From: Halobaculum saliterrae
GTDB lineage: Archaea > Halobacteriota > Halobacteria > Halobacteriales > Haloferacaceae
NCBI RefSeq assembly: GCF_009831625.1
Contig: NZ_WUUS01000002.1
Span: forward strand, 62,001 to 126,000
Direction of reading: 5' to 3'
Length of the DNA stretch: 64,000 nucleotides
Numbering within the stretch: position 1 is the stretch's first letter; every line of letters begins with the position of its first letter. The notes below the pieces were generated by a model, which saw nothing but the letters and a program-made list of their open reading frames with translations, ran no database searches and had not been told where the DNA came from. Shown here one piece after another: positions 1 to 64,000 of the stretch. The position numbers and the translations under genes are program-made.

Positions 1-926
1 CCGACATCGCGGGAGAAACCGTTCTGGTCACCGGCGGCGCCGGCTTCGTGGGAAGCCACATCGCGCGGGCGCTCGTTCGAGACAACGAGGTGCGCGTGCT
101 CGACGACCTCTCGACCGGCCAACCGCGCAACGTCCCGGACGGGGCGACGTTGTACGAGGGCGACCTGCTCGACGAGTCGGTGTTGCGCGAAGCGATCGAC
201 GGCGTCGACATCGTGTTCCACCAGGCCGGGCTGGTCAGCGTGCCGAAGTCCGTCGAACGCCCGGCCGAGAGTAACCGGGTGAACGTCGCCGGCACGCTCG
301 CGGTACTTGATGCCGCCCGCGCCGTCGACGCTCGGGTCGTGCTCGCCTCGAGCGTCGCCATCTACGGCGACCCGGAGGTGGTTCCGATCGACGAGTCGCA
401 CCCGACGCGACCGACCTCCCCGTACGCGACCGATAAGCTCGCGATCGACCACTACGCACGCGTGTATCACGAACTGTACGGGCTGGAGACGGTCGCGCTC
501 CGCTACTTCAACGTGTACGGCCCCGGTCAGTCGGCGGGCAATTACGCCGGCGTCGTGAGCACGTTCCTCGAACAGGCGCGCTCGGGGCAGGCGCTCACCG
601 TCGACGGCGACGGCTCCCAGACGCGCGACTTCGTCCACGTCGCAGACGTGGTCCGGGCGAACCTAGCGGCCGCGACTACAGCGCACGTCGGGGAGGCGTT
701 CAACATCGGCACCGGCGACAGCGTCACGATCCGTGAACTCGCGGAGCTGATCACCGACGTGGCAGGGACCACAGCAGGTATCGTCCACACCGACCCCCGA
801 GTGGGCGATGTGGAGCGTAGCCGTGCCGACATCTCGAAGGCGCGCCGTCTGCTTGACTTCGAGCCGAGCGTCGAACTCACGACCGGACTCGGTGAGTTAG
901 CGCGGCGTCGGAACCTCGCGCGATAA
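1..926 (+). CDS. NAD-dependent sugar epimerase/dehydratase (5'-partial)
   Basis: The frame is open from base 3 to the stop at 924-926, so the true start lies before the window. The dinucleotide-binding motif TGGAGFVG is encoded at 30-53, upstream of the first possible internal GTG (48), which shows that 48 is not the start. The extended-SDR catalytic Tyr and Lys are in YATDK (codons 423-437), preceded by the SSVAIYG strand. This is the UDP-glucose 4-epimerase/dTDP-glucose dehydratase superfamily; exact sugar specificity cannot be read from sequence. It fits the surface-glycan genes to its right. The last 30 bases overlap the convergent gene ending at 897. Confidence 0.9.
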   Translation, partial: DIAGETVLVTGGAGFVGSHIARALVRDNEVRVLDDLSTGQPRNVPDGATLYEGDLLDESVLREAIDGVDIVFHQAGLVSVPKSVERPAESNRVNVAGTLAVLDAARAVDARVVLASSVAIYGDPEVVPIDESHPTRPTSPYATDKLAIDHYARVYHELYGLETVALRYFNVYGPGQSAGNYAGVVSTFLEQARSGQALTVDGDGSQTRDFVHVADVVRANLAAATTAHVGEAFNIGTGDSVTIRELAELITDVAGTTAGIVHTDPRVGDVERSRADISKARRLLDFEPSVELTTGLGELARRRNLAR

Positions 927-1949
927 TGGCTCCTCAGGAACGCTGTCGAACTTGAGATAGCTGATATCGGGGTGATCGTCGTACGAGCGAGCCCAAGGCT
1001 CGCCTCGGACGTACGCGTCGCGCACCGTCTGCCAGTCCGCGTGGCGCTTGAGAACCCGCATCGGGACGGCCCCCGGGTCGAGCAGTTTGAGGATCGACAG
1101 TCGGTTGCGGCCGTCCGCGAACAGGACCTCGCCGTCTCCGCCGATGTGAACGGCGATCTCGTCCTTCATACGCTCGGTGAGCAGACGGGACCGCCTGTCG
1201 AGGTCGATGGGGTCGTTCTCCCCGTCGATCAGCTCCGCCTGTGTCCGGTAGCCGTCGTCCCTGATACGCTCGTACAGCTCGTCGATGCCCTCACACCGCC
1301 TTCGGAAGTCCGTCTCGCTGTGGCAGTTCCACAACTCCGCTCCGGCTTCGATCTCGTCGACGACCCGCCGGTAGAACGGCGTGTCGCTCCAGTCGACCCC
1401 CTCGCGGAAGTGCGCGCGGTAGGCCCGATACACATCCAGGTCCGTGAACTCGCACTGCGGAGTGTCCCAGTCGCCGTCCTCGATGACCGCCGCCTGGACG
1501 TACTTTGCCCGGTTGAACTGCCTGACGTGCGTGACCGCCGCCGGCTCGACATCGATCAGCCTGTACGGCTCCGGCGGTGCAGCGTACCGGCGCGAGTGCG
1601 CGAGCGTCCGAAGTCGGACGACTGCCCTCGCGTAGCGGTCCCGAGCGATCACGAGTGGCAGCTGGAGTGATGGTACGCGACGGAACAGCGAGGCGCCGAT
1701 CGCTCGAAACACGTCGCCGACCGCGCCGTCCGACGATGAGCCGCCCACTCGGGTCGGGTCCGACTCCGCGACCGGGTCGACGACCGACGCCGCGTCGTCC
1801 GATCCGTTTTCAGCTGTCGCCGCGGACTGTCTCAATTCCTCCTCCGAATGTTCCCATGGCCCCCTGTGTTCACACGAGCGCTCGCTTCGTGACTGTGTTT
1901 CGTCGTTATCCACGGTCCTCGACGTCGAGCCAGATGTACAGGTGTTCAT
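897..1949 (-). CDS. ParB-like domain protein of a glycan locus
   Basis: 350 residues from the longest start. Residues 1-80 are low-complexity and acidic and overlap the upstream gene's end by 44 bases, so a later start is possible. Residues 263-290 (EIAVHIGGDGEVLFADGRNR followed by LSILKLL) look like the ParB/sulfiredoxin-fold signature, usually a phosphotransfer or nucleotide-binding loop. Proteins of this type occur in archaeal polysaccharide clusters, where their role is unknown. It follows the DUF1616 gene on the same strand, probably co-transcribed. Function unassigned; not a chromosome-partition ParB, as there is no HTH partner domain. Confidence 0.7.
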   Translation of the reverse strand: MNTCTSGSTSRTVDNDETQSRSERSCEHRGPWEHSEEELRQSAATAENGSDDAASVVDPVAESDPTRVGGSSSDGAVGDVFRAIGASLFRRVPSLQLPLVIARDRYARAVVRLRTLAHSRRYAAPPEPYRLIDVEPAAVTHVRQFNRAKYVQAAVIEDGDWDTPQCEFTDLDVYRAYRAHFREGVDWSDTPFYRRVVDEIEAGAELWNCHSETDFRRRCEGIDELYERIRDDGYRTQAELIDGENDPIDLDRRSRLLTERMKDEIAVHIGGDGEVLFADGRNRLSILKLLDPGAVPMRVLKRHADWQTVRDAYVRGEPWARSYDDHPDISYLKFDSVPEEPLSREVPTPR

Positions 1950-2925
1950 CAGCGTTGGAGCGCGACGGGAACTCCGGCGCCGCTTCCTCGTAGACGAACA
2001 CGCTCAGCCGGAGATCACGGCCGAGCATCGACGGCACTAACGATAGCGGCTGCGTCGCCGTCTCACCGTCGGCGAGGCTGACGTTCCGCCGTTCGAGAAC
2101 ATCCCGCTCGAGTACCGTCAGTTCCGTGCCGTTCGCCGCCGACGACACGCGATCCAGGACGACAACGTACTCGTACTCCGTTGCACGACCGAGGTTGTTC
2201 TCGATCGACAACACCAACTCGAGCGGTTCGTCGCTCGCGACGGCGTTGGGGTATCCCTCGGCGACTGGGCCGTCCTCGCCCGGAGTCAACAGCGCGACCT
2301 CGGTGTATGACTCCCCGTCCGGAGGCGCGGCGAGTCCCACCGACAGCCCCGCCAGCGCGAGTATCACCACCACACCGAGCACGACGGCTCCGGCCCTATC
2401 GACTCGCGTGACTCCGGAGGACTCGTTCAGCGTCCGCACTTCGCTCAGCCACCGGTGGACCGGGAGTTCGTAGCGACGCTCCTCGGGGAGCGCGACCCGC
2501 CGATACGCCCCCAGCGCCGACGCGAGAACGACGAACCCGACCACCGTTACGGAGACGGTCACCCGTGTCGGTTGCGTGCCGACCGCCGCCAGCAGCACCA
2601 TGAGAAGGGGGAGAACGGCGACACTGATCCCGACGGACAGGGACACCCGCTCGAACCAATCGATCCCCGCCCCCCCGAGTGGCCGGGAGTCAATGGGGTC
2701 CGCCCGTGACTTGCCCGTCCCCGGAAACAATATCGACAGCATCGCATACCCCGGGAGGAACAGCACTAACGGTCCGACCAGAATGACCATCCCGGGTCCC
2801 CCTATCGCCCCCGTAAGGGCGGCCAAACCGACGAGAACAGCGTATGTGGCGGTGAGGAACATGTCGACCGGGAGTCGGGTGAGGGAGCCCTGCCAGCCGT
2901 GCCGGCTCCCCTCACCGTCACTCAT
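1906..2925 (-). CDS. DUF1616-family membrane protein
   Basis: 339 residues. Two hydrophobic helices lie at roughly residues 20-70 (LTATYAVLVGLAALTGAIGG, then ILVGPLVLFLPGYAMLSILF), two more at about 92-146, and one near 177-200. A predicted outward-facing beta-rich C-terminal domain follows, with the phrase LVLSIENNLGRATEYEYVVV. This layout is characteristic of DUF1616 proteins common in archaeal S-layer and exopolysaccharide clusters; function is unknown. Its stop overlaps the start of the downstream ParB-like gene, suggesting translational coupling. A TAACAA-like box (3003-3008, minus sense) lies about 80 nt upstream. Confidence 0.8.
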   Translation of the reverse strand: MSDGEGSRHGWQGSLTRLPVDMFLTATYAVLVGLAALTGAIGGPGMVILVGPLVLFLPGYAMLSILFPGTGKSRADPIDSRPLGGAGIDWFERVSLSVGISVAVLPLLMVLLAAVGTQPTRVTVSVTVVGFVVLASALGAYRRVALPEERRYELPVHRWLSEVRTLNESSGVTRVDRAGAVVLGVVVILALAGLSVGLAAPPDGESYTEVALLTPGEDGPVAEGYPNAVASDEPLELVLSIENNLGRATEYEYVVVLDRVSSAANGTELTVLERDVLERRNVSLADGETATQPLSLVPSMLGRDLRLSVFVYEEAAPEFPSRSNADEHLYIWLDVEDRG

Positions 2926-3127
2926 CTCCCCGCACCCCGCCGTGGCCGTCCCGATAGATGGTGGATCGATCCCATGGGCTCGGTTTGCCCCGTTCCGTGG
3001 ATTGTTATGGAGACGCTAGTCGCAGGACGGGATGTCGCGAGGTCGCTTGGACGCCAGCGATACGCACCCGCCCGGTCTGCGGTGGGTACCCCCGTCGATA
3101 GCCCGACAGGACCCCGGTCGAGAGGTG

Positions 3128-3703
3128 TCACCGCTCGCCGGAACTGGCGGTCCAGTACCGGAGCGGTCCGACACCGGGGGCGCCATCGCTGAACCACAGC
3201 GCCGCGGCTCCGAGCAGCAGCACGAGATCCAGCACCAGGTACGCCGTGCCTGCCGGTGTCGAGAGGTACCCGAGGAAGGCGGCGAACAGCTCGGACACGT
3301 GTGTGAATGGGTCCGGTGTGGAGTCGGCCACTGCCGGCACCAGCGGCCACAGTAGGAACTCGACCCTGAGCGAGCCCTTCACCACGAGTGGGTACGCCAC
3401 GTCGCCGAGGAGATGTGAGGCATAGCCGATAGCGACCGCAGGGGTGAGACCGGCCGGGCCGACGCGCCGTTGGACGGCGCCAGTGACGGCGACGACGCCC
3501 GCGGCCGTGAACGCAGAGTGGCCGAGGGACCGACTGGACGGGAGGACCGCGAGCCACCACGACAACGGCTTGTCGATCATGTCCGGCGCGATCGCGGCTA
3601 TCACCACCACGACGGCGGTCGTCGCGGACGGCCGTCGCCCCCGTGCCCGGGCGTACGCCGAGTACGCGATGTACGCGACAGCGACGTGGTCCCATGGCCA
3701 CAT
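3128..3703 (-). CDS. Membrane-bound metal-dependent hydrolase-like protein (YdjM/DUF457 type)
   Basis: 191 residues with several hydrophobic segments. The N-terminal MWPWDHVAVAYIAYSAYARA, the internal APDMIDKP, the SLGHSAFTA segment and SHLLGDV give the His/Asp pattern of the YdjM/LexA-binding membrane hydrolase family (metal ligands in a membrane helix bundle). Substrate is unknown; the family is often annotated as a putative phospholipase-C-like or metal-dependent hydrolase on weak grounds. It stands alone between the DUF1616 gene and the divergent beta-helix gene. Confidence 0.75.
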   Translation of the reverse strand: MWPWDHVAVAYIAYSAYARARGRRPSATTAVVVVIAAIAPDMIDKPLSWWLAVLPSSRSLGHSAFTAAGVVAVTGAVQRRVGPAGLTPAVAIGYASHLLGDVAYPLVVKGSLRVEFLLWPLVPAVADSTPDPFTHVSELFAAFLGYLSTPAGTAYLVLDLVLLLGAAALWFSDGAPGVGPLRYWTASSGER

Positions 3704-3933
3704 TCGTCACTCCTCCCATTCGTCAGGGAGTTCGGGAGTGCCCTCGCCATGTTCACGCCGCCCCAGTACGTCGCCGTCGCTCGCCCCACGTCGATCCACG
3801 TGCATCGAGTGGTGGCTCGGTGGCACAGGCGACGCTTTGTTACACCCTCCATACCGGGTGGCGACGGCGATCGCACACCGATCGGTTCGCTTCCTCGCTC
3901 TCCCGGTCGCACACCGGTAATGGAAGCTTGTCG

Positions 3934-3941
3934 TTTACAAT
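3934..3941 (+). promoter_or_regulatory. TATA-like box for the beta-helix gene
   Basis: TTTACAAT centred about 28 nt before GTG 3966. This spacing favours a leaderless start at GTG 3966 over ATG 3972. Confidence 0.5.
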
Positions 3942-3965
3942 AGGGGACTACCGCCTGGGTACGTC

Positions 3966-5330
3966 GTGGATATGAGAGCAAACTGGCGGAGCGAGATCCG
4001 ACGGGGCGCCATCGTTGCGCTCGTCGCCGCGATGGTGGTCGCGACGGCCGCCCCTGCGGCGAGCGCGGCGGGCGCGTTCGCGGCCGACGATCACGAACCG
4101 GGACCGACTACCTACCTCGACCACTGTACGACGATCGACGACCCCGGCACGTACATCCTCGATCGCGACGTGCGCACGAGCGCGGACGCCTGCTTCACGG
4201 TGACGGCGGACGACGTGCGGCTGCTGGGAGCCGGACACGCGGTCGTCGGAACGAACAGGAACGGATCGGCGGTCGCCGTCGACGGCGCGTCCGACGTCCA
4301 CGTCGAGGGGTTCGACGTGGACGGCTGGTGGCACGGCGTCAGGGTCGTCGATGCCGAGGACGTCACGGTCACCGACGTGAGCGTGCGGAACGCGAGCGCG
4401 GACGGCGTCCGGGTGAGCGACTCGACCGGCGTCACGCTCTCCCACGGCAGCGTCGTCGCCGTCGGCGGGCACGGCGTCGCCGTGCTCGAGAGCGAGACCG
4501 TGACCGTCGACGGGATGCGACTCGCGAACAACACCGGCGACGGCGTGGCGGTTCGGCGCTCGACGGGAACCACGGTACGGGCCAGCGAGATCGTCGAGAA
4601 CGGCGGGGTCGGTGTCGCCGTCGCCGCGGAGTCGAGGCCGGCGGTCGATCGCCCGAACGTCCCGGCGTGGTTGCTCCCGCTGTTCGGCGGCGGCGGCCTC
4701 GGCGACATCGCAGAACTGTTCGCCTCGGCTGACGGTGCGGACGACCGGGAGCGGACGGTCATCGCGGACAACCGGCTCGCGGACAACCGCTACGAAGGGG
4801 TGCTCGTTGACGGAGCCCACGGGAGCCGGATCGCCGGCAACACGGTCGTCGGAGCGACCGACGGGATCCGCCTGTTCAACCTCTCCGGGGCGTCGGTCGC
4901 CGACAACGTCGTGACCGGGAGCGTCGACGACGGGATCGCGGTCTCCGCCGTCCGGGGGACGAACGTCTCCAGGAACGCCGTCACCGGCAACGGCGACGAC
5001 GGCCTGTACGTGAGCGGATCGGAGACCACCGTGACGAACAACACGCTCGTCGACAACGGCGACGACGGGATCGACCTCCACGACAGCAACCGAAGTCGGA
5101 TCGCCGGGAACGAGGCCCGCGACAACTTCGACGACGGGCTCTTCCTCAGGGAGTCCGACGGGAACGTCGTCGCCGAGAACCGACTCCACGACAACGGGGA
5201 CGACGGCTTCGACATCAGGGGGTCGACCGACAACGTCGTCCACAACAACTCGGTGTGTCGGAACGCCAACCGCGACATGCAGGTCCGGCTCGGCGTCGTC
5301 GGCAACGACGTTCGCGACAACTCCTGCTGA
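3966..5330 (+). CDS. Secreted right-handed beta-helix (NosD/CASH-type) repeat protein
   Basis: 454 residues. An N-terminal signal (residues 1-40, Ala-rich hydrophobic core ending near AASAAGAFA) indicates export. From about residue 95 onward there are repeats of the parallel beta-helix type, with recurrent N-N/D-N-G-D-D-G-I/L rungs such as TNNTLVDNGDDGIDLHDSNR, typical of NosD, CASH and pectate-lyase-like folds. An acidic insert near 215-260 interrupts the helix. The C-terminus ends at a rung with no anchor motif, so it may be freely secreted. Likely carbohydrate-binding or carbohydrate-processing given the glycan neighbourhood; no catalytic site is assigned. Start: GTG 3966 is preferred from TATA spacing; ATG 3972 is the alternative. 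Confidence 0.85.
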   Translation: MDMRANWRSEIRRGAIVALVAAMVVATAAPAASAAGAFAADDHEPGPTTYLDHCTTIDDPGTYILDRDVRTSADACFTVTADDVRLLGAGHAVVGTNRNGSAVAVDGASDVHVEGFDVDGWWHGVRVVDAEDVTVTDVSVRNASADGVRVSDSTGVTLSHGSVVAVGGHGVAVLESETVTVDGMRLANNTGDGVAVRRSTGTTVRASEIVENGGVGVAVAAESRPAVDRPNVPAWLLPLFGGGGLGDIAELFASADGADDRERTVIADNRLADNRYEGVLVDGAHGSRIAGNTVVGATDGIRLFNLSGASVADNVVTGSVDDGIAVSAVRGTNVSRNAVTGNGDDGLYVSGSETTVTNNTLVDNGDDGIDLHDSNRSRIAGNEARDNFDDGLFLRESDGNVVAENRLHDNGDDGFDIRGSTDNVVHNNSVCRNANRDMQVRLGVVGNDVRDNSC

Positions 5331-5903
5331 CGCGCTCGGCCCTCCACCTTCGGTCCCCCCTCGACTCCCCTCGGGCCGTCGCCCGCGATGACGACCGTCG
5401 GAGCGCCGTCGATCGCCTGTGAACCGACGCGATCGCCGTCGCCGTGCCGGCCGCGTTCGGTCCTCCGGGAGTCGCCAACGGTCGCTCAGGTCGACGCGGT
5501 TTCGACACCACTGCGCTCACGCCGGACGGCTCCATCGGCGTGTCCGATCCTCGCGTCGGCCGACAACGATACCCCACGGCACGGCGGTGGCTCGGTACCT
5601 CTGACCGATGTGAGAGCGGGGAACGTTCGGAACTGCGTGGGCACGTTCCGGAGTGTCAGCGGCCTCCCCGGGTCCCGGAATAGCCGTTGTCACATGCACG
5701 AGCGAACTCCGGGTGGTGTTCACGTTCTCACGGAGCCCCGGTGTACCGTGACATCGATCAGCCGTCGTACGGATACACGTCCGTGGCGACCGATCGCGCT
5801 GTTCGATCGTCCCCGCCACCGTACTGTGTCACTCACTTGGTCCTCACACCGAGCGAGAGTAAAGACTGACCGACTACTTCCGCTTGGGGCGTCTTCGAAC
5901 GGT
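5331..5903. other. 573-bp intergenic region
   Basis: No convincing gene. The frame of the downstream regulator stays open across much of it, but without homology-like content or the local codon bias. Confidence 0.5.
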
Positions 5904-6233
5904 ATGGATAGTGTCCACGCCACGCGAACGCTCGACGACTGTCTCGACGCGCTGGGGCACGTTCAGCGCCGGAAGTTGCTCCGTGCGTTACTCGTCCACA
6001 ACCCACAGGACGACGACCCGACGAGGATCGACCCGAACGAATCGAACGACGAGGAGCTCGAGCGGCTCATCGCGATGAAGCACGTCCACCTCCCGAAACT
6101 GGAGGAGTACGGCTTCATCTCGTGGGATCGGGACACAAGCGAGGTCTCGAAGGGTCCCGACTTCGACGAGATCCGCCCGCTCCTGGAGGTGCTCGCGGAC
6201 CACGAGGAGGAACTCCCCGAGGGATGGCTCTGA
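5904..6233 (+). CDS. DUF7344-like HTH protein
   Basis: 109 residues from ATG 5904. The segment RRKLLRALLVHN, then an acidic linker, then AMKHVHLPKLEEYGFISWDRD matches the winged-helix layout of haloarchaeal DUF7344-like proteins (compare the genes at 14707 and 18846, which share KRVYV-LYQ-H-PK plus a GxIx(Y/F) wing). Unlike those two it lacks a membrane anchor. The frame extends far upstream, but the body of the domain begins here. Likely a DNA-binding regulator; target unknown. Confidence 0.75.
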   Translation: MDSVHATRTLDDCLDALGHVQRRKLLRALLVHNPQDDDPTRIDPNESNDEELERLIAMKHVHLPKLEEYGFISWDRDTSEVSKGPDFDEIRPLLEVLADHEEELPEGWL

Positions 6234-6549
6234 CGGCCACCCCTATCAACGGTCAATCTCTTCCCGGACGTGTGGCGTCGTCATCCGTGGCGAGCGAACG
6301 CCCGAGTGAGAACCAGCGACGGCGACGCGAACTGACGGCATCGGTATGAACGTGTCCCCATAGCGGCGCCCTGCCCGTGTCTCCACGGCATCGCCCGGCG
6401 GCTGCGACGGGAACGGTCCCGTGTCGCCCGGGACGCGATCACCGTCCACGAGTACCGCGAAGCGATCGACCCAGCTACTTCCGATCCGCGTCAGCCACTG
6501 GAGCTATCGGGGCTCCACACCCCTCCCGACCGCCGAGCGCGCTCCCGCC
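6234..6549. other. 316-bp convergent intergenic region
   Basis: Lies between two converging genes. No gene, clear terminator or repeat was seen. Confidence 0.4.
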
Positions 6550-9500
6550 TCAGCGCCGTCGGGTGCGGCGCCGCTGCCGAGCCAGCAGCGCGGCGACGCC
6601 GGCGATCGCCAGTATCGCCGCGAGCGGCCCGAATCCCGGCGCGTTCACTAGGGTGCCCTCGCCGGTGGCGGTGTCCCCGCTCTCGGTGGCCGTGTCCGCG
6701 GGGCGGACGGACACCGAAACCGTTCGATCGCCGACGCTCGCGTCGTGCTCGCCCGTGGCGACGATCCGTCTCGTGAACGACACCCGCGTGCTCGACCCCG
6801 GCTGAACCGTCACGTTGCGGGTCGCGACGGTCTCGTTGAACAGCCGCAACGCGACCGCCGTCGACCCGGCCGCGCGCCCGTCGTTTCGTACCGTCGCCGT
6901 GAACGTGACCTCCTCGCCGGCGTCGATCTCGTCGGCGCTCGCGTCCAGATCGGAGACCGAGAGGTTCGGCTGCGGCGGCGTCACGTTCACCAGGAACCGG
7001 TGGTTCCTGTCGATCTCGACCGAGTACACGTCGGGCTCGTCGAACGTCCAGGTGAACCGAACCGTCCGGGTCTGGTTGGGCTCGAGGGTGAACTGGCGGG
7101 AGTCGACCTGCTCGCCGTCGATCTCGAACTCGATCGTCTTCGTCCCGGAGCCGTTCCCGACGTTTCCAACCGTCGCCGTCGCGACGAGGGTGTCGCCGGT
7201 CACGAGTTCCGTGTCGCTGATGTTCACCGTCACGTTCGTGTACTCCGGTTCGAGGTCCGCCGGGGGCTGGTTCCCCGCGTCGTTGTCGGCGGTGTCGCCG
7301 GCGGATCCTCCCGCTGCGCCGCCGGATGCCCCTCCCGAGGACCCACCGGAGCTGCCGCCGGCGGTACCACCCGAGGACCCGCCGGAACCCCCGCCGGTGG
7401 ACCCACCGGAGCTGCCGCCGGCGGTACCACCCGAGGAACCGCCGGAACTCCCGCCGGAGGACCCACCTGAGCCGCCCCCGCCGGGATCCCCCGGCGGATC
7501 GGTGACGTTCATCGGCAGGCTCGTGCTCGCGATCGAACTCCCGCCCAGCAGCACGCTCAGCGTCACGGTGTACTGCCCGGATCCCGCGTAAGCGTGCTGA
7601 ACGGACTGACCGCTCGCCGTCGCCCCGTCGCCGAACTTCCAGCTGTACGAGACCGACGAGTCGCTCCCGGCACCCGCGTCGGCGTTGAACGTGATCGCGC
7701 TGTTCGCCTCGGCCTCGGTCGTGTCAGCGTCGATCGAGGGGTTCGGCTCCGTCACCGAGACGTTCGCGGTCGCCGTCAACGCCTCGCCCGCGGTGCTGGT
7801 CACACGGACCGTCGGCGCGTACGTCGCCGTCTCGTTGTACGCGTGTGTGATCGTCGGCTCGGTCGTGTTGGCGTCGACCTCGCCGTCGCCGTTGAGGTCC
7901 CAGTCGTAGGTCACGTTCTCGCCACCGATCACGCTCCCGCTCGCGTCGAGGGTGACTGTCTCCCCGACCAGCGCCGAGTCCGGCGCCGTAAGCGACGCGC
8001 TCGACTCGACGCTCACGGTCGCGGTCGCCGTCAGCGTCTCGCCCGCGGTGCTGGTCACCCGGACGGTCGGCGCGTACGAGCCGCTCCGCTCGTAGGTGTG
8101 CGTGAGCGTCGGGTCGGTCGTATTCGCGTCGACCTCGCCGTCGCCGTTCACGTCCCACTCGAAGGTGACGTTCTCGCCGCCGATGCGGGTGTCGCTCGCA
8201 TCGAGCGTGATCTGCTCGCTGACCAGTGCGCTTTCGGGAGCCGTAAGCGCCGCCCCAGACTCGACCATTACGGTCGTCGACGCGGTCCGCGTCGTTCCCG
8301 CGTCGTTACTTACGCGGACGGTCGGCGAGTACGAGCCACCGCGTTCGTAGGTGTGTGTGAACGTGGCCGCGGCGGTCTCGCTCTCGAACTCGCCGTCGCC
8401 GTTCACGTCCCACTCGTAGGTGACGTTCGAACCGCCGATGGCGCTCTCCCCCGCGTCGAGCGTGACCCCCTCGCCGACCGGAACCGTCTCAGGCACCGAG
8501 AGGTTGGCCCGCGCCTCGACCGCGATCCTCGCGGTCGCCTCGTCGGTGACGTTCGTGCCGTCGGTGACGACGACCCGTGGGGTGTACTCCCCCACGGCGT
8601 CGTAAGCGAACGTGTACGTCGGCTCGGTGGTGTTCTCGTCGACGGTGCCGTCGCCGTCAACGTCCCAGCGGTAGGTCACGCTCTCCCCGTCGATCGTCGA
8701 CTCGCTCGCGTCGAGGGTGACTGTCTGGGTCACGAGGGCGTCAGGTGGAGCCGAGAGCGCGGCGGTGACCCCCACTCTGACGGTGGCGCTCGCGGTCGCC
8801 GTCTGACCCGCCTCGTCGACCGCGGTGACGGTCGTCTCCACGGTCCCCGTCTCCTCGTATGTCGTGTCGAGGACGGGATCGGTCGTGTTCGCGTCCGCCG
8901 TCCCGTCGCCGTCGAGGTCCCACTCGTAGCGAACGATCCCGACGTCGTCGGTCGACGCGCTCGCGTCGAGCGTGACCTCCTCGCCGACCGCCACGTCTCC
9001 CGGCGCGGTCAGCGACGCGTCCGGCGGCTCGTCCGGGGTGACCGTGACGACTGTCGTCGCGGTTCCGGTCTCGTTCGTGTCGTCGACCGCGGTGACGCTC
9101 ACCTCCCGCTCGCCGGCGGTCGGATAGGCGGTCTCGATCGTCGGATCGGTGGTGTTGGCGTCGATCTCGCCGTCGCCGTCGAGGTCCCAGTCGTAGCGAA
9201 CGATCGTTCCGTTGTCGGTCGACTCACTCGCGTCCAGCGTCACCGTCCGGTTCACCGTGACCGTCGACGGCGACGCCGTCACCGTCGCGTCCGGCGCGTC
9301 CGGCTCGCCCACGACGAACGTCGCGTTCGTGGAGTCCGCGTTCCCGTACGTGTCGAACGCCGTCACGCGAACCGTGTGCTCGCGCTCCTCCTCGAACGCG
9401 TGGCTCACGGTCGGATCCCGGGTGACTGCGTCGACCTCGCCGTCCGCATCGAAGTCCCACTCGTATCCGCCCACGTCGCCGGCGACCGTCGAGCCGCTCG

Positions 9501-10296
9501 CGTCGAGCGTGACGTTCTCGCCGGGCGACGGGTCGCTCGGCGGCGTCAAGGACGCCGAGACATCGGCGTCGACACACCCGCCGGCGTGGACGAACACGCG
9601 GCGATCGAGCGCGAGGGAGTGTTCGGCGCCGTCGCTGCCGTAGACGACCCAGTCGGTTATCCGGTGCTCCTCGCTTCCGGAGTAATTCCAGTTCCCCCAC
9701 GAGGGCGCGTCCTCGTTGTACTGCGGGTCGATCACGACCGTCCCCGACAGCGAGTCGAACCCGCGGTAGGCGCCGCCGTCGGTTCTGTTCGAGGCCCACT
9801 TCCAGTCGACCGTGGCGGTCGTGTCGCCGATAAACCAGTCGTCGTCCTGGTTCGGGTACTCGTCGTCGCGCACCACCCACGACCCGGCGGGGAGTCCCGT
9901 CATCGTGTACCTGGTCGTGCTCCCGCCGGCGTCATCGCCGAGCCGCCCGTGGACGATCACCATGCTGGTGTCGTCCGGGCCGGCGTAGAACAGGAGGGCG
10001 CTCTGTCGCGTCTCCTGGAACTCACCGGTGCCATACGAGCTGAACGTCGACGCGTTCGGTCGCCCGGTTATCGAGGGATACGGGTTCCGGTAGTCGTAGA
10101 AGGTCGTCACGTTCTGTGTCTCGTTCTCGTAGGTCGGTACGACGTAACACGAGTCCCCCTGTGCGACGGCGTACGTCTGGTTGTCGCCGGCGGCCGCCCG
10201 CGCGGTGTCCGCGAGCGGTCCCGCCGCGGGGGCGACGACGAGGAGCAGGACGACGACCACCACACGACGCGCCGCCGGATCGGAGTACGCTCTCAT
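6550..10296 (-). CDS. Giant PKD/CARDB surface protein with PGF-CTERM anchor
   Basis: 1248 residues. Signal peptide at about 1-36 (VVVVVLLLVVAPAAG core). An N-terminal domain (about 37-245) rich in Trp/Tyr and N-glycosylation sequons follows. Then come eight PKD repeats, each starting with a phrase like VTLDAS-S and carrying a YxWDxDGDGxxD calcium-binding-like loop. A Gly/Ser linker, two CARDB domains (starting near PEYTNVTVNIS and PNLSVSDLDAS), a Thr-rich stalk and the tail follow. The tail has PGFG, a hydrophobic helix and RQRRRTRRR, the archaeosortase A (PGF-CTERM) signature, so the mature protein is probably lipid-anchored on the cell surface. Likely adhesive or S-layer-associated. Repeat DNA makes the gene prone to recombination. 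A TAACAA box lies 31 nt upstream of the ATG. Confidence 0.92.
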   Translation of the reverse strand: MRAYSDPAARRVVVVVLLLVVAPAAGPLADTARAAAGDNQTYAVAQGDSCYVVPTYENETQNVTTFYDYRNPYPSITGRPNASTFSSYGTGEFQETRQSALLFYAGPDDTSMVIVHGRLGDDAGGSTTRYTMTGLPAGSWVVRDDEYPNQDDDWFIGDTTATVDWKWASNRTDGGAYRGFDSLSGTVVIDPQYNEDAPSWGNWNYSGSEEHRITDWVVYGSDGAEHSLALDRRVFVHAGGCVDADVSASLTPPSDPSPGENVTLDASGSTVAGDVGGYEWDFDADGEVDAVTRDPTVSHAFEEEREHTVRVTAFDTYGNADSTNATFVVGEPDAPDATVTASPSTVTVNRTVTLDASESTDNGTIVRYDWDLDGDGEIDANTTDPTIETAYPTAGEREVSVTAVDDTNETGTATTVVTVTPDEPPDASLTAPGDVAVGEEVTLDASASTDDVGIVRYEWDLDGDGTADANTTDPVLDTTYEETGTVETTVTAVDEAGQTATASATVRVGVTAALSAPPDALVTQTVTLDASESTIDGESVTYRWDVDGDGTVDENTTEPTYTFAYDAVGEYTPRVVVTDGTNVTDEATARIAVEARANLSVPETVPVGEGVTLDAGESAIGGSNVTYEWDVNGDGEFESETAAATFTHTYERGGSYSPTVRVSNDAGTTRTASTTVMVESGAALTAPESALVSEQITLDASDTRIGGENVTFEWDVNGDGEVDANTTDPTLTHTYERSGSYAPTVRVTSTAGETLTATATVSVESSASLTAPDSALVGETVTLDASGSVIGGENVTYDWDLNGDGEVDANTTEPTITHAYNETATYAPTVRVTSTAGEALTATANVSVTEPNPSIDADTTEAEANSAITFNADAGAGSDSSVSYSWKFGDGATASGQSVQHAYAGSGQYTVTLSVLLGGSSIASTSLPMNVTDPPGDPGGGGSGGSSGGSSGGSSGGTAGGSSGGSTGGGSGGSSGGTAGGSSGGSSGGASGGAAGGSAGDTADNDAGNQPPADLEPEYTNVTVNISDTELVTGDTLVATATVGNVGNGSGTKTIEFEIDGEQVDSRQFTLEPNQTRTVRFTWTFDEPDVYSVEIDRNHRFLVNVTPPQPNLSVSDLDASADEIDAGEEVTFTATVRNDGRAAGSTAVALRLFNETVATRNVTVQPGSSTRVSFTRRIVATGEHDASVGDRTVSVSVRPADTATESGDTATGEGTLVNAPGFGPLAAILAIAGVAALLARQRRRTRRR
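7297..7488 (-). repeat. Gly/Ser/Ala-coding tandem low-complexity tract
   Basis: In-frame repeats of GGSSGG/GGTAGG-type units inside the PKD/CARDB protein form a flexible linker between the last PKD and the first CARDB domain. Near-identical ~60-bp blocks recur (for example around 7340-7400 and 7395-7450), so length variation by slippage is likely. Confidence 0.8.
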
Positions 10297-10324
10297 TACG
10301 TGCCAACTCCCGTCAGATCCGGCT

Positions 10325-10330
10325 TTGTTA
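10325..10330 (-). promoter_or_regulatory. TAACAA promoter box of the PKD protein gene
   Basis: CCATAACAAAG on the minus strand, centred 31 nt before ATG 10296. Same motif and spacing occur before four other genes (11784, 13435, 16532, 20106). Confidence 0.5.
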
Positions 10331-10460
10331 TGGAGCGGTTTCGGTCATCCAGTCGGTCCCGAGCCACGAGACGATCAGCCGGTCAGCTGGCAGGCGCTGT
10401 GTAACAAAACGGGTCCCGTCGGTTGGTTGGACCAGCCGACGGTCACGGTTGCCCTACACA

Positions 10461-11744
10461 ATGTATCGAGGACATACGGTCGGGGTCGTCATCCCGGCGT
10501 ACAACGAGGAACCGTTCGTCCGCGAGACGATCCTGACGGTCCCCGCGTTCGTCGACCGGATATACGTCGTCGACGACTCCTCCACCGACGACACGTGGGC
10601 GGAGATCCGGCGGGCGAAAGCGCTCGATCGCAGACGATCCGATCGCGGTGAACCGGCCGGGGAACGATCCCGTATCCGACGAAACGGTGAGGACGGCCCG
10701 GCCCGCGAGGACCCCGAACGCCCGCGGGCGGACGACTCGTTCGACGATCGTATCGTCGCGATCCAACACGAGGAGAACAGGGGAGTCGGCGGGGCGATCA
10801 AGACGGGCTATCTCCGCGCACGCGACGACGAGGTCGCCGCGACGGCCGTGATGGGCGGCGACGGACAGATGGACCCCGACGTGCTCGAGACGCTGTTCGA
10901 CCCGATCGTCGACGGCGAGGCGGACTACGTCAAGGGGAACCGCTTCGCCGGGCGACGCGACCGCGGTGACATGCCGCGGCTCCGCTTCGTCGGGAACGCG
11001 GTGTTGGGCGCCCTGACGAAGATCGCGAGCGGCTACTGGTCCACGGGCGACCCACAGAGCGGCTACACGGCCATCTCCCGTCGCGCCCTCCACGAGGCCG
11101 ACATCGAGAACATGTACGAGTTCTACGGCTACTGCAACGACCTCCTCGTGAAGCTCAACGTGGCGCGACTGCGCGTGGTCGACCTCCCGAACCCGATCAT
11201 CTACGGAGACGAGGAGAGCCACATCCGCTACCGAACCTACGTCCCCCGCGTCTCGTGGATGCTGTTCCGGAACTTCCTGTGGCGGCTCCGGACGAACTAC
11301 CTCGCGTACGACTTCCACCCGCTCGTGCTCGCGTACGGGGTCGGAGCGGGATCGATCGCGGTTGGCGCGCTGGGGACGCTCTCGGCGCTCGGGGGCCTCG
11401 GCGGCGCGGCGACCTCCGTTCGACTGCTCGGCGGGCTCGTCTCCTCGCTGGCGTTCGTCGTCGGCGCGTGCGCGTTCATCGGTGCGATGGCGATGGACAT
11501 GCGCGACAACGACCACTTGGACGAGGTGATCCTCCCCGATCGCGGCGATCCCGTGGGACCGGCGGCCGGACCGGGGCCGGGTGACGCGTCGAGCGTCGCC
11601 GACGACGCGAGGCTGAACGGATCCGGGCGGGCACGGGAGGCCGGCTCGGCGCTCGAGTCCGACGGCGGTCGGGAGGCCGCCCCGTCCGGTTCCGACCGCG
11701 ACGCCCCCGCCGAGGGCGCCCCGGCAGAGGACGCGGTCGAGTAG
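10461..11744 (+). CDS. GT2 glycosyltransferase with membrane anchor
   Basis: 427 residues from ATG 10461. The N-terminal VGVVIPAYNEEPFVRETI and VVDDSSTDDT are the GT-A nucleotide-binding region; MGGDGQMDPDVL carries the metal/acceptor aspartates; GDPQSGYTAISRRAL is the acceptor-loop region of DPM1-like enzymes. An unusual hydrophilic Arg/Asp-rich insert sits at about residues 55-95 inside the Rossmann half. Two to three hydrophobic helices at roughly 285-350 anchor it, followed by an ~80-residue acidic disordered tail. Probably transfers a sugar from a nucleotide donor to a lipid carrier (dolichol phosphate) for surface glycans. Donor not determinable. TTG 10449 is a weaker alternative start. 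Confidence 0.88.
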   Translation: MYRGHTVGVVIPAYNEEPFVRETILTVPAFVDRIYVVDDSSTDDTWAEIRRAKALDRRRSDRGEPAGERSRIRRNGEDGPAREDPERPRADDSFDDRIVAIQHEENRGVGGAIKTGYLRARDDEVAATAVMGGDGQMDPDVLETLFDPIVDGEADYVKGNRFAGRRDRGDMPRLRFVGNAVLGALTKIASGYWSTGDPQSGYTAISRRALHEADIENMYEFYGYCNDLLVKLNVARLRVVDLPNPIIYGDEESHIRYRTYVPRVSWMLFRNFLWRLRTNYLAYDFHPLVLAYGVGAGSIAVGALGTLSALGGLGGAATSVRLLGGLVSSLAFVVGACAFIGAMAMDMRDNDHLDEVILPDRGDPVGPAAGPGPGDASSVADDARLNGSGRAREAGSALESDGGREAAPSGSDRDAPAEGAPAEDAVE

Positions 11745-11783
11745 CCACGGCACGGGGGATCCGACACCCGGATAGCCGGGTCG

Positions 11784-11789
11784 TAACAA
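11784..11789 (+). promoter_or_regulatory. TAACAA promoter box of the GlmM-type gene
   Basis: TCGTAACAAACC centred about 30 nt before ATG 11817; implies a leaderless or near-leaderless transcript. Confidence 0.5.
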
Positions 11790-11816
11790 ACCCGGTTCGT
11801 CGCGCGTAGCCGACGT

Positions 11817-13157
11817 ATGTTCGGAACGAGTGGAATCAGGGGAACCGTCGGGGACGAGGTCACCGCCTCGGTCGCGCTCGACGTCGGCCGCGCCGTCGCC
11901 TCCGAGGGCGCACGGCGGGTCATCGTCGGCCGCGACCCGCGATCGACCGGCCCGGCGCTCGTCGACGCGCTGACCGCCGGCCTGCGCGAGTGCGGCGCCG
12001 ACGCCGTCTCGCTGGGCGAGGTGCCGACGCCGACGGTCGCGCGGGCGGTCGAGTGGTACGACGCCGACGCGGGGGTCTCGGTGACCGCCTCACACAACCC
12101 ACCGAGCGACAACGGCCTCAAACTGTGGACGGACGACGGCGCCGCGTACGTCGGCACCGCACAGGAGGCGATCGCCGAGCGCATCCGCGAGAACGCGTTC
12201 GATCTCGTCGGCTGGAACGACTACGGCAGCCGCATGCGGAGCCGACGCGCACGGTCCCGGCATGTCGACGCCGTCGTCGACGCCGTCGACGGCGACCTCG
12301 GCCTCGACGTGGTGCTCGACGTCGGCAACGGCAGCGGCCGGATCACCGCGGACGTGCTGCGTCGACTCGACTGCACCGTCCAGACGCTGGCGGCCGAACC
12401 GGACGGCTCGTTCCCGAGCAGACCGAGCGAGCCCACCGCAGAGAACTGCGAGACGCTTCGGGAGGTCGTCGCCGCGACCGACGCCGATCTCGGCATCGCA
12501 CACGATGGCGACGCCGACCGGATGCGCGCGGCGACGGCCTCGGGGGAGTTCCCGTCCGGGGACGTGCTCCTCGCGCTGTTTGCGCGCGACATCGCCACTG
12601 CGGGCGACCGGGTCGCCGTGCCGATAGACACCAGCATCGCCGTCGACACGACGCTTGAGGCGATCGGCGCCTCCACCGATCACACGAGGGTGGGCGACGG
12701 CCACGTCGCCGAGCGGACCCGCGAGACGGACGTGGTCTTCGGCGGCGAGCCCAGCGGCGCGTGGATCTGGCCGGACCTCGCTCGCTGCCCGGACGGCCCG
12801 CTCGCGGCCGCGAAGCTCGCCGAGCTGGTCGCGCGCCGCGGTCCCCTCGACGAGCTCGTGGCGCAGGTCGAGACGGTCCCGCTTCGCCGCGCGAACGTCG
12901 AGACGGACGCGAAACACGACCTCGTCGCGCACGTGGCCGACCGCGTCGCAGACCGCTACGCGAACGTCACCACCGTCGACGGAGTCCGGGTCGACGTCGA
13001 CGCCGGCTGGTTCCTCGTTCGTGCGAGCGGGACGCAACCGCTCGTCCGCGTCACCGCGGAGGCCGGCGTCGAGTCGGAGATGGAGTCGCTGTTCGAGACG
13101 GCGACCGACCTCGTCGCGGAGGCGGAGCGGGCCGTCGCGGCTCCGGCGTCCGACTGA
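11817..13157 (+). CDS. glmM: Phosphoglucosamine/phosphohexo-mutase
   Basis: 446 residues, the usual length. The start MFGTSGIRGT is the family signature. The phosphoserine loop is TASHNPPSDNG with catalytic Ser92. The metal loop is DGDADR, the sugar-specificity loop GEPSG, and the C-terminal phosphate loop RASGTQPLVRV (Gln where Glu is usual). The enzyme interconverts hexose(amine) 6- and 1-phosphates. With glmS (16858) and the two GlmU-related genes nearby, glucosamine-6-P to glucosamine-1-P conversion is the likeliest role, but archaeal phosphomannomutases are very similar, so the symbol rests on context. Confidence 0.85.
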   Translation: MFGTSGIRGTVGDEVTASVALDVGRAVASEGARRVIVGRDPRSTGPALVDALTAGLRECGADAVSLGEVPTPTVARAVEWYDADAGVSVTASHNPPSDNGLKLWTDDGAAYVGTAQEAIAERIRENAFDLVGWNDYGSRMRSRRARSRHVDAVVDAVDGDLGLDVVLDVGNGSGRITADVLRRLDCTVQTLAAEPDGSFPSRPSEPTAENCETLREVVAATDADLGIAHDGDADRMRAATASGEFPSGDVLLALFARDIATAGDRVAVPIDTSIAVDTTLEAIGASTDHTRVGDGHVAERTRETDVVFGGEPSGAWIWPDLARCPDGPLAAAKLAELVARRGPLDELVAQVETVPLRRANVETDAKHDLVAHVADRVADRYANVTTVDGVRVDVDAGWFLVRASGTQPLVRVTAEAGVESEMESLFETATDLVAEAERAVAAPASD

Positions 13158-13469
13158 TCCGCGGCTCGCTCGTTCGGCTCCTCGCGAGTCCGCCACCCGG
13201 CCCGGACGGACCGTCGGGCACCGATCGGCGCTCCGGTCCTCTCCGGCTTCGTTCGTACGCTCGATCCGCCCCGAAATCGGTGAGCGACGGGGGCCGTCGG
13301 GACGACAGTCGGCCCATCCGGTCGCGTTCGTGATCGATGCCTGTCGACGATCTCGACATCCCGACATCCAGTCGCACGACCGTCTCGGTGCCGAAATCCC
13401 GTCGGTCGACTGCCCCGGGATGGTTGTCTGCCCATAACAAGGGGTGACGGAGTCCAGCGATCGGTCGAC
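13158..13469. other. 312-bp intergenic region
   Basis: G+C-rich and without a credible gene; the TAACAA box of the next gene is at its right end. Confidence 0.4.
13435..13440 (+). promoter_or_regulatory. TAACAA promoter box of the nucleotidyltransferase gene
   Basis: CCATAACAAGG centred about 32 nt before ATG 13470. Confidence 0.5.
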
Positions 13470-14528
13470 ATGCACGCAGTCGTACTGGCCGCCGGACGCG
13501 GCACCCGAATGCGGCCACTCTCGCGGATCACGCCGAAACCGATGCTTCCCGTCGGGGACAGACCGCTCGTCGCGCACGTCGCGGACGCGGCCGTCGCCGG
13601 CGGCGCGGACGACCTGATCTTCGTCGTCGGCGAGGGCGACGGACACCTCCGGGAGTACTTCGGCGACAGCTACCGCGGACTCCCGGTGACGTACGCCGTC
13701 CAGGATCCGCCCGCCGGAACCGCCGACGCGGTCCGCTGTGCGGCGCCGTCCATCGAGGGACGCTTCGCGGTCCTCAACGGGGACAACCTGTTCGAGCCCG
13801 CCGCGATCGGCCGGCTGTTCGAGCACGAGGCCGCGGTGCTGGCTCACCGCGTCGACGACCCCCGCGAGTACGGCGTCCTCACGACGGACGGCTCGCGCGT
13901 CACGGGCGTCGTCGAGAAGCCCGACGACCCGCCGACGGACCTCGCCAACGCGGGAGCGTACGTCTTCCCCGGATCGATGCGCGACGCGTTCGACGTCCCG
14001 CGCAGCAGCCGCGGGGAACACGAGATCACCGACGCGGTCGAGGCCCTCCTCGCGGAGTTCGACGTCGCGGCCGTCGAGACCGCCCGGTGGCTCGACGTCG
14101 CGCGGCCGGAGGACTTCGTTCGCGCGAACGAGCTCGTGCTCGCCGACGGGGTCGCGGTCACGGACGGCGGCGACCGGGGCGGCAGGGGCGACGACGTTCA
14201 CATCGCACCCGGCGCCACCGTCGACGGCGACGCGACCGTCCACGGGCCGGCGATGATCGGCGCGAACGCTGCCGTCGAATCCGGTGCGGTGATCCGGGGT
14301 CCGACCGTCGTCGGCGCGGACGCGATCGTCGGTTCCGAGGCGGATCTGACGCGGTCAGTGGTGTTCCCGGACGCGCGGGTCGGGCCTCGCGTCACGCTCG
14401 ACGGCGTCGTCCTCGGCCCGCGCTGTGACCTCTCGGCGGGCGCGTGCGTCTCGGGAAGCCGTGGGTCGGACGAGGCCACGTCGGTCGTCGCCACCCGGGC
14501 CTCGCTGGAGTCGGCGCTCGGCTACTGA
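13470..14528 (+). CDS. Sugar-1-phosphate nucleotidyltransferase (pyrophosphorylase half of a GlmU pair)
   Basis: 352 residues. The intact nucleotidyltransferase signature AAGRGTRMRPLSRITPKPML is at residues 7-26, with NGDNLF and VVEKPDDPP further on. From about residue 240 a left-handed beta-helix (hexapeptide repeats) ends the protein. That helix lacks the KNS-H-SYVGDS acetyltransferase motif that is present in the product of 15413-16501. Archaeal GlmU-type proteins are usually ~400 residues with both activities, so this one probably only makes the nucleotide sugar (UDP-GlcNAc or dTDP-glucose class). It lies downstream of the GlmM-type gene. Confidence 0.85.
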   Translation: MHAVVLAAGRGTRMRPLSRITPKPMLPVGDRPLVAHVADAAVAGGADDLIFVVGEGDGHLREYFGDSYRGLPVTYAVQDPPAGTADAVRCAAPSIEGRFAVLNGDNLFEPAAIGRLFEHEAAVLAHRVDDPREYGVLTTDGSRVTGVVEKPDDPPTDLANAGAYVFPGSMRDAFDVPRSSRGEHEITDAVEALLAEFDVAAVETARWLDVARPEDFVRANELVLADGVAVTDGGDRGGRGDDVHIAPGATVDGDATVHGPAMIGANAAVESGAVIRGPTVVGADAIVGSEADLTRSVVFPDARVGPRVTLDGVVLGPRCDLSAGACVSGSRGSDEATSVVATRASLESALGY

Positions 14529-14706
14529 GGATCCACTGTACCTCTTCTGAGCACCTGACCCGAGTTCGTCGCCGGTTGACCCAGCAAGTCGGTCAGCGGG
14601 CGGCGCGGTCGCTCGACGGTTCGCGGTCGTTCGAGAAGGCGACGATGTGACGATCGAGCCGTCCGTCGCTCGCTCCCCGCCGACAAGCCGGTACCGTCCT
14701 CGTGGA

Positions 14707-15333
14707 CTATTCGGCGGTCAGCTCTCGCCTGCTGAGGTAGAGCACGGCACCCAGGAACGCGAACACCAACACGCTGGCGAGGAGGTGATACCCCATGAAC
14801 TGCGTGACGCCGAAGAGCGCGCCGATCCCGAACGTCGCCGCGCCGTACCGTCGCGGATCGACGGAGCCGTCCTCGGGGTCCGCCTCCGCGTCGTCGTCGA
14901 CGAGGTACTGGTACAGCGGTTCAGCCTCCGGTTCGATCTCGACGTTTCCCCGGCTCTGGTTGAACGAGATGACCCCCGCGTCGTCCATCTTCGGCAGGTG
15001 ACACTGATACAGGCCGATGTACACGCGCTTGCGCTGTTGGGCCCCCAGCGCCTGGACGTCGCAGTCGTTCTCGATCGCGGCGATGTGTTCGGCGAGGTCG
15101 CCGATCGTCGACTCGCCGTCGACCGTTCGGAGGTGGCTCAACACGAGCCGCCGCCGTTGGTTCTTCAGGATCTCGAACGTCAGATCCAGCGGCAACGGCT
15201 CCGGCTCGGAGTCCGGCTCCACGCCGTCTTCGTCCGCGGCGGCGTGCTCGGAGTCGATCTCCGGCCGCGGCGTCGACTCTGCAGTCACCGTCGATTCTCC
15301 TGTCGTCGCTGTCGTGTTGGTTGTGTTGGCCAT
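14707..15333 (-). CDS. Membrane-anchored DUF7344-like HTH protein
   Basis: 208 residues. The N-terminal ~50 residues are Thr/Glu-rich and disordered. The winged-helix core follows: LTFEILKNQRRRLVLSHLRT, then IGDLAEHIAAIEND and KRVYIGLYQCHLPKMDDAGV. Two hydrophobic helices end the protein (AATFGIGALFGVTQFMGYHL and LASVLVFAFLGAVLYLS). The arrangement suggests a membrane-tethered DNA-binding regulator. It lies between two sugar-nucleotide genes and is closely similar in plan to the product of 18846-19364. Confidence 0.8.
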   Translation of the reverse strand: MANTTNTTATTGESTVTAESTPRPEIDSEHAAADEDGVEPDSEPEPLPLDLTFEILKNQRRRLVLSHLRTVDGESTIGDLAEHIAAIENDCDVQALGAQQRKRVYIGLYQCHLPKMDDAGVISFNQSRGNVEIEPEAEPLYQYLVDDDAEADPEDGSVDPRRYGAATFGIGALFGVTQFMGYHLLASVLVFAFLGAVLYLSRRELTAE

Positions 15334-15412
15334 TTCTCGTGACGTGTTCCGTTCTCGGCTCCTCCTCGATACGTCCCAACCCCTCGTGCGGCTTCGATCT
15401 CCGAACGACCGG

Positions 15413-16501
15413 TCACGGTCTCTCCTCCTCGACGTCCCTCCGGACGATCTCTCCGGGCGCCGTCGACGCGTTCGCCGCCACGACGGTTCCCACGTTCAGG
15501 CGGGTTCCGATCCCAAGGTTCGCCCCCTCGCCGATCGCCGCGCCGAACTTTCGTCTCCCCGTTCCCACGCGTCGGCCGGCGTGGGTCAGCGTCACGGGGC
15601 TCCCGTCGTGACGCAGGTTCGCCACGATCGAGCCGGCGCCCACGTTCGCACGCGGGCCGACGACGCTGTCACCCACGTAACTCTGGTGGGGGACGCTCGC
15701 CCCGTCCATGACGACGCTGTTCTTGAGTTCCACGGCTGCTCCTATCTTCGTGTCACCTGAAATAAAACTGTTTGCCCGTACGTAACAGTTTGGACCGACG
15801 GTCGTGCCGGGCATCAGGAGGGCCGGTCCCTCGATGACTGCGCCCGAGCGGACGGTCGCTCCCTCCCGGACCGCGACCGGTCCGGTGAGCTCAGCGTCCG
15901 GGTGGACGTCGCCGGAGCGACCGGGTTCGAGTCCCTGGAACCCGTCCGAGTCGTCCGTCCCCGCGAGGACCCACTCGGTAGCGTCGAGGTACTCCCACGG
16001 CCGACGGACGTCGGCGACCCGTTCGTGTTCGACCGTCTCGAGCGACCCCTCGGCCGCGAGCTCGCGGGCGACCGCGAGCGCGGCCGTCGGCCGGCGTCCG
16101 TCGAACGCGTCCCCGGGAACGACTAACGGACGTACCTCAGGCCCGTCCAGCGGGGAGAACGGCTCCGTGGGTCGCCGGAGGACCGCCGCCGTTCGACTTG
16201 CGGTCGCACCGAGCGCGGCCGGAGAGACGACAGCCGTCGCGGGCATCAGGACCACGCGGTCGTGCGTGGTCGTCGCGTCAGCCCGGTCCGTGGCGGTGCC
16301 GATCTCCGGATACCGATCGAGTAGCATCCGCCGAACAGCCGGCGTGACACCCGCAACGAGGAGTTCGTCGACGCCGGCGCGAACCAGCGTCTCCGCGGCG
16401 CGAACGGCGACGGACGCCCCGGCGACCGAGACTTCCACCGCCGGTGTCGACGGCGCGTAGGCGGTTTCACCCGCTCCCTTCGATGCGAGTACCCCGAGCA
16501 T
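15413..16501 (-). CDS. GlmU-like acetyltransferase with degenerate nucleotidyltransferase domain
   Basis: 362 residues. The N-terminal ~200 residues keep the nucleotidyltransferase fold outline (VAGASVAVRAAETLVRAGVD resembles the PxxGKPLLEHVLDRLxxAG region) but have lost the GxGTRMRP loop and the PKP lysine, so this domain is probably inactive. The left-handed beta-helix keeps the acetyltransferase motif: ELKNSVVMDGASVPHQSYVG, then DSVVGPRANVGAGSIVANL, with the Lys, His, Tyr and Asn seen in archaeal GlcN-1-P acetyltransferases. It most likely acetylates glucosamine-1-phosphate, complementing the product of 13470-14528. Transcribed away from glmS. Confidence 0.82.
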   Translation of the reverse strand: MLGVLASKGAGETAYAPSTPAVEVSVAGASVAVRAAETLVRAGVDELLVAGVTPAVRRMLLDRYPEIGTATDRADATTTHDRVVLMPATAVVSPAALGATASRTAAVLRRPTEPFSPLDGPEVRPLVVPGDAFDGRRPTAALAVARELAAEGSLETVEHERVADVRRPWEYLDATEWVLAGTDDSDGFQGLEPGRSGDVHPDAELTGPVAVREGATVRSGAVIEGPALLMPGTTVGPNCYVRANSFISGDTKIGAAVELKNSVVMDGASVPHQSYVGDSVVGPRANVGAGSIVANLRHDGSPVTLTHAGRRVGTGRRKFGAAIGEGANLGIGTRLNVGTVVAANASTAPGEIVRRDVEEERP

Positions 16502-16857
16502 ACCCGGCTGGTACTGACGGACCTACTCGCATTGTTATAGAGCTTATATGTGTGGTTAGGTGCCAACCCACCCGGCCTCCCCGCGGAGGTCGCTGTCGAC
16601 GCTGGAGTCAACACCCGATCGGAAATCGACATATTTCGGGGATAGAGGCGTTTAACATCCGGTATTGGAACATAACAGCCTAATAACAATGCCCGCATGA
16701 CGGGATTGGCGCATGTTACCCCGGACGCCATCCGTCCGGCCCGATACATGATCCACACACGCAATCCCGCCGAACTGACGGCACGACCTCGAGAGGAGCA
16801 CGCGTCGAATAATCACGAGAATACCGGAGTACGCCGCCGGGGAGCGCGCGATCGCTG
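16502..16857. other. 356-bp divergent intergenic region between the GlmU-like gene and glmS
   Basis: Lower G+C than its flanks. It contains TATAAG and TAACAA boxes on the minus strand (16532-16550) for the GlmU-like gene, and on the plus strand a second TAACAA (16684-16689) and a GAATAATC box (about 16808-16815) that could serve glmS. It probably holds both promoters and any shared control. Confidence 0.5.
16532..16537 (-). promoter_or_regulatory. TAACAA promoter box of the GlmU-like gene
   Basis: CTATAACAATG on the minus strand, centred about 33 nt before ATG 16501. Confidence 0.5.
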
Positions 16858-18672
16858 ATGTGCGGGATCACCGCCTGCGTCGCCGACGGCGACGTCGTCG
16901 ATACCGTGCTTACCGGGCTGGAAAACCTCGAATACCGCGGATACGACTCCGCCGGGATCGCCACGCTGGACGGCGACGGCGTTCGCGTCACCAAGCGCGA
17001 GGGTGGGATCGACGAGCTCGTCCGGGAGATCGACGGGGTCGAACTGCGCGGACAGTTCGGCGTCGGTCACACCCGCTGGAGCACCCACGGGGCCCCGACG
17101 GACGAGAACGCGCACCCACACACCGACTGCACCGGTTCGGTCGCGGTGGTCCACAACGGGATCATCGAGAACTACGTTGAACTCCGGAGCGAGCTCTCGG
17201 CGGCGGGACACCTGTTCACCAGCGAGACCGACACCGAGGTGATCCCCCACCTCATCGAGGAGGAACTGTCCGCGGGGAGATCCCCCGAAGCGGCGTTTCG
17301 GGCGGCCGCGGACCGCCTCGAGGGGAGCTACGCCATCGCGGTCCTGATCGACGGGTTCGAGGGGATCCTCGCGACGCGGCAGGGCTCGCCGCTCGTGCTC
17401 GGAGTCGACGGGGATCGGCGCTTCCTCGCCAGCGACGTCCCGTCGTTCGTCGAGTTCACCTCGCGGGTGGTGTATCTTCACGACGGTGACTTCGTCCGGC
17501 TCACGCCCGGGGAGCACTCGATCACCGACACGGACGGCGATCCGGTGTCCCGGCCGATCGACACCGTCGACTGGGGATCGGAGGACGCCGAGCGCGGCGG
17601 CTTCGACCACTACATGCTCAAGGAGATCCACGAGCAGCCCGACGCGCTGCGGCGGACGATCAACGGCCGGATAACGGACGACGGGCGGGTCGACCTGGAG
17701 GAGTTCCCCGAGGGGTCGTTCGCCGACGTCTCGGCGGTGCACTTCCTCTCGTGTGGGACCTCACATCACGCGTCGATGTACGCTCAGGCGCTGCTCCGCG
17801 ATCGCGGTGTCCCGGCGTTCGCGTTCACCGCCGGGGAGTACGCGACGACGCCCGCGCCGGTCTCGACGGACACGCTCGTCATCGCGGTCACTCAGAGCGG
17901 GGAGACGGCGGACACCCTCGCGTCGCTGCGGAGCGCGAACGCGCGCGGGGCGCGGACGCTCGCGGTGACGAACGTCGTCGGATCGACGGCCGCCCGCGAG
18001 GCGGACGAGGCGCTGTTCATCCGCGCGGGCCCGGAGATCGGGGTCGCCGCGACCAAGACGTTCTCCTCGCAGGTCGCCGCGCTGACGCTTCTGAGCGAGC
18101 GGATCGCAGCCGACGTGACTGGTGAACCGACCGAGGAGGGCGAGGCGGTGCTGTCGGCCCTGCGGGAACTGCCGGACGCGGTCGACCGAGTTATCCAGCG
18201 TTCGACGGCGTCGTCGCTGGCGAACGGGTACGCCGGCAGCGACCAGCACTTCTTCATCGGCCGGGGGGCCGCGTACCCGGTCGCCTGCGAGGGGGCGCTG
18301 AAGCTCAAGGAGATCTCCTACGAACAGGCCGAGGGGTTCTCGGCGGGCGAACTCAAACACGGGCCCCTCGCGCTGGTGACCCCCGACACCCCGGTCGTCG
18401 CGGTGTTCACCGGGAAACACGACACGAAGACGCTGAACAACGTCGAGGAGGTCCGCTCGCGCGGCGCGTCGGTCATCGGCGTCGCGCCGGAGTCGGCGGA
18501 CCACGTCGCCGCCGCGGTCGACGAGTTCCTGCCCGTCCCGGAGACCCATCCGGACGTCGCGGGAGTCCTCGCGAACGTCCAGCTCCAGCTCGTCTCCTAC
18601 TACGTGGCGAACGCGTTGAATCGATCGATCGATAAACCGCGCAATCTGGCAAAGAGCGTGACGGTAGAGTGA
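16858..18672 (+). CDS. glmS: Glutamine--fructose-6-phosphate aminotransferase
   Basis: 604 residues, full length. It begins MCGI, placing the N-terminal nucleophile Cys at residue 2. The glutaminase domain includes [12 protein letters not shown] and [18 protein letters not shown]. Two SIS domains follow, with [45 protein letters not shown] and the conserved end [12 protein letters not shown]. It makes glucosamine-6-phosphate from fructose-6-phosphate and glutamine, the entry to UDP-GlcNAc. Cytoplasmic. With the GlmM-type mutase and the two GlmU-like genes it completes the pathway within 7 kb, though in separate transcription units. Confidence 0.96.
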
Positions 18673-18845
18673 CGGGAGGCGACTGCGGACCTGTGAACGC
18701 GACACGCATCGGCCCCCACGAACGACGACGAGGGCGATCCCGACCGCCCCCCGACAGTCGGGGAGTCGGACGCGTTCCGTCGCGACTCCCCGGGCTCGTC
18801 GACCCGAGCGGGTCGGAGTGGTGAACATCGGAGACCCCCACGTAG

Positions 18846-19364
18846 ATGTCGAGCACACACACGGACGCACTCAGCAGGGACGAGGTCTACGACATCCTGA
18901 GCAACGGCAGACGTCGGTTCGTCATCCACCTGCTTCGGGACGAGGGGGAGCCGATACAACTCAGCGAACTCTCGGATCGCGTCGCAGCCTGGGAGAACGA
19001 CCTCCCCGTGGACGAGTTGACCGACCAGCAGATCAAGCGGGTGTACGTCTCGCTGTACCAGACGCACATCCCGAAGCTCGAGGAGTCGGGCATCGTCGAG
19101 TACGACTCGGACTCCGGCTCGGTGTCGCTCACGTCGAACGTCTCGTCGCTCGACGCCTACCTTCCGGAGGAGGACCGACGCGAGATACCGTGGCAGACGA
19201 TCTATCTCGGACTCGCCGTCGTCGGGCTCGTCGTGTACGGCGTCGCGACCTTGGCCGCCGGCGCGATCCCGCAGGCGACGCTCAACGTCGTCGGACTGCT
19301 CGTGTTCGCCGCGTTCGGCGTCGCCGTCGCTGCACAGTACCTGTACGAACACTCCCGCGGATAA
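18846..19364 (+). CDS. Membrane-anchored DUF7344-like HTH protein
   Basis: 172 residues. The winged-helix core runs DEVYDILSNGRRRFVIHLLR, LSELSDRVAAWEND, IKRVYVSLYQTHIPKLEESG. Two transmembrane helices are at the C-terminus (TIYLGLAVVGLVVYGVATLA and NVVGLLVFAAFGVAVAAQYL). Same plan as 14707-15333, suggesting paralogues; expected to be a membrane-tethered transcription regulator. It follows glmS by 173 bp on the same strand but probably has its own promoter. Confidence 0.82.
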   Translation: MSSTHTDALSRDEVYDILSNGRRRFVIHLLRDEGEPIQLSELSDRVAAWENDLPVDELTDQQIKRVYVSLYQTHIPKLEESGIVEYDSDSGSVSLTSNVSSLDAYLPEEDRREIPWQTIYLGLAVVGLVVYGVATLAAGAIPQATLNVVGLLVFAAFGVAVAAQYLYEHSRG

Positions 19365-19493
19365 CCACTTACCAACTGTGAACACACACGCCAGCACCGT
19401 CGACGCGCGTCCATCGACCGCCGATGTGCAGCCCACGAGCGCCGCGACCACGTCGCGGAACGCCGGGGATGAACCGTACTCGGGTGAGACGCC

Positions 19494-19772
19494 GTGACGA
19501 CCGACTGGGACGTCATCGGGTACGTGATCAGCTCGGACCACCGGGTGGTCGTTCTGGGCCGCCTCGCGGAGGGGCCGGCGACGCCCACGCGCATCGCCGA
19601 GGACGTGGAGCTGTCCGTGTCGCACGTCTCCCGCGCGCTGGGCTCGCTGCGAGAGCGGGACCTCGTCGAGCTCCTGGTTCCCGAGGACCGACGGAAGGGA
19701 CGCGTCTACGGTGTCACCTCCGCTGGAGAGGAGGTGTGGGCGGACATCAGCACGAAGGATCTGGCGGAGTGA
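19494..19772 (+). CDS. Winged-helix transcriptional regulator
   Basis: 92 residues. RVVVLGRLAEGPATPTRIAE, then DVELSVSHVSRALGSLRERD and a KGRVYGVTSAGEEVW wing give a clean MarR/ArsR-type winged helix with little else. Small haloarchaeal regulators of this type are widespread; the target is unknown. The GTG or ATG choice is ambiguous at the start, where GTGACGACC at 19493-19501 sets the frame. Confidence 0.8.
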   Translation: MTTDWDVIGYVISSDHRVVVLGRLAEGPATPTRIAEDVELSVSHVSRALGSLRERDLVELLVPEDRRKGRVYGVTSAGEEVWADISTKDLAE

Positions 19773-20136
19773 CCGTCTCCCCCCGCCCGTCAGAACTGGG
19801 GGTGGTGAGGAGCAGGTGTCGGATGCCGGGGGAACGGGATCGGGGCCGTGCTGTGACTCTCCCTGACGAGGGGACGGCAGACGGCGTCGTTGTCGATCGG
19901 TGTGTCTCGAGGGCGGACTCCGGTCGATCGTATCGCAGCGACCGGCCGAACCGCTCCGTCGGAGTCGTCCCCAAGGCGCGTCCGTCTCGGATCGCCACGT
20001 CCGGAGTGGGTCGCTTCTCGAATCGATTCGCTTCTCGAATTGGCTCGCCGCTCCGGACCCGTTCGGGCGGAACCGGGTACCTCGATCGGACGGTTCGTCG
20101 TTAACTAACAAAGCACGTGCCGGATCGTGTACCACC
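19773..20136. other. 364-bp intergenic region
   Basis: No credible gene. It contains near-repeated CTTCTCGAATCGATTCG and CTTCTCGAATTGGCTCG segments around 20012-20047 and ends in the TAACAA box of the next gene. Confidence 0.4.
20106..20111 (+). promoter_or_regulatory. TAACAA promoter box of the small zinc protein gene
   Basis: AACTAACAAAGC centred about 28 nt before ATG 20137. Confidence 0.5.
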
Positions 20137-20295
20137 ATGGCACCTGCTGCTCCCGGCGCCGACGCGCTCGGCGCGTGCCCGCGATGCGGGCGGTCGCTCC
20201 CGCGGGGTACCCATCTGATCAGCTACCGGAACGGGGACTGGCCGACGATGTTCGCGACCTGTACCGCCTGCGACGAGGTCGTCCGGCCGGAGTGA
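20137..20295 (+). CDS. Small zinc-ribbon protein (52 residues)
   Basis: Starts at ATG 20137, 28 nt after a promoter box. It has two Cys pairs, GACPRCGRSLP and CTACDEVV, spaced as a compact zinc ribbon, with HLISYRNGDWPTMFAT between them. It resembles the DUF7837-like putative zinc-binding proteins of haloarchaea. Function unknown; such micro-proteins often affect motility or biofilm phenotypes, but nothing here shows that. The frame is open upstream, but the promoter and Cys spacing support this start. Confidence 0.75.
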   Translation: MAPAAPGADALGACPRCGRSLPRGTHLISYRNGDWPTMFATCTACDEVVRPE

Positions 20296-20372
20296 CCGAT
20301 CCCGCGGACCGGCGGCTCGCTGGTACTCCCAGTACGCACGCCTCGTTCGGCGGCTCGTATCTCTAGCCAGCG

Positions 20373-20378
20373 TATAAC
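20373..20378 (+). promoter_or_regulatory. TATA box of the 36-residue membrane peptide gene
   Basis: CGTATAACG centred about 34 nt before ATG 20410. Confidence 0.45.
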
Positions 20379-20409
20379 GATTGCAGTCGCCGTACTCGAA
20401 CCGACCGCA

Positions 20410-20520
20410 ATGCGCAAGAGATCGATCGCGTTCGTGGTCGTCGCGGCAGTCGTACTGTTGTTCGCTCGGGTGGTCGAGCGACGCACCCGACCGGAATCGG
20501 CGGACGAGTACGGGGACTGA
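20410..20520 (+). CDS. Small single-pass membrane peptide (36 residues)
   Basis: Reads MRKRSIAFVVVAAVVLLFAR, then VVERRTRPESADEYGD and a stop. One hydrophobic helix (residues 6-19) is flanked by basic residues at both ends, followed by an acidic tail, a credible membrane micro-protein. A TATA box lies 34 nt upstream. Function unknown. Confidence 0.6.
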   Translation: MRKRSIAFVVVAAVVLLFARVVERRTRPESADEYGD

Positions 20521-20720
20521 GCGGCCGGTGCTCGGCCGCGGGTGTCGCCCGTACCCGAGGGGTAAGGGACTGCTACACCCCGCCGCTCGACACTCGCCCC
20601 CGACGGGGCTCGACAACGCCACGGGAATCGTTTTCGTGGGCTTGGAACGGGCGTCTGAACGCGGTACACTACCTCTCTCCGCCGATTAATGGCGGGGTAC
20701 TCACGTCTACCCTGAGTATT

Positions 20721-20728
20721 ACTTTATC
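20721..20728 (+). promoter_or_regulatory. TATA-like box of the 47-residue protein gene
   Basis: ACTTTATC centred about 26 nt before GTG 20751, consistent with a leaderless transcript. Confidence 0.45.
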
Positions 20729-20750
20729 GGAGATGGTGGTATCACGGGGT

Positions 20751-20894
20751 GTGCCGAACTGGATCACCGACGAAGAGCAGGAACGGATTCGGAAGTTCGC
20801 CGCCACGCCGCGCCACCGGCGCGGGCCGCACTTCCTCGAACCTGAGGCCGAGGAGGACGCCGACGATCAGGAGGAGGAGCTCGCGCGGCGCTGA
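20751..20894 (+). CDS. Small acidic protein (47 residues)
   Basis: GTG start. Begins MPNWITDEEQERIRKFAATP, then a basic patch RHRRG, then an acidic tail with EAEEDADDQEEE. Such charge-segregated short proteins recur in haloarchaea. A TATA-like box 26 nt upstream supports the GTG start. No function assigned. Confidence 0.6.
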   Translation: MPNWITDEEQERIRKFAATPRHRRGPHFLEPEAEEDADDQEEELARR

Positions 20895-21300
20895 CTGACC
20901 GACCGACAGGAAACCGACCGACCGACTGGGACGACGTTCGATGGGGACCACACGCGGACGACCGGCAGAGTCGTTCGTGCGGGCCCTCGCGACATGAACG
21001 TCCCGAACAGCCGTCTCTTTTGACGCGTGATGCAGTCGCAGAACCACAGGTGCCGGGTCCCGTCCGCGTCCGATCGCGATCACGGCGGCCCCTCGTAGAC
21101 CGCCTCTCCAACGACGTCAGGGGCGAACGCGGTTCGAGAGTCGGTCGAAACGAGACGATACCGACGTTGTACGGGTGTATAACTAACGGGGCGCTCGGTT
21201 GATTCCGTGGTATGTGGCGTGTCACACAGGTCACGACCAGTCGTCGACCGACTCCGGCCCGACGAACCGGCTCCGAGCACCCGCGCCAGCGGGGTGCGCC
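20895..21300. other. 406-bp region upstream of the HTH gene
   Basis: No gene of normal size. Contains a TGTATAAC box (21176-21183) and, at 21212-21304, a possible 30-codon upstream reading frame that ends in GTGA overlapping the GTG at 21301. Confidence 0.4.
21176..21183 (+). promoter_or_regulatory. TATA box upstream of the HTH gene
   Basis: TGTATAAC predicts a transcript start near 21206, about 95 nt before GTG 21301 but only a few nt before GTG 21214, which is in the same frame. Confidence 0.45.
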
Positions 21301-21672
21301 GTGACCCGATCGACCACGTCCGATCCGGCGGCCGGCCTCGAGACCCCGGTGGTCCACGCGTCGCCCGCGGAGACGGCTCGGCTGTTCGATGCGCTCGACA
21401 GCGAGGCCTGTCGCGCGGTCGTACAGGCGTTGGAGGACGGTCCGATGACCGCGAAGGAACTGCAGGCAGCAGGGGACATCCCGCTGTCGACGGTGTACCG
21501 GTGCGTGAACGAGCTGGTCGACACCCCCCTCGTCGAGGAGACGACCCGCGTCAGCGAGGGTGGCCACCACGCCAGCGAGTACTCCCGGCCGGTCGAGACG
21601 CTGGTCGTCAGCTTCGGGATGGAACAGACGCTGCACGCCGATGACGCTCCGGTGTTGAAGCTGACCCTGTGA
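21301..21672 (+). CDS. ArsR/TrmB-like HTH regulator
   Basis: 123 residues from GTG 21301. The winged-helix is clear: TARLFDALDSEACRAVVQAL, DGPMTAKELQAAGDIPLST, VYRCVNELVDTPLVEETTRV. A C-terminal beta hairpin (SRPVETLVVSFGMEQT) follows. The start is uncertain: the frame is open to TTG 21199 and GTG 21214, and the nearest TATA box fits 21214 better, which would add 29 residues containing CHTGH. Likely a DNA-binding transcription regulator; its target is unknown. Confidence 0.75.
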   Translation: MTRSTTSDPAAGLETPVVHASPAETARLFDALDSEACRAVVQALEDGPMTAKELQAAGDIPLSTVYRCVNELVDTPLVEETTRVSEGGHHASEYSRPVETLVVSFGMEQTLHADDAPVLKLTL

Positions 21673-21694
21673 CGCCGCCGGACGACGCGCGGTG

Positions 21695-22426
21695 TCAGTC
21701 GTCCGCTCGTGCGCGCTCGAATCGGTCGGCCGGAAGCCGGAGGTCGTCGAGCCCCGGTAGGTGTTTGACGTTGTAGATGACCCGGAGCGTCTCCGAGACC
21801 GGACGACCGATACACGAGAGGCGGAAGCCGCGTTCGACCAGGTCGTCGGTGAGCACGTTGTCGACGGTGCTGTCGAGCTCGCCCTCGACGACCGCGACGG
21901 CGCAGTTCGCGCAGGCCCCGCCGCGGCAGGCGAACGGCCACGCGAACCCGCGGTGTTCGGCGGCCTCGAGCAGCGTCTCCCCGGGTTCCGCGAGGAACAC
22001 CCCGTAGTCGGCGTGGTCGAGGTCGGCGCTCGACGCCGCCTCGAAGAGGTCCGGGTCGTCGATCTCCCAGCCGTGGTCGGCGACGGCGTCGTAGTTCAGA
22101 TACTCGACGCGGGTGTTCGTGGGCGTTCGCTCTCCCCCTGTGCCGTCGCGTTCGCCGTCGCTCCGGTCGGTCCGGTCGCCGTGACTCTCGTCGTCGGCCT
22201 CCGGTGGCGACTCCTCCCGTGACCCGGAGGCTCCGTTCTCCACGTCGCTCTGCGGGATGGCCGTCCCCGAGGTCGCCGCCTCGTACGCCGCCCTGACGCG
22301 TTGAAACTCCTCGGCGGACCCGCCGCGGTCCGGGTGGGCCTCCTTCACCCGCCGGCGGTAGGCCCGTTCGATCTCCGTGTCGTCGGCGTCGGCCTCAACT
22401 CCCAGTACGGCGTACGGAGAATCCAC
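21695..22426 (-). CDS. J-domain/2Fe-2S ferredoxin fusion
   Basis: 243 residues, GTG start. Residues 1-55 are a J domain with HPD at 31-33 (RVKEAHPDRGG). An acidic Asp/Glu/Arg linker (60-105) follows. Residues 106-243 are a plant-type 2Fe-2S ferredoxin with Cys167, Cys172, Cys175 and Cys205 (CRGGACANC, then SCIG), plus the acidic haloarchaeal insert. Electron carrier fused to a DnaK-recruiting domain; this fusion is known in haloarchaea. A strong BRE/TATA (CGAAAGGGCATATAAC) lies 27 nt upstream, so the transcript is leaderless. Confidence 0.93.
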   Translation of the reverse strand: MDSPYAVLGVEADADDTEIERAYRRRVKEAHPDRGGSAEEFQRVRAAYEAATSGTAIPQSDVENGASGSREESPPEADDESHGDRTDRSDGERDGTGGERTPTNTRVEYLNYDAVADHGWEIDDPDLFEAASSADLDHADYGVFLAEPGETLLEAAEHRGFAWPFACRGGACANCAVAVVEGELDSTVDNVLTDDLVERGFRLSCIGRPVSETLRVIYNVKHLPGLDDLRLPADRFERARADD

Positions 22427-22735
22427 GGACGTCGATAGGGGCGTGCGGGTTATATGCCCTTTCGTCGTCGGGGGATCGGATGTCGCGTGGCCGACACACT
22501 ACCGCGACGGGGATATGCCCGTTCGGATGAAATCTCTCATGGGAGCGGGAGCGGAGCGGGTGAAACGTCAGAGGGCTCCGCCGACTGCTCCCGAGTCGTA
22601 ATCGCGCCTGGCGACTCGGTCTGTGTTGACAACTCGTGCGATGGACGAGGATGTGACCCTTTCGGATCACGGGTGATCCAGACGCGGAGGACACCCCCGT
22701 CCGACTCCGATGTCCGTCCGACTCTCGCGACCTGT
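22427..22735. other. 309-bp intergenic region
   Basis: Holds the ferredoxin promoter at its left end and nothing else recognisable. Confidence 0.4.
22449..22458 (-). promoter_or_regulatory. TATA box of the J-domain ferredoxin gene
   Basis: GGCATATAAC on the minus strand, preceded by CGAAAG (BRE-like), centred 27 nt before GTG 22426. This is the clearest promoter in the window. Confidence 0.7.
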
Positions 22736-23344
22736 TCACTCCCCATACAGCGATCGCACGCGCTCGACGCCGCCGATCTCGTCTATCACGGCGACGACCG
22801 GCGACGGAACCGATGTTCGCCACCCGTCGACTCCGCGGTCGCTCGCTCGTCCACACCCGATCCCGACGTCCGACGTCTCGCGGCGTGTCGACGCCGATTC
22901 CACGGCCATCGCCTCGCGGATAGCGGTCCCGCTCACCGTCCGCTCGGCCTCGATCGTGGTCACACGACGGCCGTGCTCGCGGAGCCGGTCGGCCTTCACC
23001 TCGTGCCACTCCTCCAGCACCCGAAGGAGGTGCAGCGCGTCCGCCGGCGCGTAGTGTTCCCACAGGTCGGGGCGGTTGATCGGGAAGGGGAGGACTCGGA
23101 CCGGAACGCCCAGTTCCGCGTCCGACAGCGCCGCCGTGATCATCCGGTGGCGCTCGTGGTAGCGGAAGGGGTTGTTTCGCGGGTCGTCGCGGTCGGGGTC
23201 GGCGACCTCGGGAGCGACGTGGGCGGGGTCGGCGTTCGTGATCCCCACGATCAGCTCGTCGCACTCGCCGGCGGCCCACTCACAGTACGCGAGGTGGCCC
23301 TCGTGGAACGGCTGAAACCGGCCGTGAACGTGGCCCACCGTCAT
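22736..23344 (-). CDS. Nicotinamide-nucleotide adenylyltransferase-like protein
   Basis: 202 residues from ATG 23344. GRFQPFHEGH carries the HxxH of the nucleotidylyltransferase superfamily (His14, His17), and TVSGTAIREAM is the ISxT-like phosphate loop. NNPFRYHERHRMI and NRPDLWEHYAP match archaeal NadM-type enzymes. It is about 30 residues longer than typical archaeal NadM, with an extra C-terminal segment. The start overlaps the SelD-like gene's stop (ATGA), so translation is coupled. Could be a genuine NAD enzyme or a paralogue acting on a different phosphorylated substrate; the operon suggests the latter. Confidence 0.78.
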   Translation of the reverse strand: MTVGHVHGRFQPFHEGHLAYCEWAAGECDELIVGITNADPAHVAPEVADPDRDDPRNNPFRYHERHRMITAALSDAELGVPVRVLPFPINRPDLWEHYAPADALHLLRVLEEWHEVKADRLREHGRRVTTIEAERTVSGTAIREAMAVESASTRRETSDVGIGCGRASDRGVDGWRTSVPSPVVAVIDEIGGVERVRSLYGE

Positions 23345-24783
23345 CGTTCGCCCTCCGCCGTCGGCCAGCGTGCGGCCGATTCGACGAGCCGAGACGGGTC
23401 GCCGTCGGCGGCGTCCCGGATCGGCGCGTCGCCGCCGTCTACCGCGCCGATCCGAACCGGGTCCGCGCGCTCGACGCTCCGGAGGCGGTCGGTCGCCCGC
23501 GCCAGCGCGCTCGGCGTTCCGACCGCGGCGAACGACCCGTTCGTCTCGACGGTCACGTCGGGGAGCCTCCAGTGGCCGACGGACGCCTCGGCGACCCCAG
23601 ACAGGATCGGAAGTCGTTCGAGCCGAAGCGATCGCCCGTCGCGTGCGACGAGTCGGCCGATGCCACCGATACCCTCGCCGGACACGTCCGTGACCCGAGC
23701 GAGGTGCCGTGCGGGGTCGAACGACTCGCCCGGGTCCGGCCGACACGTGGCCAGCGCCTCCGCCACGGGGCGGGCGTCACGTGTGAGCCGGTCGCGTCCC
23801 AACTCGCGGAGGCCACGATCGCCGTCGAGGGTACCGAGCGCGAACGCCGCCAGCCCGCCGAACGGCCGGGTCACGAGCACGCCGCAGTCGTCGGGGATCG
23901 GGGGTTCGGTCGAGCCGACGCCGCCGCGGGCGGTGACGCTCGCGCCGAGGAGCCACCCCTCCCCGCCGTGTGCAAGCACTGACCCCCGCCTCACGCTCAC
24001 GTCCGACGGAAGCCCCGCGCGATACCAGTCGGTCGCCCGCGACGGGGAGGGGTCGACACCGGCGGGTGCGGCGACGACGGGATGGACGACGCGGTCGGCG
24101 GTCGTTCCCGCGGCGTACACGTCGTTGCAGGCGTTTAGTGCGGCGATCCGTGCTTGTTCGGGGGGATCGAGGCCCGGAAACGCGTGGACGACGTCGACGT
24201 TCGCCGCGAGGTGGTCGGCGATCGACGAACGGCGGGCCGCTCCGGCGGAGTCGGGGTCTGCGGTCGATCGGAAGTGTTCCAGCCAGAGGAGTCCGCCCGA
24301 GAGTCCGGGGACCTGCACGGCGTGGCCCTTTCCGATCGTCACCTCCGGTCCGTCGAGCCCGGCGTACGCGGTCGCGAGCGCGTCGCCAAAGCGCTCGGCA
24401 TCCGCGAGGTCGTCGCCGACGAACGCGCACGCGAGCGTCACGATGGGGTTCCCGCCCGCGTCGCCGTCGAACGGGACCGTCGGCCGCTCCTCCCCGAGGG
24501 CGACAACGTCGACCGCTCGCTCGGTCCCACCGTCGTCGGCCGCGTCCGCGAGGATCGCCGCGTCGGCGTCGGAACCCAGTCGGACGCTCGTCCCGTCGAG
24601 CGCCTCGTGGACGCGGTCACGGGCGGGGAACACTACCCTGTCCAGCGGCGTCTTCCCCGAACAGCCGCACCGTCTCGGGTCGGCGCCGAAACCGGGCGTG
24701 GGGCCAGGTCTCCCCGCCGATCGCTCGCGATCGCTGCCGCCGTCGGCGACGGCGCGGCCGCGGATCACTCTTCGCCCGGCCAC
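23341..24783 (-). CDS. SelD/AIR-synthase-like ATP-dependent enzyme
   Basis: 480 residues, GTG start. RRCGCSGKTPLD (Cys39, Cys41, Lys44) matches the catalytic Cys/Lys loop of selenophosphate synthetase. ALNACNDVYAAGTTADRVVH resembles the SelD NDVYAMG helix and metal site, and VTIGKGHAVQVPGLSGG resembles the second half. Haloarchaea are not known to make selenocysteine, and homologues have been annotated as SelD-related sulfur-metabolism proteins. It probably uses ATP to phosphorylate a sulfur or other nucleophile. Overlaps the mutase gene by 19 bases and the adenylyltransferase-like gene by 4. Confidence 0.7.
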   Translation of the reverse strand: MAGRRVIRGRAVADGGSDRERSAGRPGPTPGFGADPRRCGCSGKTPLDRVVFPARDRVHEALDGTSVRLGSDADAAILADAADDGGTERAVDVVALGEERPTVPFDGDAGGNPIVTLACAFVGDDLADAERFGDALATAYAGLDGPEVTIGKGHAVQVPGLSGGLLWLEHFRSTADPDSAGAARRSSIADHLAANVDVVHAFPGLDPPEQARIAALNACNDVYAAGTTADRVVHPVVAAPAGVDPSPSRATDWYRAGLPSDVSVRRGSVLAHGGEGWLLGASVTARGGVGSTEPPIPDDCGVLVTRPFGGLAAFALGTLDGDRGLRELGRDRLTRDARPVAEALATCRPDPGESFDPARHLARVTDVSGEGIGGIGRLVARDGRSLRLERLPILSGVAEASVGHWRLPDVTVETNGSFAAVGTPSALARATDRLRSVERADPVRIGAVDGGDAPIRDAADGDPSRLVESAARWPTAEGER

Positions 24784-26060
24784 AACGGCTTCACCTCCCT
24801 CGTCGGGTAGTCGTGAACCGCGGGGGTCCGCCGGAGCCCGTCCAGCATCACCCGATCGGCCGCCGCCCGAGCGGTCTTCAGCAGCTCCCGACCGCGAACG
24901 TCCCTGAATCCGCCGCGTGCGGCCGGCCGCTCGCCGACGGCCTCCACGTCGTCGGTGCGGACGGGCTCGGCGACCATCGTGACCGGGACGGGCTCACCGG
25001 AGTGGACAACGTCCTCGGTGCTCGGGGTCGTGTGGTCTGCCGTGACCAGCGTGACGAGTTCGGGGTCCGTCAGCGCGCGCTCGACCACCGGCGCGAGCGA
25101 CGCGTCGATCGCCGCCAGTTCGTCGCGCTTCTCCGCCGGCCCGGCCGCGTGTGACACCTCGTCGGGCTCCGGGTAGTGGACGTGCACGAACTCGTGGTCC
25201 GCGACCGCATCGAGCGCGCGGCCCGCGCGGGCGTCGTAGCCGTCCGGCGGGTCGACGTGGGCCATCCCGAGCGTCCGTGCGAGCCCGGTCAACACCGGCT
25301 TGGGCGTCACGCTCGCCGCGTCCAGCCCGTGCCGCGCGCGGAACGACTCGACCCGAGTGGGCGTCGCGGCCCACTTCGAGAGCACCACGTCGGCCGGTCC
25401 CGGCTCGTCCGCCATCGTCGACCGGGTCGACCGGGTGTACGTCCGCAGCGCGTCCGCCGTCCGACGGGCGGCCCCCCTGTCGGTGGCGTCGCGGGTCGGC
25501 TCGCTCGCGACGACCGGCAGTCCGGACTCGAACGGGTCGACGTCCGTGACCGCCGGCGACACCACCGTGTCCGCAGTAACCGTCACCGTTCCCCGGTTCT
25601 TCCACGTGTACTCGAACTCGACCGAACAGCCGTCGACGACCGGCACGTCGACCGCGGCGACGCCGGGGCGCTCTGCGAGCGCGGGGAAGTCGTCGTCCTC
25701 GCTCCCGAGGTGTCGGTTCGCCACCCGCGTCCCGGTCTCGGCATCGAGCGACGCGAACGACGCCGAGCAGACGACGCTGCCCGGCGGCGGCTCGGTTCCG
25801 AAGCCTCGCGCCTCGAGCACGCCCCGCCCCGGGACCTCCTCGGGGTCGTAGCCGAACAGGCGAGTGTGCGCGAGGTCGCTCGACAGCGGGACGCCCGGGT
25901 CGGCGACGTGCATCGTGCCGTTGATCCCCGCCGCCGCGAGCCGGTCGAGGTTCGGAGTCTCTGCCGCCTCTAACGGCGTTCTGCCGTCCAGCTCCCGCGC
26001 CGGCCGGTCGGCCGCGCCGTCGAGCAGCAACAGGAGGATCGAGCGGTCCCTCCCGCGCAT
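24765..26060 (-). CDS. ApgM-like phosphoglycerate mutase family protein
   Basis: 431 residues, similar to archaeal ApgM. Metal/catalytic positions of the alkaline-phosphatase fold are visible: LLLLLDGAADRP (Asp14), PLSSDLAHTRLFGYDP (candidate catalytic Ser60/61), VHYPEPDEVSHAAGPAEKRD and TADHTTPSTEDV. GRTPLEAAETPNLDRLAAAG is the family signature. It may be the glycolytic phosphomutase, but tight coupling to a SelD-like and an adenylyltransferase-like gene suggests a separate phosphoryl-transfer role. The start overlaps the upstream acyl-CoA dehydrogenase stop by one base (TGATG). Confidence 0.82.
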   Translation of the reverse strand: MRGRDRSILLLLLDGAADRPARELDGRTPLEAAETPNLDRLAAAGINGTMHVADPGVPLSSDLAHTRLFGYDPEEVPGRGVLEARGFGTEPPPGSVVCSASFASLDAETGTRVANRHLGSEDDDFPALAERPGVAAVDVPVVDGCSVEFEYTWKNRGTVTVTADTVVSPAVTDVDPFESGLPVVASEPTRDATDRGAARRTADALRTYTRSTRSTMADEPGPADVVLSKWAATPTRVESFRARHGLDAASVTPKPVLTGLARTLGMAHVDPPDGYDARAGRALDAVADHEFVHVHYPEPDEVSHAAGPAEKRDELAAIDASLAPVVERALTDPELVTLVTADHTTPSTEDVVHSGEPVPVTMVAEPVRTDDVEAVGERPAARGGFRDVRGRELLKTARAAADRVMLDGLRRTPAVHDYPTREVKPLWPGEE

Positions 26061-27328
26061 CAGTCCAGCCCGAGCGTCTTCGCGATGGTCCGTTTCTGCA
26101 CCTCGGTCGTTCCCGCGGGGATGCGGAGGTTTCGAGCGACCCGGAACACGCGCTCGACGCCGCCGGCGCGCATCAGCCCGTAGCCGCCGAGCACCTGGAT
26201 CGCGCGGTCGGCCCAGTCGAACAGACGGTCCTCGGGGTAGTACTTCAGCATCGAGAGCTTCCGTCGAGCGGTCGCCGGCTGGTCGAGGTCGTGGAGGTTG
26301 GCCTCCGCGTCATAGGCGCCCAACAGGGACGTCCCGAACTCGCGGAGGGCGTGGATCTCCGTCGCCGTCTCGACGATGGGCCACTGTACGGCCTGGTTGC
26401 TGCCGATGGGCTCCCCGAACGACTCCCGATCCTTCGCGTACGTGAGCATTCTGTCGAGGAGGTATCGGCCCATCCCGGCGCACATCCCGGCGCGCCCGGC
26501 CCGTCGCCAGTTCACCCACGACAGCGCCAGCGGGAGCCCGTCGCCCACCTCGCCGACGAGTTGGTCGCCGTCGACGCGGCAGTCGCGGAGGTGCACGTCC
26601 GAGGTGATGCCGTCCATCATGATGTTCAGGTTCGGCTCGCCGACCTCGTAGCCCGGGTTGTCGGTGTCGACGAGGAACATCCCCATCGTCTCGTGGGCCG
26701 GCCCCTCGGCGCCCTCGACCTTCGCGAGGATCTGCGCGGTGTCCGCGAACGGGCCGTTCGTGATGTAGCGCTTGTCGCCGTTGAGAACCCAGCCGTCGCC
26801 GTCGCGCTCGGCGGTCGTCGAGATCGCCGTCACGTCCGACCCGGCGCCCGGCTCCGTGATGCCGATGCAGGCCGTCTCCCGTCCCTCGACGAGCGGCCGG
26901 AGCCACTCCTCGCGCTGGTCCTCGTCGAGGTGCAACAGCGCGGGCGATGGCCCCTCCGTCCACGCCATCATCGCGCGGGCGACGCTCGACCCGTGGCCCG
27001 TCCCGTAGCGGAACACCGCCTCCTGCACGTAGAAGTGCTCGCGGTTCGAGAGCCCGCCGCCGCCTACCTCCTCGGGCAGGTGGAGCGCGTACAGCCCCTC
27101 GTCGGCGCTTCGCTTCCGGATCTCCTCCTGCATCGCCCGCGTCTCGGGCTTCATGAGGCCGTCGTCGTCGAGATAGTCCAGCGGCCCGCCGACGTGCTCG
27201 GCGTGCGCCTCCTCGTAGGGCAACACCTCGTCTTCGATGAAGTCGATCACCCGATCGACGACCGGCCGCACGTCGTCGGGGACGGTGAACTCTCCCGCCA
27301 GCGCCTCGTCCTCGGGGAACATCGTCAT
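26060..27328 (-). CDS. Acyl-CoA dehydrogenase family protein
   Basis: 422 residues, usual length. ACIGITEPGAGSDVTAISTT is the N-terminal ACAD signature (FAD contact), and the C-terminal helix region runs LGGYGLMRAGGVERVFRVAR then NLRIPAGTTEVQKRTIAKTL. At the usual catalytic Glu site (YEGTS in MCAD-type enzymes) there is Ala (PAGTT); the alternative isovaleryl-CoA-type Glu position also appears substituted (SWVNWRRAG). It may therefore not be a standard dehydrogenase. First gene of a four-gene overlapping operon. A TACTTAAC box lies 28 nt upstream, so the transcript is probably leaderless. Confidence 0.88.
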   Translation of the reverse strand: MTMFPEDEALAGEFTVPDDVRPVVDRVIDFIEDEVLPYEEAHAEHVGGPLDYLDDDGLMKPETRAMQEEIRKRSADEGLYALHLPEEVGGGGLSNREHFYVQEAVFRYGTGHGSSVARAMMAWTEGPSPALLHLDEDQREEWLRPLVEGRETACIGITEPGAGSDVTAISTTAERDGDGWVLNGDKRYITNGPFADTAQILAKVEGAEGPAHETMGMFLVDTDNPGYEVGEPNLNIMMDGITSDVHLRDCRVDGDQLVGEVGDGLPLALSWVNWRRAGRAGMCAGMGRYLLDRMLTYAKDRESFGEPIGSNQAVQWPIVETATEIHALREFGTSLLGAYDAEANLHDLDQPATARRKLSMLKYYPEDRLFDWADRAIQVLGGYGLMRAGGVERVFRVARNLRIPAGTTEVQKRTIAKTLGLD

Positions 27329-27352
27329 GTGATACCGATTCTCATTCCAGTG

Positions 27353-27360
27353 GTTAAGTA
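27353..27360 (-). promoter_or_regulatory. TATA-like box of the acyl-CoA dehydrogenase operon
   Basis: TACTTAAC on the minus strand, centred 28 nt before ATG 27328. Confidence 0.5.
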
Positions 27361-27643
27361 TTGGCTCGGTCGCGGCCGATTGCCGGATCGCCGGTGCGAC
27401 GGTCGGTCGGGGTACGTACGTGGTGGCGCTTGGTCCCCATGGGCAGCCGCAATTCGACCCGGGGTGGTAAACAGACTCGTTTAAAATCGTTGAAAGCTAC
27501 CGGTCCTATGAGGTTTGTTGGTCAGAGACAAACGAACGCCGTCTCACGCCGAACGCAGATGTATTCCAGAACTGTCAGGAATTGGGTGTTGAATATAGCG
27601 AGTGTATGCAGTAGCGCAATAATCTTCGGTTCACTGATAGCCG

Positions 27644-27676
27644 TCTGAATTGCCCGATAGGAAGATGCTGCATACC
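27644..27676 (+). repeat. Dispersed repeat, partial copy G
   Basis: CTGAATTGCCCGATAGGAAG then ATGCTGCATACC, matching the right half of the ~75-bp repeat (see 61932-62010). It abuts the HalOD1 remnant, the same order as copy A. Confidence 0.6.
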
Positions 27677-27771
27677 TACCGATATGACCCAATTTTGATC
27701 CGGGGGTTTCCGTTCAAATCTGCGGTGATAGTGACCGTCGTCGCATCCGCTTCAAACCGAAGAGTCAGCCA
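27676..27771 (-). pseudogene. HalOD1 gene remnant (3' end only)
   Basis: On the minus strand this reads TLRFEADATTVTITADLNGN followed by PRIKIGSYR and a stop (TAG, 27676-27678). It is about 88% identical by eye over ~100 bp to the end of the HalOD1 gene at 61453-61911. The 5' two-thirds is missing: the match ends at the stop codon of the lipoprotein gene (27765-27767), so the junction lies there. A truncated relic. Confidence 0.75.
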
Positions 27772-30113
27772 TACCGCTCGAATGCGTCCTGCAGCACGTC
27801 GTACGACTCCTTCAGCCGTTCCTCGGTCTCCGGGTCGTTCCAGGTGTCGAGCGAGAAGCGCCCCGCGTCAGCGGGGATCGTCCCCGACACCGCTGCTGGG
27901 AGCGTGTCCGTTGCGTTCGGTCTCCCCGAGAGCGTTCGCGCGTCGCCGTCGGCGTCCGGAGCGTACGTGAGCGCCGCGATCCCCACGTCGTCAACGGGAC
28001 GGGTCGCGCCCAGTCCGTCCGTCCAGATGTCACCGGTCATGACGGCCGAGCTCGGGTCACGAAAGCCGAGGAGACACCACGGCAGCCGGAGCTCGATTGT
28101 GTTCGCCGCGGCGTCGACATGGACGTCCGTTAGGGAGTCGTACTTGGATGAGTCCGGGTCTCCGATGCCGTACCGCAGCTGCCCGGTCTCGACGGATCGG
28201 AACGAGACAGTCCGGCCCTGTGTCGGAAGATCAAGCGGGTAGGACACCGCGAGCCGTATCGGATGGTAGACGCCGTTGTCCGGGGTCGACGCGTACGGGC
28301 GCGTCGGAAGGTATCCCCCGGTCTCGCCGTACTCGTAGTAGAAGCGATCAGCGTGGCTCGCGACCCAGGCCCGCGAGGCGTCCGGACCCGCCAACTCGAC
28401 GACGACGTCCGCTCGGCCCGCGTGATCCAAAATCAGTCCCCGTGGGAGAGCGGTGTTCCCACGATCGGGGACGAGATCGAACCCGAGCACCGTCCGCATC
28501 CGATCCCAGTCGACGGTCTCGCCGAGCTCCTCGTACTCGATTCGGACCGACAGCGCTGCTGGGTCGGCCGTCGCGCGGACCTCGCGGAGGCTCCGGCCCG
28601 CATCGTAGCCGTCGTCGAGCGCGACTCGCGGCTCCCGGCCGCCCGTCGAGACGATGGTCGCGCCAGCCCACTCTTCGGCGTCGCCCGACAGCGTGACGCG
28701 TCCCGCGGGATCGAACGATAGCAATCCGAACCGCTCCTCGGGCGACTGGTCGTTGAGCCACTCCGGCCGACGGTTCGGGTCGGTGTACCGCATCGTGTTC
28801 CACGTCCGCTTGAACCACTCGTCCTGCCAGGCGAACACGATCCCGCCGGCGGCCCCGGATTCGACGATATCCGCGAACAGTGCGGCGTCGAGTTCACCCT
28901 GTCGCGTCTCCGTGTGGTGTCCTTGATCGAACCCGTCGACCTGCTCGTGGGCGGTGCCACGCGAGGCGGGGACACCGAACTCGCCGATCACCAGCGGGTG
29001 CCGGAGGTTCTCGCGGAGGTCCTCGAGGTACGCGCGGTAGCTGCGCGACCCGGCGGCGCCCTCGCCCTCGCGCAGGTACTCCTCGCTGAAGTTGAGGAAG
29101 TCTGGGTAGTACGGGTACGCGTGGTAGGTGGCGAACAGCCCGGGCGAGTGGGCCCGCGTGCTCGCCAGCGCGTTCGGGTTCACCGACGCGCGGTCCTCCC
29201 ACGCCAGCGGTTCGGCCGGGTGATCGAGGTGGTCAGTCGTGGGCCAGTTCGAGATGCTCGCAGGCCGGGTCGTCCCGTACGCCTCCGCCTCGTGTGTGAG
29301 CGCACGGTCGAGTCGGCGGGCGAGCCAACGCTCGAACGCCGCGGCGTCGGCCGTCGCCTCGACGTACCGGCCGTCGGTAGCGCCGCCGTCGTGGTGCTCG
29401 TTCGTCCGGAGGACGAACTGTGGCTCCCACTCGACCCCGGCTACGTAGCCCATCGTGTACGGCGAGACGTCCGCGGTGAACGCCCCGGCGGCGTGGCCCG
29501 GACGGTCGGGGAGTGTCGCGTTCCCGTGGACCACGTCGATCGCCTCGCGAAGCCCCCGGTCGAACACCGCGGTGAGTTCGTCGTCGAACGCGGTTGTTTC
29601 CCCCTCGGTGAGATGCGCGGGCAGCCAGTTGCCGTGAAACAGGTACAGCGGGTCCTCGACCCGCTCGTTGAGCGCCGAGAGCGCCTCGTAAAACGCCGGC
29701 GGGTGGACGGTGTACACCCGAACCGCGTTGGCGTTCATCTCGTGTATCCGGGCGAGCCAGCGGTCGTACTCCGAGCGCGTGATCGCCGCCTCCCCGGGGA
29801 ATGTCCCCGGCTTGCCCATCCCGAGATTCACCCCGCGGAGGAGTCTGTCGCTCCAGCCGTCGTCATTCCGGACCTGAAACGCCCCGTCCCGAAGGCGGAA
29901 CCGCGCTCCGGGCGGGGAACCGCCGTGGTCGCCGGGGTCGGTTGTGGGTGAGTCAATCGTTCCCGTCGCGGCGGAGGAGTCGTCGGGAGCGTCGTCGGAC
30001 CCGTTCGCCCCGCCGCAGCCGGCGAGCGTCGCCGCGGCGGCACCCGCGCCGACAGCGCGGAGAACCCGGCGTCGTTCTCGATCCACGCCTTCCCCCTGTG
30101 GACGCGGGTACAT
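27765..30113 (-). CDS. Tat-exported lipoprotein with TIM-barrel glycosidase-like domain
   Basis: 782 residues from ATG 30113. Tat motif RERRRVLRAVG and lipobox LAGC (Cys33) indicate an exported lipid-anchored protein; an acidic spacer follows. Residues ~75-430 look like a GH2/GH5-type barrel: LLRGVNLGMGKPGTFPGEAA, NANAVRVYTVHPPAFYEAL, LYLFHGNWLPAH, HPLVIGEFGVPASRG (candidate nucleophile/acid Glu), GGIVFAWQDEWFKRTWN. The C-terminal ~330 residues are beta-rich (sugar-binding-like). Likely acts on extracellular polysaccharide; substrate unknown. The frame is open further upstream, but Tat signal placement fixes the start. Its final codons sit at the junction with the HalOD1 remnant. Confidence 0.85.
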   Translation of the reverse strand: MYPRPQGEGVDRERRRVLRAVGAGAAAATLAGCGGANGSDDAPDDSSAATGTIDSPTTDPGDHGGSPPGARFRLRDGAFQVRNDDGWSDRLLRGVNLGMGKPGTFPGEAAITRSEYDRWLARIHEMNANAVRVYTVHPPAFYEALSALNERVEDPLYLFHGNWLPAHLTEGETTAFDDELTAVFDRGLREAIDVVHGNATLPDRPGHAAGAFTADVSPYTMGYVAGVEWEPQFVLRTNEHHDGGATDGRYVEATADAAAFERWLARRLDRALTHEAEAYGTTRPASISNWPTTDHLDHPAEPLAWEDRASVNPNALASTRAHSPGLFATYHAYPYYPDFLNFSEEYLREGEGAAGSRSYRAYLEDLRENLRHPLVIGEFGVPASRGTAHEQVDGFDQGHHTETRQGELDAALFADIVESGAAGGIVFAWQDEWFKRTWNTMRYTDPNRRPEWLNDQSPEERFGLLSFDPAGRVTLSGDAEEWAGATIVSTGGREPRVALDDGYDAGRSLREVRATADPAALSVRIEYEELGETVDWDRMRTVLGFDLVPDRGNTALPRGLILDHAGRADVVVELAGPDASRAWVASHADRFYYEYGETGGYLPTRPYASTPDNGVYHPIRLAVSYPLDLPTQGRTVSFRSVETGQLRYGIGDPDSSKYDSLTDVHVDAAANTIELRLPWCLLGFRDPSSAVMTGDIWTDGLGATRPVDDVGIAALTYAPDADGDARTLSGRPNATDTLPAAVSGTIPADAGRFSLDTWNDPETEERLKESYDVLQDAFERYG

Positions 30114-30513
30114 GGGTGTTCTGTCGGGGCCCTCTCGTTTGGATCCCTTCCGGCGAACGCGGACCCGAACTGTCCCGGAATTGTGCGGCGGCTGTGGGGT
30201 GTCCGCCGGCGTCGAAGTCGCGGCGACGGACTGATGTACCGTTCCACACGGTCGATCGTGCCTCCCTGGCGTGGTCCGCGATGTTGGTGGCGTCGACGCG
30301 GTGTGTTCCAACATTTAAAAACGACGATCCGCGTGAAAGTATACTAGCCGAACTCTCTGATGACCAGCACGATCAGTTCGTTTGCATTCGTGATAGAGCG
30401 TTCGTCTGTATCTACCAGCATATCCCTCTTCGATCCGTCGATGCACGGCTGAATTAGGCGATAAGAAGGTACTGCGAATGAATCAGTACCGCTGGCGGCA
30501 CACGGCAACCGTG
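30114..30513. other. 400-bp intergenic region with repeat copy A
   Basis: Composition shifts to lower G+C after ~30310. Contains copy A of the dispersed repeat, which ends in an inverted repeat GGTACTG/CAGTACC (30468-30490). Confidence 0.55.
30405..30480 (+). repeat. Dispersed ~75-bp repeat, copy A
   Basis: CTGTATCTACCAGCATATCC ... GATCCGTCGATGCACGGCTG ... GCGATAAGAAGGTACTGCG. Same orientation as copies B-F. Lies 33 bp past the stop of the HalOD1 gene. On the minus strand it encodes YRLIQPCIDGSKRDMLVDT in an open frame. Confidence 0.85.
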
Positions 30514-30858
30514 TTAGGCAGTGGTGGACTCAAAAACGGGTTCTGGATCGGTTGGTCGAGTCGCGTCACAGACGCGGATGCAGCCGTCAGAGCGGACGAA
30601 CACGTTCCACGTGTCTACCTGAAAACTGAGGAGGGTATCACCGTTCGTCCCTCTGTCAGAAGACTCAAACAGCGCATTGAGAGCGTCCGGGTCAACGTAA
30701 TCAAACAGCGGAGGGAGATCAGTTGGATCAACACCGACAGCGTCTGCCAGAGCCCAGACAATAGCCTCTGTAGCGGAACGCTCACTCTCAGAGTCGTATT
30801 CCGCATCAACGACTGGTGTACATCCACGGTAGACAGACATTTTTCCCTGCATGTTCAT
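30514..30858 (-). CDS. HalOD1 output-domain protein
   Basis: 114 residues. SATEAIVWALADAVGVDPTD followed by LPPLFDYVDPDALNALFES, then LSFQVDTWNVFVRSDGCIRV: the alpha/beta HalOD1 pattern, a small haloarchaeal domain proposed to act as an output or regulatory module. A TTTACA box is 27 nt upstream of ATG 30858, and a 20-bp perfect inverted repeat lies 85 nt upstream. Function unknown. Its G+C is lower than that of the core genes. Confidence 0.85.
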   Translation of the reverse strand: MNMQGKMSVYRGCTPVVDAEYDSESERSATEAIVWALADAVGVDPTDLPPLFDYVDPDALNALFESSDRGTNGDTLLSFQVDTWNVFVRSDGCIRVCDATRPTDPEPVFESTTA

Positions 30859-31216
30859 ATCTCCACCAACACCCCACCCTGTAAAGCGTTGTCGTGAGAA
30901 TCTGAGTGACAGTAGATACCCTGTCCGTACGTAGTGGTAAGTGATTCATCTGAAGATGAATCTGTCTGTGAGGTGTGCTTCATAGAGGGGTGGAGAGGAT
31001 TTGTGTGCCGGGGGAATGAAGTCGGAAGTTCCCTCCCTCTATGGATTGGCTCCCTGGCTCGAACGGCGGTTGGGGAACCGCACCTCTCCATAAAGTGTTA
31101 CTTAGTCTGAACTAATAGGGGTTCGGCTTGATTTGCGATGGTGAAGATCCATAGCGTCATGCTTGCCTCCCCTCACCGTATATGGTGGGCAGATCTTCTG
31201 CGTATATGTTCTGGTG
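30859..31216. other. 358-bp intergenic region
   Basis: Contains the HalOD1 promoter (TTTACA near 30885), a 20-bp inverted repeat (30943-30962) and T-rich sequence. No credible gene. Confidence 0.5.
30943..30962. promoter_or_regulatory. 20-bp inverted repeat upstream of the HalOD1 gene
   Basis: GATTCATCT-GA-AGATGAATC: two perfect 9-bp arms with a 2-bp centre. It resembles a dimeric regulator's operator rather than a terminator. Confidence 0.5.
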
Positions 31217-31510
31217 CTACTGTCGGCGATGGAACTGACTTTCTAATCTTTTAATGTCTCGTGGCGAGGCGGGCGCTCCGGCAGCGGTGTCCGTATCCGG
31301 TGAAGATTGCGCTGCGGCGTCCGTCGTAAGATCGTATGCTAGTGTACGGATGGCCTCGTTGTGTTTTTCTTTCACCTGAGCGATTGCGTGTGGATGTGTT
31401 TCCAGTTGGTCGTACTCTTCGCAGTCGATAGCGTGTTCGAGTTCCTGTTCGTACTCATGGCGGACTAATAAGAGAAGTTCGTGAAGATGTACGAGTTCTA
31501 TCTTTCTCAT
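31217..31510 (-). CDS. UPF0058 family protein
   Basis: 97 residues. MRKIELVHLHELLLLVRHEY then EQELEHAIDCEEYDQLETHP, a helical pattern with the conserved MRKxELxHLHxLL start of UPF0058, followed by a disordered C-terminus. Common in haloarchaea, usually as several paralogues; function unknown, sometimes proposed as a metal-binding or regulatory protein. Stands alone in the lower-G+C stretch. Confidence 0.82.
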   Translation of the reverse strand: MRKIELVHLHELLLLVRHEYEQELEHAIDCEEYDQLETHPHAIAQVKEKHNEAIRTLAYDLTTDAAAQSSPDTDTAAGAPASPRDIKRLESQFHRRQ

Positions 31511-31870
31511 GTGCTGGAACCATTCTCTGCTCGTAACTCAATCTGGTACCCACAGATCGTTCCGTCCCCATAGAACAGTCGTCAGCCTCTTTGTTATGCT
31601 CCACTCCTCGAACTGGGGGGTCAGCTTACTCACAGGGTGTACGAACGTACCCGATCCAACCGATCACCAAGCACCGGCACATATCTGCGCAAAAGAACTG
31701 CTTACTCACCGAGCAGCTGATAGCGCAGACCAGTCCGTATGTACAGACCATTGCTTACTGTGCCCCCTGTATCTATCAGTACGTCCCTCATCGATCCAGC
31801 GATACACGGTTGAACAAAGCGATACGAAGGTACTGCATATACTGCGGCCGGATCGGAGAGGGGTCCACGT
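31511..31870. other. 360-bp intergenic region with repeat copy B
   Basis: Lower G+C than the flanking phosphate operon. Contains repeat copy B; otherwise nothing recognised. Confidence 0.5.
31767..31840 (+). repeat. Dispersed ~75-bp repeat, copy B
   Basis: CTGTATCTATCAGTACGTCC ... GATCCAGCGATACACGGTTG ... GCGATACGAAGGTACTGCA. The minus-strand frame gives YRFVQPCIAGSMRDVLIDT. It ends 31 bp from the phoU stop. Confidence 0.85.
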
Positions 31871-32929
31871 TCAGTCGGTACTTTCGGCGACCCGGATACC
31901 ACCGATAGCGTCGGCGTCACCTCCAGCGCAATCTTGTCGAGAAATAACCTGACGGAGACCGATCTCGGCGATCGCCGTGCCGCTGTCGGCCGTCCGTTCG
32001 ATCGCTTTGGTCGCTCGCGTGAGTCGAGGATCCCCTGCATCCTCATCGAACAGCCGGGCATCGAGGTCATCGACCAGCCCGCGGACCCGCTCCCCTGCCT
32101 CGATAGACTCCCGGACTGGATCGACTTTCCCGCCATCGACCACGGCCGGTGTCGCCGTCTCGACGCAGTTACGCGCGGTCTGTGCCGCGTCACGGAGATC
32201 GGCGGTGAGCGGCCTTTCCGGCGGGGAATCGAGGTCTCGTGCAGTCTCTGCGAGCGTTTCGGCGCTTTCTGCGACTCGTTTCAGTTCCCGGCTCGCCGTC
32301 CAGAGGCGAAACAGTTCCTCGCGCGTGATCCCGAGCGCGTCGACCTCGTCGAGCTTCGAGAGGCTCCGACGGAAGTGTCGATCGACGAGCGCATGCAGCC
32401 GGTTCGCCTGCTCGGTGCGCTCGAGCACCGACTCGGGACTGGTTTCCCCGAACACCGCCGCCGTCCCGTCGCGATGCATCGACGTGGCGACGAACAGAAA
32501 GTGCCTGACTGACTGCCTGATCGACACCTCTGCAGGGTCCACCGGGACGGTGGCAGTGATCGCCGTATCGGATTCGTCGACGACGGTCATGCCGGTCAGC
32601 TCCGCTGCGGCACTCCCGACCGCATGACGCTGGGCGGACGAGACGCCGGCGTCGAATCGGACAGTGATTCGATCGATACCGGCGGCATAGGCCGCAATCA
32701 GTAGCCGTTGGACGCGGGCTGCGTCGAGGTCGTCGGCATCGAGGACGACCTGTTCCGGAACTCCGTCCAGGCCGTCGCCGTCTTGAGGCTCGATGACCAG
32801 TACGCCGTCGAGATGGGTGTGCAGCCCCACCTCGTCGCCGGGCTCGATTCCTCGAGTCTCGGCCCATTCTTTCGGGAGCGAGACGCTGTAGGTGCCGCCG
32901 CCGACGAGCTGGATCTTGCGTCGTGTCAT
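31871..32929 (-). CDS. phoU: Phosphate uptake regulator (AbrB-PhoU)
   Basis: 352 residues from ATG 32929 (MTRRKIQLVGGGTYSVSLPK); an ATG 18 bases earlier is possible. The N-terminal ~50 residues form a SpoVT/AbrB-like swapped hairpin (SLPKEWAETRGIEPGDEV); a PhoU-type helical region follows, including residues 150-330 with heptad-like spacing. This AbrB-PhoU architecture is the archaeal form, thought to sense phosphate transport and repress uptake. Last gene of the pst operon, 58 bp downstream of pstB. Confidence 0.88.
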   Translation of the reverse strand: MTRRKIQLVGGGTYSVSLPKEWAETRGIEPGDEVGLHTHLDGVLVIEPQDGDGLDGVPEQVVLDADDLDAARVQRLLIAAYAAGIDRITVRFDAGVSSAQRHAVGSAAAELTGMTVVDESDTAITATVPVDPAEVSIRQSVRHFLFVATSMHRDGTAAVFGETSPESVLERTEQANRLHALVDRHFRRSLSKLDEVDALGITREELFRLWTASRELKRVAESAETLAETARDLDSPPERPLTADLRDAAQTARNCVETATPAVVDGGKVDPVRESIEAGERVRGLVDDLDARLFDEDAGDPRLTRATKAIERTADSGTAIAEIGLRQVISRQDCAGGDADAIGGIRVAESTD

Positions 32930-32987
32930 CGCCGGCGCTTCCCCCACAACCCCTCCATCGCTCTTCCGTGTTTGGTTGCCATGCAGA

Positions 32988-33929
32988 TCACCCGAACTTT
33001 CCGCTGATGTACTCCTCGACGCGCTGGGACTCGGGGTTCTCGAAGATCTTGCCGGTGGCGTCGTACTCGACGAGTTCGCCGCCGGTAAGGAAGACGGCAG
33101 TCTGGTCGGAGATCCGGGCCGCCTGCTGCATGTTGTGCGTGACGATGACGACCGTGTACTCCTCGCTCAGTTCGTCGATGAGGTCCTCGATCTTCGCGGT
33201 CGCGATCGGGTCCAGCGCCGACGCCGGCTCGTCCATCAGGATGACCTCCGGGTCGACCGACAGGCACCGAGCGATGCAGAGTCGCTGCTGTTGCCCGCCC
33301 GAGAGCCCGAGCGCGTTGTCGTCGAGACGGTCGTTCACTTCGTCCCACAGCGCGGCGTCGCGCAGGCACCGTTCGACGAGTTCCTCGCGCTCGTCCTCAT
33401 CAGCCCGGCCGAGCAGCCGAGCGAGCAGGCCCGTTTCGAGGTCGCCATGCTTGCGCGGGCCGTACGAGATGTTGTCGCGGATCGACTTCGGGAACGGGTT
33501 CGGCGACTGGAACACCATGCCGACGCGCTTGCGCAACTCGACGAGGTTCACGCCCTCCTGGTAGATCTCCTCGTCGTCGAGCGTCACCGAGCCCTCGATC
33601 CGGGCGGAACTGACCCGGTCGTTCATCCGGTTGAGGCACCGGAGGAACGTCGACTTCCCGCAGCCGGAGGGCCCGATCAGCGCGGTGACGCTCCGCTCGG
33701 GGATGTCGATCGAGACGTCCTTCAATGCGTGGTCGTCGCCGTAGTGGACGTTCAGGTCCTCGACCGATAGCTTCGCCGGGCCGGCGAACTCGTGATCGCG
33801 CCACTCCTCGCGGACGCGTTCGTCGCTCTCGCCGGTCGTCGTTGTCCGTGTCGTCGTCGTTGTCGTCGGCGCCGTTTCAGCCGGTTCGTCGACCTCACTC
33901 GCCTGTCGTGTCTGTGGTGTGTCACTCAT
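32988..33929 (-). CDS. pstB: Phosphate ABC transporter ATP-binding protein
   Basis: 313 residues from ATG 33929. Walker [11 protein letters not shown]-loop [10 protein letters not shown], signature LSGGQQQRL, Walker [14 protein letters not shown] and switch His in VTHNMQQA are all present, and [14 protein letters not shown] is PstB-specific. The N-terminal ~50 residues are a Thr-rich acidic extension typical of haloarchaeal PstB. The start is 2 bp after the pstA stop, so the two are co-translated. Confidence 0.96.
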
Positions 33930-33931
33930 GG

Positions 33932-35560
33932 TCACTCGTACCGCAGCTTCCGCCGGAAGTAGTATCGCGCGGCGATGCCGATGGCGTAGAACGACAGGAC
34001 GACCATCAAGAGGACGAGCGCGGTCGCCCACCGGAACTCGTCTGGGTTCGCGACGTTCTCGCCGAGGCCGACGCCCGCCGTGATGAGCGCGAACAGTTGG
34101 TACGGGAGCGCGGAGGTCGCCTGGAGCAGCTCGGGGTTCGCGACGAACGGTGGCGACGCCGTGAACTCGAAGCCGCCGATCACGTCGACGGTCTGACTGC
34201 CGGGGATGAACGTCCCACCCGCCATCGTCAGCAGGATCGGGGCCGTCTCGCCGGCGATGCGGCCGACGCCGAGAATGACCCCGGTGACGACGCCGGGCAA
34301 CGCCGCCGGCAGCACGACGCTGCGGACCGTCTGCCACTTGTTCACACCCAGGGCGGCGCTGGCGTCGCGGTACTCGTCGGGCACCGAGAGCATCGCCTCG
34401 CGGCTGGTGATCAACACCAGCGGGAGCAGCATGAACCCGAGCGTGATCATCCCCGACAGCAGCGACTTGCCGTTCCCGAACCGCGGAACGAGGAACGCGA
34501 AGCCGAACAGCCCGAAGACGATGCTCGGCGTCGACCACAGCCCGTTGGTCGCGACCTCGACGGCTTGCGTGAAGCGGCCGCGCTCGGCGTACTCGGTGAG
34601 GAAGACGGCCGCCCCGACCCCGAGTGGCACCGCGAACAGCACCGCGCCCACGACGAGCCAGACGGTCCCGACTATCGCCGGGAGCACGCCCTGGTAGTCG
34701 TTCAACAGCGCGACGCCGTTCATCACGAAGGGGACGGAGAACGGCAACCGAACGCTCAGCTCCAGCCCGAACAGCCCGAGCGTCGTCGACGGCCCGGCGC
34801 CGGGACCGAACTGGGCGCCCGTGAGCAGTCCGGGGACCCCCTTAACGACGGTGAACGCGACGAGGACGAACAGGAACGCGACGATCGAGAGCGCGTTCAG
34901 GTAGACGAGCGTGTACGCGCCCAAGTGTCGACCGCGGGCGCCGAAGCCGCCGTACGCCTTCGCGGCCGCCCAGCCGGCGATCATCGCGCTGAACAGGGTC
35001 GCGACCGGGATGACGAACTCGGCGGTCAGCGACGCGCCCTGCTCCCAGCCGAGATCGAACACCCACTCCGGGCCGAGCGTCCCGGTCAGGAACACCAGTC
35101 CGGTCAGCACGGGCAACGCCCCGATCGGAACCGTCGAGCCGATGTCCTCGCGGGGGATGACCGTCGCAGCGAAGGCGACGGCACCCACGAGGAGTCCGAC
35201 GACGGCGGCTCCGAGACCGCCGACCAGCACGTTCCCGATACCGCTGCCGACGGCGAACCACAGGCCGCCGGCGGCGACTCCGGCGACCAGCCCGGCGGTC
35301 GTGTCCGGGGTCGTCGACACCGCTTCGAGGCGAGAGCCGACGCCGAAGGCCATCACGGCCCCGCCGAGCAGGACCAGCATGGCCCCCAGCAGCGACACGG
35401 TCGGGACGCCCGCGACCGAACCGGTGATCGACACCAGGTCCGCGAGCGCCACGATCGACAGCCCGAACAGCAGCGCCGAGATCGCGACGGCCACGGCGGC
35501 GACCGCGTCGGTTCCGGAGGTGTCCTGCCTGACGAGTTCGGTTCGCGTCGCGCCCGCCAT
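33932..35560 (-). CDS. pstA: Phosphate ABC transporter permease
   Basis: 542 residues, about twice the usual PstA length. The C-terminal ~300 residues are a normal PstA permease with the EAA-type loop ([20 protein letters not shown] then VNKWQTV). The N-terminal ~240 residues add roughly six more hydrophobic helices of unknown role. It overlaps the pstC stop by one base (TGATG) and is followed by pstB. Confidence 0.93.
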
Positions 35561-36693
35561 CAGATCTCACCCCCGAACTTCTCCCTCATCCGCCACTCGA
35601 TGTACTGCGAGCCGATCGAGATGATGAGGACGGTGACGAAGAGGATGACGCCGGCGACGAACAGCGCGTCCATCTGGAGGCCGTCGGCGTCGCCGTAGTT
35701 GCGCGCGATGATCGACGTGAGGGTCTCCTGCCCGTAGAAGACGTTGTACAGCGGGTCCGTGAGACGGGGTACCCCGCGCAACATCACCGTCGCCGCCATC
35801 GTCTCGCCGATGGCCCGGCCGACGCCGAGCAGCACGGCCGCGGAGACCCCCGAGAACGCCGCCGGAAGGGTGATCGAGGTCATCGTCTGCCAGTCGGTCG
35901 TGCCGATCGCGAGCGACCCGCTCTTCATCGACTCGGGGACGCTCGAGAGGGCGTCCTCGGCGACCGAAACGACCGTCGGCAGCGCCATCAGCCCGACGAC
36001 GATGCCGACGAAGAGGTACGTCCCCTGCCCGTTGATGTCGAACTGGGTCGACGCCCAGGGGCTCAAGATGGTGAACCCGATGAACCCGTAGACGATGGAG
36101 GGGATCCCGGCGAGGATCTCCACGCCGGGCTTGACCACCTCCCGTACCATCGGGGGCGCGATCTCCGAGAGGAACAGCGCCGCGGCGACCCCCAGTGGCG
36201 CGGCCACCGCCGTGGCGATGACCGTCACCATCACCGTCCCGTGGATCATCGGCACCATCGAATACCGGACCGGCTCCGACACCGCGTCCCACCGCGGCTC
36301 GATGAACATCCGGAGCCCGGGGACGCTCACGCCGAACACGGTGGCGCTCTCGTAGGCGATCACCGGGATCGACTCCATGAAGATGAAGACGATGATGAGC
36401 GCGAGGACGAGGATCGTCGAGACGGTCATCATCAGCGTCACGACGCGCGCGGTGACGTCCTGATGTCTGATCCAGCCGTAGCCGATCGCCGCGATGGCGA
36501 CCATGAACGGGAGGACGGTCAGCGACGAGACCAGCAGGAACCCGACGAACGTGGCGCCCATCGACCCGACCGCGACGACGACGGCCGCGAGCGCCGCCGG
36601 TTCGGTCTCGTCGACGAAGTCTCTCCCCTGGCGAACCCGCCGCTGGAGGCCCCCCCGAACGCCCGATGCTACCCGTTCCGTGTCTGCTGTCAT
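35560..36693 (-). CDS. pstC: Phosphate ABC transporter permease
   Basis: 377 residues. About six to eight transmembrane segments, with the inner-membrane permease loop VSVAEDALSSVPESMKSGSL then AIGTTDWQTM (EAA motif) and IVYGFIGFTILSPWA. Partner of PstA in the phosphate channel. Separated from pstS by 64 bp containing an A+T-rich TTATTTAATT stretch that is too near the start to be its promoter. Confidence 0.94.
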   Translation of the reverse strand: MTADTERVASGVRGGLQRRVRQGRDFVDETEPAALAAVVVAVGSMGATFVGFLLVSSLTVLPFMVAIAAIGYGWIRHQDVTARVVTLMMTVSTILVLALIIVFIFMESIPVIAYESATVFGVSVPGLRMFIEPRWDAVSEPVRYSMVPMIHGTVMVTVIATAVAAPLGVAAALFLSEIAPPMVREVVKPGVEILAGIPSIVYGFIGFTILSPWASTQFDINGQGTYLFVGIVVGLMALPTVVSVAEDALSSVPESMKSGSLAIGTTDWQTMTSITLPAAFSGVSAAVLLGVGRAIGETMAATVMLRGVPRLTDPLYNVFYGQETLTSIIARNYGDADGLQMDALFVAGVILFVTVLIISIGSQYIEWRMREKFGGEI

Positions 36694-36757
36694 TTCAATT
36701 AAATAATGTCGTTCGCTTCCGCGCTGTTGCGGGAGTGCGGAGCCGACCGCCGCCGAC

Positions 36758-37978
36758 TCAGTAGTCGATCCAGTCGCTCAGCTTCTCGCGCTCGGACTCG
36801 ATGTCGGCGGTCGGCAGCGGGATGTAGTTCACGTCCTCCACGAACAGCTTCTGTCCGAAGTCGGTCAGGAACATGTTGAGGAACGCGGCCTCGCGGCGGT
36901 CGGTGCCGCTGGGGGTGTCCTCGGTGATCTTCGTGTACATGTGGAGGTCGCGGTTCAGGGGGTACTCGCTGTCGAAGATCGTGTTCTCCGCGTCCGGGTC
37001 CGGCTCGTACAGCGTGCCGTTGAAGTCGATCCCGATGGGCGTGACCTCCTCGCTGGTGAACGCGAGCGCCATGTACGCGATGGCCCCGTCGTTCTGCGAG
37101 ACGAGCTGGGCGACCTGCTGGTTCTGGCCCTGCCGAGTGTCGACCTCCATCGGCGCGTCGGCGTCGCCGAGCATGTTGAGCCGGAATGCCGTGTCGGTAC
37201 CGGAGCCCTCAGCGCGGCCGATGACGTAGATTTCCTGGTCGTAGTCGACGCCGTCGAGGTCGCTCCAGTTGTCGACCTCGCCCTGGAAGATCTGCCGGAT
37301 CTGCTCGCCGGTGAGCTGGGTGACGCCGGCGTCGGACACGTCCGAACTGACGACGACGGGCTGGCCGTCGCGGCCGACGACGTGGTCGACGACCTCCTCG
37401 TCCCTACGCTCCTCGCTCCAGTCCAGTTCGGCCGTGATGGGGCCAGAAGAGTTGCCGATGTCGACGAGGCCGTCGACGACCGCCTCACAGCCGGTCCCCG
37501 AGTGCGAGAGTCCGACTGTCGTCGGGAACGGCGGATCCGACCGCTGTTCGGTTGGCTCGAAGCCGGCCAGGCTCGCGAAGTAGTCCGCGATCATCATGTC
37601 CGGCTGGCCCAGCTCCTCCCAGCCCGGGACGGTGCTCTCGGAGTTGGACCCCCAGTACTCGCCGTCGCTCGGGGGTGCGTTGGAGTTCCAGTAGGAGCTT
37701 CCCTTGTTCGAGATGGGGTACACCGTCGAGGACCCTTCAGCGTTGAGCAGGGATGTGTTCATTCCGTCGCCATCGGCCGATCCGCTGTCGTCGTTGGATC
37801 CACCGTCGCTGCCGCCAGAGCCACCCGAGCCGCCGGAGGCGTCGTTGCTCGCGTCGTCGCTCGACGCGGAACAGCCCGCAAGCCCCGTCGCGCCGGCCGC
37901 CCCCGTGGCGACGAGGAACTTTCTCCGCGAGACGTGCCCGGCCTGCGCCGTATCCTGTGACATCACCTGGACGGACAT
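36758..37978 (-). CDS. pstS: Phosphate ABC transporter substrate-binding lipoprotein
   Basis: 406 residues from ATG 37978 (ATG 37963 is an alternative). The Tat signal VSRRKFLVATGAAGATGLAG is followed by the lipobox LAGC and a Gly/Ser/Asp linker. The phosphate-binding fold shows EGSSTVYPIS, GTGCEAVVDGLVDIGNSSGP and GRAEGSGTDTAFR, the last being the usual PstS anion loop. A TATA box (37998-38006) fixes a leaderless start at 37978. Head of the pst operon, transcribed away from the coiled-coil gene at 38188. Confidence 0.95.
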   Translation of the reverse strand: MSVQVMSQDTAQAGHVSRRKFLVATGAAGATGLAGCSASSDDASNDASGGSGGSGGSDGGSNDDSGSADGDGMNTSLLNAEGSSTVYPISNKGSSYWNSNAPPSDGEYWGSNSESTVPGWEELGQPDMMIADYFASLAGFEPTEQRSDPPFPTTVGLSHSGTGCEAVVDGLVDIGNSSGPITAELDWSEERRDEEVVDHVVGRDGQPVVVSSDVSDAGVTQLTGEQIRQIFQGEVDNWSDLDGVDYDQEIYVIGRAEGSGTDTAFRLNMLGDADAPMEVDTRQGQNQQVAQLVSQNDGAIAYMALAFTSEEVTPIGIDFNGTLYEPDPDAENTIFDSEYPLNRDLHMYTKITEDTPSGTDRREAAFLNMFLTDFGQKLFVEDVNYIPLPTADIESEREKLSDWIDY

Positions 37979-37997
37979 CGAATTGACAAAAAGGGGT

Positions 37998-38006
37998 TTA
38001 TAATAG
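37998..38006 (-). promoter_or_regulatory. TATA box of the pst operon
   Basis: TATTATAAA on the minus strand, about 24 nt before ATG 37978. The 209-bp divergent region to 38187 probably also holds phosphate-responsive sites, none identified with confidence. Confidence 0.65.
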
Positions 38007-38187
38007 GGGTACCGGGACCGGGATACTCCCACCGAGCGTACCATCGTAGTCAGAATTCCCGGTACCGCTCGTGCCAGTTCCGGTGTGATATATAGGACAT
38101 CCGTCCGGTAGCGACGCGTACGTATCCGAATATATACACGTCAACTACCGAAACTATTTGTCGAGCGCACGGCGAGTACCGACCACG

Positions 38188-39183
38188 ATGGAACGCGCCG
38201 AGGGAGTCGACGGCGACCGAGACGGAGGCCAGTCCGTCGAGGCGATCGCCGAAGAGGTCGTTGCCGCCGACGGGATCGACGCCGATGAGACCGAGGCGGT
38301 CGCGGCGACCCTGCGCGGGATCGCGTCGGAGGGAGTCGTCACCGGAGCGAGCGTGACCGCCGCGATGGCGCAGCTCTCGAAGGTCGTCTCGACGCCCGCG
38401 ACACGGATCGAGTTCTCCGGACTGGAACTCGAATCGGCGAGAACTGACGCGAGCGGGGTCGCCGACGTGCCGAGCGTTGCGGCCCGCCTCGACGGATACA
38501 CCGCCGACGTCGAACGGGTTAAGTCGGCGGTCGAGACCCTCGACGACGACCTGCGCGCCCTCGTCGATCGGACGGAGGCCGTCGACGTCGCGGTGCCCCC
38601 GACAGCAGACGAGGCGGTCATTCTCTACGAGATCGCCGCCGAATACGGACGGATCCACACGGAAGCGACCCGCCTCCAGAACGAGGCTGACCAACTCACG
38701 GAGGAAATCGAGTCGTTCGGTCGGTGGCTCACGCGGCCGTCGGTTCGACACGACGAACTCCGGGCCGACACCGAGGAGTTGGCCGCCGCCGTCGCGGCAC
38801 TGGAGGACGACGTTTCGAATCTCGCCGGGACTGGAGCCGACGACGCCGAACAGTGGTCCGACTGCGCGATTCGCCGCCGCGTGTTGGCGCTTCAGTCGGC
38901 CGACATCCGTGCCGCCGCCACTGACATCGCCACGGTCGACGACCGCAGGGACGCCGATCCTGACGACCCAGTGGACCGTGAGGTGCGCGAGCGGACCGAC
39001 GAACTGGACGAGCGACTCGCCGCCGCGGCCGACCGCCTCGACACGCTCTCCCGGCCGGAATGGCGTGATCGGTTCGATCAAAACGTGGCGGTGTTCGACG
39101 AGGAACTGTCCACTTTCGAACCGCCTGTCGAATGGAGCGCCGTACTAACAGCTCTGAAAGAGATCCGCGACACTGTCAAGTGA
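38188..39183 (+). CDS. Haloarchaeal coiled-coil protein
   Basis: 331 residues from ATG 38188. Almost wholly helical and acidic, with long heptad-like stretches (for example ETLDDDLRALVDRTEAVDVA and EADQLTEEIESFGRWLTRPS). It has no transmembrane helix and no enzymatic motif. Homologues have been called halo-transducer-like, but no methyl-accepting core is visible. Divergent from pstS, so a role tied to phosphate response is possible but unproven. Confidence 0.7.
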   Translation: MERAEGVDGDRDGGQSVEAIAEEVVAADGIDADETEAVAATLRGIASEGVVTGASVTAAMAQLSKVVSTPATRIEFSGLELESARTDASGVADVPSVAARLDGYTADVERVKSAVETLDDDLRALVDRTEAVDVAVPPTADEAVILYEIAAEYGRIHTEATRLQNEADQLTEEIESFGRWLTRPSVRHDELRADTEELAAAVAALEDDVSNLAGTGADDAEQWSDCAIRRRVLALQSADIRAAATDIATVDDRRDADPDDPVDREVRERTDELDERLAAAADRLDTLSRPEWRDRFDQNVAVFDEELSTFEPPVEWSAVLTALKEIRDTVK

Positions 39184-39308
39184 ATACTCCTTTCGAGTGG
39201 TGGTGGCGTGCACGTTCATAGCTCAGCCGCAGAATGGGAGGCATTCACTACTGAGCGATTTGTAGGTGAACTGTTTCTATCAATCGAGAGGCGTGTGAGC
39301 CACGTGCC

Positions 39309-39380
39309 CTGCATCTACCAGTACGTCTTTCATCGATTCAGCGATACACGGCTGAAGTAGCCGATAGGAAGGTACTGCAA
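39309..39380 (+). repeat. Dispersed ~75-bp repeat, copy C
   Basis: CTGCATCTACCAGTACGTCT ... GATTCAGCGATACACGGCTG ... GCCGATAGGAAGGTACTGCA. The minus-strand frame gives YRLLQPCIAESMKDVLVDA. The right end runs into the palindrome TGCAATTGCA. Confidence 0.85.
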
Positions 39381-39476
39381 TTGCATCGCTGTAGATTCTG
39401 CAAGATCTCGTTGCTATTCACACGGTTCTACTGAATACAATGCGTGTATCTCGTACGGAATCATCTCCTGAATTAA

Positions 39477-39519
39477 CATCTTAAATAATGATACTGATTA
39501 ATGCATCTTATATAATGAT
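39477..39519. repeat. Pair of 16-bp direct repeats
   Basis: CATCTTAAATAATGAT (39477-39492) and CATCTTATATAATGAT (39504-39519) differ at one base and are offset by 27 bp. The TATATAA-like cores suggest protein-binding or promoter sites. Confidence 0.5.
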
Positions 39520-39607
39520 TAATATTCTCAGCCGATTTCCATTAATGGATCTGAAATTATGGTTTCGATAGTTCTTGGTCGTCACTGGCGTCGTCAGCAT
39601 CCTGCTC

Positions 39608-39880
39608 TTAAGAGGAATTTACGTCGAACGTCGCAGCACACTCACCACATTCCCACCACCGTTTGACGACTTCCCACCGGGTAGCGGTTTTCGTGATTCC
39701 TTTTGTTTCACGTTCTTTACGAATGTGAGCCGCAAGTTTCCAATTCGAACACCTAGGACACTCAATGTATGGCTTGTGTTTGATCTCTTTCATAATTGTG
39801 TTATTGTGCCCGTCCGACCTTTTGGCGGTCCTAGAGGTTCGCTGCTCCCTGAGGATCTCAGCGAACTTATCAGAATCCAT
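39608..39880 (-). CDS. Small zinc-ribbon protein
   Basis: 90 residues. IECPRCSNWKLAAHIRKERE, then a basic segment, then WWECGECAATFDV: two CxxC knuckles 40 residues apart, a zinc ribbon. Basic and Lys-rich, unlike the acidic core proteome, and with lower G+C, so probably acquired. Possibly nucleic-acid binding. Function unknown. Confidence 0.6.
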   Translation of the reverse strand: MDSDKFAEILREQRTSRTAKRSDGHNNTIMKEIKHKPYIECPRCSNWKLAAHIRKERETKGITKTATRWEVVKRWWECGECAATFDVNSS

Positions 39881-40062
39881 ACAACGCGGAAAGTTCCAAC
39901 ACTATATAATCGTACCGCTGACCGACGTCGAATAAAAAATAGCCAAGCGTAAGATTGCTAAAAATTTCCCCAATTCTGCTAGCTGCTATTGCGGTAAGTG
40001 AGTCATCTGTCTCTTGCATGGACAACAGAGCCGCTTGTCGAACTAGTGGAACGCCTGGTGGC

Positions 40063-41295
40063 TCACAGACCCAGCCCGGTACTGTATTCCAACGTTCCGA
40101 ATCCGGTACCCATCGACTCGGCGTCGATCGACGTGCTTCCGATGCGTCCGGCGAGTCCGGCCATCCGGAACATGTACTCGTTGTAACTCCAGTGGGACGT
40201 GAACCGGCCCCCAAGTCTCGGTCGGTCGAGCCAGTTTCGCGCATGGCCATAGGTCCGGGCGACGAACCGCACGTGATCGCCGTCCTCGTTCTCGACGCGA
40301 ACGTCGAAATCAGGGTGCTCGCCGGTTCCCAGTAGCGGCTCGACACTGAGCGTATCGAACTCGACGTGCCCGTCCTTCGAGCCCCAGTTCCAGAACCCGG
40401 ACTGTCGAAGGGGTATCGTCAACCGTTCCAGTCTGTTCGAGGAGAGGAATCCGTACCCCCGCCGGAACAGTTGCGGCCCGATGAACGGGATCAACACCGA
40501 AAACGAGGTTCCGTCCGGGAAGATCGCCCAGATCCACTTCCAGGGCATCAGCGGTACGTCGAAACACACGCGCTGGAAGTAACACGATCCGGACAGCGTC
40601 TCGGGCCCGTCGGGCAGGTCGAACTCCCCTTCGAACTCCATCCGGCGCCACGCAACGACCTCGGCGCCACCCAGTGGTGTGTCGATATCCAGAGAGAGCT
40701 GTGGCGAGGTCATCTTCGAGTCCAGGGCTCCCCACGCCTCGAACTCCGCCTCGGCGTCGTCGCCGATGACGTGGGCTCGCAGCCCGAGAGGGCGGTCCGA
40801 GAGCGCCGCCATCTCACTCCCGCGTCTGCTCCCGTCCTCGCGGTCCGCCCAGGCCTCGAGACGCTGGTCCTCGCGAGAGAGTACCGCCTCGGCCGGCTGC
40901 CTGACGACATGGTCGTGGACCACGTCGTCATCTCCGCTCCAGCCGACCGTTGTCGCGTTGAACCTGTCCACGCCGTCGACGACGGAACGATCGGAGTCCA
41001 TCCCCCGTGGCGGGAGGTCGTTCACACGGCACTCGTTACCGACACAGGCGGCTATCGAAAACATGAGCTGTCTCGGGCCGTAGCCTTCCTCGCCATCCGG
41101 GAACAGGAGAAAGAACCACCAAGACGAGGAAGTCGCGTTCTGACGCTCGGGGTTTTGCCACCATATCTTCTCGAAAACACGCCGGTGCTCAGCGAGGCTC
41201 CTGTCTGCGAACGCGTCAGTCACTGGTCTACCCACCGCGAGGCTGCTCAAATAAACCCTGCATCGCTTGCGGGACCCTCGTCGATCTCCAACCAC
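40063..41295 (-). CDS. Uncharacterised Trp-rich beta protein (possibly lipocalin/CrtC-like)
   Basis: 410 residues. Tryptophan- and Phe-rich beta-strand pattern such as SSSWWFFLLFPDGEEGYGPR and FDVPLMPWKWIWAIFPDG, with two halves that look alike in layout. There is no signal peptide and no clear catalytic motif. The overall look recalls the double-lipocalin AttH/CrtC family (carotenoid hydratases), but I cannot establish this by eye. It follows the KAS III-like gene on the same strand after 135 bp and so may belong to the same lipid or carboxylic-acid theme. Confidence 0.6.
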   Translation of the reverse strand: MVGDRRGSRKRCRVYLSSLAVGRPVTDAFADRSLAEHRRVFEKIWWQNPERQNATSSSWWFFLLFPDGEEGYGPRQLMFSIAACVGNECRVNDLPPRGMDSDRSVVDGVDRFNATTVGWSGDDDVVHDHVVRQPAEAVLSREDQRLEAWADREDGSRRGSEMAALSDRPLGLRAHVIGDDAEAEFEAWGALDSKMTSPQLSLDIDTPLGGAEVVAWRRMEFEGEFDLPDGPETLSGSCYFQRVCFDVPLMPWKWIWAIFPDGTSFSVLIPFIGPQLFRRGYGFLSSNRLERLTIPLRQSGFWNWGSKDGHVEFDTLSVEPLLGTGEHPDFDVRVENEDGDHVRFVARTYGHARNWLDRPRLGGRFTSHWSYNEYMFRMAGLAGRIGSTSIDAESMGTGFGTLEYSTGLGL

Positions 41296-41430
41296 AACGG
41301 TATGTGTCCGTTCGCTGTGCAGCGACTTGTTCTCGCACCTCTGTCCCCGAGGTGGATCCGAACGATCGACTCTCCACCTGTTTCACCGCGGTTCGTGTCC
41401 AGCCGATACCTCTCAACAGAACTCGGCGAG

Positions 41431-42465
41431 TCAGCTATCGGCCCACTCCACCACGGTCGCCGCCCACGTGTAGCCGGTACCGGCCGCGAGGAACAGCACC
41501 ACGTCGCCGTCGTCGACGCGGTCGCGGTCGAGTCCTTCCCGGAGTGCGAGCGCCTGGTCGGCGCTCTGGACGTGGCCGTAGTCGTCGAGGTAGTAGCTCT
41601 CGTCCTCGTCGACGCCGAGTTCTCCACACAGGTACTCGTGGAACGATCGCTTCATGTGCGTGAGCGCGAGGAAGTCCACGTCCTCGCGCTCGTACCCCGA
41701 ATCGGCCAGCGCGTCGTCGGCGACCGCGAGGAACGACGGCGCGGACACGTCCGCGAGTCGTTCCTTCATGTCGTCCGGATCCGGGACGGTGAGTGTGTGC
41801 TCGCCCGCCTCGACGGTCTCGCGGCTCGGCGGCCTCCCCGACCCGCCCGCGGGCATCACCACGTCCCGTGAGAAGCTCCCGTCGGTCGTCGCCGCCGACT
41901 CACGGACGACGGCGCGGGTGCGGTCGGCTGCCGGGTCGGCCTCAAGCACCGTCGCGGCCGCGCCCGAGCCGAAGTTGAACATGAAGCTCGCGTCCCCGTC
42001 GCGGTAGTCGACGAGGTCCTCCTCGCGGCTCGCGGTGACCAACAGCGCGCGGTCGATGTCGCCGACGCGGAGCTGTGCGGCCGTGTGACGGATCGCGATC
42101 GGCGCTCCCGCACACAGTGCATACGACTCGTGGGCGTAGGCGTCGTCCGCCCCGAGGCGCTCGGCCACGTCCGCGGCGGCCGACCAAACGACGTGGTCCT
42201 TGTACTCGCTGCCGTGGAACAGGACGAGGTCGAGGTCGTCGGCGTCGACGTCGGCGTCCGCCAGCGCATCCCGCCCGGCGGCGACGCACATGTCCGAGAC
42301 GTGGTCTGCGTCGGGCTCGCAGACGTGCTTCTCGCGCATGCCCATCTTCTCGACCACGACCTCCTCGGGGATCCCGCTGACCTCGGCGATCTCCTCCCCG
42401 GTGAGCACCTCCTCGGGGACGTACGTGCCGAGGCCGGTGAGGCCGACGGTCCGACCCTCAGCCAT
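41431..42465 (-). CDS. KAS III (FabH)-like thiolase-fold enzyme
   Basis: 344 residues. LTGLGTYVPEEVLTGEEIAE is the N-terminal pattern; catalytic Cys118 is in ESYALCAGAP, and His270 is in LALTHMKRSFHEYL. Where FabH has the Asn of its Cys-His-Asn triad (YGNTS) this protein has YGHVQSAD (His298), so it may not decarboxylate malonyl-ACP as FabH does. Haloarchaea lack a normal fatty-acid synthase, so an acyltransferase or HMG-CoA-synthase-like role is more likely. Overlaps livM by 8 bases as the last gene of the transporter operon. Confidence 0.85.
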   Translation of the reverse strand: MAEGRTVGLTGLGTYVPEEVLTGEEIAEVSGIPEEVVVEKMGMREKHVCEPDADHVSDMCVAAGRDALADADVDADDLDLVLFHGSEYKDHVVWSAAADVAERLGADDAYAHESYALCAGAPIAIRHTAAQLRVGDIDRALLVTASREEDLVDYRDGDASFMFNFGSGAAATVLEADPAADRTRAVVRESAATTDGSFSRDVVMPAGGSGRPPSRETVEAGEHTLTVPDPDDMKERLADVSAPSFLAVADDALADSGYEREDVDFLALTHMKRSFHEYLCGELGVDEDESYYLDDYGHVQSADQALALREGLDRDRVDDGDVVLFLAAGTGYTWAATVVEWADS

Positions 42466-43855
42466 CGAACCACCGCCGCACTCGCCGCGGGACGGCCTTC
42501 GCCAGCGTCCCGTCCATCCGGTCGCGGGCGGTGCCGAGCAGGCCGTTGGGCACGTACAACACGAACAGCACGAACAGCAGGCCGACGTACAGCGCGGCGT
42601 GCCCGTTCAGGAACGTGTCGATCGCTTCGGCGACTGTGAGCCCGTTGTAGAGTTCCGTCGCGAGCGTGGCGTCGCCGACGTTCGCGCGGAGGTACGGGAG
42701 CAGGCCGCCGCCCCCTCCCTCCTTGGAGAGGAACTCCCGGACGCTGGCGTCGAACAGCTCTCCGTACAGCGGCCCGGCGAGCGTGCCGAAGCCGCCGATG
42801 ATCGACACCAGCAGCGCGTCGCCGGCGACGAGGAAGTAGAAGCCGTTCTCGGGCGTCACCGAGCGCCGGAACCCGACGAACAGCGCGCCTGCGATCCCCG
42901 CGAAGAATCCGGAGGCGACGAACGCGCCGAGCTTGTACGCGTAGGTGTTGTAGCCGATCGCCCGGGCGCGCTCCTCGTTCTCCCGGATCGCTATCAGCGT
43001 CCGGCCGAACGGCGAGTGGACGAGCCGCTGCATCGCGAGGTAACAGACGAGCACGACCGCGCCGATCGCGTAGAACGACACCTCGGTCGGCGACAGGTTG
43101 ATGAAGCCGAACAGCCCCTCGATCGAGTCGCCGGTCAGCTGCCCGATTGCCACGTTCAGGCCGTCGACGCCGGGGACGCCGATCCGGAACCCCTCCAGCG
43201 TCCCCGTCACGGCCACGCCGTCGCGGGGCGCCGAGGAGACGAAGTCCCAGTCGCGGACGAACACGTACAGCACCTGCGAGAAACCGAGCGTGATCATCGC
43301 GAAGTAGACGCCCGACAGTCGGAACGACACGCTGCCGATGGCGAGCGCCAGCACCGCGGCGGCGACCCCCGCGAGGACGAGCAGCAGCATGAACGGCGTC
43401 TCCGGGCCGAGCGCCGGCAGCTTCCCGTTGGCTCCGAGCGCGACGACGTACGCGCCGGTGCCGTAGAACGCCGCGTGGCCGAAAGAGAGGTAGCCGGTGT
43501 AGCCGCTGATGAAGTCGAACGACATCGCGAACAGCCCGAAGAACAGCACGACGACGAGCGTCTCGATCCGCGGGAGCACCGCGACGACCTCTGTCGACAG
43601 GCCGGAGTCCGCGAGCAGGGCGTAGACGCCGGGGTACAGCGCGAACGCGAGCACCACGACGAGGTGAACGAGGTGATCCTCCGCGTACTGCCGGTACCAC
43701 GCGGCCTCAGTCCCGCCGCCGTACCGCTCGATCGCGGCCGCGGCGTCGCCGCCGGCCTCGGTGTCTGCCGTCGCGTCTACGGCTTCCCCGCCGTCGCAGA
43801 TAGCCGTCTCGGATGAACCGGCCCCGTCGACGGCGCCGTCGTCGGGGGAGCTAAT
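42458..43855 (-). CDS. livM: Branched-chain-amino-acid-type ABC permease (second subunit)
   Basis: 465 residues if translated from ATT 43855-43853, 399 from the first conventional start GTG 43657. Eight or more hydrophobic helices; the permease loop SPFGRTLIAIRENEERARAI and ISGYTGYLSFGHAAFYGTGA are LivM signatures. The 66 codons before 43657 are stop-free, have nearly all G/C third bases, and contain AAWYRQYAEDHLVHLVVVL, which completes the first helix. They contain no ATG, GTG or TTG. The only candidate is ATT overlapping livH's TAG (ATTAG), as in the ATGA overlaps elsewhere in this operon. Confidence 0.85.
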   Translation of the reverse strand: MSSPDDGAVDGAGSSETAICDGGEAVDATADTEAGGDAAAAIERYGGGTEAAWYRQYAEDHLVHLVVVLAFALYPGVYALLADSGLSTEVVAVLPRIETLVVVLFFGLFAMSFDFISGYTGYLSFGHAAFYGTGAYVVALGANGKLPALGPETPFMLLLVLAGVAAAVLALAIGSVSFRLSGVYFAMITLGFSQVLYVFVRDWDFVSSAPRDGVAVTGTLEGFRIGVPGVDGLNVAIGQLTGDSIEGLFGFINLSPTEVSFYAIGAVVLVCYLAMQRLVHSPFGRTLIAIRENEERARAIGYNTYAYKLGAFVASGFFAGIAGALFVGFRRSVTPENGFYFLVAGDALLVSIIGGFGTLAGPLYGELFDASVREFLSKEGGGGGLLPYLRANVGDATLATELYNGLTVAEAIDTFLNGHAALYVGLLFVLFVLYVPNGLLGTARDRMDGTLAKAVPRRVRRWFDG

Positions 43856-44906
43856 GGCCCCCCACCTCCGAGACGCCGTACAGCCCCTGCGGCTTCACGA
43901 TCAGCGTGATCACGAGCACGAGGAACACCACCATCTCCGGCAGGCCGGTGAAGTCGACGAAGTTCTGGAACCACCACGTCATCGACGAGTCGACGAGGCC
44001 GACGATCAGCGCCGCCACGACGGTGCCGCGGAACGTCCCGAGGCCGCCGACGATCACGACGACGAACGCCGGCAGCAGCGTCTCCGCGGCCAGCGGCACC
44101 GACGCGCCCCACGAGGGGTCCCACGCAAGCAGCACGCCGGCGGCCCCGGCGATGCCGGTCCCGAGCGCGAACACGACGGTGAACACGCGGTTCACGTCGA
44201 CGCCAAGCGCCGACAGCATCTCGCTGTCCTCGCCGCCGGCGCGCACGTACAGCCCGTACCGCGTCCGGGTGAGGAACAGGTGCACCCCGACGACGGTCGC
44301 GACACCGAACAGGATCTGGAACAGCTCCAGCCCGCTCACGGAGACCCCGGCGGCGCCGACCGACTCGGCGAGAACGACCGGCTTCGTCCCGAGCACGTCC
44401 TGCCACACGGTCGTCGGCTGCAGGCCGTAGAACAGGACGACGATGCGCGCCAGTTCGTCGAGGACCAGCGTCACGCCGAAGGTAAGCAGGATCTGATACA
44501 GCGGCGGCCGGTCGTAGATCGGTCTGACGAGTCCGACTTCTATCCCACCACCTAACGCTGCAAGCGCGCCGAAGGCGACGACGACGGCGACGCCGAACGC
44601 CAGCAGTCGCCCGACCCCGCCGGTCGATTGTGCGACCGCAACTACGAGTACCAGCCCGCCGAGGTACGCGCCGAGCATCGTCAGTGAACCGTGGGCGAAG
44701 TTGAGGACTCCCATCAGACCGAACACGAGCGTCAGCCCGGCGGCGATCATGACGTAGAGGCTCGCCTCAGCGATCCCGCGGAGGATCACGTCCACGAGCG
44801 TCGTCGGCGAGAGGAACTCGATCAACGCGTCCGCGAACTGCAGCGGGATCGACGGTCCGGCGGGTGCAAGCGATGCCAGCGACGCGAGCGCGACACCGGC
44901 GCTCAT
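43851..44906 (-). CDS. livH: Branched-chain-amino-acid-type ABC permease (first subunit)
   Basis: 351 residues from ATG 44906, which overlaps livF's stop (ATGA). About eight hydrophobic helices; GLTLVFGLMGVLNFAHGSLT is the LivH N-terminal signature and the C-terminal loop GGLGTFRGTVVAALIVGLVD is typical. With livM it forms the membrane channel. Substrate is probably a carboxylic acid or amino acid; the ABC class cannot be resolved by sequence. Confidence 0.92.
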   Translation of the reverse strand: MSAGVALASLASLAPAGPSIPLQFADALIEFLSPTTLVDVILRGIAEASLYVMIAAGLTLVFGLMGVLNFAHGSLTMLGAYLGGLVLVVAVAQSTGGVGRLLAFGVAVVVAFGALAALGGGIEVGLVRPIYDRPPLYQILLTFGVTLVLDELARIVVLFYGLQPTTVWQDVLGTKPVVLAESVGAAGVSVSGLELFQILFGVATVVGVHLFLTRTRYGLYVRAGGEDSEMLSALGVDVNRVFTVVFALGTGIAGAAGVLLAWDPSWGASVPLAAETLLPAFVVVIVGGLGTFRGTVVAALIVGLVDSSMTWWFQNFVDFTGLPEMVVFLVLVITLIVKPQGLYGVSEVGGH

Positions 44907-45721
44907 GCCGAGAGGTACCTCCGGAGTCGTTCGCCCTCGGCGCTGACGGCGTCGGTGTCGCCCTCGTCGACGACGGTGCCGTGGTCGAGCACGTAGAACC
45001 GGTCGGCCACGTCGAGCGCGAGCGGGAGGTTCTGTTCGACCAGCAGCATAGTCGTGTCGGAGGCCGCCTCGGTCAGCGCCTCCGCGACCGCCTCTACGAT
45101 GAGCGGCGCCAGCCCCTCGCTGGGCTCGTCCACGAGCAGCAGGTCGTTGTCGCCGACGAGTCCGCGGGCGATCGAGAGCATCTGCTGTTGGCCGCCCGAG
45201 AGGTCTCCCGCCTTCGCCTCGCGCCGCTCCCGGAGGTCCGGGAACGTCTCGAACGCGAGCTCCAACGCCGCGTCGGCGTCGTCGGCGTCCGGGACGGCCA
45301 CGCGGACGTTCTCCTCGACGGTGAGCTGTCCGAACATCCGCCTGTCCTCCGGGATCCACCCGAGACCGCGGGCGGCGACCTCGTGCGTGTCGCGGCCGAC
45401 CAACTCCTCGCCGCGGTAGCGGACCGATCCCTCGCGGGGAGGCGTCAGCTGCAGCACCGAGCGCAGCGTCGTCGTCTTGCCGACGCCGTTTCGACCCATC
45501 AGCGCGACCACCTCGCCCTCGTACACGTCGAGGTCGACGCCCTCGAGCACGTGGCTGTCGCCGTAGTACGTCTCGACGCCCGACAGCGAGAGCAGTGGCT
45601 CGTCGCGTTCCTCGCTCGATGGCCCGTCGCCCGACGACTGGTCGGCGGCGCTCTCGCCGGTGTCCTGTGACGGATCGACGCTCGCATCAGAATTCGAATC
45701 CGGACCCGCGTCCGAGCTCAC
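44903..45721 (-). CDS. livF: ABC transporter ATP-binding protein
   Basis: 272 residues. Walker A MGRNGVGKTTT, signature DLSGGQQQMLSIAR, Walker B LLLVDEPSEGLAP, and IPEDRRMFGQLTVEENV, characteristic of LivF-type subunits. A disordered acidic N-terminal ~35 residues (DSSSDGPSSEE-like) precedes it. Overlaps livG by 4 bases. Confidence 0.94.
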   Translation of the reverse strand: MSSDAGPDSNSDASVDPSQDTGESAADQSSGDGPSSEERDEPLLSLSGVETYYGDSHVLEGVDLDVYEGEVVALMGRNGVGKTTTLRSVLQLTPPREGSVRYRGEELVGRDTHEVAARGLGWIPEDRRMFGQLTVEENVRVAVPDADDADAALELAFETFPDLRERREAKAGDLSGGQQQMLSIARGLVGDNDLLLVDEPSEGLAPLIVEAVAEALTEAASDTTMLLVEQNLPLALDVADRFYVLDHGTVVDEGDTDAVSAEGERLRRYLSA

Positions 45722-46602
45722 GCCGGTTCACCTCCGTCGTTCGAGCCGGTGGACGCGTCGGACGACGCGCCGTCGTCGGCGCTCCCGGGCTCGTACCCGC
45801 CGAGGTACGCCCGCTGGACCGCGGGGTCGTCCCTGACGGCCGCGGGCTCGTCGTCAGCGATCACCGCGCCCTGATTCAACACGACGACACGGTCGGACAC
45901 CTCCATCACGATGTCCATGTTGTGCTCGACGAGCAGTACGGCGTGGTCGGTGGCGACGTCCTCGATCAGGTCGACGACGCGGTCGACGCTCTCCGAGGAG
46001 ACGCCGGCGTTCGGTTCGTCGAGGAGGAGGACGTCCGGGTCGCCCGCGAGCGCGACGCCGACCTCCAGCTGACGCTTGGCTCCGTGCGACAGCGCGCTGG
46101 CGGGCTCGTCGGCGCGATCGGCGAGGTCGACACGATCGAGGATGGCGTACGCCTCCTCGATGTACTCCTCGAGCTGCCCGGCGTTTCGCCAGAAGTTCAT
46201 CCCGTCGCCGCCGGCGGCCTGCGCGGCGACACGGACGTTCTCCAGCACGGTCGAGTTGGGGAACACATTGGTCACCTGGTACGACCGGTGGACCCCCAGC
46301 GAGGCGACCTCGTGCGGCTCCGCGCCGGTGATGTCGCGCCAACCGTCGGCGCCGTTCCCGTCGTCCCCCGTGCTCGCACCCCCTTCGCCGTCGTCGCCCT
46401 CGACGCGCCCCGCTCCCGTTCGGAGCTCGACGGATCCCTCGGTGGGTTCCAGCACCCCCGTGAGGAGGTTGAAGAACGTCGTCTTTCCGGCGCCGTTGGG
46501 GCCGATCAGCGAGCACAGCTCGTCGCTCTCGAGCGCGAAGTCGACGTCGTCGACCGCGGTGAGCCCGCCGAACCGCTTCGTGAGACCGCTCGTGCGGAGC
46601 AT
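45718..46602 (-). CDS. livG: ABC transporter ATP-binding protein
   Basis: 294 residues. Walker A GPNGAGKTTFFNLLTG, ABC signature region ALSHGAKRQLEVG (SHGAKR is LivG-type), Walker B LLLDEPNAGVSSES, and VLENVRVAAQ. A ~40-residue acidic insert (DDGEGGASTGDDGNG) follows the Walker A region. The start is adjacent to the livJ stop (46603). Confidence 0.94.
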   Translation of the reverse strand: MLRTSGLTKRFGGLTAVDDVDFALESDELCSLIGPNGAGKTTFFNLLTGVLEPTEGSVELRTGAGRVEGDDGEGGASTGDDGNGADGWRDITGAEPHEVASLGVHRSYQVTNVFPNSTVLENVRVAAQAAGGDGMNFWRNAGQLEEYIEEAYAILDRVDLADRADEPASALSHGAKRQLEVGVALAGDPDVLLLDEPNAGVSSESVDRVVDLIEDVATDHAVLLVEHNMDIVMEVSDRVVVLNQGAVIADDEPAAVRDDPAVQRAYLGGYEPGSADDGASSDASTGSNDGGEPA

Positions 46603-48033
46603 CTACAGCGAGCAGTTCATGCTGTCGCTGTCGGCCGGGATCGTCGTCTCGTCGGCCGAGATGCGCGCGACGGGGTCGCTCGGCTGGATCGGCGCGCCCC
46701 ACGAATCGCTCCACTCGTCGGCAGTCGGAGCGACGTTCGCGACGGTCATCTCCGAACGCGCCTGGTTGTTGTACTCCTGGAAGGTGTACGCGTCGGCGCC
46801 CTTCGGCGTGTCCGCGACGGTCATCCCGCGCAGCGCCGACGCGATGTCGGCGCCCTCGGTGGAGCCGCTCTCCTCGACCGCCTGCACGATGGCGGAGGCG
46901 GCGGTGAAGGTTCCGGAGGTGAACAGGTCCGGAACCTTCCCATAAGCGTTCACGTACCCCTCGACGAACGCGGAGTTGATCTCGTTGTCGTACTGGTTCC
47001 AGTGGTAGCGCGTCGTGAACGGGCCGATGCCGGCGCCGTCCAGCTTCTCCTGGGTGAGCGGCTCGCCCAGTTGGTTCTGGAGGAGTCCGCCGACGACGTT
47101 GTTGGTGATCTCGGTCGCGAAGCCGCCGAACACCGTGTAGTCGTAGTCGCCGTTGAGGTACGACGTGAACAGCGCCGGGAGCGTGGCGACGGTGAAGCCG
47201 CCGACGATCCCCTCGGCGCCCGCCTCGGCGGCGTTGTCGAGTAGGCCCTCCCACTCGCTGTACCCCTGCGGAACGAAGCGCTTGCCGACGATCTCGACGC
47301 CCTCGGCGGTGAGGACCTCCTCGTAGTTGTTGACGACGGCGCGGCCGAACGAGTAGTCGGCGCCGAACAGGTACACCCGCGAGACGTCCGACTCCCGGGC
47401 GACGTACCGGCCGCCCGAACGCGCGTCCATCGCGGTGTTCTCCGAGGCACGGAACACCTGCTCCCCGCAGGCTTCCGACTCGGAGGTGACGGAGGCGGAC
47501 GCCGCGGGACCGATCATCAGCGGGACGCCCGCCTGCTTGGCGACCGTCTGGCTCACGCGCGTGGCCGCCCCCGAGGAGGTGAGCCCGAACAGCATGTCCA
47601 CGTCCTCGTCGGTGACGAGGTTCGTCGCGAGCGACTGCGCGGTGTCAGCCGAGAACTGCGTGTCGCGGATCAGGAGTTCGTAGTCCACGTCGCCGACCGT
47701 GACCGTCTGGGTCCCCGTCTCCGCGGACACCTGCGGCTCCCCGCCCGCCTTGTACGCCATCCCGGAGGAGAACCCCCACAGGGCCTGCTGCCCGTAGTAC
47801 TGGAGGTCCCCGGAGATGGGCTGGAGCACGCCGATCTTCACCGTTCCCGACGCTCCGCTCGAACCGTCTGTTGTCGTACCGTCCATGTCTTCGCTGGCTT
47901 CAGTGTCCGTCTCCATGGTATCCCCGTCGGTCTCTGTTCCGTCGCCGTTACCGCCCGAACACCCGGCGAGGCCGGCGATACCGGTCGCTCCCAGCGCCGC
48001 CAGCGTTCGCCGCCGTGTGATACGCTCACTCAT
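46603..48033 (-). CDS. livJ: ABC transporter substrate-binding lipoprotein
   Basis: 476 residues from ATG 48033. The Tat signal ITRRRTLAALGATGIAG precedes the lipobox LAGC (Cys25) and a Thr/Asp-rich linker. The mature part is a LivJ/HAAT type-I periplasmic-binding fold (GVLQPISGDLQYYGQQALWG, GLTSSGAATRVSQTVAKQAG, VPLMIGPAASASV). It captures the transporter's substrate outside the cell. First gene of the operon; the 14-bp element at 48072-48085 lies 39 nt upstream. Confidence 0.93.
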   Translation of the reverse strand: MSERITRRRTLAALGATGIAGLAGCSGGNGDGTETDGDTMETDTEASEDMDGTTTDGSSGASGTVKIGVLQPISGDLQYYGQQALWGFSSGMAYKAGGEPQVSAETGTQTVTVGDVDYELLIRDTQFSADTAQSLATNLVTDEDVDMLFGLTSSGAATRVSQTVAKQAGVPLMIGPAASASVTSESEACGEQVFRASENTAMDARSGGRYVARESDVSRVYLFGADYSFGRAVVNNYEEVLTAEGVEIVGKRFVPQGYSEWEGLLDNAAEAGAEGIVGGFTVATLPALFTSYLNGDYDYTVFGGFATEITNNVVGGLLQNQLGEPLTQEKLDGAGIGPFTTRYHWNQYDNEINSAFVEGYVNAYGKVPDLFTSGTFTAASAIVQAVEESGSTEGADIASALRGMTVADTPKGADAYTFQEYNNQARSEMTVANVAPTADEWSDSWGAPIQPSDPVARISADETTIPADSDSMNCSL

Positions 48034-48071
48034 ACACTGCGATACTATGAGGTATCCGGCAAGAACTGCGT

Positions 48072-48085
48072 GGTTAACATGTGAA
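48072..48085 (-). promoter_or_regulatory. 14-bp shared promoter element upstream of livJ
   Basis: TTCACATGTTAACC on the minus strand, with the near edge 39 nt before ATG 48033. Identical in all 14 bases to 52334-52347. Contains the palindrome AACATGTT overlapping a GTTAAC TATA-like core, so it is probably an operator/promoter element. Confidence 0.6.
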
Positions 48086-48253
48086 CGAGCGGGCGCTCGC
48101 ACACACTGACTTCGACAGGTACGGGTCCATTGGTCCGGTCGGTGGCTCACAACGCTCGATCGGTCCCATGAGTGGCCCTCACACAGACGCCCCTGCCCCG
48201 CGTCGAAGACCATATCTCGGTCCGGACAGCATGACTTCATCAATGACGCGTCC

Positions 48254-48889
48254 ATGATACTGGTACTCGACAACGCGGTCGACGGCGGCTACATGGCCGG
48301 CGAGATCGTACACTTCCTTCCCGAAGCCCGCGCCTACAACTACCCCAACGAGGACGGCGACCCGAACCTCGATGATGTTGACGGCGTCGTGATCGGTGGG
48401 AGCGGCGCCGGCGTCTACGACGAACCGGACCAACCGTGGATCGCCGATCAGAAGCGGTTGGCGCGTCGTCTCGTCGAGGAGGGAGTGCCGACGCTCGGCA
48501 TCTGCTTCGGCCACCAGATCCTGAACGCCGCGCTCGGCGGGGCGGTCGAGGACAGCGGGACGACTCGTCTCCACCTCCGTGACGCCGAGTTCGACGACGA
48601 ACCCCTGTTCAACGGGGTCGAACCGACCGTGCCCGTCCTCCACTCCGACGTGGTGACCGAACTCGGCGACGGGATGGAGGTCATCGGGCGCGCGGACTAC
48701 TACGAGTACTTCGCCACCCGACACCGCGACAGTCCCGTCTGGTCCGTCCAGTACCACCCCGAGTTCACTCCCCGGATCGTCGACGAGTACGACGGTTGGG
48801 AGGAGTCCGCCCGCTCCTTCGAGGAGTCGACCGCCACTCGAACGCTCGCGAACTTCGCGGACCTCGTGGAGTCGTACGCGAACGACTGA
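48254..48889 (+). CDS. Class I glutamine amidotransferase-like protein
   Basis: 211 residues. GVVIGGSGAGVYDEP is the oxyanion strand; nucleophile Cys84 is in LGICFGHQILNAALGG; His168 and Glu170 are in WSVQYHPEF. The triad is complete. It resembles the separate GuaA glutaminase subunit of archaeal GMP synthases but also other amidotransferases; no partner synthetase gene is nearby. Stands alone, divergent from livJ. Confidence 0.85.
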   Translation: MILVLDNAVDGGYMAGEIVHFLPEARAYNYPNEDGDPNLDDVDGVVIGGSGAGVYDEPDQPWIADQKRLARRLVEEGVPTLGICFGHQILNAALGGAVEDSGTTRLHLRDAEFDDEPLFNGVEPTVPVLHSDVVTELGDGMEVIGRADYYEYFATRHRDSPVWSVQYHPEFTPRIVDEYDGWEESARSFEESTATRTLANFADLVESYAND

Positions 48890-48961
48890 GTCCGGAACAC
48901 ACACCGAGTCACGGGGTGTCCGTACGCGACGGGGGATCGGTCGACGGGATCGCTGGACAGG

Positions 48962-49666
48962 TCACTCCTCCAACTCCCCCATCGCGTCGACGACGCGCTG
49001 GAGCATCTTCCGTTGCCCGCGCCGGAGGTTCTTCGAGACGGCGGGCTTGGACACGTCGAACTCCTCCGCGAGTGTGCCCAGCGTGGCCGAACGTGGGCTC
49101 TCGAAGTACCCCTCGGTGGCGGCCGTCTCCAGCGTCTCGCGTTCGACGTCCGAGAGGTCCTTACAGCCCTCGATGAGCGTCATCGCGGCGCCGGCGTTCT
49201 GGATGAAGCTCTGTAGCTCCGGCAGCTCCGGCTCATCGCGTTCGAGCACCTCGTACTCGTTGTCGCGGTCGAGCCGGGAGAGCGTCCCGTCGGCCTCCCC
49301 GCGGTCGTCGAAGCCCACGTGCCACAGCTCCGAGCCGTCGGCGATGTAGAAGGGACCGGTGATGTAGCCGCCGCCGTCGCGGACGGTCGACATCGCGGCC
49401 GTCTCGTCGATGACGGTCCGGATGTGGCCGACGCCACCCGTCTTCGAGATGAGCGAGTACTCCCGGAGGCCGTCGTGTTCGCGCAGTTCCGTCAACCCCC
49501 GGCCGAGCGACTCCCGGTCGTCGCCCTCGACGACCATCCGCGTCTCCAGTGACTCGGTCGCCGTATCGAACTCCCAGTGCACCGCCGAGAACGCGAGGTC
49601 GTGCTCCTCGGTGGCGTGGATGAACGGGCAGTCGTACTGCTCCATGTCCAGGGTGACATCGATCAT
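48962..49666 (-). CDS. Bat-like HTH_10 transcriptional regulator
   Basis: 234 residues. The N-terminal ~170 residues (VTLDMEQYDCPFIHATEEHD) form the haloarchaeal sensor domain of bacterio-opsin-activator-like proteins. The C-terminal HTH_10 runs LSDVERETLETAATEGYFES, ATLGTLAEEFDVSKPAVSK and RRGQRKMLQRV. It is positioned between the ABC-transporter operon and the acyl-CoA synthetase operon, so it is the natural candidate to act at the shared 14-bp element, though this is not shown. Confidence 0.9.
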   Translation of the reverse strand: MIDVTLDMEQYDCPFIHATEEHDLAFSAVHWEFDTATESLETRMVVEGDDRESLGRGLTELREHDGLREYSLISKTGGVGHIRTVIDETAAMSTVRDGGGYITGPFYIADGSELWHVGFDDRGEADGTLSRLDRDNEYEVLERDEPELPELQSFIQNAGAAMTLIEGCKDLSDVERETLETAATEGYFESPRSATLGTLAEEFDVSKPAVSKNLRRGQRKMLQRVVDAMGELEE

Positions 49667-49822
49667 GGTGCTCCCTCCGATCGGTGCACGATTGGCCGAT
49701 ACCTACATAATTGTTTGTGTTGGTGGCGACCGCCGAATACTCCGGGCGCCGAGTTCGCCGATCGCGATTCCGGGGGCGACGACTGTTCAGTCGACGGAGC
49801 GCCCTCTCCCGCCACTGAGCGA

Positions 49823-51493
49823 TCACCGCTGTCCGCCGAACCGTTCGCGCACCGCCTCTCGGTCGATCTTCGACGGTCCGGAGTGGGGGAACTCCTCGAC
49901 GAACGCGAGATGACGGGGATGTTTGAAGCCCGCCAGCCGACCGTCGAGAAACGCTCGCAGTTCGGTCAGCGTGAGCGAGTCGTCCCCCTGCACGACGGCT
50001 TTCCCGACGGTGCCCCAGGTGTCGTCGGGCACGCCGATGACGACCGCCTCCCTGACCTTCGGGTGGTCGGTGAGCGCGTTCTCGATCTCGGCGGGGAAGA
50101 CGTTCTCGCCGCCGCTGACGTACATGTTCTTCTTGCGCCCCTCGATGTGGTAGTAGCCGTCGTCGTCGACGCGCGCGAGATCGCCCGTCGAGACCCATCC
50201 GTCGCCGAAGGTCTCGGCAGTCTCCGCGGGCGCGTTCCAGTAGCGGTCGGCCGCCGCGGGGCTCGACAGTTCGAGCTCGCCCACCGCTCCCCGATCGACG
50301 GGTTCGCCGTCGGCGTCGACGATCCGCGCGGAGACGTGTGGTGCGGGCACGCCGACGGCGTCCGCCTTCTCGCGGGGCCAGTCGTCCGGCATCGCGAAGT
50401 TGTTCGGGCCACACTCGGTGAGACCGTACCCCTGTGAGAGGTCCACGCCGCGGTCCCACCACGTCTCCAGCACCGACCGCCGGCAGGGGCCGCCGCCGGA
50501 CTTGGCGAACCGGAGCGACGAGAGGTCCGTGTCGGCCCACGCGTCGTGCTCGGACATCATCCGCAGGACCGCCGGCACCGCCACGAGCACGGTCGCCTCG
50601 CGGTCGTCGACGACGTCGAGGACTCGCCCGGGGTCGAACTCCCGCGCGATGACGACGGTGCCGCCGACGTGGAACAGCGGAACGGTGAGGACGTTCCACC
50701 CGCCGGTGTGGAACAGCGGGAACGGCATCGGCGTCACATCGTCCCCGCGCAGGTTCCACGCGGCGATCGTCGTCATCGAGTTCCAGTACACCGCGCGGTG
50801 GGGGATCACCGTCTGCTTCGGCGTCCCGGTCGACCCGCCGGTGTGAAGGAACAGGTGTGGATCCGACAGCGACACCTCGGGTCGATCGAGGTCGCCTTCC
50901 CCCGGGCACGCGTCGGCCTCGGTTGCGCCGTTCTCGGTCGTGTCCCTTCCGGTCCCGACCCGCGACCTGGCCTCCTCGAACGGTTCGCCGTCGAGGTCGT
51001 CGGCCGCAGTCTCGACGGCGCCCGTGTCGTCGCCGACGACGAACACCCGCGTGTCGTCGATATCGACGTCGGCGTCGCTGAGGGCGTCGGTAACGAGATC
51101 GGCCGATCCCGGTTCGACGACGACCGCAGTCGGGTCGGTGTCGGCGACGAGTTCGGACACCTCCGGGGGCGCCAGCCGGTGCGACAGCGGCGCGAGCACG
51201 GCGCCGATCTTCCCCGTGGCGAAGAACAGGTCAACGAGCGCCGGTCGGTTCCGCGAGAGCGTCACCACACGGTCGCCCTTCCCCACGTCCGCAGAGCGCA
51301 GCAGCCGGGCCGTCCGGACCGCCCGGTCGTTTAGCTCGGCGTACGTGTACTCCCGGCCGGAGCTCCCGTCGACGAGCCCGACGCGTTCGGGCGACAGCGC
51401 CGCGCGACGACCCGACCAGTCGCCGACCCAGTCCGGACCCGCCGGTCGCGCGCCCCCTGTGGTTCCGGACTGGCGCCCGGATCCCTCAGACAT
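49823..51493 (-). CDS. Acyl-CoA synthetase (AMP-forming)
   Basis: 556 residues, full length. The P-loop LHTGGSTGTPKQTVIPH, A5 region LSQGYGLTECGPNNF, A7/A8 hinge STGDLARVDDDGYYHIEGRK and the C-terminal lysine in GPSKIDREAVRERF are intact. It activates a carboxylic acid to its CoA thioester using ATP; fatty or aromatic acid specificity is undetermined. Starts 8 bases inside the hydrolase gene's end, so co-transcribed from the 52.3-kb promoter region. Confidence 0.92.
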   Translation of the reverse strand: MSEGSGRQSGTTGGARPAGPDWVGDWSGRRAALSPERVGLVDGSSGREYTYAELNDRAVRTARLLRSADVGKGDRVVTLSRNRPALVDLFFATGKIGAVLAPLSHRLAPPEVSELVADTDPTAVVVEPGSADLVTDALSDADVDIDDTRVFVVGDDTGAVETAADDLDGEPFEEARSRVGTGRDTTENGATEADACPGEGDLDRPEVSLSDPHLFLHTGGSTGTPKQTVIPHRAVYWNSMTTIAAWNLRGDDVTPMPFPLFHTGGWNVLTVPLFHVGGTVVIAREFDPGRVLDVVDDREATVLVAVPAVLRMMSEHDAWADTDLSSLRFAKSGGGPCRRSVLETWWDRGVDLSQGYGLTECGPNNFAMPDDWPREKADAVGVPAPHVSARIVDADGEPVDRGAVGELELSSPAAADRYWNAPAETAETFGDGWVSTGDLARVDDDGYYHIEGRKKNMYVSGGENVFPAEIENALTDHPKVREAVVIGVPDDTWGTVGKAVVQGDDSLTLTELRAFLDGRLAGFKHPRHLAFVEEFPHSGPSKIDREAVRERFGGQR

Positions 51494-52295
51494 CGTCGAG
51501 GAACGCGGTAAGTCGGTCGTTCACGCGCTCGGACTCCTCGATGAAGAACAGGTGTGAGCCTCCCTCGACGAACTCGGCCTCGGCGTCGGGGATCGCCTCG
51601 GCGAGCAGTTCGCCGTTCCCGACGGGAAGCACCCGATCGTCGGTGCCGTGGGCGACGAGCGTCGGGACCGAGACCGCGCCGAGTTCATCGCTGGCGTCGA
51701 ACGCCTCCACGGCTGCACCTTGTGCCTCCCGCGCGCTCGGCGGCGCGTCCGACTCCAGCCGCCAGTCGACGATCCGCTCGACGAGATCCGGGTTGTCCTC
51801 GAAGAAGCCGTCGCTGACGGCGGGCGCCATCTTGTACCGGATCGCCTCGCGCTCGTCGGCGTCGTCGGGAACGGAGAACATCCGCTCGAGCGTGGACTCG
51901 GGCGTCGGGATCGCGTCGGGACCGCCCGGAGAGGTACACAACAGGGCGAGCGACCGCGCCCGGTCGTACGTCAGTGCGTACCGTTGGGCGACCATTCCTC
52001 CCATTGACGCGCCGACGACGTGCGCCGCGTCGACCCCGGCGTCGACGAGCACGGCCTCCAGATCGCCGGCCAGTTGCCCTATCGTGTACGGCCCCTCCGG
52101 CACGCCCGACTCGCCGGTCCCGCGATTGTCCCACAGCACCACGTGGTACGACTCCGCGAGCGCGTCGGCCTGCCAGTTCCACATCCAGCGGCCGTAGCCG
52201 AGCCCCTCACACAGGACGACCGTCTCCGCCTCGGCGGGGTCGCGGCCGCGCTCCTCGTAGGCGATCGCGACGCCGTCGTGATCCGCCGTTTGCAT
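51486..52295 (-). CDS. Alpha/beta hydrolase
   Basis: 269 residues from ATG 52295 (an ATG 30 bases earlier is weaker). Nucleophile motif GASMGG at about residue 96, HGTDDRVLP with the acid Asp and GSHLFFIEE with the catalytic His. It resembles 3-oxoadipate enol-lactonase-type hydrolases and similar esterases. Head of the hydrolase-CoA ligase operon; the 14-bp element lies 39 nt before the ATG. Confidence 0.88.
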   Translation of the reverse strand: MQTADHDGVAIAYEERGRDPAEAETVVLCEGLGYGRWMWNWQADALAESYHVVLWDNRGTGESGVPEGPYTIGQLAGDLEAVLVDAGVDAAHVVGASMGGMVAQRYALTYDRARSLALLCTSPGGPDAIPTPESTLERMFSVPDDADEREAIRYKMAPAVSDGFFEDNPDLVERIVDWRLESDAPPSAREAQGAAVEAFDASDELGAVSVPTLVAHGTDDRVLPVGNGELLAEAIPDAEAEFVEGGSHLFFIEESERVNDRLTAFLDDV

Positions 52296-52333
52296 GGAGG
52301 ATGCCTGTCCACGGGCCACCTTCAAGCGGGCGC

Positions 52334-52347
52334 TTCACATGTTAACC
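52334..52347. promoter_or_regulatory. 14-bp shared promoter element between hydrolase and maoC genes
   Basis: TTCACATGTTAACC on the plus strand. It lies 37 nt before ATG 52384 (MaoC-like gene) and, read in reverse, 39 nt before ATG 52295 (hydrolase). Identical to 48072-48085. Confidence 0.6.
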
Positions 52348-52383
52348 CCCGAGGCTTTCGGTCGCGCCCCCACCGATACGGGC

Positions 52384-52782
52384 ATGGCAGTCGCGACTGT
52401 CGGCGACGAGGCGACGGCGAGCATCGACGTGACGACCGAGACGATCGACGCGTACGCCGACCTCACCGGCGACGAGAACCCGATCCATCTCGACGAGGCG
52501 TACGCGAGCGAGACGATGTTCCAGGGGCGGATCGCCCACGGAATGCTCGGCGCCGGGGTCGTTAGCGCCGCGCTCGCATCGCTCCCGGGCGACATCGTCT
52601 ACCTCGATCAGACCTGTTCGTTCGAGGCGCCCGTCCGTCCGGGTGACACGATCGAGGCCCGCGCGACCGTTCGCGAGGACCTCGGCGACGACCGACTGCG
52701 GGTCGAGACCGTCGCGTCCGTCGGCGGCGAATCCGTCATCGAGGGGGAAGCGACGGTGCTGTCGCTCCCACACGATCAGTGA
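52384..52782 (+). CDS. MaoC-family hydratase
   Basis: 132 residues from ATG 52384. A hot-dog fold with the R-hydratase signature GDENPIHLDEAYASETMFQG then RIAHGMLGAGVVSA, including the catalytic Asp and His. Expected to hydrate enoyl-CoA in acid degradation. Transcribed divergently from the hydrolase/acyl-CoA synthetase operon and shares the 14-bp element. Confidence 0.9.
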   Translation: MAVATVGDEATASIDVTTETIDAYADLTGDENPIHLDEAYASETMFQGRIAHGMLGAGVVSAALASLPGDIVYLDQTCSFEAPVRPGDTIEARATVREDLGDDRLRVETVASVGGESVIEGEATVLSLPHDQ

Positions 52783-52898
52783 TCGGGGGACGATCGAACG
52801 CCCCCGACGTGTGACCCGCTCTCGTTCGAGCCGCGCCGTCGCGGCACGGGCCGGGGGTTACGTGCGAAGGTTCAATATATCGGCTCACGAACCGAAAT

Positions 52899-53558
52899 GT
52901 GGCTCGACAGCCCGTGTTGCGACAGATGTTCGAGAACAGAACCGACGCCGGCGAGCGACTGGCCGATCTCCTCGAGGCGCGCGGCGTCGACGCCGACCTT
53001 GTGCTCGCGGCGCCGAGAGGGGGGCTCCCGGTCGGTCGCGTCGTCGCCGATCGGCTCGGGCTTCCGCTCGACATCGTCTCCGCACGCAAGATCGGCGCGC
53101 CGTGGAACGCTGAGCTCGCGATCGGTGCCGTCGCCAGCGACGGCAGCGTCTGGCTCAACGACGAGCTGCTATCGACCTCGGGTATCGACGACGAGTACGT
53201 CGAGGAGCATCGCGAGCGAGAGCGGGAGGCCGCCCGCGGACGCGTCGACAGCTACCGCGGCGACCGGCCGCCCTTGGAGTTGGCAGGCAAACGGGTGATC
53301 GTCGTCGACGACGGCGTTGCGACGGGCGCGACGATGCACGCCTGCCTCGAACGGATCGCGGCCGGCGGCGTCGCACGAGTCGTGCTGGCGGTTCCGGTCG
53401 CGCCCCCGGATACCCTCTCGGAACTGGGGAGGAAGGCTGACGAGGTCGTGTGTGTGGAGGCGCCGTCGCAGTTCGGCGCGGTCGGACGCTTCTACCGGAC
53501 CTTCGATCAGGTCACCGACGAGCAGGCCCGGTCGTATCTCGCGGACGACGCGGCCTGA
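52899..53558 (+). CDS. Phosphoribosyltransferase-like protein
   Basis: 219 residues from GTG 52899, or 210 from ATG 52926 (MFENRTDAGERLADLLEARG), which fits the domain start better. PRPP-binding loop VIVVDDGVATGATM, plus APRGGLPVGRVVADRLGLPL at the N-terminal side. A basic insert (HREREREAARGRVDSYRGDR) sits mid-domain. This is the ComF/Apt-like PRTase group often found alone in haloarchaea; substrate base unknown. Followed by a divergent-function TraB-like gene. Confidence 0.85.
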   Translation: MARQPVLRQMFENRTDAGERLADLLEARGVDADLVLAAPRGGLPVGRVVADRLGLPLDIVSARKIGAPWNAELAIGAVASDGSVWLNDELLSTSGIDDEYVEEHREREREAARGRVDSYRGDRPPLELAGKRVIVVDDGVATGATMHACLERIAAGGVARVVLAVPVAPPDTLSELGRKADEVVCVEAPSQFGAVGRFYRTFDQVTDEQARSYLADDAA

Positions 53559-53686
53559 ACCGAATCGAGACTCGGGCGCTCCCGGCGGCGTCAGGGGACT
53601 GGAATCGTCGACAGCTACACCTTGCTGTGAGACGCCTCGGACGTATCCGCGGCGGTTTCCGCGCCGAGGGATCGACACGACTGCCA

Positions 53687-54463
53687 ATGTACGACTGTGA
53701 CGAGATAGCCGAGCACGTCAATTCGCCGGACACGGATCCACGCGTCGACTCGAAGTATGTACGCTGTCTCGCGGGAGCCAACGGTGGCGGATCCGTCCTG
53801 ATCATCGGTGTCGTCCACGATCACCCCGCGAGCGTGTTCCGCGTGTCCCACCTCCTTCGGCGGTTCCCGCCACACACGCTCGCGCTGGAACTCCCGTCGT
53901 TGTCGGTTCCGCTGTTTCGCCGCTACGCCCACGGTCCCGACACGCCGCCGCGTCTCGGCGGGGAAATGAGCGCCGCGATCCGGGCCGCGGGGGATGCTCG
54001 AGTGGTCGGCATCGACGCCCCCGACTTGCCGTACGTGCGGTCGTTGTTCCGGGAGCTCCGCGATCGACCGGACGACCGATCGCTCAGACGGACGGTTCTC
54101 ACGGACCTCGCGCGTGGGGTAATGCAGGCCGTTGCGAGCCGGGTCGGCGCCGTCGTCGCCGCGCTCACTCCGTACACGCCGCGGGTGTACACGCACATCG
54201 CCTACGAGGCCACCCTGCTCGACGATCCCGAGACTCAGGCCGAACACGAGGCGACACACCTCGCACAGCACCGTGCGTTCGTCGGCGTCGTCGACCCGCC
54301 TCCCGTGACGGCGCTCGTCGATGCCACTCGGGAGACCACGATGGCCGCTCGGGTCGCATCGATTCGACGTGAGGGTGACGTCGCGGTGGTCGTCGGAATG
54401 AGCCACCTCGACGGATTGGTGCGACGGCTCACCTCGAGAGACGGCGTGACTGATAAACGGTAG
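53687..54463 (+). CDS. TraB/GumN-like protein
   Basis: 258 residues from ATG 53687. VLIIGVVHDHPASVFRVSHL then RRFPPHTLALELPSLSVPLF matches the TraB-domain start (a GxxH box and the pxxxxxE strand). The C-terminal VVVGMSHLDGLVRRL is the matching GxxH element. The TraB fold is related to Tiki/EreA-like metal enzymes; function in haloarchaea is unknown. It has no membrane anchor. Confidence 0.72.
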   Translation: MYDCDEIAEHVNSPDTDPRVDSKYVRCLAGANGGGSVLIIGVVHDHPASVFRVSHLLRRFPPHTLALELPSLSVPLFRRYAHGPDTPPRLGGEMSAAIRAAGDARVVGIDAPDLPYVRSLFRELRDRPDDRSLRRTVLTDLARGVMQAVASRVGAVVAALTPYTPRVYTHIAYEATLLDDPETQAEHEATHLAQHRAFVGVVDPPPVTALVDATRETTMAARVASIRREGDVAVVVGMSHLDGLVRRLTSRDGVTDKR

Positions 54464-54589
54464 GACTGTCCATGCCGCGCCCTTACGGCACCTGCCGGAG
54501 AACCGTACGGTCGACGCGGTCGATCGACGGACCCGAACCGACAACAGACGACGTCAGTGCGGAGAGAGCCTGCCAATAACGATGGATCA

Positions 54590-54928
54590 ATGACCACCGA
54601 ACACGGGAAGACCGAAGAATGGAAGCGGCTGGTGACGACCGAGGGGCTTCCGGTCGGCTGGGTTCGCCGCGGGAGCAACGACGAGTGGCAGGTCAGGCCG
54701 AAACCGGGGCTGTTGCGTGGATGTGACTCGTGGATCGCCCCCTCGTGGCGTGAACGGGACCGGCTCACGCTCGACACATCCGCGATCGTCGGGGAGGGGA
54801 ACGCGACCGTCGTGCTCGCGGCGGAGACGATTCCGGACACGTCGGGTGAGGGCGCAGCCGACGACGAACGCGTCGACGACGGAGAACTGACGGACGACAC
54901 GCCACAACGGTCGGATACCCGTTTCTGA
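54590..54928 (+). CDS. Uncharacterised small protein (112 residues)
   Basis: Reads MTTEHGKTEEWKRLVTTEGL, then PVGWVRRGSNDEWQVRPKPG, with an acidic disordered C-terminal 40 residues. Composition and third-base usage are those of local genes. No domain recognised; possibly an accessory of the neighbouring TraB-like gene. Confidence 0.55.
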   Translation: MTTEHGKTEEWKRLVTTEGLPVGWVRRGSNDEWQVRPKPGLLRGCDSWIAPSWRERDRLTLDTSAIVGEGNATVVLAAETIPDTSGEGAADDERVDDGELTDDTPQRSDTRF

Positions 54929-55038
54929 TACCGCGGCACGGCCTCGAGAGTCGGATACGGTTCGGTTCTCGACAACTCGGTGGTAGGCGACAACTCCCCG
55001 GCGGAAAAGAACCCCCCGACCGGGAGGGGCGCCGTCGC

Positions 55039-55281
55039 TCAGAGGTTCTGCTTCAGTCGGACCTCGTCGGACTCGATGCTGTCGACCTTCGAGGTCTGGA
55101 GTTCGTACGTGTCCTCGCCGTCCTCGGCCCAGCCGAGGCGGCGTCGGACGCTCTGTGAGAGGTTCGACGACGGTTTCACCTGTGCCATCGACCCCGAGGC
55201 CATCTCTATCGTTCCGATCTCGTCGCCATCGGCGGTTACAACGCGTTTCCCCTCGTCCTCGTTCTTGAAGTTTCGTGTCAT
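55039..55281 (-). CDS. PRC-barrel-like protein
   Basis: 80 residues from ATG 55281. NEDEGKRVVTADGDEIGTIE resembles the PRC-barrel start, followed by MASGSMAQVKPSSNLSQSVR and a VRLKQNL end. Small PRC-barrel-type proteins of this layout are common in haloarchaea; they may bind RNA or other proteins. Role unknown. A longer start at 55320 is possible but adds nothing conserved. Confidence 0.7.
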   Translation of the reverse strand: MTRNFKNEDEGKRVVTADGDEIGTIEMASGSMAQVKPSSNLSQSVRRRLGWAEDGEDTYELQTSKVDSIESDEVRLKQNL

Positions 55282-55561
55282 GAGTGCTGTCGCTGGTTGT
55301 GGTCTCGGTCGATCCCACATGCGGGAACCGGCAGACCGAACGGACCTTCGACCGACCCCACGGATCTATCATCGAGTTCACATCACATGAACGCTGACTA
55401 TCGACATCCAACGGGTTTATCGTGGAGTCGTCGGCTCGGTGGGGAGGGTTCGTCGTGTTGTTCGGTCCAGGTACGTTCCTCGTTGTGGCGCCTTCGCATC
55501 CGAAACGTGGCCGGCACTGGGTGATTATTTGAGTCGCTGTGGCGAACTCACGTCCGCGCGA

Positions 55562-56218
55562 ATGAGCGTCCACGCGACGGTGAGAGTCGCGCCCCGCGAT
55601 TTCGTCCTCGGTCGGACGCTGACCGTCGCGGGCGACGCGCGGATATCGCTCGAACCGGTGGTGCCGCTGGGGAACGGACTCGCACCGTACCTCACGGTGG
55701 CCGACGACGACCCGGCGACGGTGTGTGATCTCGTCGCCGCGGAGCCGACCGTCGTCGAGACCGAGGCGGTTCACCGGGGAGACGACGAGTGGATTCTGTG
55801 TGTCCGTTGGGGGGAACACCGTTCGTCGTTGCTCGCTGCGCTCTCCGACGCGGACGCCGCTTGTCTCGGAGCGGTCGCGACGCATGGAACGTGGCACCTC
55901 ACGCTCCGGTTTCACAGCCACGAGAGGTTGGCCGACTGCTATCACCGCTGTCTCGATCGGGGCGTTCGACCGACCGTGGAACGGGTTCGAGACGACGACG
56001 GGAGGGACGCACTCGAGTCTCGTGCACTCACGACGGCACAGCGCGAGGCGCTCGCGACCGCATACGAGTCGGGGTACTTCGCGGTGCCGCGGGAGGTGAC
56101 GCTCGTCGGGCTCGCCGACCGTCTCGGGATCTCCGACACCGCGGCCTCACAGCGGATCCGACGCGGGGTGGAGAACCTGCTCGAGGACGCTCTCGCCGCC
56201 GGTACGCTCGACCGGTAA
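55562..56218 (+). CDS. HTH_10 Bat-like transcriptional regulator
   Basis: 218 residues from ATG 55562. The N-terminal ~140-residue sensor-like region contains RVAPRDFVLGRTLTVAGDAR. The C-terminal HTH_10 reads LTTAQREALATAYESGYFAV, PREVTLVGLADRLGISDTAA, SQRIRRGVENLLEDALA. A paralogue in plan of 48962-49666. Target unknown. Confidence 0.85.
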   Translation: MSVHATVRVAPRDFVLGRTLTVAGDARISLEPVVPLGNGLAPYLTVADDDPATVCDLVAAEPTVVETEAVHRGDDEWILCVRWGEHRSSLLAALSDADAACLGAVATHGTWHLTLRFHSHERLADCYHRCLDRGVRPTVERVRDDDGRDALESRALTTAQREALATAYESGYFAVPREVTLVGLADRLGISDTAASQRIRRGVENLLEDALAAGTLDR

Positions 56219-56612
56219 CATTGAACGTTCTCACACTCGGCGTTCGACGGAGACGGAGTTAGATTCGTTCCAATGATATCGTCGGAGAGAGTTGTAAGGC
56301 AGTCGCTCGGATGATCCGCGGCCACGTAATCGTCGCTCCTGATCGACCCATGTCGTGATCGCCCGGTCGACGACTAACGCCGAGACTCGACCACTTTCGA
56401 CCTCAGCTTAGTCTAGTAGTTGAGGCCGGTCGTCTCAATGCATAGAACATAGACTAATTGGAAAGTTTGCTCCTAATTTTATTACAGTCTGTACTTCTTG
56501 TAACGGCTGAGAAAGTGATGCGACTTGACCACCGAAAGTGCTAACAACTTTCGCATGGTTTCTGAACGCCGTCAAAAGGGGAGGGCACGAATGCAACAAA
56601 ACTCGGACCGAA
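56219..56612. other. 394-bp intergenic region at the start of the low-G+C section
   Basis: Base composition changes here from core-like to A+T-richer (for example TTGGAAAGTTTGCTCCTAAT near 56458). No gene or repeat copy recognised; it may mark an edge of acquired DNA. Confidence 0.45.
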
Positions 56613-57842
56613 TCACACGAGCATGTGTAGTTTCTTTTCGGTTCCTTCTTTTCCGGTTTGGAGGAAGAGGGCACCCGTTGCGGGAACGACCCGGCCGATG
56701 GCATCCGTATGACTCCACGTCCACCGCTCATTCCCCGATTGCGAGTCTAGCGCAGATAGACCGTCACTAGTATCAACGAGTACGACATCGTCCGCGAGCG
56801 CCGTAAATTTCCCTTGTTTTCGAGTCCACACCTGGCTTCCGGTCGTATCGAGAACGGCCAACGCCGGGTCCGATGTGCTGCCCCGAGTGTTCGCGGAGAC
56901 GTAGACGCGGTCGCTCGCAAACGCGATATCGCCGACGGGCGGTGTGGTTCCGACTTTCCAGCGGGAGCTTCCGTCATGGCCCCACGCCTGGATTTGGCCG
57001 TGAAAGCCGCCTGAAAGGACGAGGTCGGGCGTGACAGTCAACAACCCGGCGTGATTCGGGCCAATGTCGTGCCACTGCGGTTCGCCCGTCGCCCGGTCGA
57101 AACCATAGACCCACCCAACCGATCCGCCGCTTTCGACGGTCGTGAAGACGTGGTCAGGGCCGACAGCGATCGACCCGAACCGTTCGGCTGGCCCCTCAAG
57201 ATGGTCCACATGAACGCGCCAGCGTTCGGTGCCGTCGGGAGCGTACGCCCGGAGGGTTTTGCTGGCGGTGGTGACGATGAGGTCGCTGGTTGCACGGTGG
57301 ACTCTGACTCCTTCCGCCCGCCAGCGCTCAAACCCCTCCCCGGGGCCGGCGGTGGAGAGCGCACGGGTCGTTGGGGTGTTCTTGCCAGTGGTGACATAGA
57401 GTGTGTCTTCGCTGACAGCGACGAGGTCAATTTCCCCAAAGGTGGTCCGCCAAGTGACCTTGCCCGTCCGGGCGTCACGTTTCGTAAGTTGCCCAGCGAT
57501 AGCCGTGTAGACCGCGCCATTGGAGAACAGCACGGGCGTCGCGCCTTGTCCCAGTTCCGCCGACCAGACCCGCTCGGGCGTAGAGTCTGGAGCACGAGTG
57601 GAGACCGATCTTGTGCCGCGTGGATCGGCGTCGGGGTGGGTCCACGCTCCCGTGAGATCGGCGGGCGGAGTGGTTGCTGGGGTCGCTGTTCCTGTTGAGG
57701 CGGTGGAGGCAGGAGTGGTTGTTGGGGTCGCTGTCTCTGTTGAGGTTGGGGATGTTTGCTCTGAGGCACATCCGGCAAACACGGCGCTGGATAGGGTAGT
57801 GAGAACCGACCGTCTGGAGGGCATGGTCTGGAACTTCGTCAA
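56613..57842 (-). CDS. Tat-exported PQQ-repeat beta-propeller lipoprotein
   Basis: 409 residues. Tat motif SRRSVLTTLSSAVFAGC with a lipobox Cys, then a Thr/Pro-rich spacer (STETATPTTTPASTASTGTA) and a PQQ-like beta-propeller. Blade repeats include VLFSNGAVYTAIAGQLTKRD and ALDSQSGNERWTW. It lacks quinoprotein catalytic motifs, so a structural or protein-binding role on the outer membrane face is likely. The first gene of the low-G+C section, though its own G+C is intermediate. Confidence 0.85.
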   Translation of the reverse strand: MTKFQTMPSRRSVLTTLSSAVFAGCASEQTSPTSTETATPTTTPASTASTGTATPATTPPADLTGAWTHPDADPRGTRSVSTRAPDSTPERVWSAELGQGATPVLFSNGAVYTAIAGQLTKRDARTGKVTWRTTFGEIDLVAVSEDTLYVTTGKNTPTTRALSTAGPGEGFERWRAEGVRVHRATSDLIVTTASKTLRAYAPDGTERWRVHVDHLEGPAERFGSIAVGPDHVFTTVESGGSVGWVYGFDRATGEPQWHDIGPNHAGLLTVTPDLVLSGGFHGQIQAWGHDGSSRWKVGTTPPVGDIAFASDRVYVSANTRGSTSDPALAVLDTTGSQVWTRKQGKFTALADDVVLVDTSDGLSALDSQSGNERWTWSHTDAIGRVVPATGALFLQTGKEGTEKKLHMLV

Positions 57843-57996
57843 TTTCGGTAAGTGTTTTCTGCTTCGGGGATGCCCGACTCGCCAGCGTAACAGCAGCCCC
57901 CGAGATACTCCCTATTACGATCCTTGAGAGTGAATGTCGCTGAGAACCCGTTCTGGTAAATACCTGCTGCGAATTTACCGTTGATTTCTCGTGAAC

Positions 57997-58752
57997 TCAC
58001 TCACATGGGGACGTTCGTTCGAGCGTCCATACCTGCGCTGAATGCTCATCGGAAAGTGGCTCGTCTGTGTAGTCGCCGGTCACTTCCCAGGCGTCAAACG
58101 GCGATAGACGTGCAAGTAATTCGATCTCTCGGAAAGGGAGCAGGGTTGCCCGACCCTGAAAAGAGAACAATTGGTCGCCATCCTGTGTATGGGCTTTCTT
58201 TTCAGAGATGTACTCTTGGGCTACTTCATCGACAATACGCGTCCGGGTGTGGTACTCGATGGGTTCGTCTTGAAACTCAATTGTCCGCTGCTGCCACTCG
58301 TCCCATGCCTCTGCGATATATTGGAAGTCGGGCACAAACGTATCGAAAATGAACGTTCCTCCCGGAGCAAGAGCATCGTACACCGATTCTAAGAGTGCCT
58401 GTTGCTGTTCGATCGTTGTCAGTTCCTGGATGGCGTTGAATGGACAGGTCACGAGTGCGTACTCCTTGTTACTGGTGAACTCAGTCATGTCCCCCTGCCA
58501 GACTCTTGGTTCGAGGCCCCTCTCATTCGCTTTCTCCCGGAGAACAGTGAGTGAGTCCGACGAGAGATCTATTCCATCAGCGTTGACGCCCTCTGCAAGT
58601 AGTTCGAGGTAAATCCGACCAGTACCACAGCCCAGCTCAAGCACAGGGCCGTCGACTGCCGTCGCGCGGTCTACATAGTAGTCCACATCATCGCGGTCAG
58701 CAGACTTGAACACGGTATCCATGAATTCTGCCTGCAGCCGGTCGCTATTCAT
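57997..58752 (-). CDS. Class I SAM-dependent methyltransferase
   Basis: 251 residues. Motif I is LELGCGTGRIYLELL, with acidic motif II near GIDLSSDSLTVL. VTCPFNAIQELTTIEQQQAL and FDTFVPDFQYIAEAW follow. A Methyltransf_25/11-type small-molecule or toxin-modification enzyme; substrate unknown. The lower G+C suggests acquisition. Confidence 0.88.
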   Translation of the reverse strand: MNSDRLQAEFMDTVFKSADRDDVDYYVDRATAVDGPVLELGCGTGRIYLELLAEGVNADGIDLSSDSLTVLREKANERGLEPRVWQGDMTEFTSNKEYALVTCPFNAIQELTTIEQQQALLESVYDALAPGGTFIFDTFVPDFQYIAEAWDEWQQRTIEFQDEPIEYHTRTRIVDEVAQEYISEKKAHTQDGDQLFSFQGRATLLPFREIELLARLSPFDAWEVTGDYTDEPLSDEHSAQVWTLERTSPCE

Positions 58753-58898
58753 TTATCTAAGTAATTGGTTCTGTCTGATGGATTAATTACGTTCCTATTT
58801 ATTCGACATTTCTCCCATCAACTCCGTCATTTAGTAGCTGCTCTGTATCTGTCGGTGGTTGAACAGAATTATTACTCTCTGAAGAAGCTATCCGACCC

Positions 58899-59165
58899 GT
58901 GCCCTCCGAAACACCGCCACCATCATACCGTGTCGCAATTCAAACGCTGCCCTATACTTTCCCAATTGCTGGCGGATTCGTTCTCCTGAGCTGGGGTGTC
59001 TTAGAACTTGCTTCGGCGTTCACCGACGCCTACTGGGTTATCACCGAACTCTTCTCCCCACTCATCGTGTTGACTCTCGGAACAGGGTTGATTCTTTTCG
59101 GTAGCTCTGGCGCGATTTCTCAGGCACTCAGAGCCACAATTAAAACCTCGACCGAAGACCAGTAA
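58899..59165 (+). CDS. Small two-helix membrane protein
   Basis: 88 residues, GTG start. YTFPIAGGFVLLSWGVLELA and LFSPLIVLTLGTGLILFGSS are hydrophobic helices with charged ends. No family recognised. Starts 146 bp from the methyltransferase start, so the two are divergent. Confidence 0.55.
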   Translation: MPSETPPPSYRVAIQTLPYTFPIAGGFVLLSWGVLELASAFTDAYWVITELFSPLIVLTLGTGLILFGSSGAISQALRATIKTSTEDQ

Positions 59166-59174
59166 CGAGAGCGT

Positions 59175-59248
59175 TTGTATCTACCAGTACGTCTCTTTTC
59201 GATCCAGGGATACACGGCTGAGGTAGCCGACAGGAAAGATCTGCGAAT
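59175..59248 (+). repeat. Dispersed ~75-bp repeat, copy D
   Basis: TTGTATCTACCAGTACGTCT ... GATCCAGGGATACACGGCTG ... GCCGACAGGAAAGATCTGCG. Minus-strand frame YRLLQ-like but diverged (CRLPQPCIPGSKRDVLVDT). It starts just after the stop of the preceding membrane-protein gene. Confidence 0.8.
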
Positions 59249-59353
59249 CGGTCACGGGAGAATCGCTATCTGACAGGAGTCAGGGGAATACGTATCGAAC
59301 AAAACCTGTCGATCAAAGACTTTATGGATATTTGAAATGTTTCCGGTACATGA

Positions 59354-60421
59354 ATGAGAGACCCACAATTAAATACCTCGGTAACTCTCCTCGAGCGACT
59401 TACAGAGGCGAGTCGATTCGATCGGCTTATTGAAAAACTACCAATATCTATCGATTCTCCATCGTACCTATACGTATCAGTCTTCATTTTGCTTGATGCA
59501 GTTATACTGAATACATATACACATTTGACGGGTGGAACCCACGCAGTTGTACGGAATCCGTTTCACATTGCGCTGTATTTGAGTATCCTATTAGCAACAG
59601 TCGGTGCCAAATATATGCACGACGGACACGCAGACGCGATGTCTGTTCTAGTAGAACGAGGCGTCTGCGATACAGAACAAGCAGATGATTATGCACTGAC
59701 ACTCCGCTCCAAGTTGCTGTTCTATGCAGTTGGGCTTGTTGGGTTTTTTTCTTACCAAATATTCGTGATTGGAGTTGATACAGTTCTTCAAGTCCAAGGT
59801 ATTGCTGGAGTTGCTTTTACTTTCTTGTTATTACCTGGTTGCTATCTTCCGGTTGCCATCGACTTCATCAGTGAGTATATGACTCTCCACATTCTGATTC
59901 CGCACTGGCTAAGCAGAGGAGATGTCGGTTTATTCTTTTTTGATCCACAGAATATGGGTGGGTTCCAACCTATTGGAAATTTGTTAAAAAATTCGTACTA
60001 CTTCTATACTGGTGGTTTGTTGCTTTATTTGATATTCTTTTATGGTCTATTCGTCACTCCAATTCAGGGAAGTGTCTCTAATGCCCCTGGTGTGGCTGAG
60101 GCAACGATGTTTTCTGGTCTCTGGCTATTCGGGTTACTCACAATTTCGTATTCAATGTATAAAATACATAAAATAATGAAATCAGAGCGGAAAGCACAGC
60201 TGCGTACGATAGAGCGTGAAATCCACGACCTAATCGATAATCCACACGATATTAGTAACGCGGAGATACCCGATCAGGACCAACTTGACGCTCTGGAGTA
60301 TCGGCTTGGACAGATCCAGGCGACTAGTGAGTATCCAACGACGTTTACCATGTGGACCCAAATCGGAATAAGCGTGCTGCTTCCACAGATTTTACAATTA
60401 ACATTACAGGCTACTATTTGA
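59354..60421 (+). CDS. Multi-pass membrane protein, unknown family
   Basis: 355 residues. Hydrophobic segments near residues 35-60 (SPSYLYVSVFILLDAVILNT), 70-90, 120-150 (FYAVGLVGFFSYQIFVIGVD), 155-180, 215-240 (YFYTGGLLLYLIFFYGLFVT) and 250-275. It then has a cytosolic-looking helical tail with IEREIHDLIDNPHDIS. A+T-rich with A/T third bases, very different from the core genes, so horizontally acquired. No function recognised. Confidence 0.7.
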   Translation: MRDPQLNTSVTLLERLTEASRFDRLIEKLPISIDSPSYLYVSVFILLDAVILNTYTHLTGGTHAVVRNPFHIALYLSILLATVGAKYMHDGHADAMSVLVERGVCDTEQADDYALTLRSKLLFYAVGLVGFFSYQIFVIGVDTVLQVQGIAGVAFTFLLLPGCYLPVAIDFISEYMTLHILIPHWLSRGDVGLFFFDPQNMGGFQPIGNLLKNSYYFYTGGLLLYLIFFYGLFVTPIQGSVSNAPGVAEATMFSGLWLFGLLTISYSMYKIHKIMKSERKAQLRTIEREIHDLIDNPHDISNAEIPDQDQLDALEYRLGQIQATSEYPTTFTMWTQIGISVLLPQILQLTLQATI

Positions 60422-60696
60422 CCGCCATATCCATTCTATTCTTTCAAATGATCTATAAATATAAATTTAGAAACACGGTGGATATGGTGATAGATCTTCT
60501 CACTGCATCTATCACCAGACACTGTTTTACAGAGTTAGAAATCTGGAAAACCACTGGTACGTGGGTCCTGTATATTCAACTCGAAAAGTCTTGAATCCTA
60601 AATACAGATATGGCTGAACAGTCAACATAGTTCTCTCACATTTATTTTAATACCATCGTTCGGTGTAGACGTGAGAAGAGAAATAGTGTCCGCGCT

Positions 60697-60701
60697 GGAG
60701 G
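60697..60701 (+). promoter_or_regulatory. Shine-Dalgarno for the SDR gene
   Basis: GGAGG, 7 nt before GTG 60709. Notable since most starts here look leaderless; it supports the GTG start. Confidence 0.5.
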
Positions 60702-60708
60702 CCTCGCT

Positions 60709-61494
60709 GTGAGACGATTCGAGGGCCAGACAGCACTCATCACCGGTTCTACACATGGGATCGGTCTTGGAATCGCGCGGCGCCTTCGACATGAGGGTGC
60801 GTCGGTCGTCGTCAACGACCAGGGTGCCTACGATGGGGAAGCGATCGCTGAAGACCTCCGAGCGATTGACGCACCGGGTGACGCGTTGTACGTCGAAGCC
60901 GACGTGAGCAACGCCACGGCGATCCGACGACTTGTGGACAGTGCAGTTAGTGAGTACGGTCAGATCGACGTGTTAGTCAACAATGTCGGCGTGAACAGTC
61001 AGGGATACTTGTTCGACACCGATCTCGATGAATGGGACTCCGTTTTCACGGCGTCACTCCGAGGCGCGTGGCTGATGACAAAGTACGCGCTACCTCACAT
61101 GCCAGAGGGATCAAGCATCGTCAACACTTCTTCAACGAACGCCGAGATGACGGTGCCCTCCTTTTTCCCGTACAACGTTGCGAAAGCTGGTGTCGACGGC
61201 CTGACGAGAGCGATGGCGGTCGAGTTGGGGCCGCTTGGGATCACGGCGAACGCAATTCAACCTGGGGCAATCCTCACGGACAACCCCGACGAGGAAGAGT
61301 TAGACCAGAACCCGGAGATCGATCCGCTCGGTCGGTGGGGCAGACCCGAAGATATAGCCGGCGTCGCGGCATTTCTCGCCAGCGACGACGCAGGCTATGT
61401 GACTGGCGTGTCGATACCCGTTGACGCTGGAAGGAGCGTGAGTCTCTCGGGATCACAGCAGGCTGATCTCGCGCCTGAGTGGTCGGATATCTGA
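60709..61494 (+). CDS. SDR-family oxidoreductase
   Basis: 261 residues, GTG start preceded by GGAGG. Cofactor loop TGSTHGIGLGIA, NNVG, active-site YNVAK with the upstream Ser, and GRPEDIAGVAAFLASDDAGY near the C-terminus. The enzyme class is a classical NAD(P)-dependent 3-oxoacyl-reductase or alcohol dehydrogenase type. Intermediate G+C. Its last 42 bases overlap the convergent HalOD1 gene. Confidence 0.9.
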   Translation: MRRFEGQTALITGSTHGIGLGIARRLRHEGASVVVNDQGAYDGEAIAEDLRAIDAPGDALYVEADVSNATAIRRLVDSAVSEYGQIDVLVNNVGVNSQGYLFDTDLDEWDSVFTASLRGAWLMTKYALPHMPEGSSIVNTSSTNAEMTVPSFFPYNVAKAGVDGLTRAMAVELGPLGITANAIQPGAILTDNPDEEELDQNPEIDPLGRWGRPEDIAGVAAFLASDDAGYVTGVSIPVDAGRSVSLSGSQQADLAPEWSDI

Positions 61495-61911
61495 TTGTTC
61501 TACCGAGTTGGTCAAGAGACCCAGCCTCGGTTGAAATTCTAGAAATGTACTGTTACGTTGCAGTGCGTACACAAAGAGCGTTGCATACCTACCGGTGTGA
61601 CTCAACTTTGATTCGGGGGTTCCGTTTACATCTGCGGTGATAGTAACAGTCGTCGTATCCGCTTCAAACCGGAGAGTCATGCCGAGATTATTATCTTGAG
61701 ACAGTTCATCGAGGGAATCTGTGTTAATGTCTTCACTAATTATCCACTTTTGTTCAATTATATCCTCGTCGTGAGCCTGTGCAATCGCCTCCACAACCTC
61801 AGTACTCAACGGCTCAGTCGGGTCTGTTCGTAGTAGAAATCCTGTGTCTCTGCCATTCCTGAGTACTCGGGCGTGACTAGCAATACTATATTTACAAATT
61901 GTGAATCCCAT
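61453..61911 (-). CDS. HalOD1 protein with frameshifted C-terminus
   Basis: 152 residues, against about 90-115 for HalOD1 proteins. Residues 30-110 are HalOD1 (LSTEVVEAIAQAHDEDIIEQ ... MTLRFEADTTTVTITADVNG). Compared with the remnant at 27676-27771, one T (plus-strand, about 61620-61622) is missing. This shifts the frame: the ancestral-style stop (at 61589-61591) is bypassed and ~45 unrelated residues run into the SDR gene. Probably a decaying gene, though the HalOD1 core is mostly intact. Confidence 0.75.
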   Translation of the reverse strand: MGFTICKYSIASHARVLRNGRDTGFLLRTDPTEPLSTEVVEAIAQAHDEDIIEQKWIISEDINTDSLDELSQDNNLGMTLRFEADTTTVTITADVNGTPESKLSHTGRYATLFVYALQRNSTFLEFQPRLGLLTNSVEQSDIRPLRREISLL

Positions 61912-61931
61912 GTAGAGATGTGTCTATAACA

Positions 61932-62010
61932 TCTGTATCTACCAGTACGTCTCTCATCGATCCAGCGATACTCGGCTGAAGTAGCCGATAGGAAGGTGCT
62001 GCGTATGCAG
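61932..62010 (+). repeat. Dispersed ~75-bp repeat, copy E
   Basis: CTGTATCTACCAGTACGTCT ... GATCCAGCGATACTCGGCTG ... GCCGATAGGAAGGTGCTGCG. Minus-strand frame YRLLQPSIAGSMRDVLVDT. It lies 21 bp upstream of the HalOD1 start, and its right end contains GCTGCGTATGCAGC. Confidence 0.85.
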
Positions 62011-62120
62011 CGGGTTCGGGTTTTCGATCAGGAAGATAGAGGTCGTCAGATAGGGGGGGTCAGTCTGTCGTGCCGTACGACGTAAACTCAGATTTTGTCG
62101 TTGGGGTTTGGGCGACCGAA

Positions 62121-62128
62121 GTTATTAG
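62121..62128 (+). promoter_or_regulatory. TATA box of the GNAT gene
   Basis: GTTATTAG, preceded by CGAA (BRE-like), centred about 29 nt before ATG 62154. Confidence 0.5.
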
Positions 62129-62153
62129 CTTTCACTCATGCTACCTTCCACGG

Positions 62154-62663
62154 ATGAGCGTTCGTGATGCAAAGCCGGTGGACGCCGAAGCGGTGCGGAC
62201 AGTCCACTATGCGTCGATCATCGGTCTTGGGCCCGAGGCGTACGATCAACGACAGGTAAAGGCGTGGGCCAGCGGGTGTGCCGTTGCCGATTACACGGCA
62301 GCGATCGGCGATGATGGACTCGACTATGTTGTCGCCGACCACGATGGTGTCGTTGTGGGGTTCGGATCTCTCAAATGGGAGGTACCGGACGACTACGAGG
62401 CTGATGTTGACGCGGAGGTTACTGCCGTCTACGTACTCCCATCGATCGCCCGCAGGGGCATTGGGACAGAACTCTACACGGAACTCGAACGACGTGCTCG
62501 TGAACAGAACGTCGAAGTATTGGGCCTCTCAGCCTCACTACCTGCGGTTTCGTTCTACGAGGCACACGGGTATGACCGCGTCACTGAGTACAATCACGAG
62601 TTCTCCAGCCACGAAGATACCAACGTGACGGGGCGTGTTGTCGAGATGAAAAAAGAACTGTAG
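62154..62663 (+). CDS. GNAT-family N-acetyltransferase
   Basis: 169 residues from ATG 62154. The acetyl-CoA loop VTAVYVLPSIARRGIGTEL has the R-x-x-G-I-G/A pattern; SFYEAHGYDRVTEY is the usual C-terminal motif. Acceptor unknown. Promoter spacing indicates a leaderless transcript. The gene sits between repeat copies E and F. Confidence 0.88.
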   Translation: MSVRDAKPVDAEAVRTVHYASIIGLGPEAYDQRQVKAWASGCAVADYTAAIGDDGLDYVVADHDGVVVGFGSLKWEVPDDYEADVDAEVTAVYVLPSIARRGIGTELYTELERRAREQNVEVLGLSASLPAVSFYEAHGYDRVTEYNHEFSSHEDTNVTGRVVEMKKEL

Positions 62664-62773
62664 TGGACAAGCCCAATCTCGGCCCCGGCCCCGAGTTGAG
62701 ACGCAACGACGTTCGAACAGCGAATTCCACTCTTTCGTCGTCAAGAGCAATCGGCCCTTGTGCTGAACTCTCC

Positions 62774-62850
62774 ATCTGTATCGATCGGCACGCCCGTCTT
62801 CGATCCATCGATACATGACTGAAGTAGGCGATAGGATGGTTCTGCGACTC
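62774..62850 (+). repeat. Dispersed ~75-bp repeat, copy F (diverged)
   Basis: CTGTATCGATCGGCACGCCC ... GATCCATCGATACATGACTG ... GGCGATAGGATGGTTCTGCG. The minus-strand frame gives YRLLQSCIDGSKTGVPIDT inside a 67-codon open frame (62741-62944). Most diverged full copy. Confidence 0.8.
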
Positions 62851-62940
62851 TGGCAGGATGGTAGCTCAAGGTAATGGGGGTGTCGCAGAGAGTAGCGAAC
62901 TGGCCGTTGTGCTCCAGTCGATATGGGTATGCCCCGGGAT

Positions 62941-63999
62941 TCACCCAACAATTCTTTCTCTGACTTCGTCATAGGCCTGCTTTCGTCTTATCTGGTTTAC
63001 TGTATCCTGATCTGTCGGCAGAAATTCTGGATTTGCCAAGGTACCTATGAGTGCTAGTGAAGTACTCATCCCCATTTCATTCCTGATCAAATAAAGTCCT
63101 CTTCCTACGTTTTCTGTATACTGTCTAACCTTAGAGTCTGGATTAGTAATATGATTTTCGAGTGAATCACCAAATTCTTCAGAAACAATTGTTCCTCCCC
63201 AATCAGGTCTTGCGGTCTCTAGGTCAAGATCTTCATTGTTATTGTATCCTGTAACACCCATGTCATCGATGAGATGCCTAAGTGCCTCATCTATCTGATC
63301 CCCTAATCCGACTAGAGTGCCGCTTCCATTTTTTTCGAATCCAAGGACATTTTCTTCACTTGCTTCTAATTCTCGGGCTTTGGTATAGTCAAGTGCTGTG
63401 ACGTAGTGTTCCGGGAATCGTATCCCTCTCCCCCCGCCGGTGGTGTTCACTGTTTCTTGGTCAAGGCTTGCTCTGTAGATACTGTTTTCTGGGTCTCTGA
63501 TAGCATGTTTGAGTATTGGCCGGACGTCTATAGCGTCGGTTTGTTCAGCGTATTTGAGCTGTGTCTCGCCGTTTTTCTGATACTGGAGGAGTGCGGGCAT
63601 GTGACGAAAGCCTGAATTACCATATTCGTCGCCGAACTCTGTTTCTCTAACTCCTCCCGCATGGCCCTGACTGGCGGGGTCAATCGCCTCTGTGGCGGGA
63701 AGTGTTGAGAGCTTGTATCCATTGAATCCGGGCTGTATCTGGTTGATGGCGTCTTCCGCGATGTTTGCGACGACGATATTTGCGAGTCCAGATGAATCAA
63801 CTCCAGCCTCTTGTGAGGCTTTGATCAGGGCACGTGTGAACGTTATTTCGTCATCTTCGTCCGTCAGGTTGACTCCGAGTGTCTCGGCGCGCTCTGTGTC
63901 CAGATGTTCTGTGGGCTTCTGATAGATTTCTTCGGCCCGCGTTATCATCTTGTCAACCGACATGGTGATCTGGCCTTGTTCAAGACCTTCGGGGTACTG
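62941..63999 (-). CDS. Unrecognised protein, probably 5'-partial at the window edge
   Basis: From ATG 63963 there are 340 residues (MSVDKMITRAEEIYQKPTEH), but the frame stays open to the window edge (QYPEGLEQGQIT), so the true start may lie outside. Mixed alpha/beta, no transmembrane segments, with phrases such as SSGLANIVVANIAEDAINQI and PDWGGTIVSEEFGDSLENHI. A+T-richer than core. The style recalls proteins of haloarchaeal viruses or integrative elements, but no family is recognised. Confidence 0.65.
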   Translation of the reverse strand, partial: QYPEGLEQGQITMSVDKMITRAEEIYQKPTEHLDTERAETLGVNLTDEDDEITFTRALIKASQEAGVDSSGLANIVVANIAEDAINQIQPGFNGYKLSTLPATEAIDPASQGHAGGVRETEFGDEYGNSGFRHMPALLQYQKNGETQLKYAEQTDAIDVRPILKHAIRDPENSIYRASLDQETVNTTGGGRGIRFPEHYVTALDYTKARELEASEENVLGFEKNGSGTLVGLGDQIDEALRHLIDDMGVTGYNNNEDLDLETARPDWGGTIVSEEFGDSLENHITNPDSKVRQYTENVGRGLYLIRNEMGMSTSLALIGTLANPEFLPTDQDTVNQIRRKQAYDEVRERIVG

Positions 64000-64000
64000 G

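Follow-up and report, generated by a model that had tools for sequence, protein, structure and literature searches.

A four-gene set shared by a haloarchaeon and Rhodococcus plasmids probably encodes an undescribed pathway in which a sulfur- or selenium-phosphate is made and then nucleotide-activated

The known uses of selenophosphate are those of a donor (PMC10702425, PMC10891094), for example for SenB or SelU, and orphan selD genes lacking a known selenium trait are a recognised puzzle (PMC5322559, PMC2276186), with Xenorhabdus, Brevundimonas and Methylobacterium nodulans among the bacteria that PMC5322559 names. A SelD-like family of the Sulfolobales and Thermoproteales has been proposed to make thiophosphate (Li et al. 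2014, PMC4210487). An activate-then-transfer logic is found in phosphinothricin biosynthesis, where PhpF, a nucleotidylyltransferase that PMC6697681 places in PF01467, is paired with the ApgM relative PhpG. Very few natural products with P-S linkages are known; apart from phosphorothioated DNA and S-phosphocysteine, a 2019 review (PMC6429109) counts two small molecules.

Relatives of these enzymes are encoded together in Halobaculum saliterrae, in a stretch of 64,000 nt (NZ_WUUS01000002.1, assembly GCF_009831625.1, positions 62,001 to 126,000) that we refer to as the window. The ORF list and the sequence of the window place four genes on the minus strand, encoding an acyl-CoA dehydrogenase-like (ACAD) flavoprotein, an ApgM-like protein, a SelD-like protein and a NadM-like nucleotidylyltransferase (CTL) (Table 1). 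A sequence-only reading had described this arrangement with its overlaps of 1, 19 and 4 bases, which the window sequence confirms, and its family assignments hold with every equivalog score below the curated cut-off, so that we regard the four proteins as divergent paralogues. For CTL a listed alternative form of 336 aa with a GTG start extends into the SelD-like gene. A search for a defence role with PADLOC gave no matches among the four window proteins. The only PADLOC match was a viperin near a distant CTL.

Table 1. Features of the four-gene unit, in positions of the window
Feature	Position	Strand	Remarks
ACAD-like flavoprotein	26060-27328	-	422 aa, first gene; Pfam Acyl-CoA_dh N/M/1
ApgM-like alkaline-phosphatase-superfamily protein	24765-26060	-	431 aa; PF01676 + PF10143; proposed transferase
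SelD-like protein	23341-24783	-	480 aa, GTG start; proposed thio/selenophosphate synthase; NF038049 2.1e-27
CTL, NadM-like nucleotidylyltransferase	22736-23344	-	202 aa from internal ATG; PF01467
ACAD/ApgM-like overlap	26060-26060	-	1 base (TGATG); sequence
ApgM-like/SelD-like overlap	24765-24783	-	19 bases; ORF coordinates
SelD-like/CTL overlap	23341-23344	-	4 bases (ATGA); sequence
Codon of ACAD Ala405 (RIPAGT motif)	26114-26116	-	alignments
Codon of ACAD Arg275 (NWRR motif)	26504-26506	-	alignment to 6fah_C; common to Rhodococcus
Codons of SelD-like CGCSGK loop (Cys39-Lys44)	24652-24669	-	Cys/Lys invariant in alignments

The distribution of the four genes among Halobacteria is narrow and closely matched. 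The SelD-like protein was present in 11 of the 391 genomes sampled and CTL in the identical 11, while the ApgM-like protein was found in 9, every one inside this set. Gene order was intact in 9/11 carriers (the window and eight of ten fetched loci), and two loci, L021 and L022, carry the SelD-like and CTL genes without a nearby ApgM-like or ACAD gene. All four genes are missing from three same-genus genomes (G184, G223 and G385) and from G026, which belongs to the genus of the carrier G311. The presence of an ACAD alone is not specific, as haloarchaeal paralogues are common (63/376 genomes at E 1e-60), and the nine cluster ACADs alone reach at least 732 bits, the next best score being 287.5. 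A scan of the genome contigs with the SelD-like alignment returned one locus only, and a scan of the phylum with the SelD-related model SelD_rel_HyperS (NF038049) gave matches in 5/392, of which those in G572 and G645 are short frames of canonical SelD size and that in G585 is a crenarchaeal-type copy from a 73%-complete assembly, possibly on a stray contig. The claim of a dedicated unit made by the sequence-only reading was thereby put to a conserved-neighbourhood check and the four genes do co-occur in other genomes. As the same genes stand in the same order in eight further loci of the class and the four-gene set recurs in Rhodococcus, it is well supported that they form one pathway unit and are not chance neighbours.

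On Rhodococcus plasmids the order is ACAD-selD-CTL-ApgM with overlaps of 4, 4 and 4 bases in all four regions viewed, although these plasmids are close relatives and therefore count as about one event. The SelD of this operon is canonical (371.6 bits against a TIGR00476 cut-off of 125), and in the aligned sequences its CTL and ApgM proteins share about 32-39% and about 35-37% identity, respectively, with the haloarchaeal ones. No known selenium-trait gene is annotated in the Rhodococcus stretches viewed. A water-dikinase-type gene (SelD, SelD-like or PPDK-like) lies beside CTL in all 16 plasmid records, and in four of them CTL is partnered by unrelated dikinases, which suggests that CTL uses the dikinase product itself. 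More generally, members of this NadM-like family may act on what is made by whichever water dikinase they are paired with. Two related, near-identical CTL matches lie on viral contigs, and in the one of these loci viewed neither a dikinase nor other genes of the unit were found among the ORFs inspected. That the four genes form a single operon, horizontally mobile and often on plasmids, which serves an undescribed small-molecule pathway by the route proposed below has in our view somewhat less than an even chance.

The SelD-like protein of the window scores 95.8 bits against NF038049 (cut-off 250) and 20.1 bits against TIGR00476 (cut-off 125), and those of L021 and L022 also stay below the NF038049 cut-off with 172.9 and 204.6 bits, while an hhalign comparison with canonical SelD gave a probability of 97.3% (E 1.8e-11). 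The Cys/Lys loop that had been noticed in this protein proved invariant, as C39-G-C41-x-G-K44, in 11/11 haloarchaeal sequences, its Cys and Lys aligning with the catalytic Cys17 and Lys20 of canonical SelD in all 16 aligned rows. Among the metal-binding Asp residues, equivalents of Asp95 and Asp230 are likewise kept in 16/16 SelD and SelD-like rows and that of Asp55 is Asp in 15 and Glu in one; the 11 haloarchaeal rows lack an equivalent of Asp54 and show Glu at the position of Asp72. Structure prediction of the SelD-like and ApgM-like proteins from a two-sequence input (the window and H. gomorrense L027) gave mean pLDDT values of 34.4 and 29.6.

Canonical SelD prefers selenide and the haloarchaeal form is near a family proposed to use sulfide, so the operons of Halobacteria and Rhodococcus may yield different products. 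The sequence-only reading had suggested that the substrate may be sulfur-based, selenium chemistry being unexpected in haloarchaea. The first part agrees with the thiophosphate proposal (PMC4210487), with the rhodanese gene beside a crenarchaeal-type SelD-like gene and with the finding of no above-cut-off SelD in any of the 11 haloarchaeal carrier genomes; the second does not extend to the whole pathway, since the SelD of the Rhodococcus operon is canonical.

CTL falls below the NadM cut-off (63.4 bits, TIGR01527 cut-off 181.2) and is split from seven NadM rows in the tree with support of 100/100. The ApgM-like protein similarly reaches 247.6 bits against apgM (TIGR00306, cut-off 320). Its residues D14, S61, D300, H304, D342, H343 and H353, presumably a nucleophile in the case of S61 and metal ligands in the others, are invariant in 9/9 sequences and occur also in Rhodococcus, whereas an active-site Lys kept in Rhodococcus (HTKATDE) is absent from the haloarchaeal proteins (HYPEPDE). 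The ApgM tree was built without rows L082, L083 and L084.

The ACAD has the fold domains of its family, with three Pfam domains above cut-off. Ala405 stands where the displayed solved homologues carry Glu, which we take to be the MCAD-type catalytic Glu site, and Arg275 occupies the alternative helix-G catalytic position, by our assumption equivalent to MCAD T255/IVD E254. A catalytic Glu is missing at either known position, as it is in the Rhodococcus ACAD. NWRR and PAGT together occur in 5/5 operon ACAD rows and 0/4 paralogues, and one L019 ACAD row and others read PAGS or PAGT. The operon ACADs of both domains form one clade against four haloarchaeal paralogues (support 100/98), and the ACAD, which had been given no role, is an integral part of the unit. 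The gene unit, the homologies, the conserved catalytic residues and the cross-domain conservation were all obtained directly.

The boldest form of the proposed pathway, with a probability of roughly 0.38, is an undescribed chalcogen-phosphorus pathway common to Archaea and Bacteria, in which the product of a SelD-type enzyme would enter a P-S or P-Se intermediate activated by a NadM-derived nucleotidylyltransferase, from which an ApgM-derived transferase would lead to a phosphorothioate or phosphoroselenoate metabolite. We infer every reaction of this route as well as the choice between sulfur and selenium, the NTP, the acceptor and the order of the steps. The SelD-like protein, or SelD in Rhodococcus, would act as a chalcogenide,water dikinase (ATP + HS-/HSe- + H2O -> thio/selenophosphate + AMP + Pi), and CTL would couple the resulting X-phosphate to a nucleotide (NTP + X-P -> NMP-P-X + PPi). 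With its Ser nucleophile and two metals the ApgM-like protein could then take the chalcogenophosphoryl group off NMP and attach it to an organic acceptor, on the model of PhpG, which is annotated to transfer phosphonoformate in this way, and the ACAD, without the usual base, may oxidise, reduce or eliminate on the acceptor or product. An Mn-pyrophosphatase-type gene adjoins CTL in L021 and follows a PPDK-like gene in L065. L021 and L022 also have an additional adenylate kinase close to their SelD-like and CTL genes, and both observations are what a route releasing PPi and AMP would lead one to expect. In place of the phosphorylate-rearrange-activate sequence put forward earlier, the order is more likely phosphorylate, activate, transfer as in PhpF/PhpG. 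Points against the route are the loci L021 and L022, the viral CTL contigs and the active-site Lys missing from the haloarchaeal ApgM-like proteins. Nucleotide activation is also chemically unexpected here because selenophosphate is already activated.

In an unlikely but serious alternative, the SelD product would be a sulfur or selenium donor only, CTL and the ApgM-like protein would build and trim a nucleotide-linked organic phosphate, and the ACAD would finish the product once the chalcogen had been inserted into it. The same genes and the same co-occurrence fit it, the known uses of selenophosphate are of this kind, and some enzymes of the ACAD fold have nucleotide-linked sugars as substrates; however, the unit lacks a separate enzyme for the acceptor, for example a glycosyltransferase of the SenB type, and CTL sits beside unrelated dikinases in four of the 16 plasmid records. 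Distinctly more doubtful is that the SelD-like protein has turned into a kinase whose substrate contains no chalcogen, like ThiL and HypE of the same fold, in a PhpF/PhpG-like route free of sulfur and selenium. The PurM fold holds many kinases, CTL shares with PhpF its membership of PF01467, and the ApgM-like protein matches PhpG (NF038358) at 163.7 bits in the window and 184.1 in Rhodococcus, but this is far under the cut-off of 545, and both the retained Cys-x-x-Lys loop (11/11) and the canonical SelD of the Rhodococcus unit speak against it.

We think it improbable that the SelD-like protein and CTL are the true module and that the ACAD and ApgM-like protein have a separate, co-transferred function using acyl-CoA, which could come for example from the products of adjacent 2-oxoacid dehydrogenase genes. 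L021 and L022 do carry the two genes alone, and CTL has E1/E2 genes as neighbours in L014, L015, L016, L017 and L062, but the window and L018, L019 and L020 show no E1/E2 adjacent to the cluster, L013 retains a lipoyl fragment only, and in Rhodococcus all four genes stand together without E1/E2. As a pathway partner, too, the E1/E2 complex was set aside. It is very improbable that a standard phosphoglycerate mutase, NMN adenylyltransferase, SelD and fatty-acid dehydrogenase are chance neighbours, since this agrees with the family matches at fold level but not with the near-perfect co-occurrence, the recurrence of the set in Bacteria or the operon ACADs without catalytic Glu, and housekeeping roles were rejected because the H. 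saliterrae genome encodes elsewhere its own NadM (254.2 bits, TIGR01527 cut-off 181.2) and a separate GpmI-type mutase.

The chalcogen-phosphorus pathway, if true, would be a new SelD-dependent trait and would explain some orphan selD genes, and the compact unit common to Halobaculum and Rhodococcus is a directly testable set. No account of the four-gene module or of an analogue pathway was found in the open-licence literature searched. In comparison with described systems, selenocysteine, selenouridine, Se-dependent Mo hydroxylases and selenoneine (SenABC) are likewise SelD users, but the partners here are an ACAD, CTL and an ApgM-like protein. The closest named family to the window SelD-like protein, NF038049, also has the Cys/Lys loop, and the one crenarchaeal-type copy viewed has a rhodanese and an acylphosphatase as neighbours instead of CTL. 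Archaeal NadM (MJ0541, 1f9a) has its fold and the GRFQPxHxxH motif in common with CTL, which differs in an insert of ~14 residues and in its substrate region and coexists with a genuine NadM. With archaeal ApgM (2zkt) the ApgM-like protein shares the fold, the two-metal site and the Ser nucleophile but not the RAGR and RG(A/P)G motifs, and within the set aligned its KW motif is common only to the Rhodococcus operon protein. PhpF, which adds a cytidylyl group to phosphonoformate, and PhpG of phosphinothricin biosynthesis follow the same logic, also pairing a PF01467 nucleotidylyltransferase with an ApgM relative, yet the ApgM-like protein scores far below the PhpG cut-off, and the unit shows no C-P chemistry, SelD taking the place of the phosphonate genes.

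We regard the acyl-CoA dehydrogenase-like flavoprotein (ACAD), ApgM-like, SelD-like and NadM-like PF01467 nucleotidylyltransferase (CTL) genes of the window as a real dedicated pathway, with a probability of about 0.93. The overlaps of 1, 19 and 4 bases claimed between them in the sequence-only reading are borne out by their coordinates in the window; the Halobaculum source genome measures 3.78 Mb (21 contigs). Matches of the four proteins to curated families are real yet under the equivalog cut-offs, and each is therefore a divergent paralogue. Our literature search did not find the four-gene unit described, and the excerpts available of PMC4210487, PMC5322559, PMC9312934 and PMC2276186 make no mention of it.

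Positions of the four genes and of other features discussed
Feature	Sequence	Position	Strand	Remark
ACAD	window	26060-27328	minus	head-to-tail with the other three genes
ApgM-like	window	24765-26060	minus	
SelD-like	window	23341-24783	minus	
CTL, NadM-like nucleotidylyltransferase	window	22736-23344	minus	
DnaJ domain and haloarchaeal 2Fe-2S ferredoxin fusion	window	21695-22426	minus	directly downstream of cluster
849-aa ORF	window	27765-30314	minus	upstream of operon
Genes beside SelD-like/CTL	L021 (Halorussus plasmid)	3915-8082		
CTL relative	L091 (IMG/VR viral contig)	5962-6579		

Within the Halobacteria the SelD-like protein was found in 11/391 genomes (source genome counted) and CTL in the identical 11, while the ApgM-like protein was present in 9 of these and in none elsewhere among the 391. 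Co-occurrence in other genomes, proposed from the sequence as a neighbourhood check, was seen: the four genes are adjacent with constant order and strand in the window and in 8 of the 10 further loci fetched, giving nine haloarchaeal loci with the order kept. The SelD-like and CTL genes are adjacent in loci L021 and L022 (from a different family) and are the only two together there. An ACAD of the unit type was detected at E 1e-60 in 6/20 genomes tested, which were all six four-gene genomes (0/14 others), and in a wider draw of 376 genomes, 63 of which had any ACAD at E 1e-60, the nine cluster ACADs scored at least 732 bits with the next-best at 287.5. None of the four genes was found in three genomes of the source genus (one 85% complete) or in one genome from the genus of another sampled genome (G311), and since these congeners lack all four the set has been gained or lost jointly several times. 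The unit often resides on secondary replicons: a plasmid search placed the SelD-like gene on one plasmid of Halorussus and six of Halobaculum.

Searching plasmids with the ApgM-like sequence as query recovered the same set in Rhodococcus, with the order TetR, ACAD, selD, CTL, ApgM-like in four regions (R. aetherivorans pN1, Rhodococcus sp. PD04, R. pyridinivorans P23 and R. rhodochrous GD02) and a 4-base overlap at each of three junctions. The last operon gene is broken by an IS3 element in GD02; a fifth record, NZ_CP027558, has selD, CTL and ApgM-like by listed feature names only, and 12% of the last gene remains in a sixth, NZ_CP032676. These records are closely related to one another and so probably count as a single transfer. 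The Rhodococcus operon SelD is canonical (371.6 bits, cut-off 125), identity to the aligned haloarchaeal copies is about 32-39% for CTL and about 35-37% for ApgM-like, and the operon ACADs of Archaea and Bacteria group together in a single clade, apart from four paralogues of haloarchaea (support 100/98).

The SelD-like protein matches four SelD sequences by profile comparison (97.3% probability, E 1.8e-11). Its loop Cys and Lys are conserved in all aligned rows, as are the Asp95 and Asp230 equivalents, with Glu at the Asp72 position in the haloarchaeal rows. ApgM-like retains seven metal and nucleophile residues in the haloarchaeal and Rhodococcus alignments and is without the RAGR and RG(A/P)G motifs; it has a KW motif in common with the Rhodococcus protein. 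CTL carries the GRFQPxHxxH motif and, relative to NadM, has an insert of about 14 residues; a split supported at 100/100 sets it apart from seven NadM rows. NWRR and PAG[TS] with Ala at the Glu position occur in 5/5 operon ACAD rows compared and 0/4 paralogues; Ala405 lies where the displayed solved homologues hold Glu (3/3), as does Ala of the Rhodococcus ACAD (2/2). Arg275 aligns with the other known base position, as numbered in MCAD/IVD.

CTL matches were obtained in 16 plasmid records (10 regions inspected, six judged from listed features or coordinates). It is adjoined by SelD in five (feature names), by a SelD-like gene in seven (coordinates) and by a PPDK-type protein in four, with the PPDK_N domain in 4/4. 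The stoichiometry ATP + X + H2O -> X-P + AMP + Pi is common to SelD and enzymes of the PEP-synthase type, and the CTL substrate is therefore probably X-P. In L021 the gene after CTL is of the DHHA2 pyrophosphatase type, and in L065 such a gene comes after both CTL and a PPDK-like gene. Additional adenylate kinase genes are found close to SelD-like/CTL in L021 and L022; at these three loci such neighbours would fit PPi and AMP as by-products. Two viral contigs that are almost identical form the exception to dikinase pairing: both carry CTL, and the ORFs inspected in one of them include no dikinase.

Distant CTL relatives on plasmids of Rhodococcus opacus, R. pyridinivorans, Treponema saccharophilum and Enterococcus gilvus (L064, L065, L066, L067; 30-34% identity to Rhodococcus CTL) always lie upstream of a PPDK_N protein of 617-647 aa. 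Next come, in Treponema, genes for a cysteine desulfurase and a prokaryotic viperin (NF038283, 243 bits), a hint of a second nucleotide pathway using CTL. The L091 CTL relative is near an Eco57I-type methylase and, by eye, a histidine-kinase-like ATPase ORF. The L021 stretch encodes an adenylate kinase, a methyltransferase, a glycosyltransferase resembling glucosyl-3-phosphoglycerate synthase, and an HprK-like protein that matches FomB kinase weakly. The DnaJ-ferredoxin fusion gene stays close to the cluster in several Halobaculum loci. In five loci (L014, L015, L016, L017, L062) CTL and the ferredoxin gene are separated by the four genes of a 2-oxoacid dehydrogenase complex. Only a lipoyl-domain fragment remains in L013 and the complex is missing from the window, which suggests its deletion. 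The 849-aa ORF has by eye a lipobox and glycoside-hydrolase-like stretches and gave no match in a Pfam search at E 0.001.

The SelD or SelD-like protein probably yields a chalcogenophosphate. Sulfur is favoured by the thiophosphate synthesis proposed for the crenarchaeal SelD-like family (PMC4210487), by the rhodanese gene that together with an acylphosphatase gene flanks a crenarchaeal-type SelD-like copy, and by the missing above-cut-off SelD (0/11 haloarchaeal genomes with SelD-like); selenium is favoured by the canonical form of the Rhodococcus SelD. Contig 138 (L052) of G585, a 73% complete genome assigned to the same phylum, carries a SelD-like gene of the crenarchaeal type that scores above cut-off (560.9 bits); this is possibly a stray contig.

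We infer all reactions of the route that follows and put it forward, as a complete activate-and-transfer scheme, tentatively. SelD-like would make thiophosphate in haloarchaea and SelD selenophosphate in Rhodococcus, CTL would convert either to an NMP adduct, and the ApgM-like protein would pass the group on to an acceptor. Either this acceptor or the product may be altered by the ACAD-like flavoprotein. The scheme is modelled on phosphinothricin biosynthesis, on the annotated function of the transferase PhpG, an ApgM relative (NF038358), and on PhpF, described in PMC6697681 as a phosphonoformate cytidylyltransferase of PF01467.

Follow-up and report, generated by a model that had tools for sequence, protein, structure and literature searches.

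A conserved inverted repeat at the promoters of an acyl-CoA gene cluster in Halobacteria and its candidate HTH_10 regulator

A 14-bp element, TTCACATGTTAACC, lies at matched distances upstream of three transcription units in the 64,000-nucleotide stretch of the Halobaculum saliterrae genome analysed here (the window). We propose, with a probability of about three in four, that this element is the operator of a pathway-specific regulon, and that the HTH_10 regulator encoded at 48962-49666 reads the sites and activates all three units. We infer three points: the 48962 product as the reader, activation as its effect, and an acid or CoA ester of the pathway as the signal. The relevant features of the window are as follows.

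41431-42465, minus strand: KAS III-like 3-oxoacyl synthase, final gene of the uptake operon (NF005308 above cut-off)
42458-43657, minus strand: livM-type permease
43851-44762, minus strand: livH-type permease (start codon provisional)
44903-45721, minus strand: livF-type ABC ATPase (PF00005)
45718-46602, minus strand: livG-type ABC ATPase (PF00005, PF12399)
46603-48033, minus strand: livJ, lipoprotein substrate-binding protein of a branched-chain-type ABC transporter, gene 1 of the uptake operon (PF13458)
48060-48065, minus strand: probable weak TATA-like box TTCTTG, about −27 to −32 of livJ, in the conserved block 3′ of the site
48072-48087, minus strand: putative operator 1, 16-bp imperfect inverted repeat CGTTCACATGTTAACC that includes the 14-mer, centred at −46 of the livJ start
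48962-49666, minus strand: candidate regulator, 234 aa, HVO_2525_N (PF24279) and HTH_10 (PF04967)
49823-51493, minus strand: acyl-CoA synthetase (AMP-binding), overlapping the hydrolase gene
51486-52295, minus strand: alpha/beta hydrolase, gene 1 of the hydrolase/acyl-CoA synthetase unit (ATG 52295)
52320-52326, minus strand: probable weak TATA-like box CTTGAAG, −25 to −31 of the hydrolase gene, in a conserved TTGA block
52332-52347, plus strand: putative operator 2, GCTTCACATGTTAACC, common to the divergent hydrolase and MaoC promoters and centred at −44 from each start
52354-52359, plus strand: probable weak TATA-like box GCTTTC, −25 to −30 of the MaoC gene
52384-52782, plus strand: MaoC-type hydratase, divergent unit (PF01575)

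Exact copies of TTCACATGTTAACC occupy 48072-48085 (minus strand) and 52334-52347 (plus strand) of the window, i.e. two copies for the three start codons of livJ, the alpha/beta hydrolase and MaoC, placed before livJ and between the two divergent genes as the initial annotation had described. With start codons taken from the sequence and backed by homologues, the element is separated from the ATG by 38 nt at livJ (ATG 48033), 38 nt at the hydrolase (ATG 52295) and 36 nt at MaoC (ATG 52384); the earlier count of 39, 39 and 37 nt refers to the same gaps, taken one step further. The description of the three units, and of the HTH_10 gene between the two sites, was likewise correct. The palindromic core previously given as AACATGTT is absent from the site, where the core reads CACATGTT / AACATGTG: the perfect palindrome is ACATGT, embedded in the imperfect inverted repeat TTCACATGTTAA, and the form found class-wide is the 16-bp inverted repeat GGTTnA-N4-TnAACC. 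Within the whole 3.78 Mb genome the two copies in the window are the only exact ones, against a chance expectation from base composition of ~0.004 per genome.

Two observations concern the genes themselves. The KAS III-like protein (41431-42465, minus strand) matches NF005308 (3-oxoacyl-ACP synthase) despite its location in the uptake operon, and a class-I glutamine amidotransferase gene (48254-48889, plus strand) is an insertion that separates the regulator from livJ in only some Halobaculum genomes. A carboxylate is a plausible pathway substrate, as it fits a CoA ligase together with a branched-chain-type transporter.

The initial annotation had proposed a genome search as a check on the element. 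Rather than being common and unrelated to promoters, the exact 14-mer was found 32 times in 18 of 148 genomes of the family (~0.5 copies expected from composition; 0 for the reversed control), and all 32 copies precede the starts of livJ or hydrolase/MaoC orthologues by ~42-54 bp (66 for one, by extrapolation). The sites do not always adjoin the regulator gene. In G067 the livJ site is ~277 kb away from it, in G054 the site is on a different contig and in G020 on a different replicon or contig, and in G035 and G009 the hydrolase/MaoC and livJ sites are at separate loci. The degenerate repeat GGTTnA-N4-TnAACC by itself matches 69 of the 148 whole genomes, with a substantial reversed control, and so lacks specificity; information comes only from its centred form or from its promoter context. 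A third candidate in the H. saliterrae genome (C6:179776 / 179434) falls within sulfatase/glycosyltransferase coding sequence and was taken as chance, and C13:81969 and C2:393049 were rejected as sites, there being no large ORF start at a fitting distance. Another Halobaculum genome (L092, G093:C3:18000-37900) carries the whole cluster in a second copy, in which KAS, livM, livH and the regulator match only as split pieces and are apparently broken; both of its 14-mers are intact.

Conservation of the site was then assessed across class Halobacteria, using 79 named loci together with the family loci, where the same cluster recurs. The 90 bp before each start codon were scored for GGTTnA-N4-TnAACC, with a threshold of at least 8/10. 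This score was reached by 63/77 livJ, 49/59 hydrolase and 39/39 MaoC promoters, with repeat centres mostly at −43 to −50 from the start codons, and by hardly any internal operon gene (ACS 0/62, KAS 0/52, livG 0/75, livF 0/79, livM 2/75). Misplaced starts or fragments explain part of the 14/77 livJ promoters that scored below 8. In the aligned promoters both arms of the repeat reach up to 2.0 bits, the pattern of a dyad operator, and so do central positions that lie outside the score, while the 40 bp 5′ of the site hold ~0-0.5 bits (up to 0.9 at a few MaoC positions). A second conserved block coincides with the TATA position and reads TTGA at the hydrolase promoters (up to 2.0 bits) and TTTTTGCC-like at livJ. 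The hydrolase gene of Haloarcula and its relatives is located 3′ of the liv operon and has a decayed site of its own or none, as would be expected if the site marks independently transcribed units. Some livJ promoters (L106 and L109 of Haladaptatus; L133 and L136 of Haloglomus) carry, besides the repeat in its normal position, another of the same type ~32-40 bp farther upstream (GGTTGATATGTGAACC, GGTTCACGTGTGAACC).

In Haloferax volcanii ~72% of protein-coding transcripts are leaderless (PMC4983044), so start codons approximate transcription starts and the site would be placed just upstream of the BRE/TATA region. With transcription starts estimated in this way, centres at −43 to −50 have the position of an upstream activating site. 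According to the model, a homodimer of the HTH_10 regulator would bind GGTTnA-N4-TnAACC, with one dimer before livJ and another in the centre of the divergent hydrolase/MaoC promoter region, where both directions would be served by a single symmetrical site. The promoters are very probably leaderless, with poor TATA boxes and the site adjoining the BRE/TATA region; for this reason the bound dimer most likely recruits TFB/TBP and activates. The N-terminal tandem ferredoxin-like domain may sense a substrate or CoA-ester signal, which would trigger joint activation of the ABC transporter/KAS III operon, the hydrolase/acyl-CoA synthetase operon and MaoC. The earlier proposal of a promoter element shared by one regulon is supported by the element's class-wide conservation, fixed spacing and diverged flanks, and by the co-inheritance and paralogues of the regulator described below; co-regulation and binding are best regarded as probable.

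The candidate regulator was previously called Bat-like, a description that holds for its HTH_10 domain (PF04967, residues 171-222; 53.8 bits against a cut-off of 23.1) and fails for the remainder. Its N-terminus (residues 4-137) is HVO_2525_N (PF24279; 66.1 bits against a cut-off of 27), and a domain search of the 48962-49666 product found no BAT (PF15915), PAS or GAF domain, which separates it from Bat. A second HTH_10 protein that does carry the BAT domain (PF15915) is encoded at 55439-56218 (plus strand), 3 kb from MaoC, and was linked to no repeat. For the N-domain of the candidate, structure prediction gives a well-modelled tandem ferredoxin-like fold, with block pLDDT values mostly of 85-93; the model of the HTH part is poor. 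Ta1207 can be superposed on the HVO_2525_N model across 138 residues (Z 10.6, rmsd 3.4), as can ferredoxin-like folds; comparisons with this model gave no clear hint of a ligand, and Foldseek TM-scores were low. Only 6/106 of the regulator's own promoters score at least 8, which rules out autoregulation as a general feature. A search of the non-subscription literature returned no studies of HVO_2525 or of an HTH_10 acyl-CoA regulon.

The site, the operons and the regulator are inherited together. Among the 148 family genomes, KAS III orthologues occur in 33, all of which contain the regulator (33/33), and hydrolase orthologues (at least 57% identity) in 35. A regulator of at least 56% identity is present in 34 of these 35; the remaining one, G044, has a version at 52% identity. 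All 18 site-bearing genomes have the regulator, and the site is found in 0 of the 114 genomes that lack a regulator of at least 56% identity (Fisher p ~4e-14, uncorrected for phylogeny). Concordant losses of site and regulator within genera were seen in G087 and G108 (both of the window's genus), and in G040, G063, G075, G084, G066 and G077, and the regulator is kept where it is unlinked to an operon (G067, G020, G035, G009, G054). This constant co-travel links site, operons and regulator; because the three are always co-inherited, no genome separates a need for this regulator from membership of this operon, and co-inheritance alone does not prove the identity of the reader.

Paralogues of the regulator, 46-58% identical to it, adjoin different acyl-CoA clusters, where the same type of repeat (including GGTATACATGTCAACC, GGTTCACATGTGAACG and CGTTCACATGTGAACC) is found at −43 to −47 before SDR, acyl-CoA synthetase, livJ-like and MaoC genes. 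A paralogue accompanied by a second acyl-CoA/ABC cluster (SDR, acyl-CoA synthetase, livJ, MaoC) was observed at L068, L072, L075, L076 and L159-L170, and this cluster is probably a second regulon of the same family. Where the recognition helix of an orthologue is SKPAVSKNLRR, nearly every site has an ACATGT centre; in the lineage with STAAVSKNMRR, mainly Halorubrum, all three promoters have an altered centre but keep the arms. Haloparvum is an exception, combining the STAAVSKNM helix with an ACATGT hydrolase site. This covariation of helix and centre is suggestive, being essentially one evolutionary event, largely in Halorubrum, with one exception. We lean slightly towards a more general proposal, in which HVO_2525-type HTH_10 proteins would be class-wide activators of acyl-CoA pathways, all reading GGTTnA-N4-TnAACC at about −44 of leaderless promoters, with paralogues and lineages kept apart by the centre (4-6 bp) and by a small number of recognition-helix residues (SKPAVSKNLRR versus STAAVSKNMRR).

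Several alternative models could account for the element. The same regulator might act at the same sites mainly as a repressor that is freed by an inducer: one site can block access to a promoter, and the HTH_10-type NarO has been reported to repress the dms operon (PMC10062603). However, centres at −43 to −50 lie upstream of BRE/TATA, neither over nor downstream of it, and the TATA-like boxes TTCTTG, TTGAAG and CTTTC are poor in comparison with the haloarchaeal TTWT (PMC4983044), which suits activator-dependent promoters; we consider repression unlikely, although a realistic possibility. Somewhat more doubtful is that a transcription factor encoded elsewhere reads the operator while the neighbouring HTH_10 gene controls other targets. 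In favour of such a factor, the regulator of one genus is distant from the operons; that genus nevertheless keeps the regulator and its sites persist, the operon is never without the regulator in any genome, and the clusters beside the regulator's paralogues carry the repeat too.

The remaining explanations dispense with a dedicated regulator or with selection. Proximity to basal elements and fixed spacing would also be expected of an extended basal promoter motif (a BRE/TATA variant), but the restriction of the 14-mer to the promoters of one pathway across 148 whole genomes, and its form as an inverted repeat followed by a distinct block at the TATA position, make this very improbable. It is hardly credible that the two copies, although exactly identical over 14 bp and within 4.3 kb of each other, arose by recent duplication or recombination of promoter DNA, since their flanks differ and each site is separately conserved across the class, in many genera and with its own flank history. 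We retain the operator of an activator-controlled regulon as the preferred reading.

Few archaeal activators have both operator and regulon known. The analysis yields a defined operator, its candidate regulator and three targets. They are conserved throughout class Halobacteria and can be tested directly in genetically tractable species such as Haloarcula or Halorubrum. It also gives the PF24279 regulator family a probable role. The substrate-binding protein, the KAS III-like enzyme, the hydrolase, the CoA ligase and MaoC would belong to a single pathway, and inducer screening could be used to seek its substrate.

The GvpE upstream activating sequence (UAS) lies beside the BRE, a closeness that is essential (PMC4390858), and resembles the window site in adjoining the BRE, in having two half-sites 4 nt apart and in the joint control of divergent promoters (PMC4390858). 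However, GvpE is leucine-zipper-like whereas the window regulator is of the HTH_10 type, and GvpE uses two overlapping UASs for the two directions where the window has one symmetrical site, apparently for both. The Bat/bop system of Halobacterium and the proposed system have in common an HTH_10 DNA-binding domain, an activator site upstream of TATA and few co-regulated operons. The bop UAS contains AACTAGTT, whose centre differs from that of the window site. Of the PAS/PAC, GAF and associated domains that make up Bat besides its HTH_10 (PMC2253796, PMC11218638), the window regulator showed none. Denitrification promoters of Haloferax mediterranei carry the palindrome CGAACATGTTCG, mutation of which lowers nor/nosZ promoter activity (PMC10062603), and the HTH_10-type proteins NarO and DmsR are discussed as the likely type of reader (PMC11218638). 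H. volcanii NarO has been reported to be a repressor as well as an activator (PMC10062603), so the sign of regulation here could differ. The palindrome CGAACATGTTCG and the window site differ in their arms (CGA...TCG versus GGTTn...nAACC) and in position before the ATG (66-79 nt versus ~44). The NarO/DmsR group has an oxygen-sensing cysteine cluster. It serves a different pathway, controlling anaerobic respiration genes, whereas the window regulator has PF24279 as its N-terminal domain and transport and acyl-CoA genes as its putative targets. Nevertheless, NarO and DmsR, which are of the 'bacterioopsin activator-like' type (PMC11218638, PMC10062603), and the window regulator are all HTH_10 proteins without PAS/GAF, their genes lie in or near the cluster, and in both cases a short palindrome with an ACATGT centre recurs at several promoters of one pathway.
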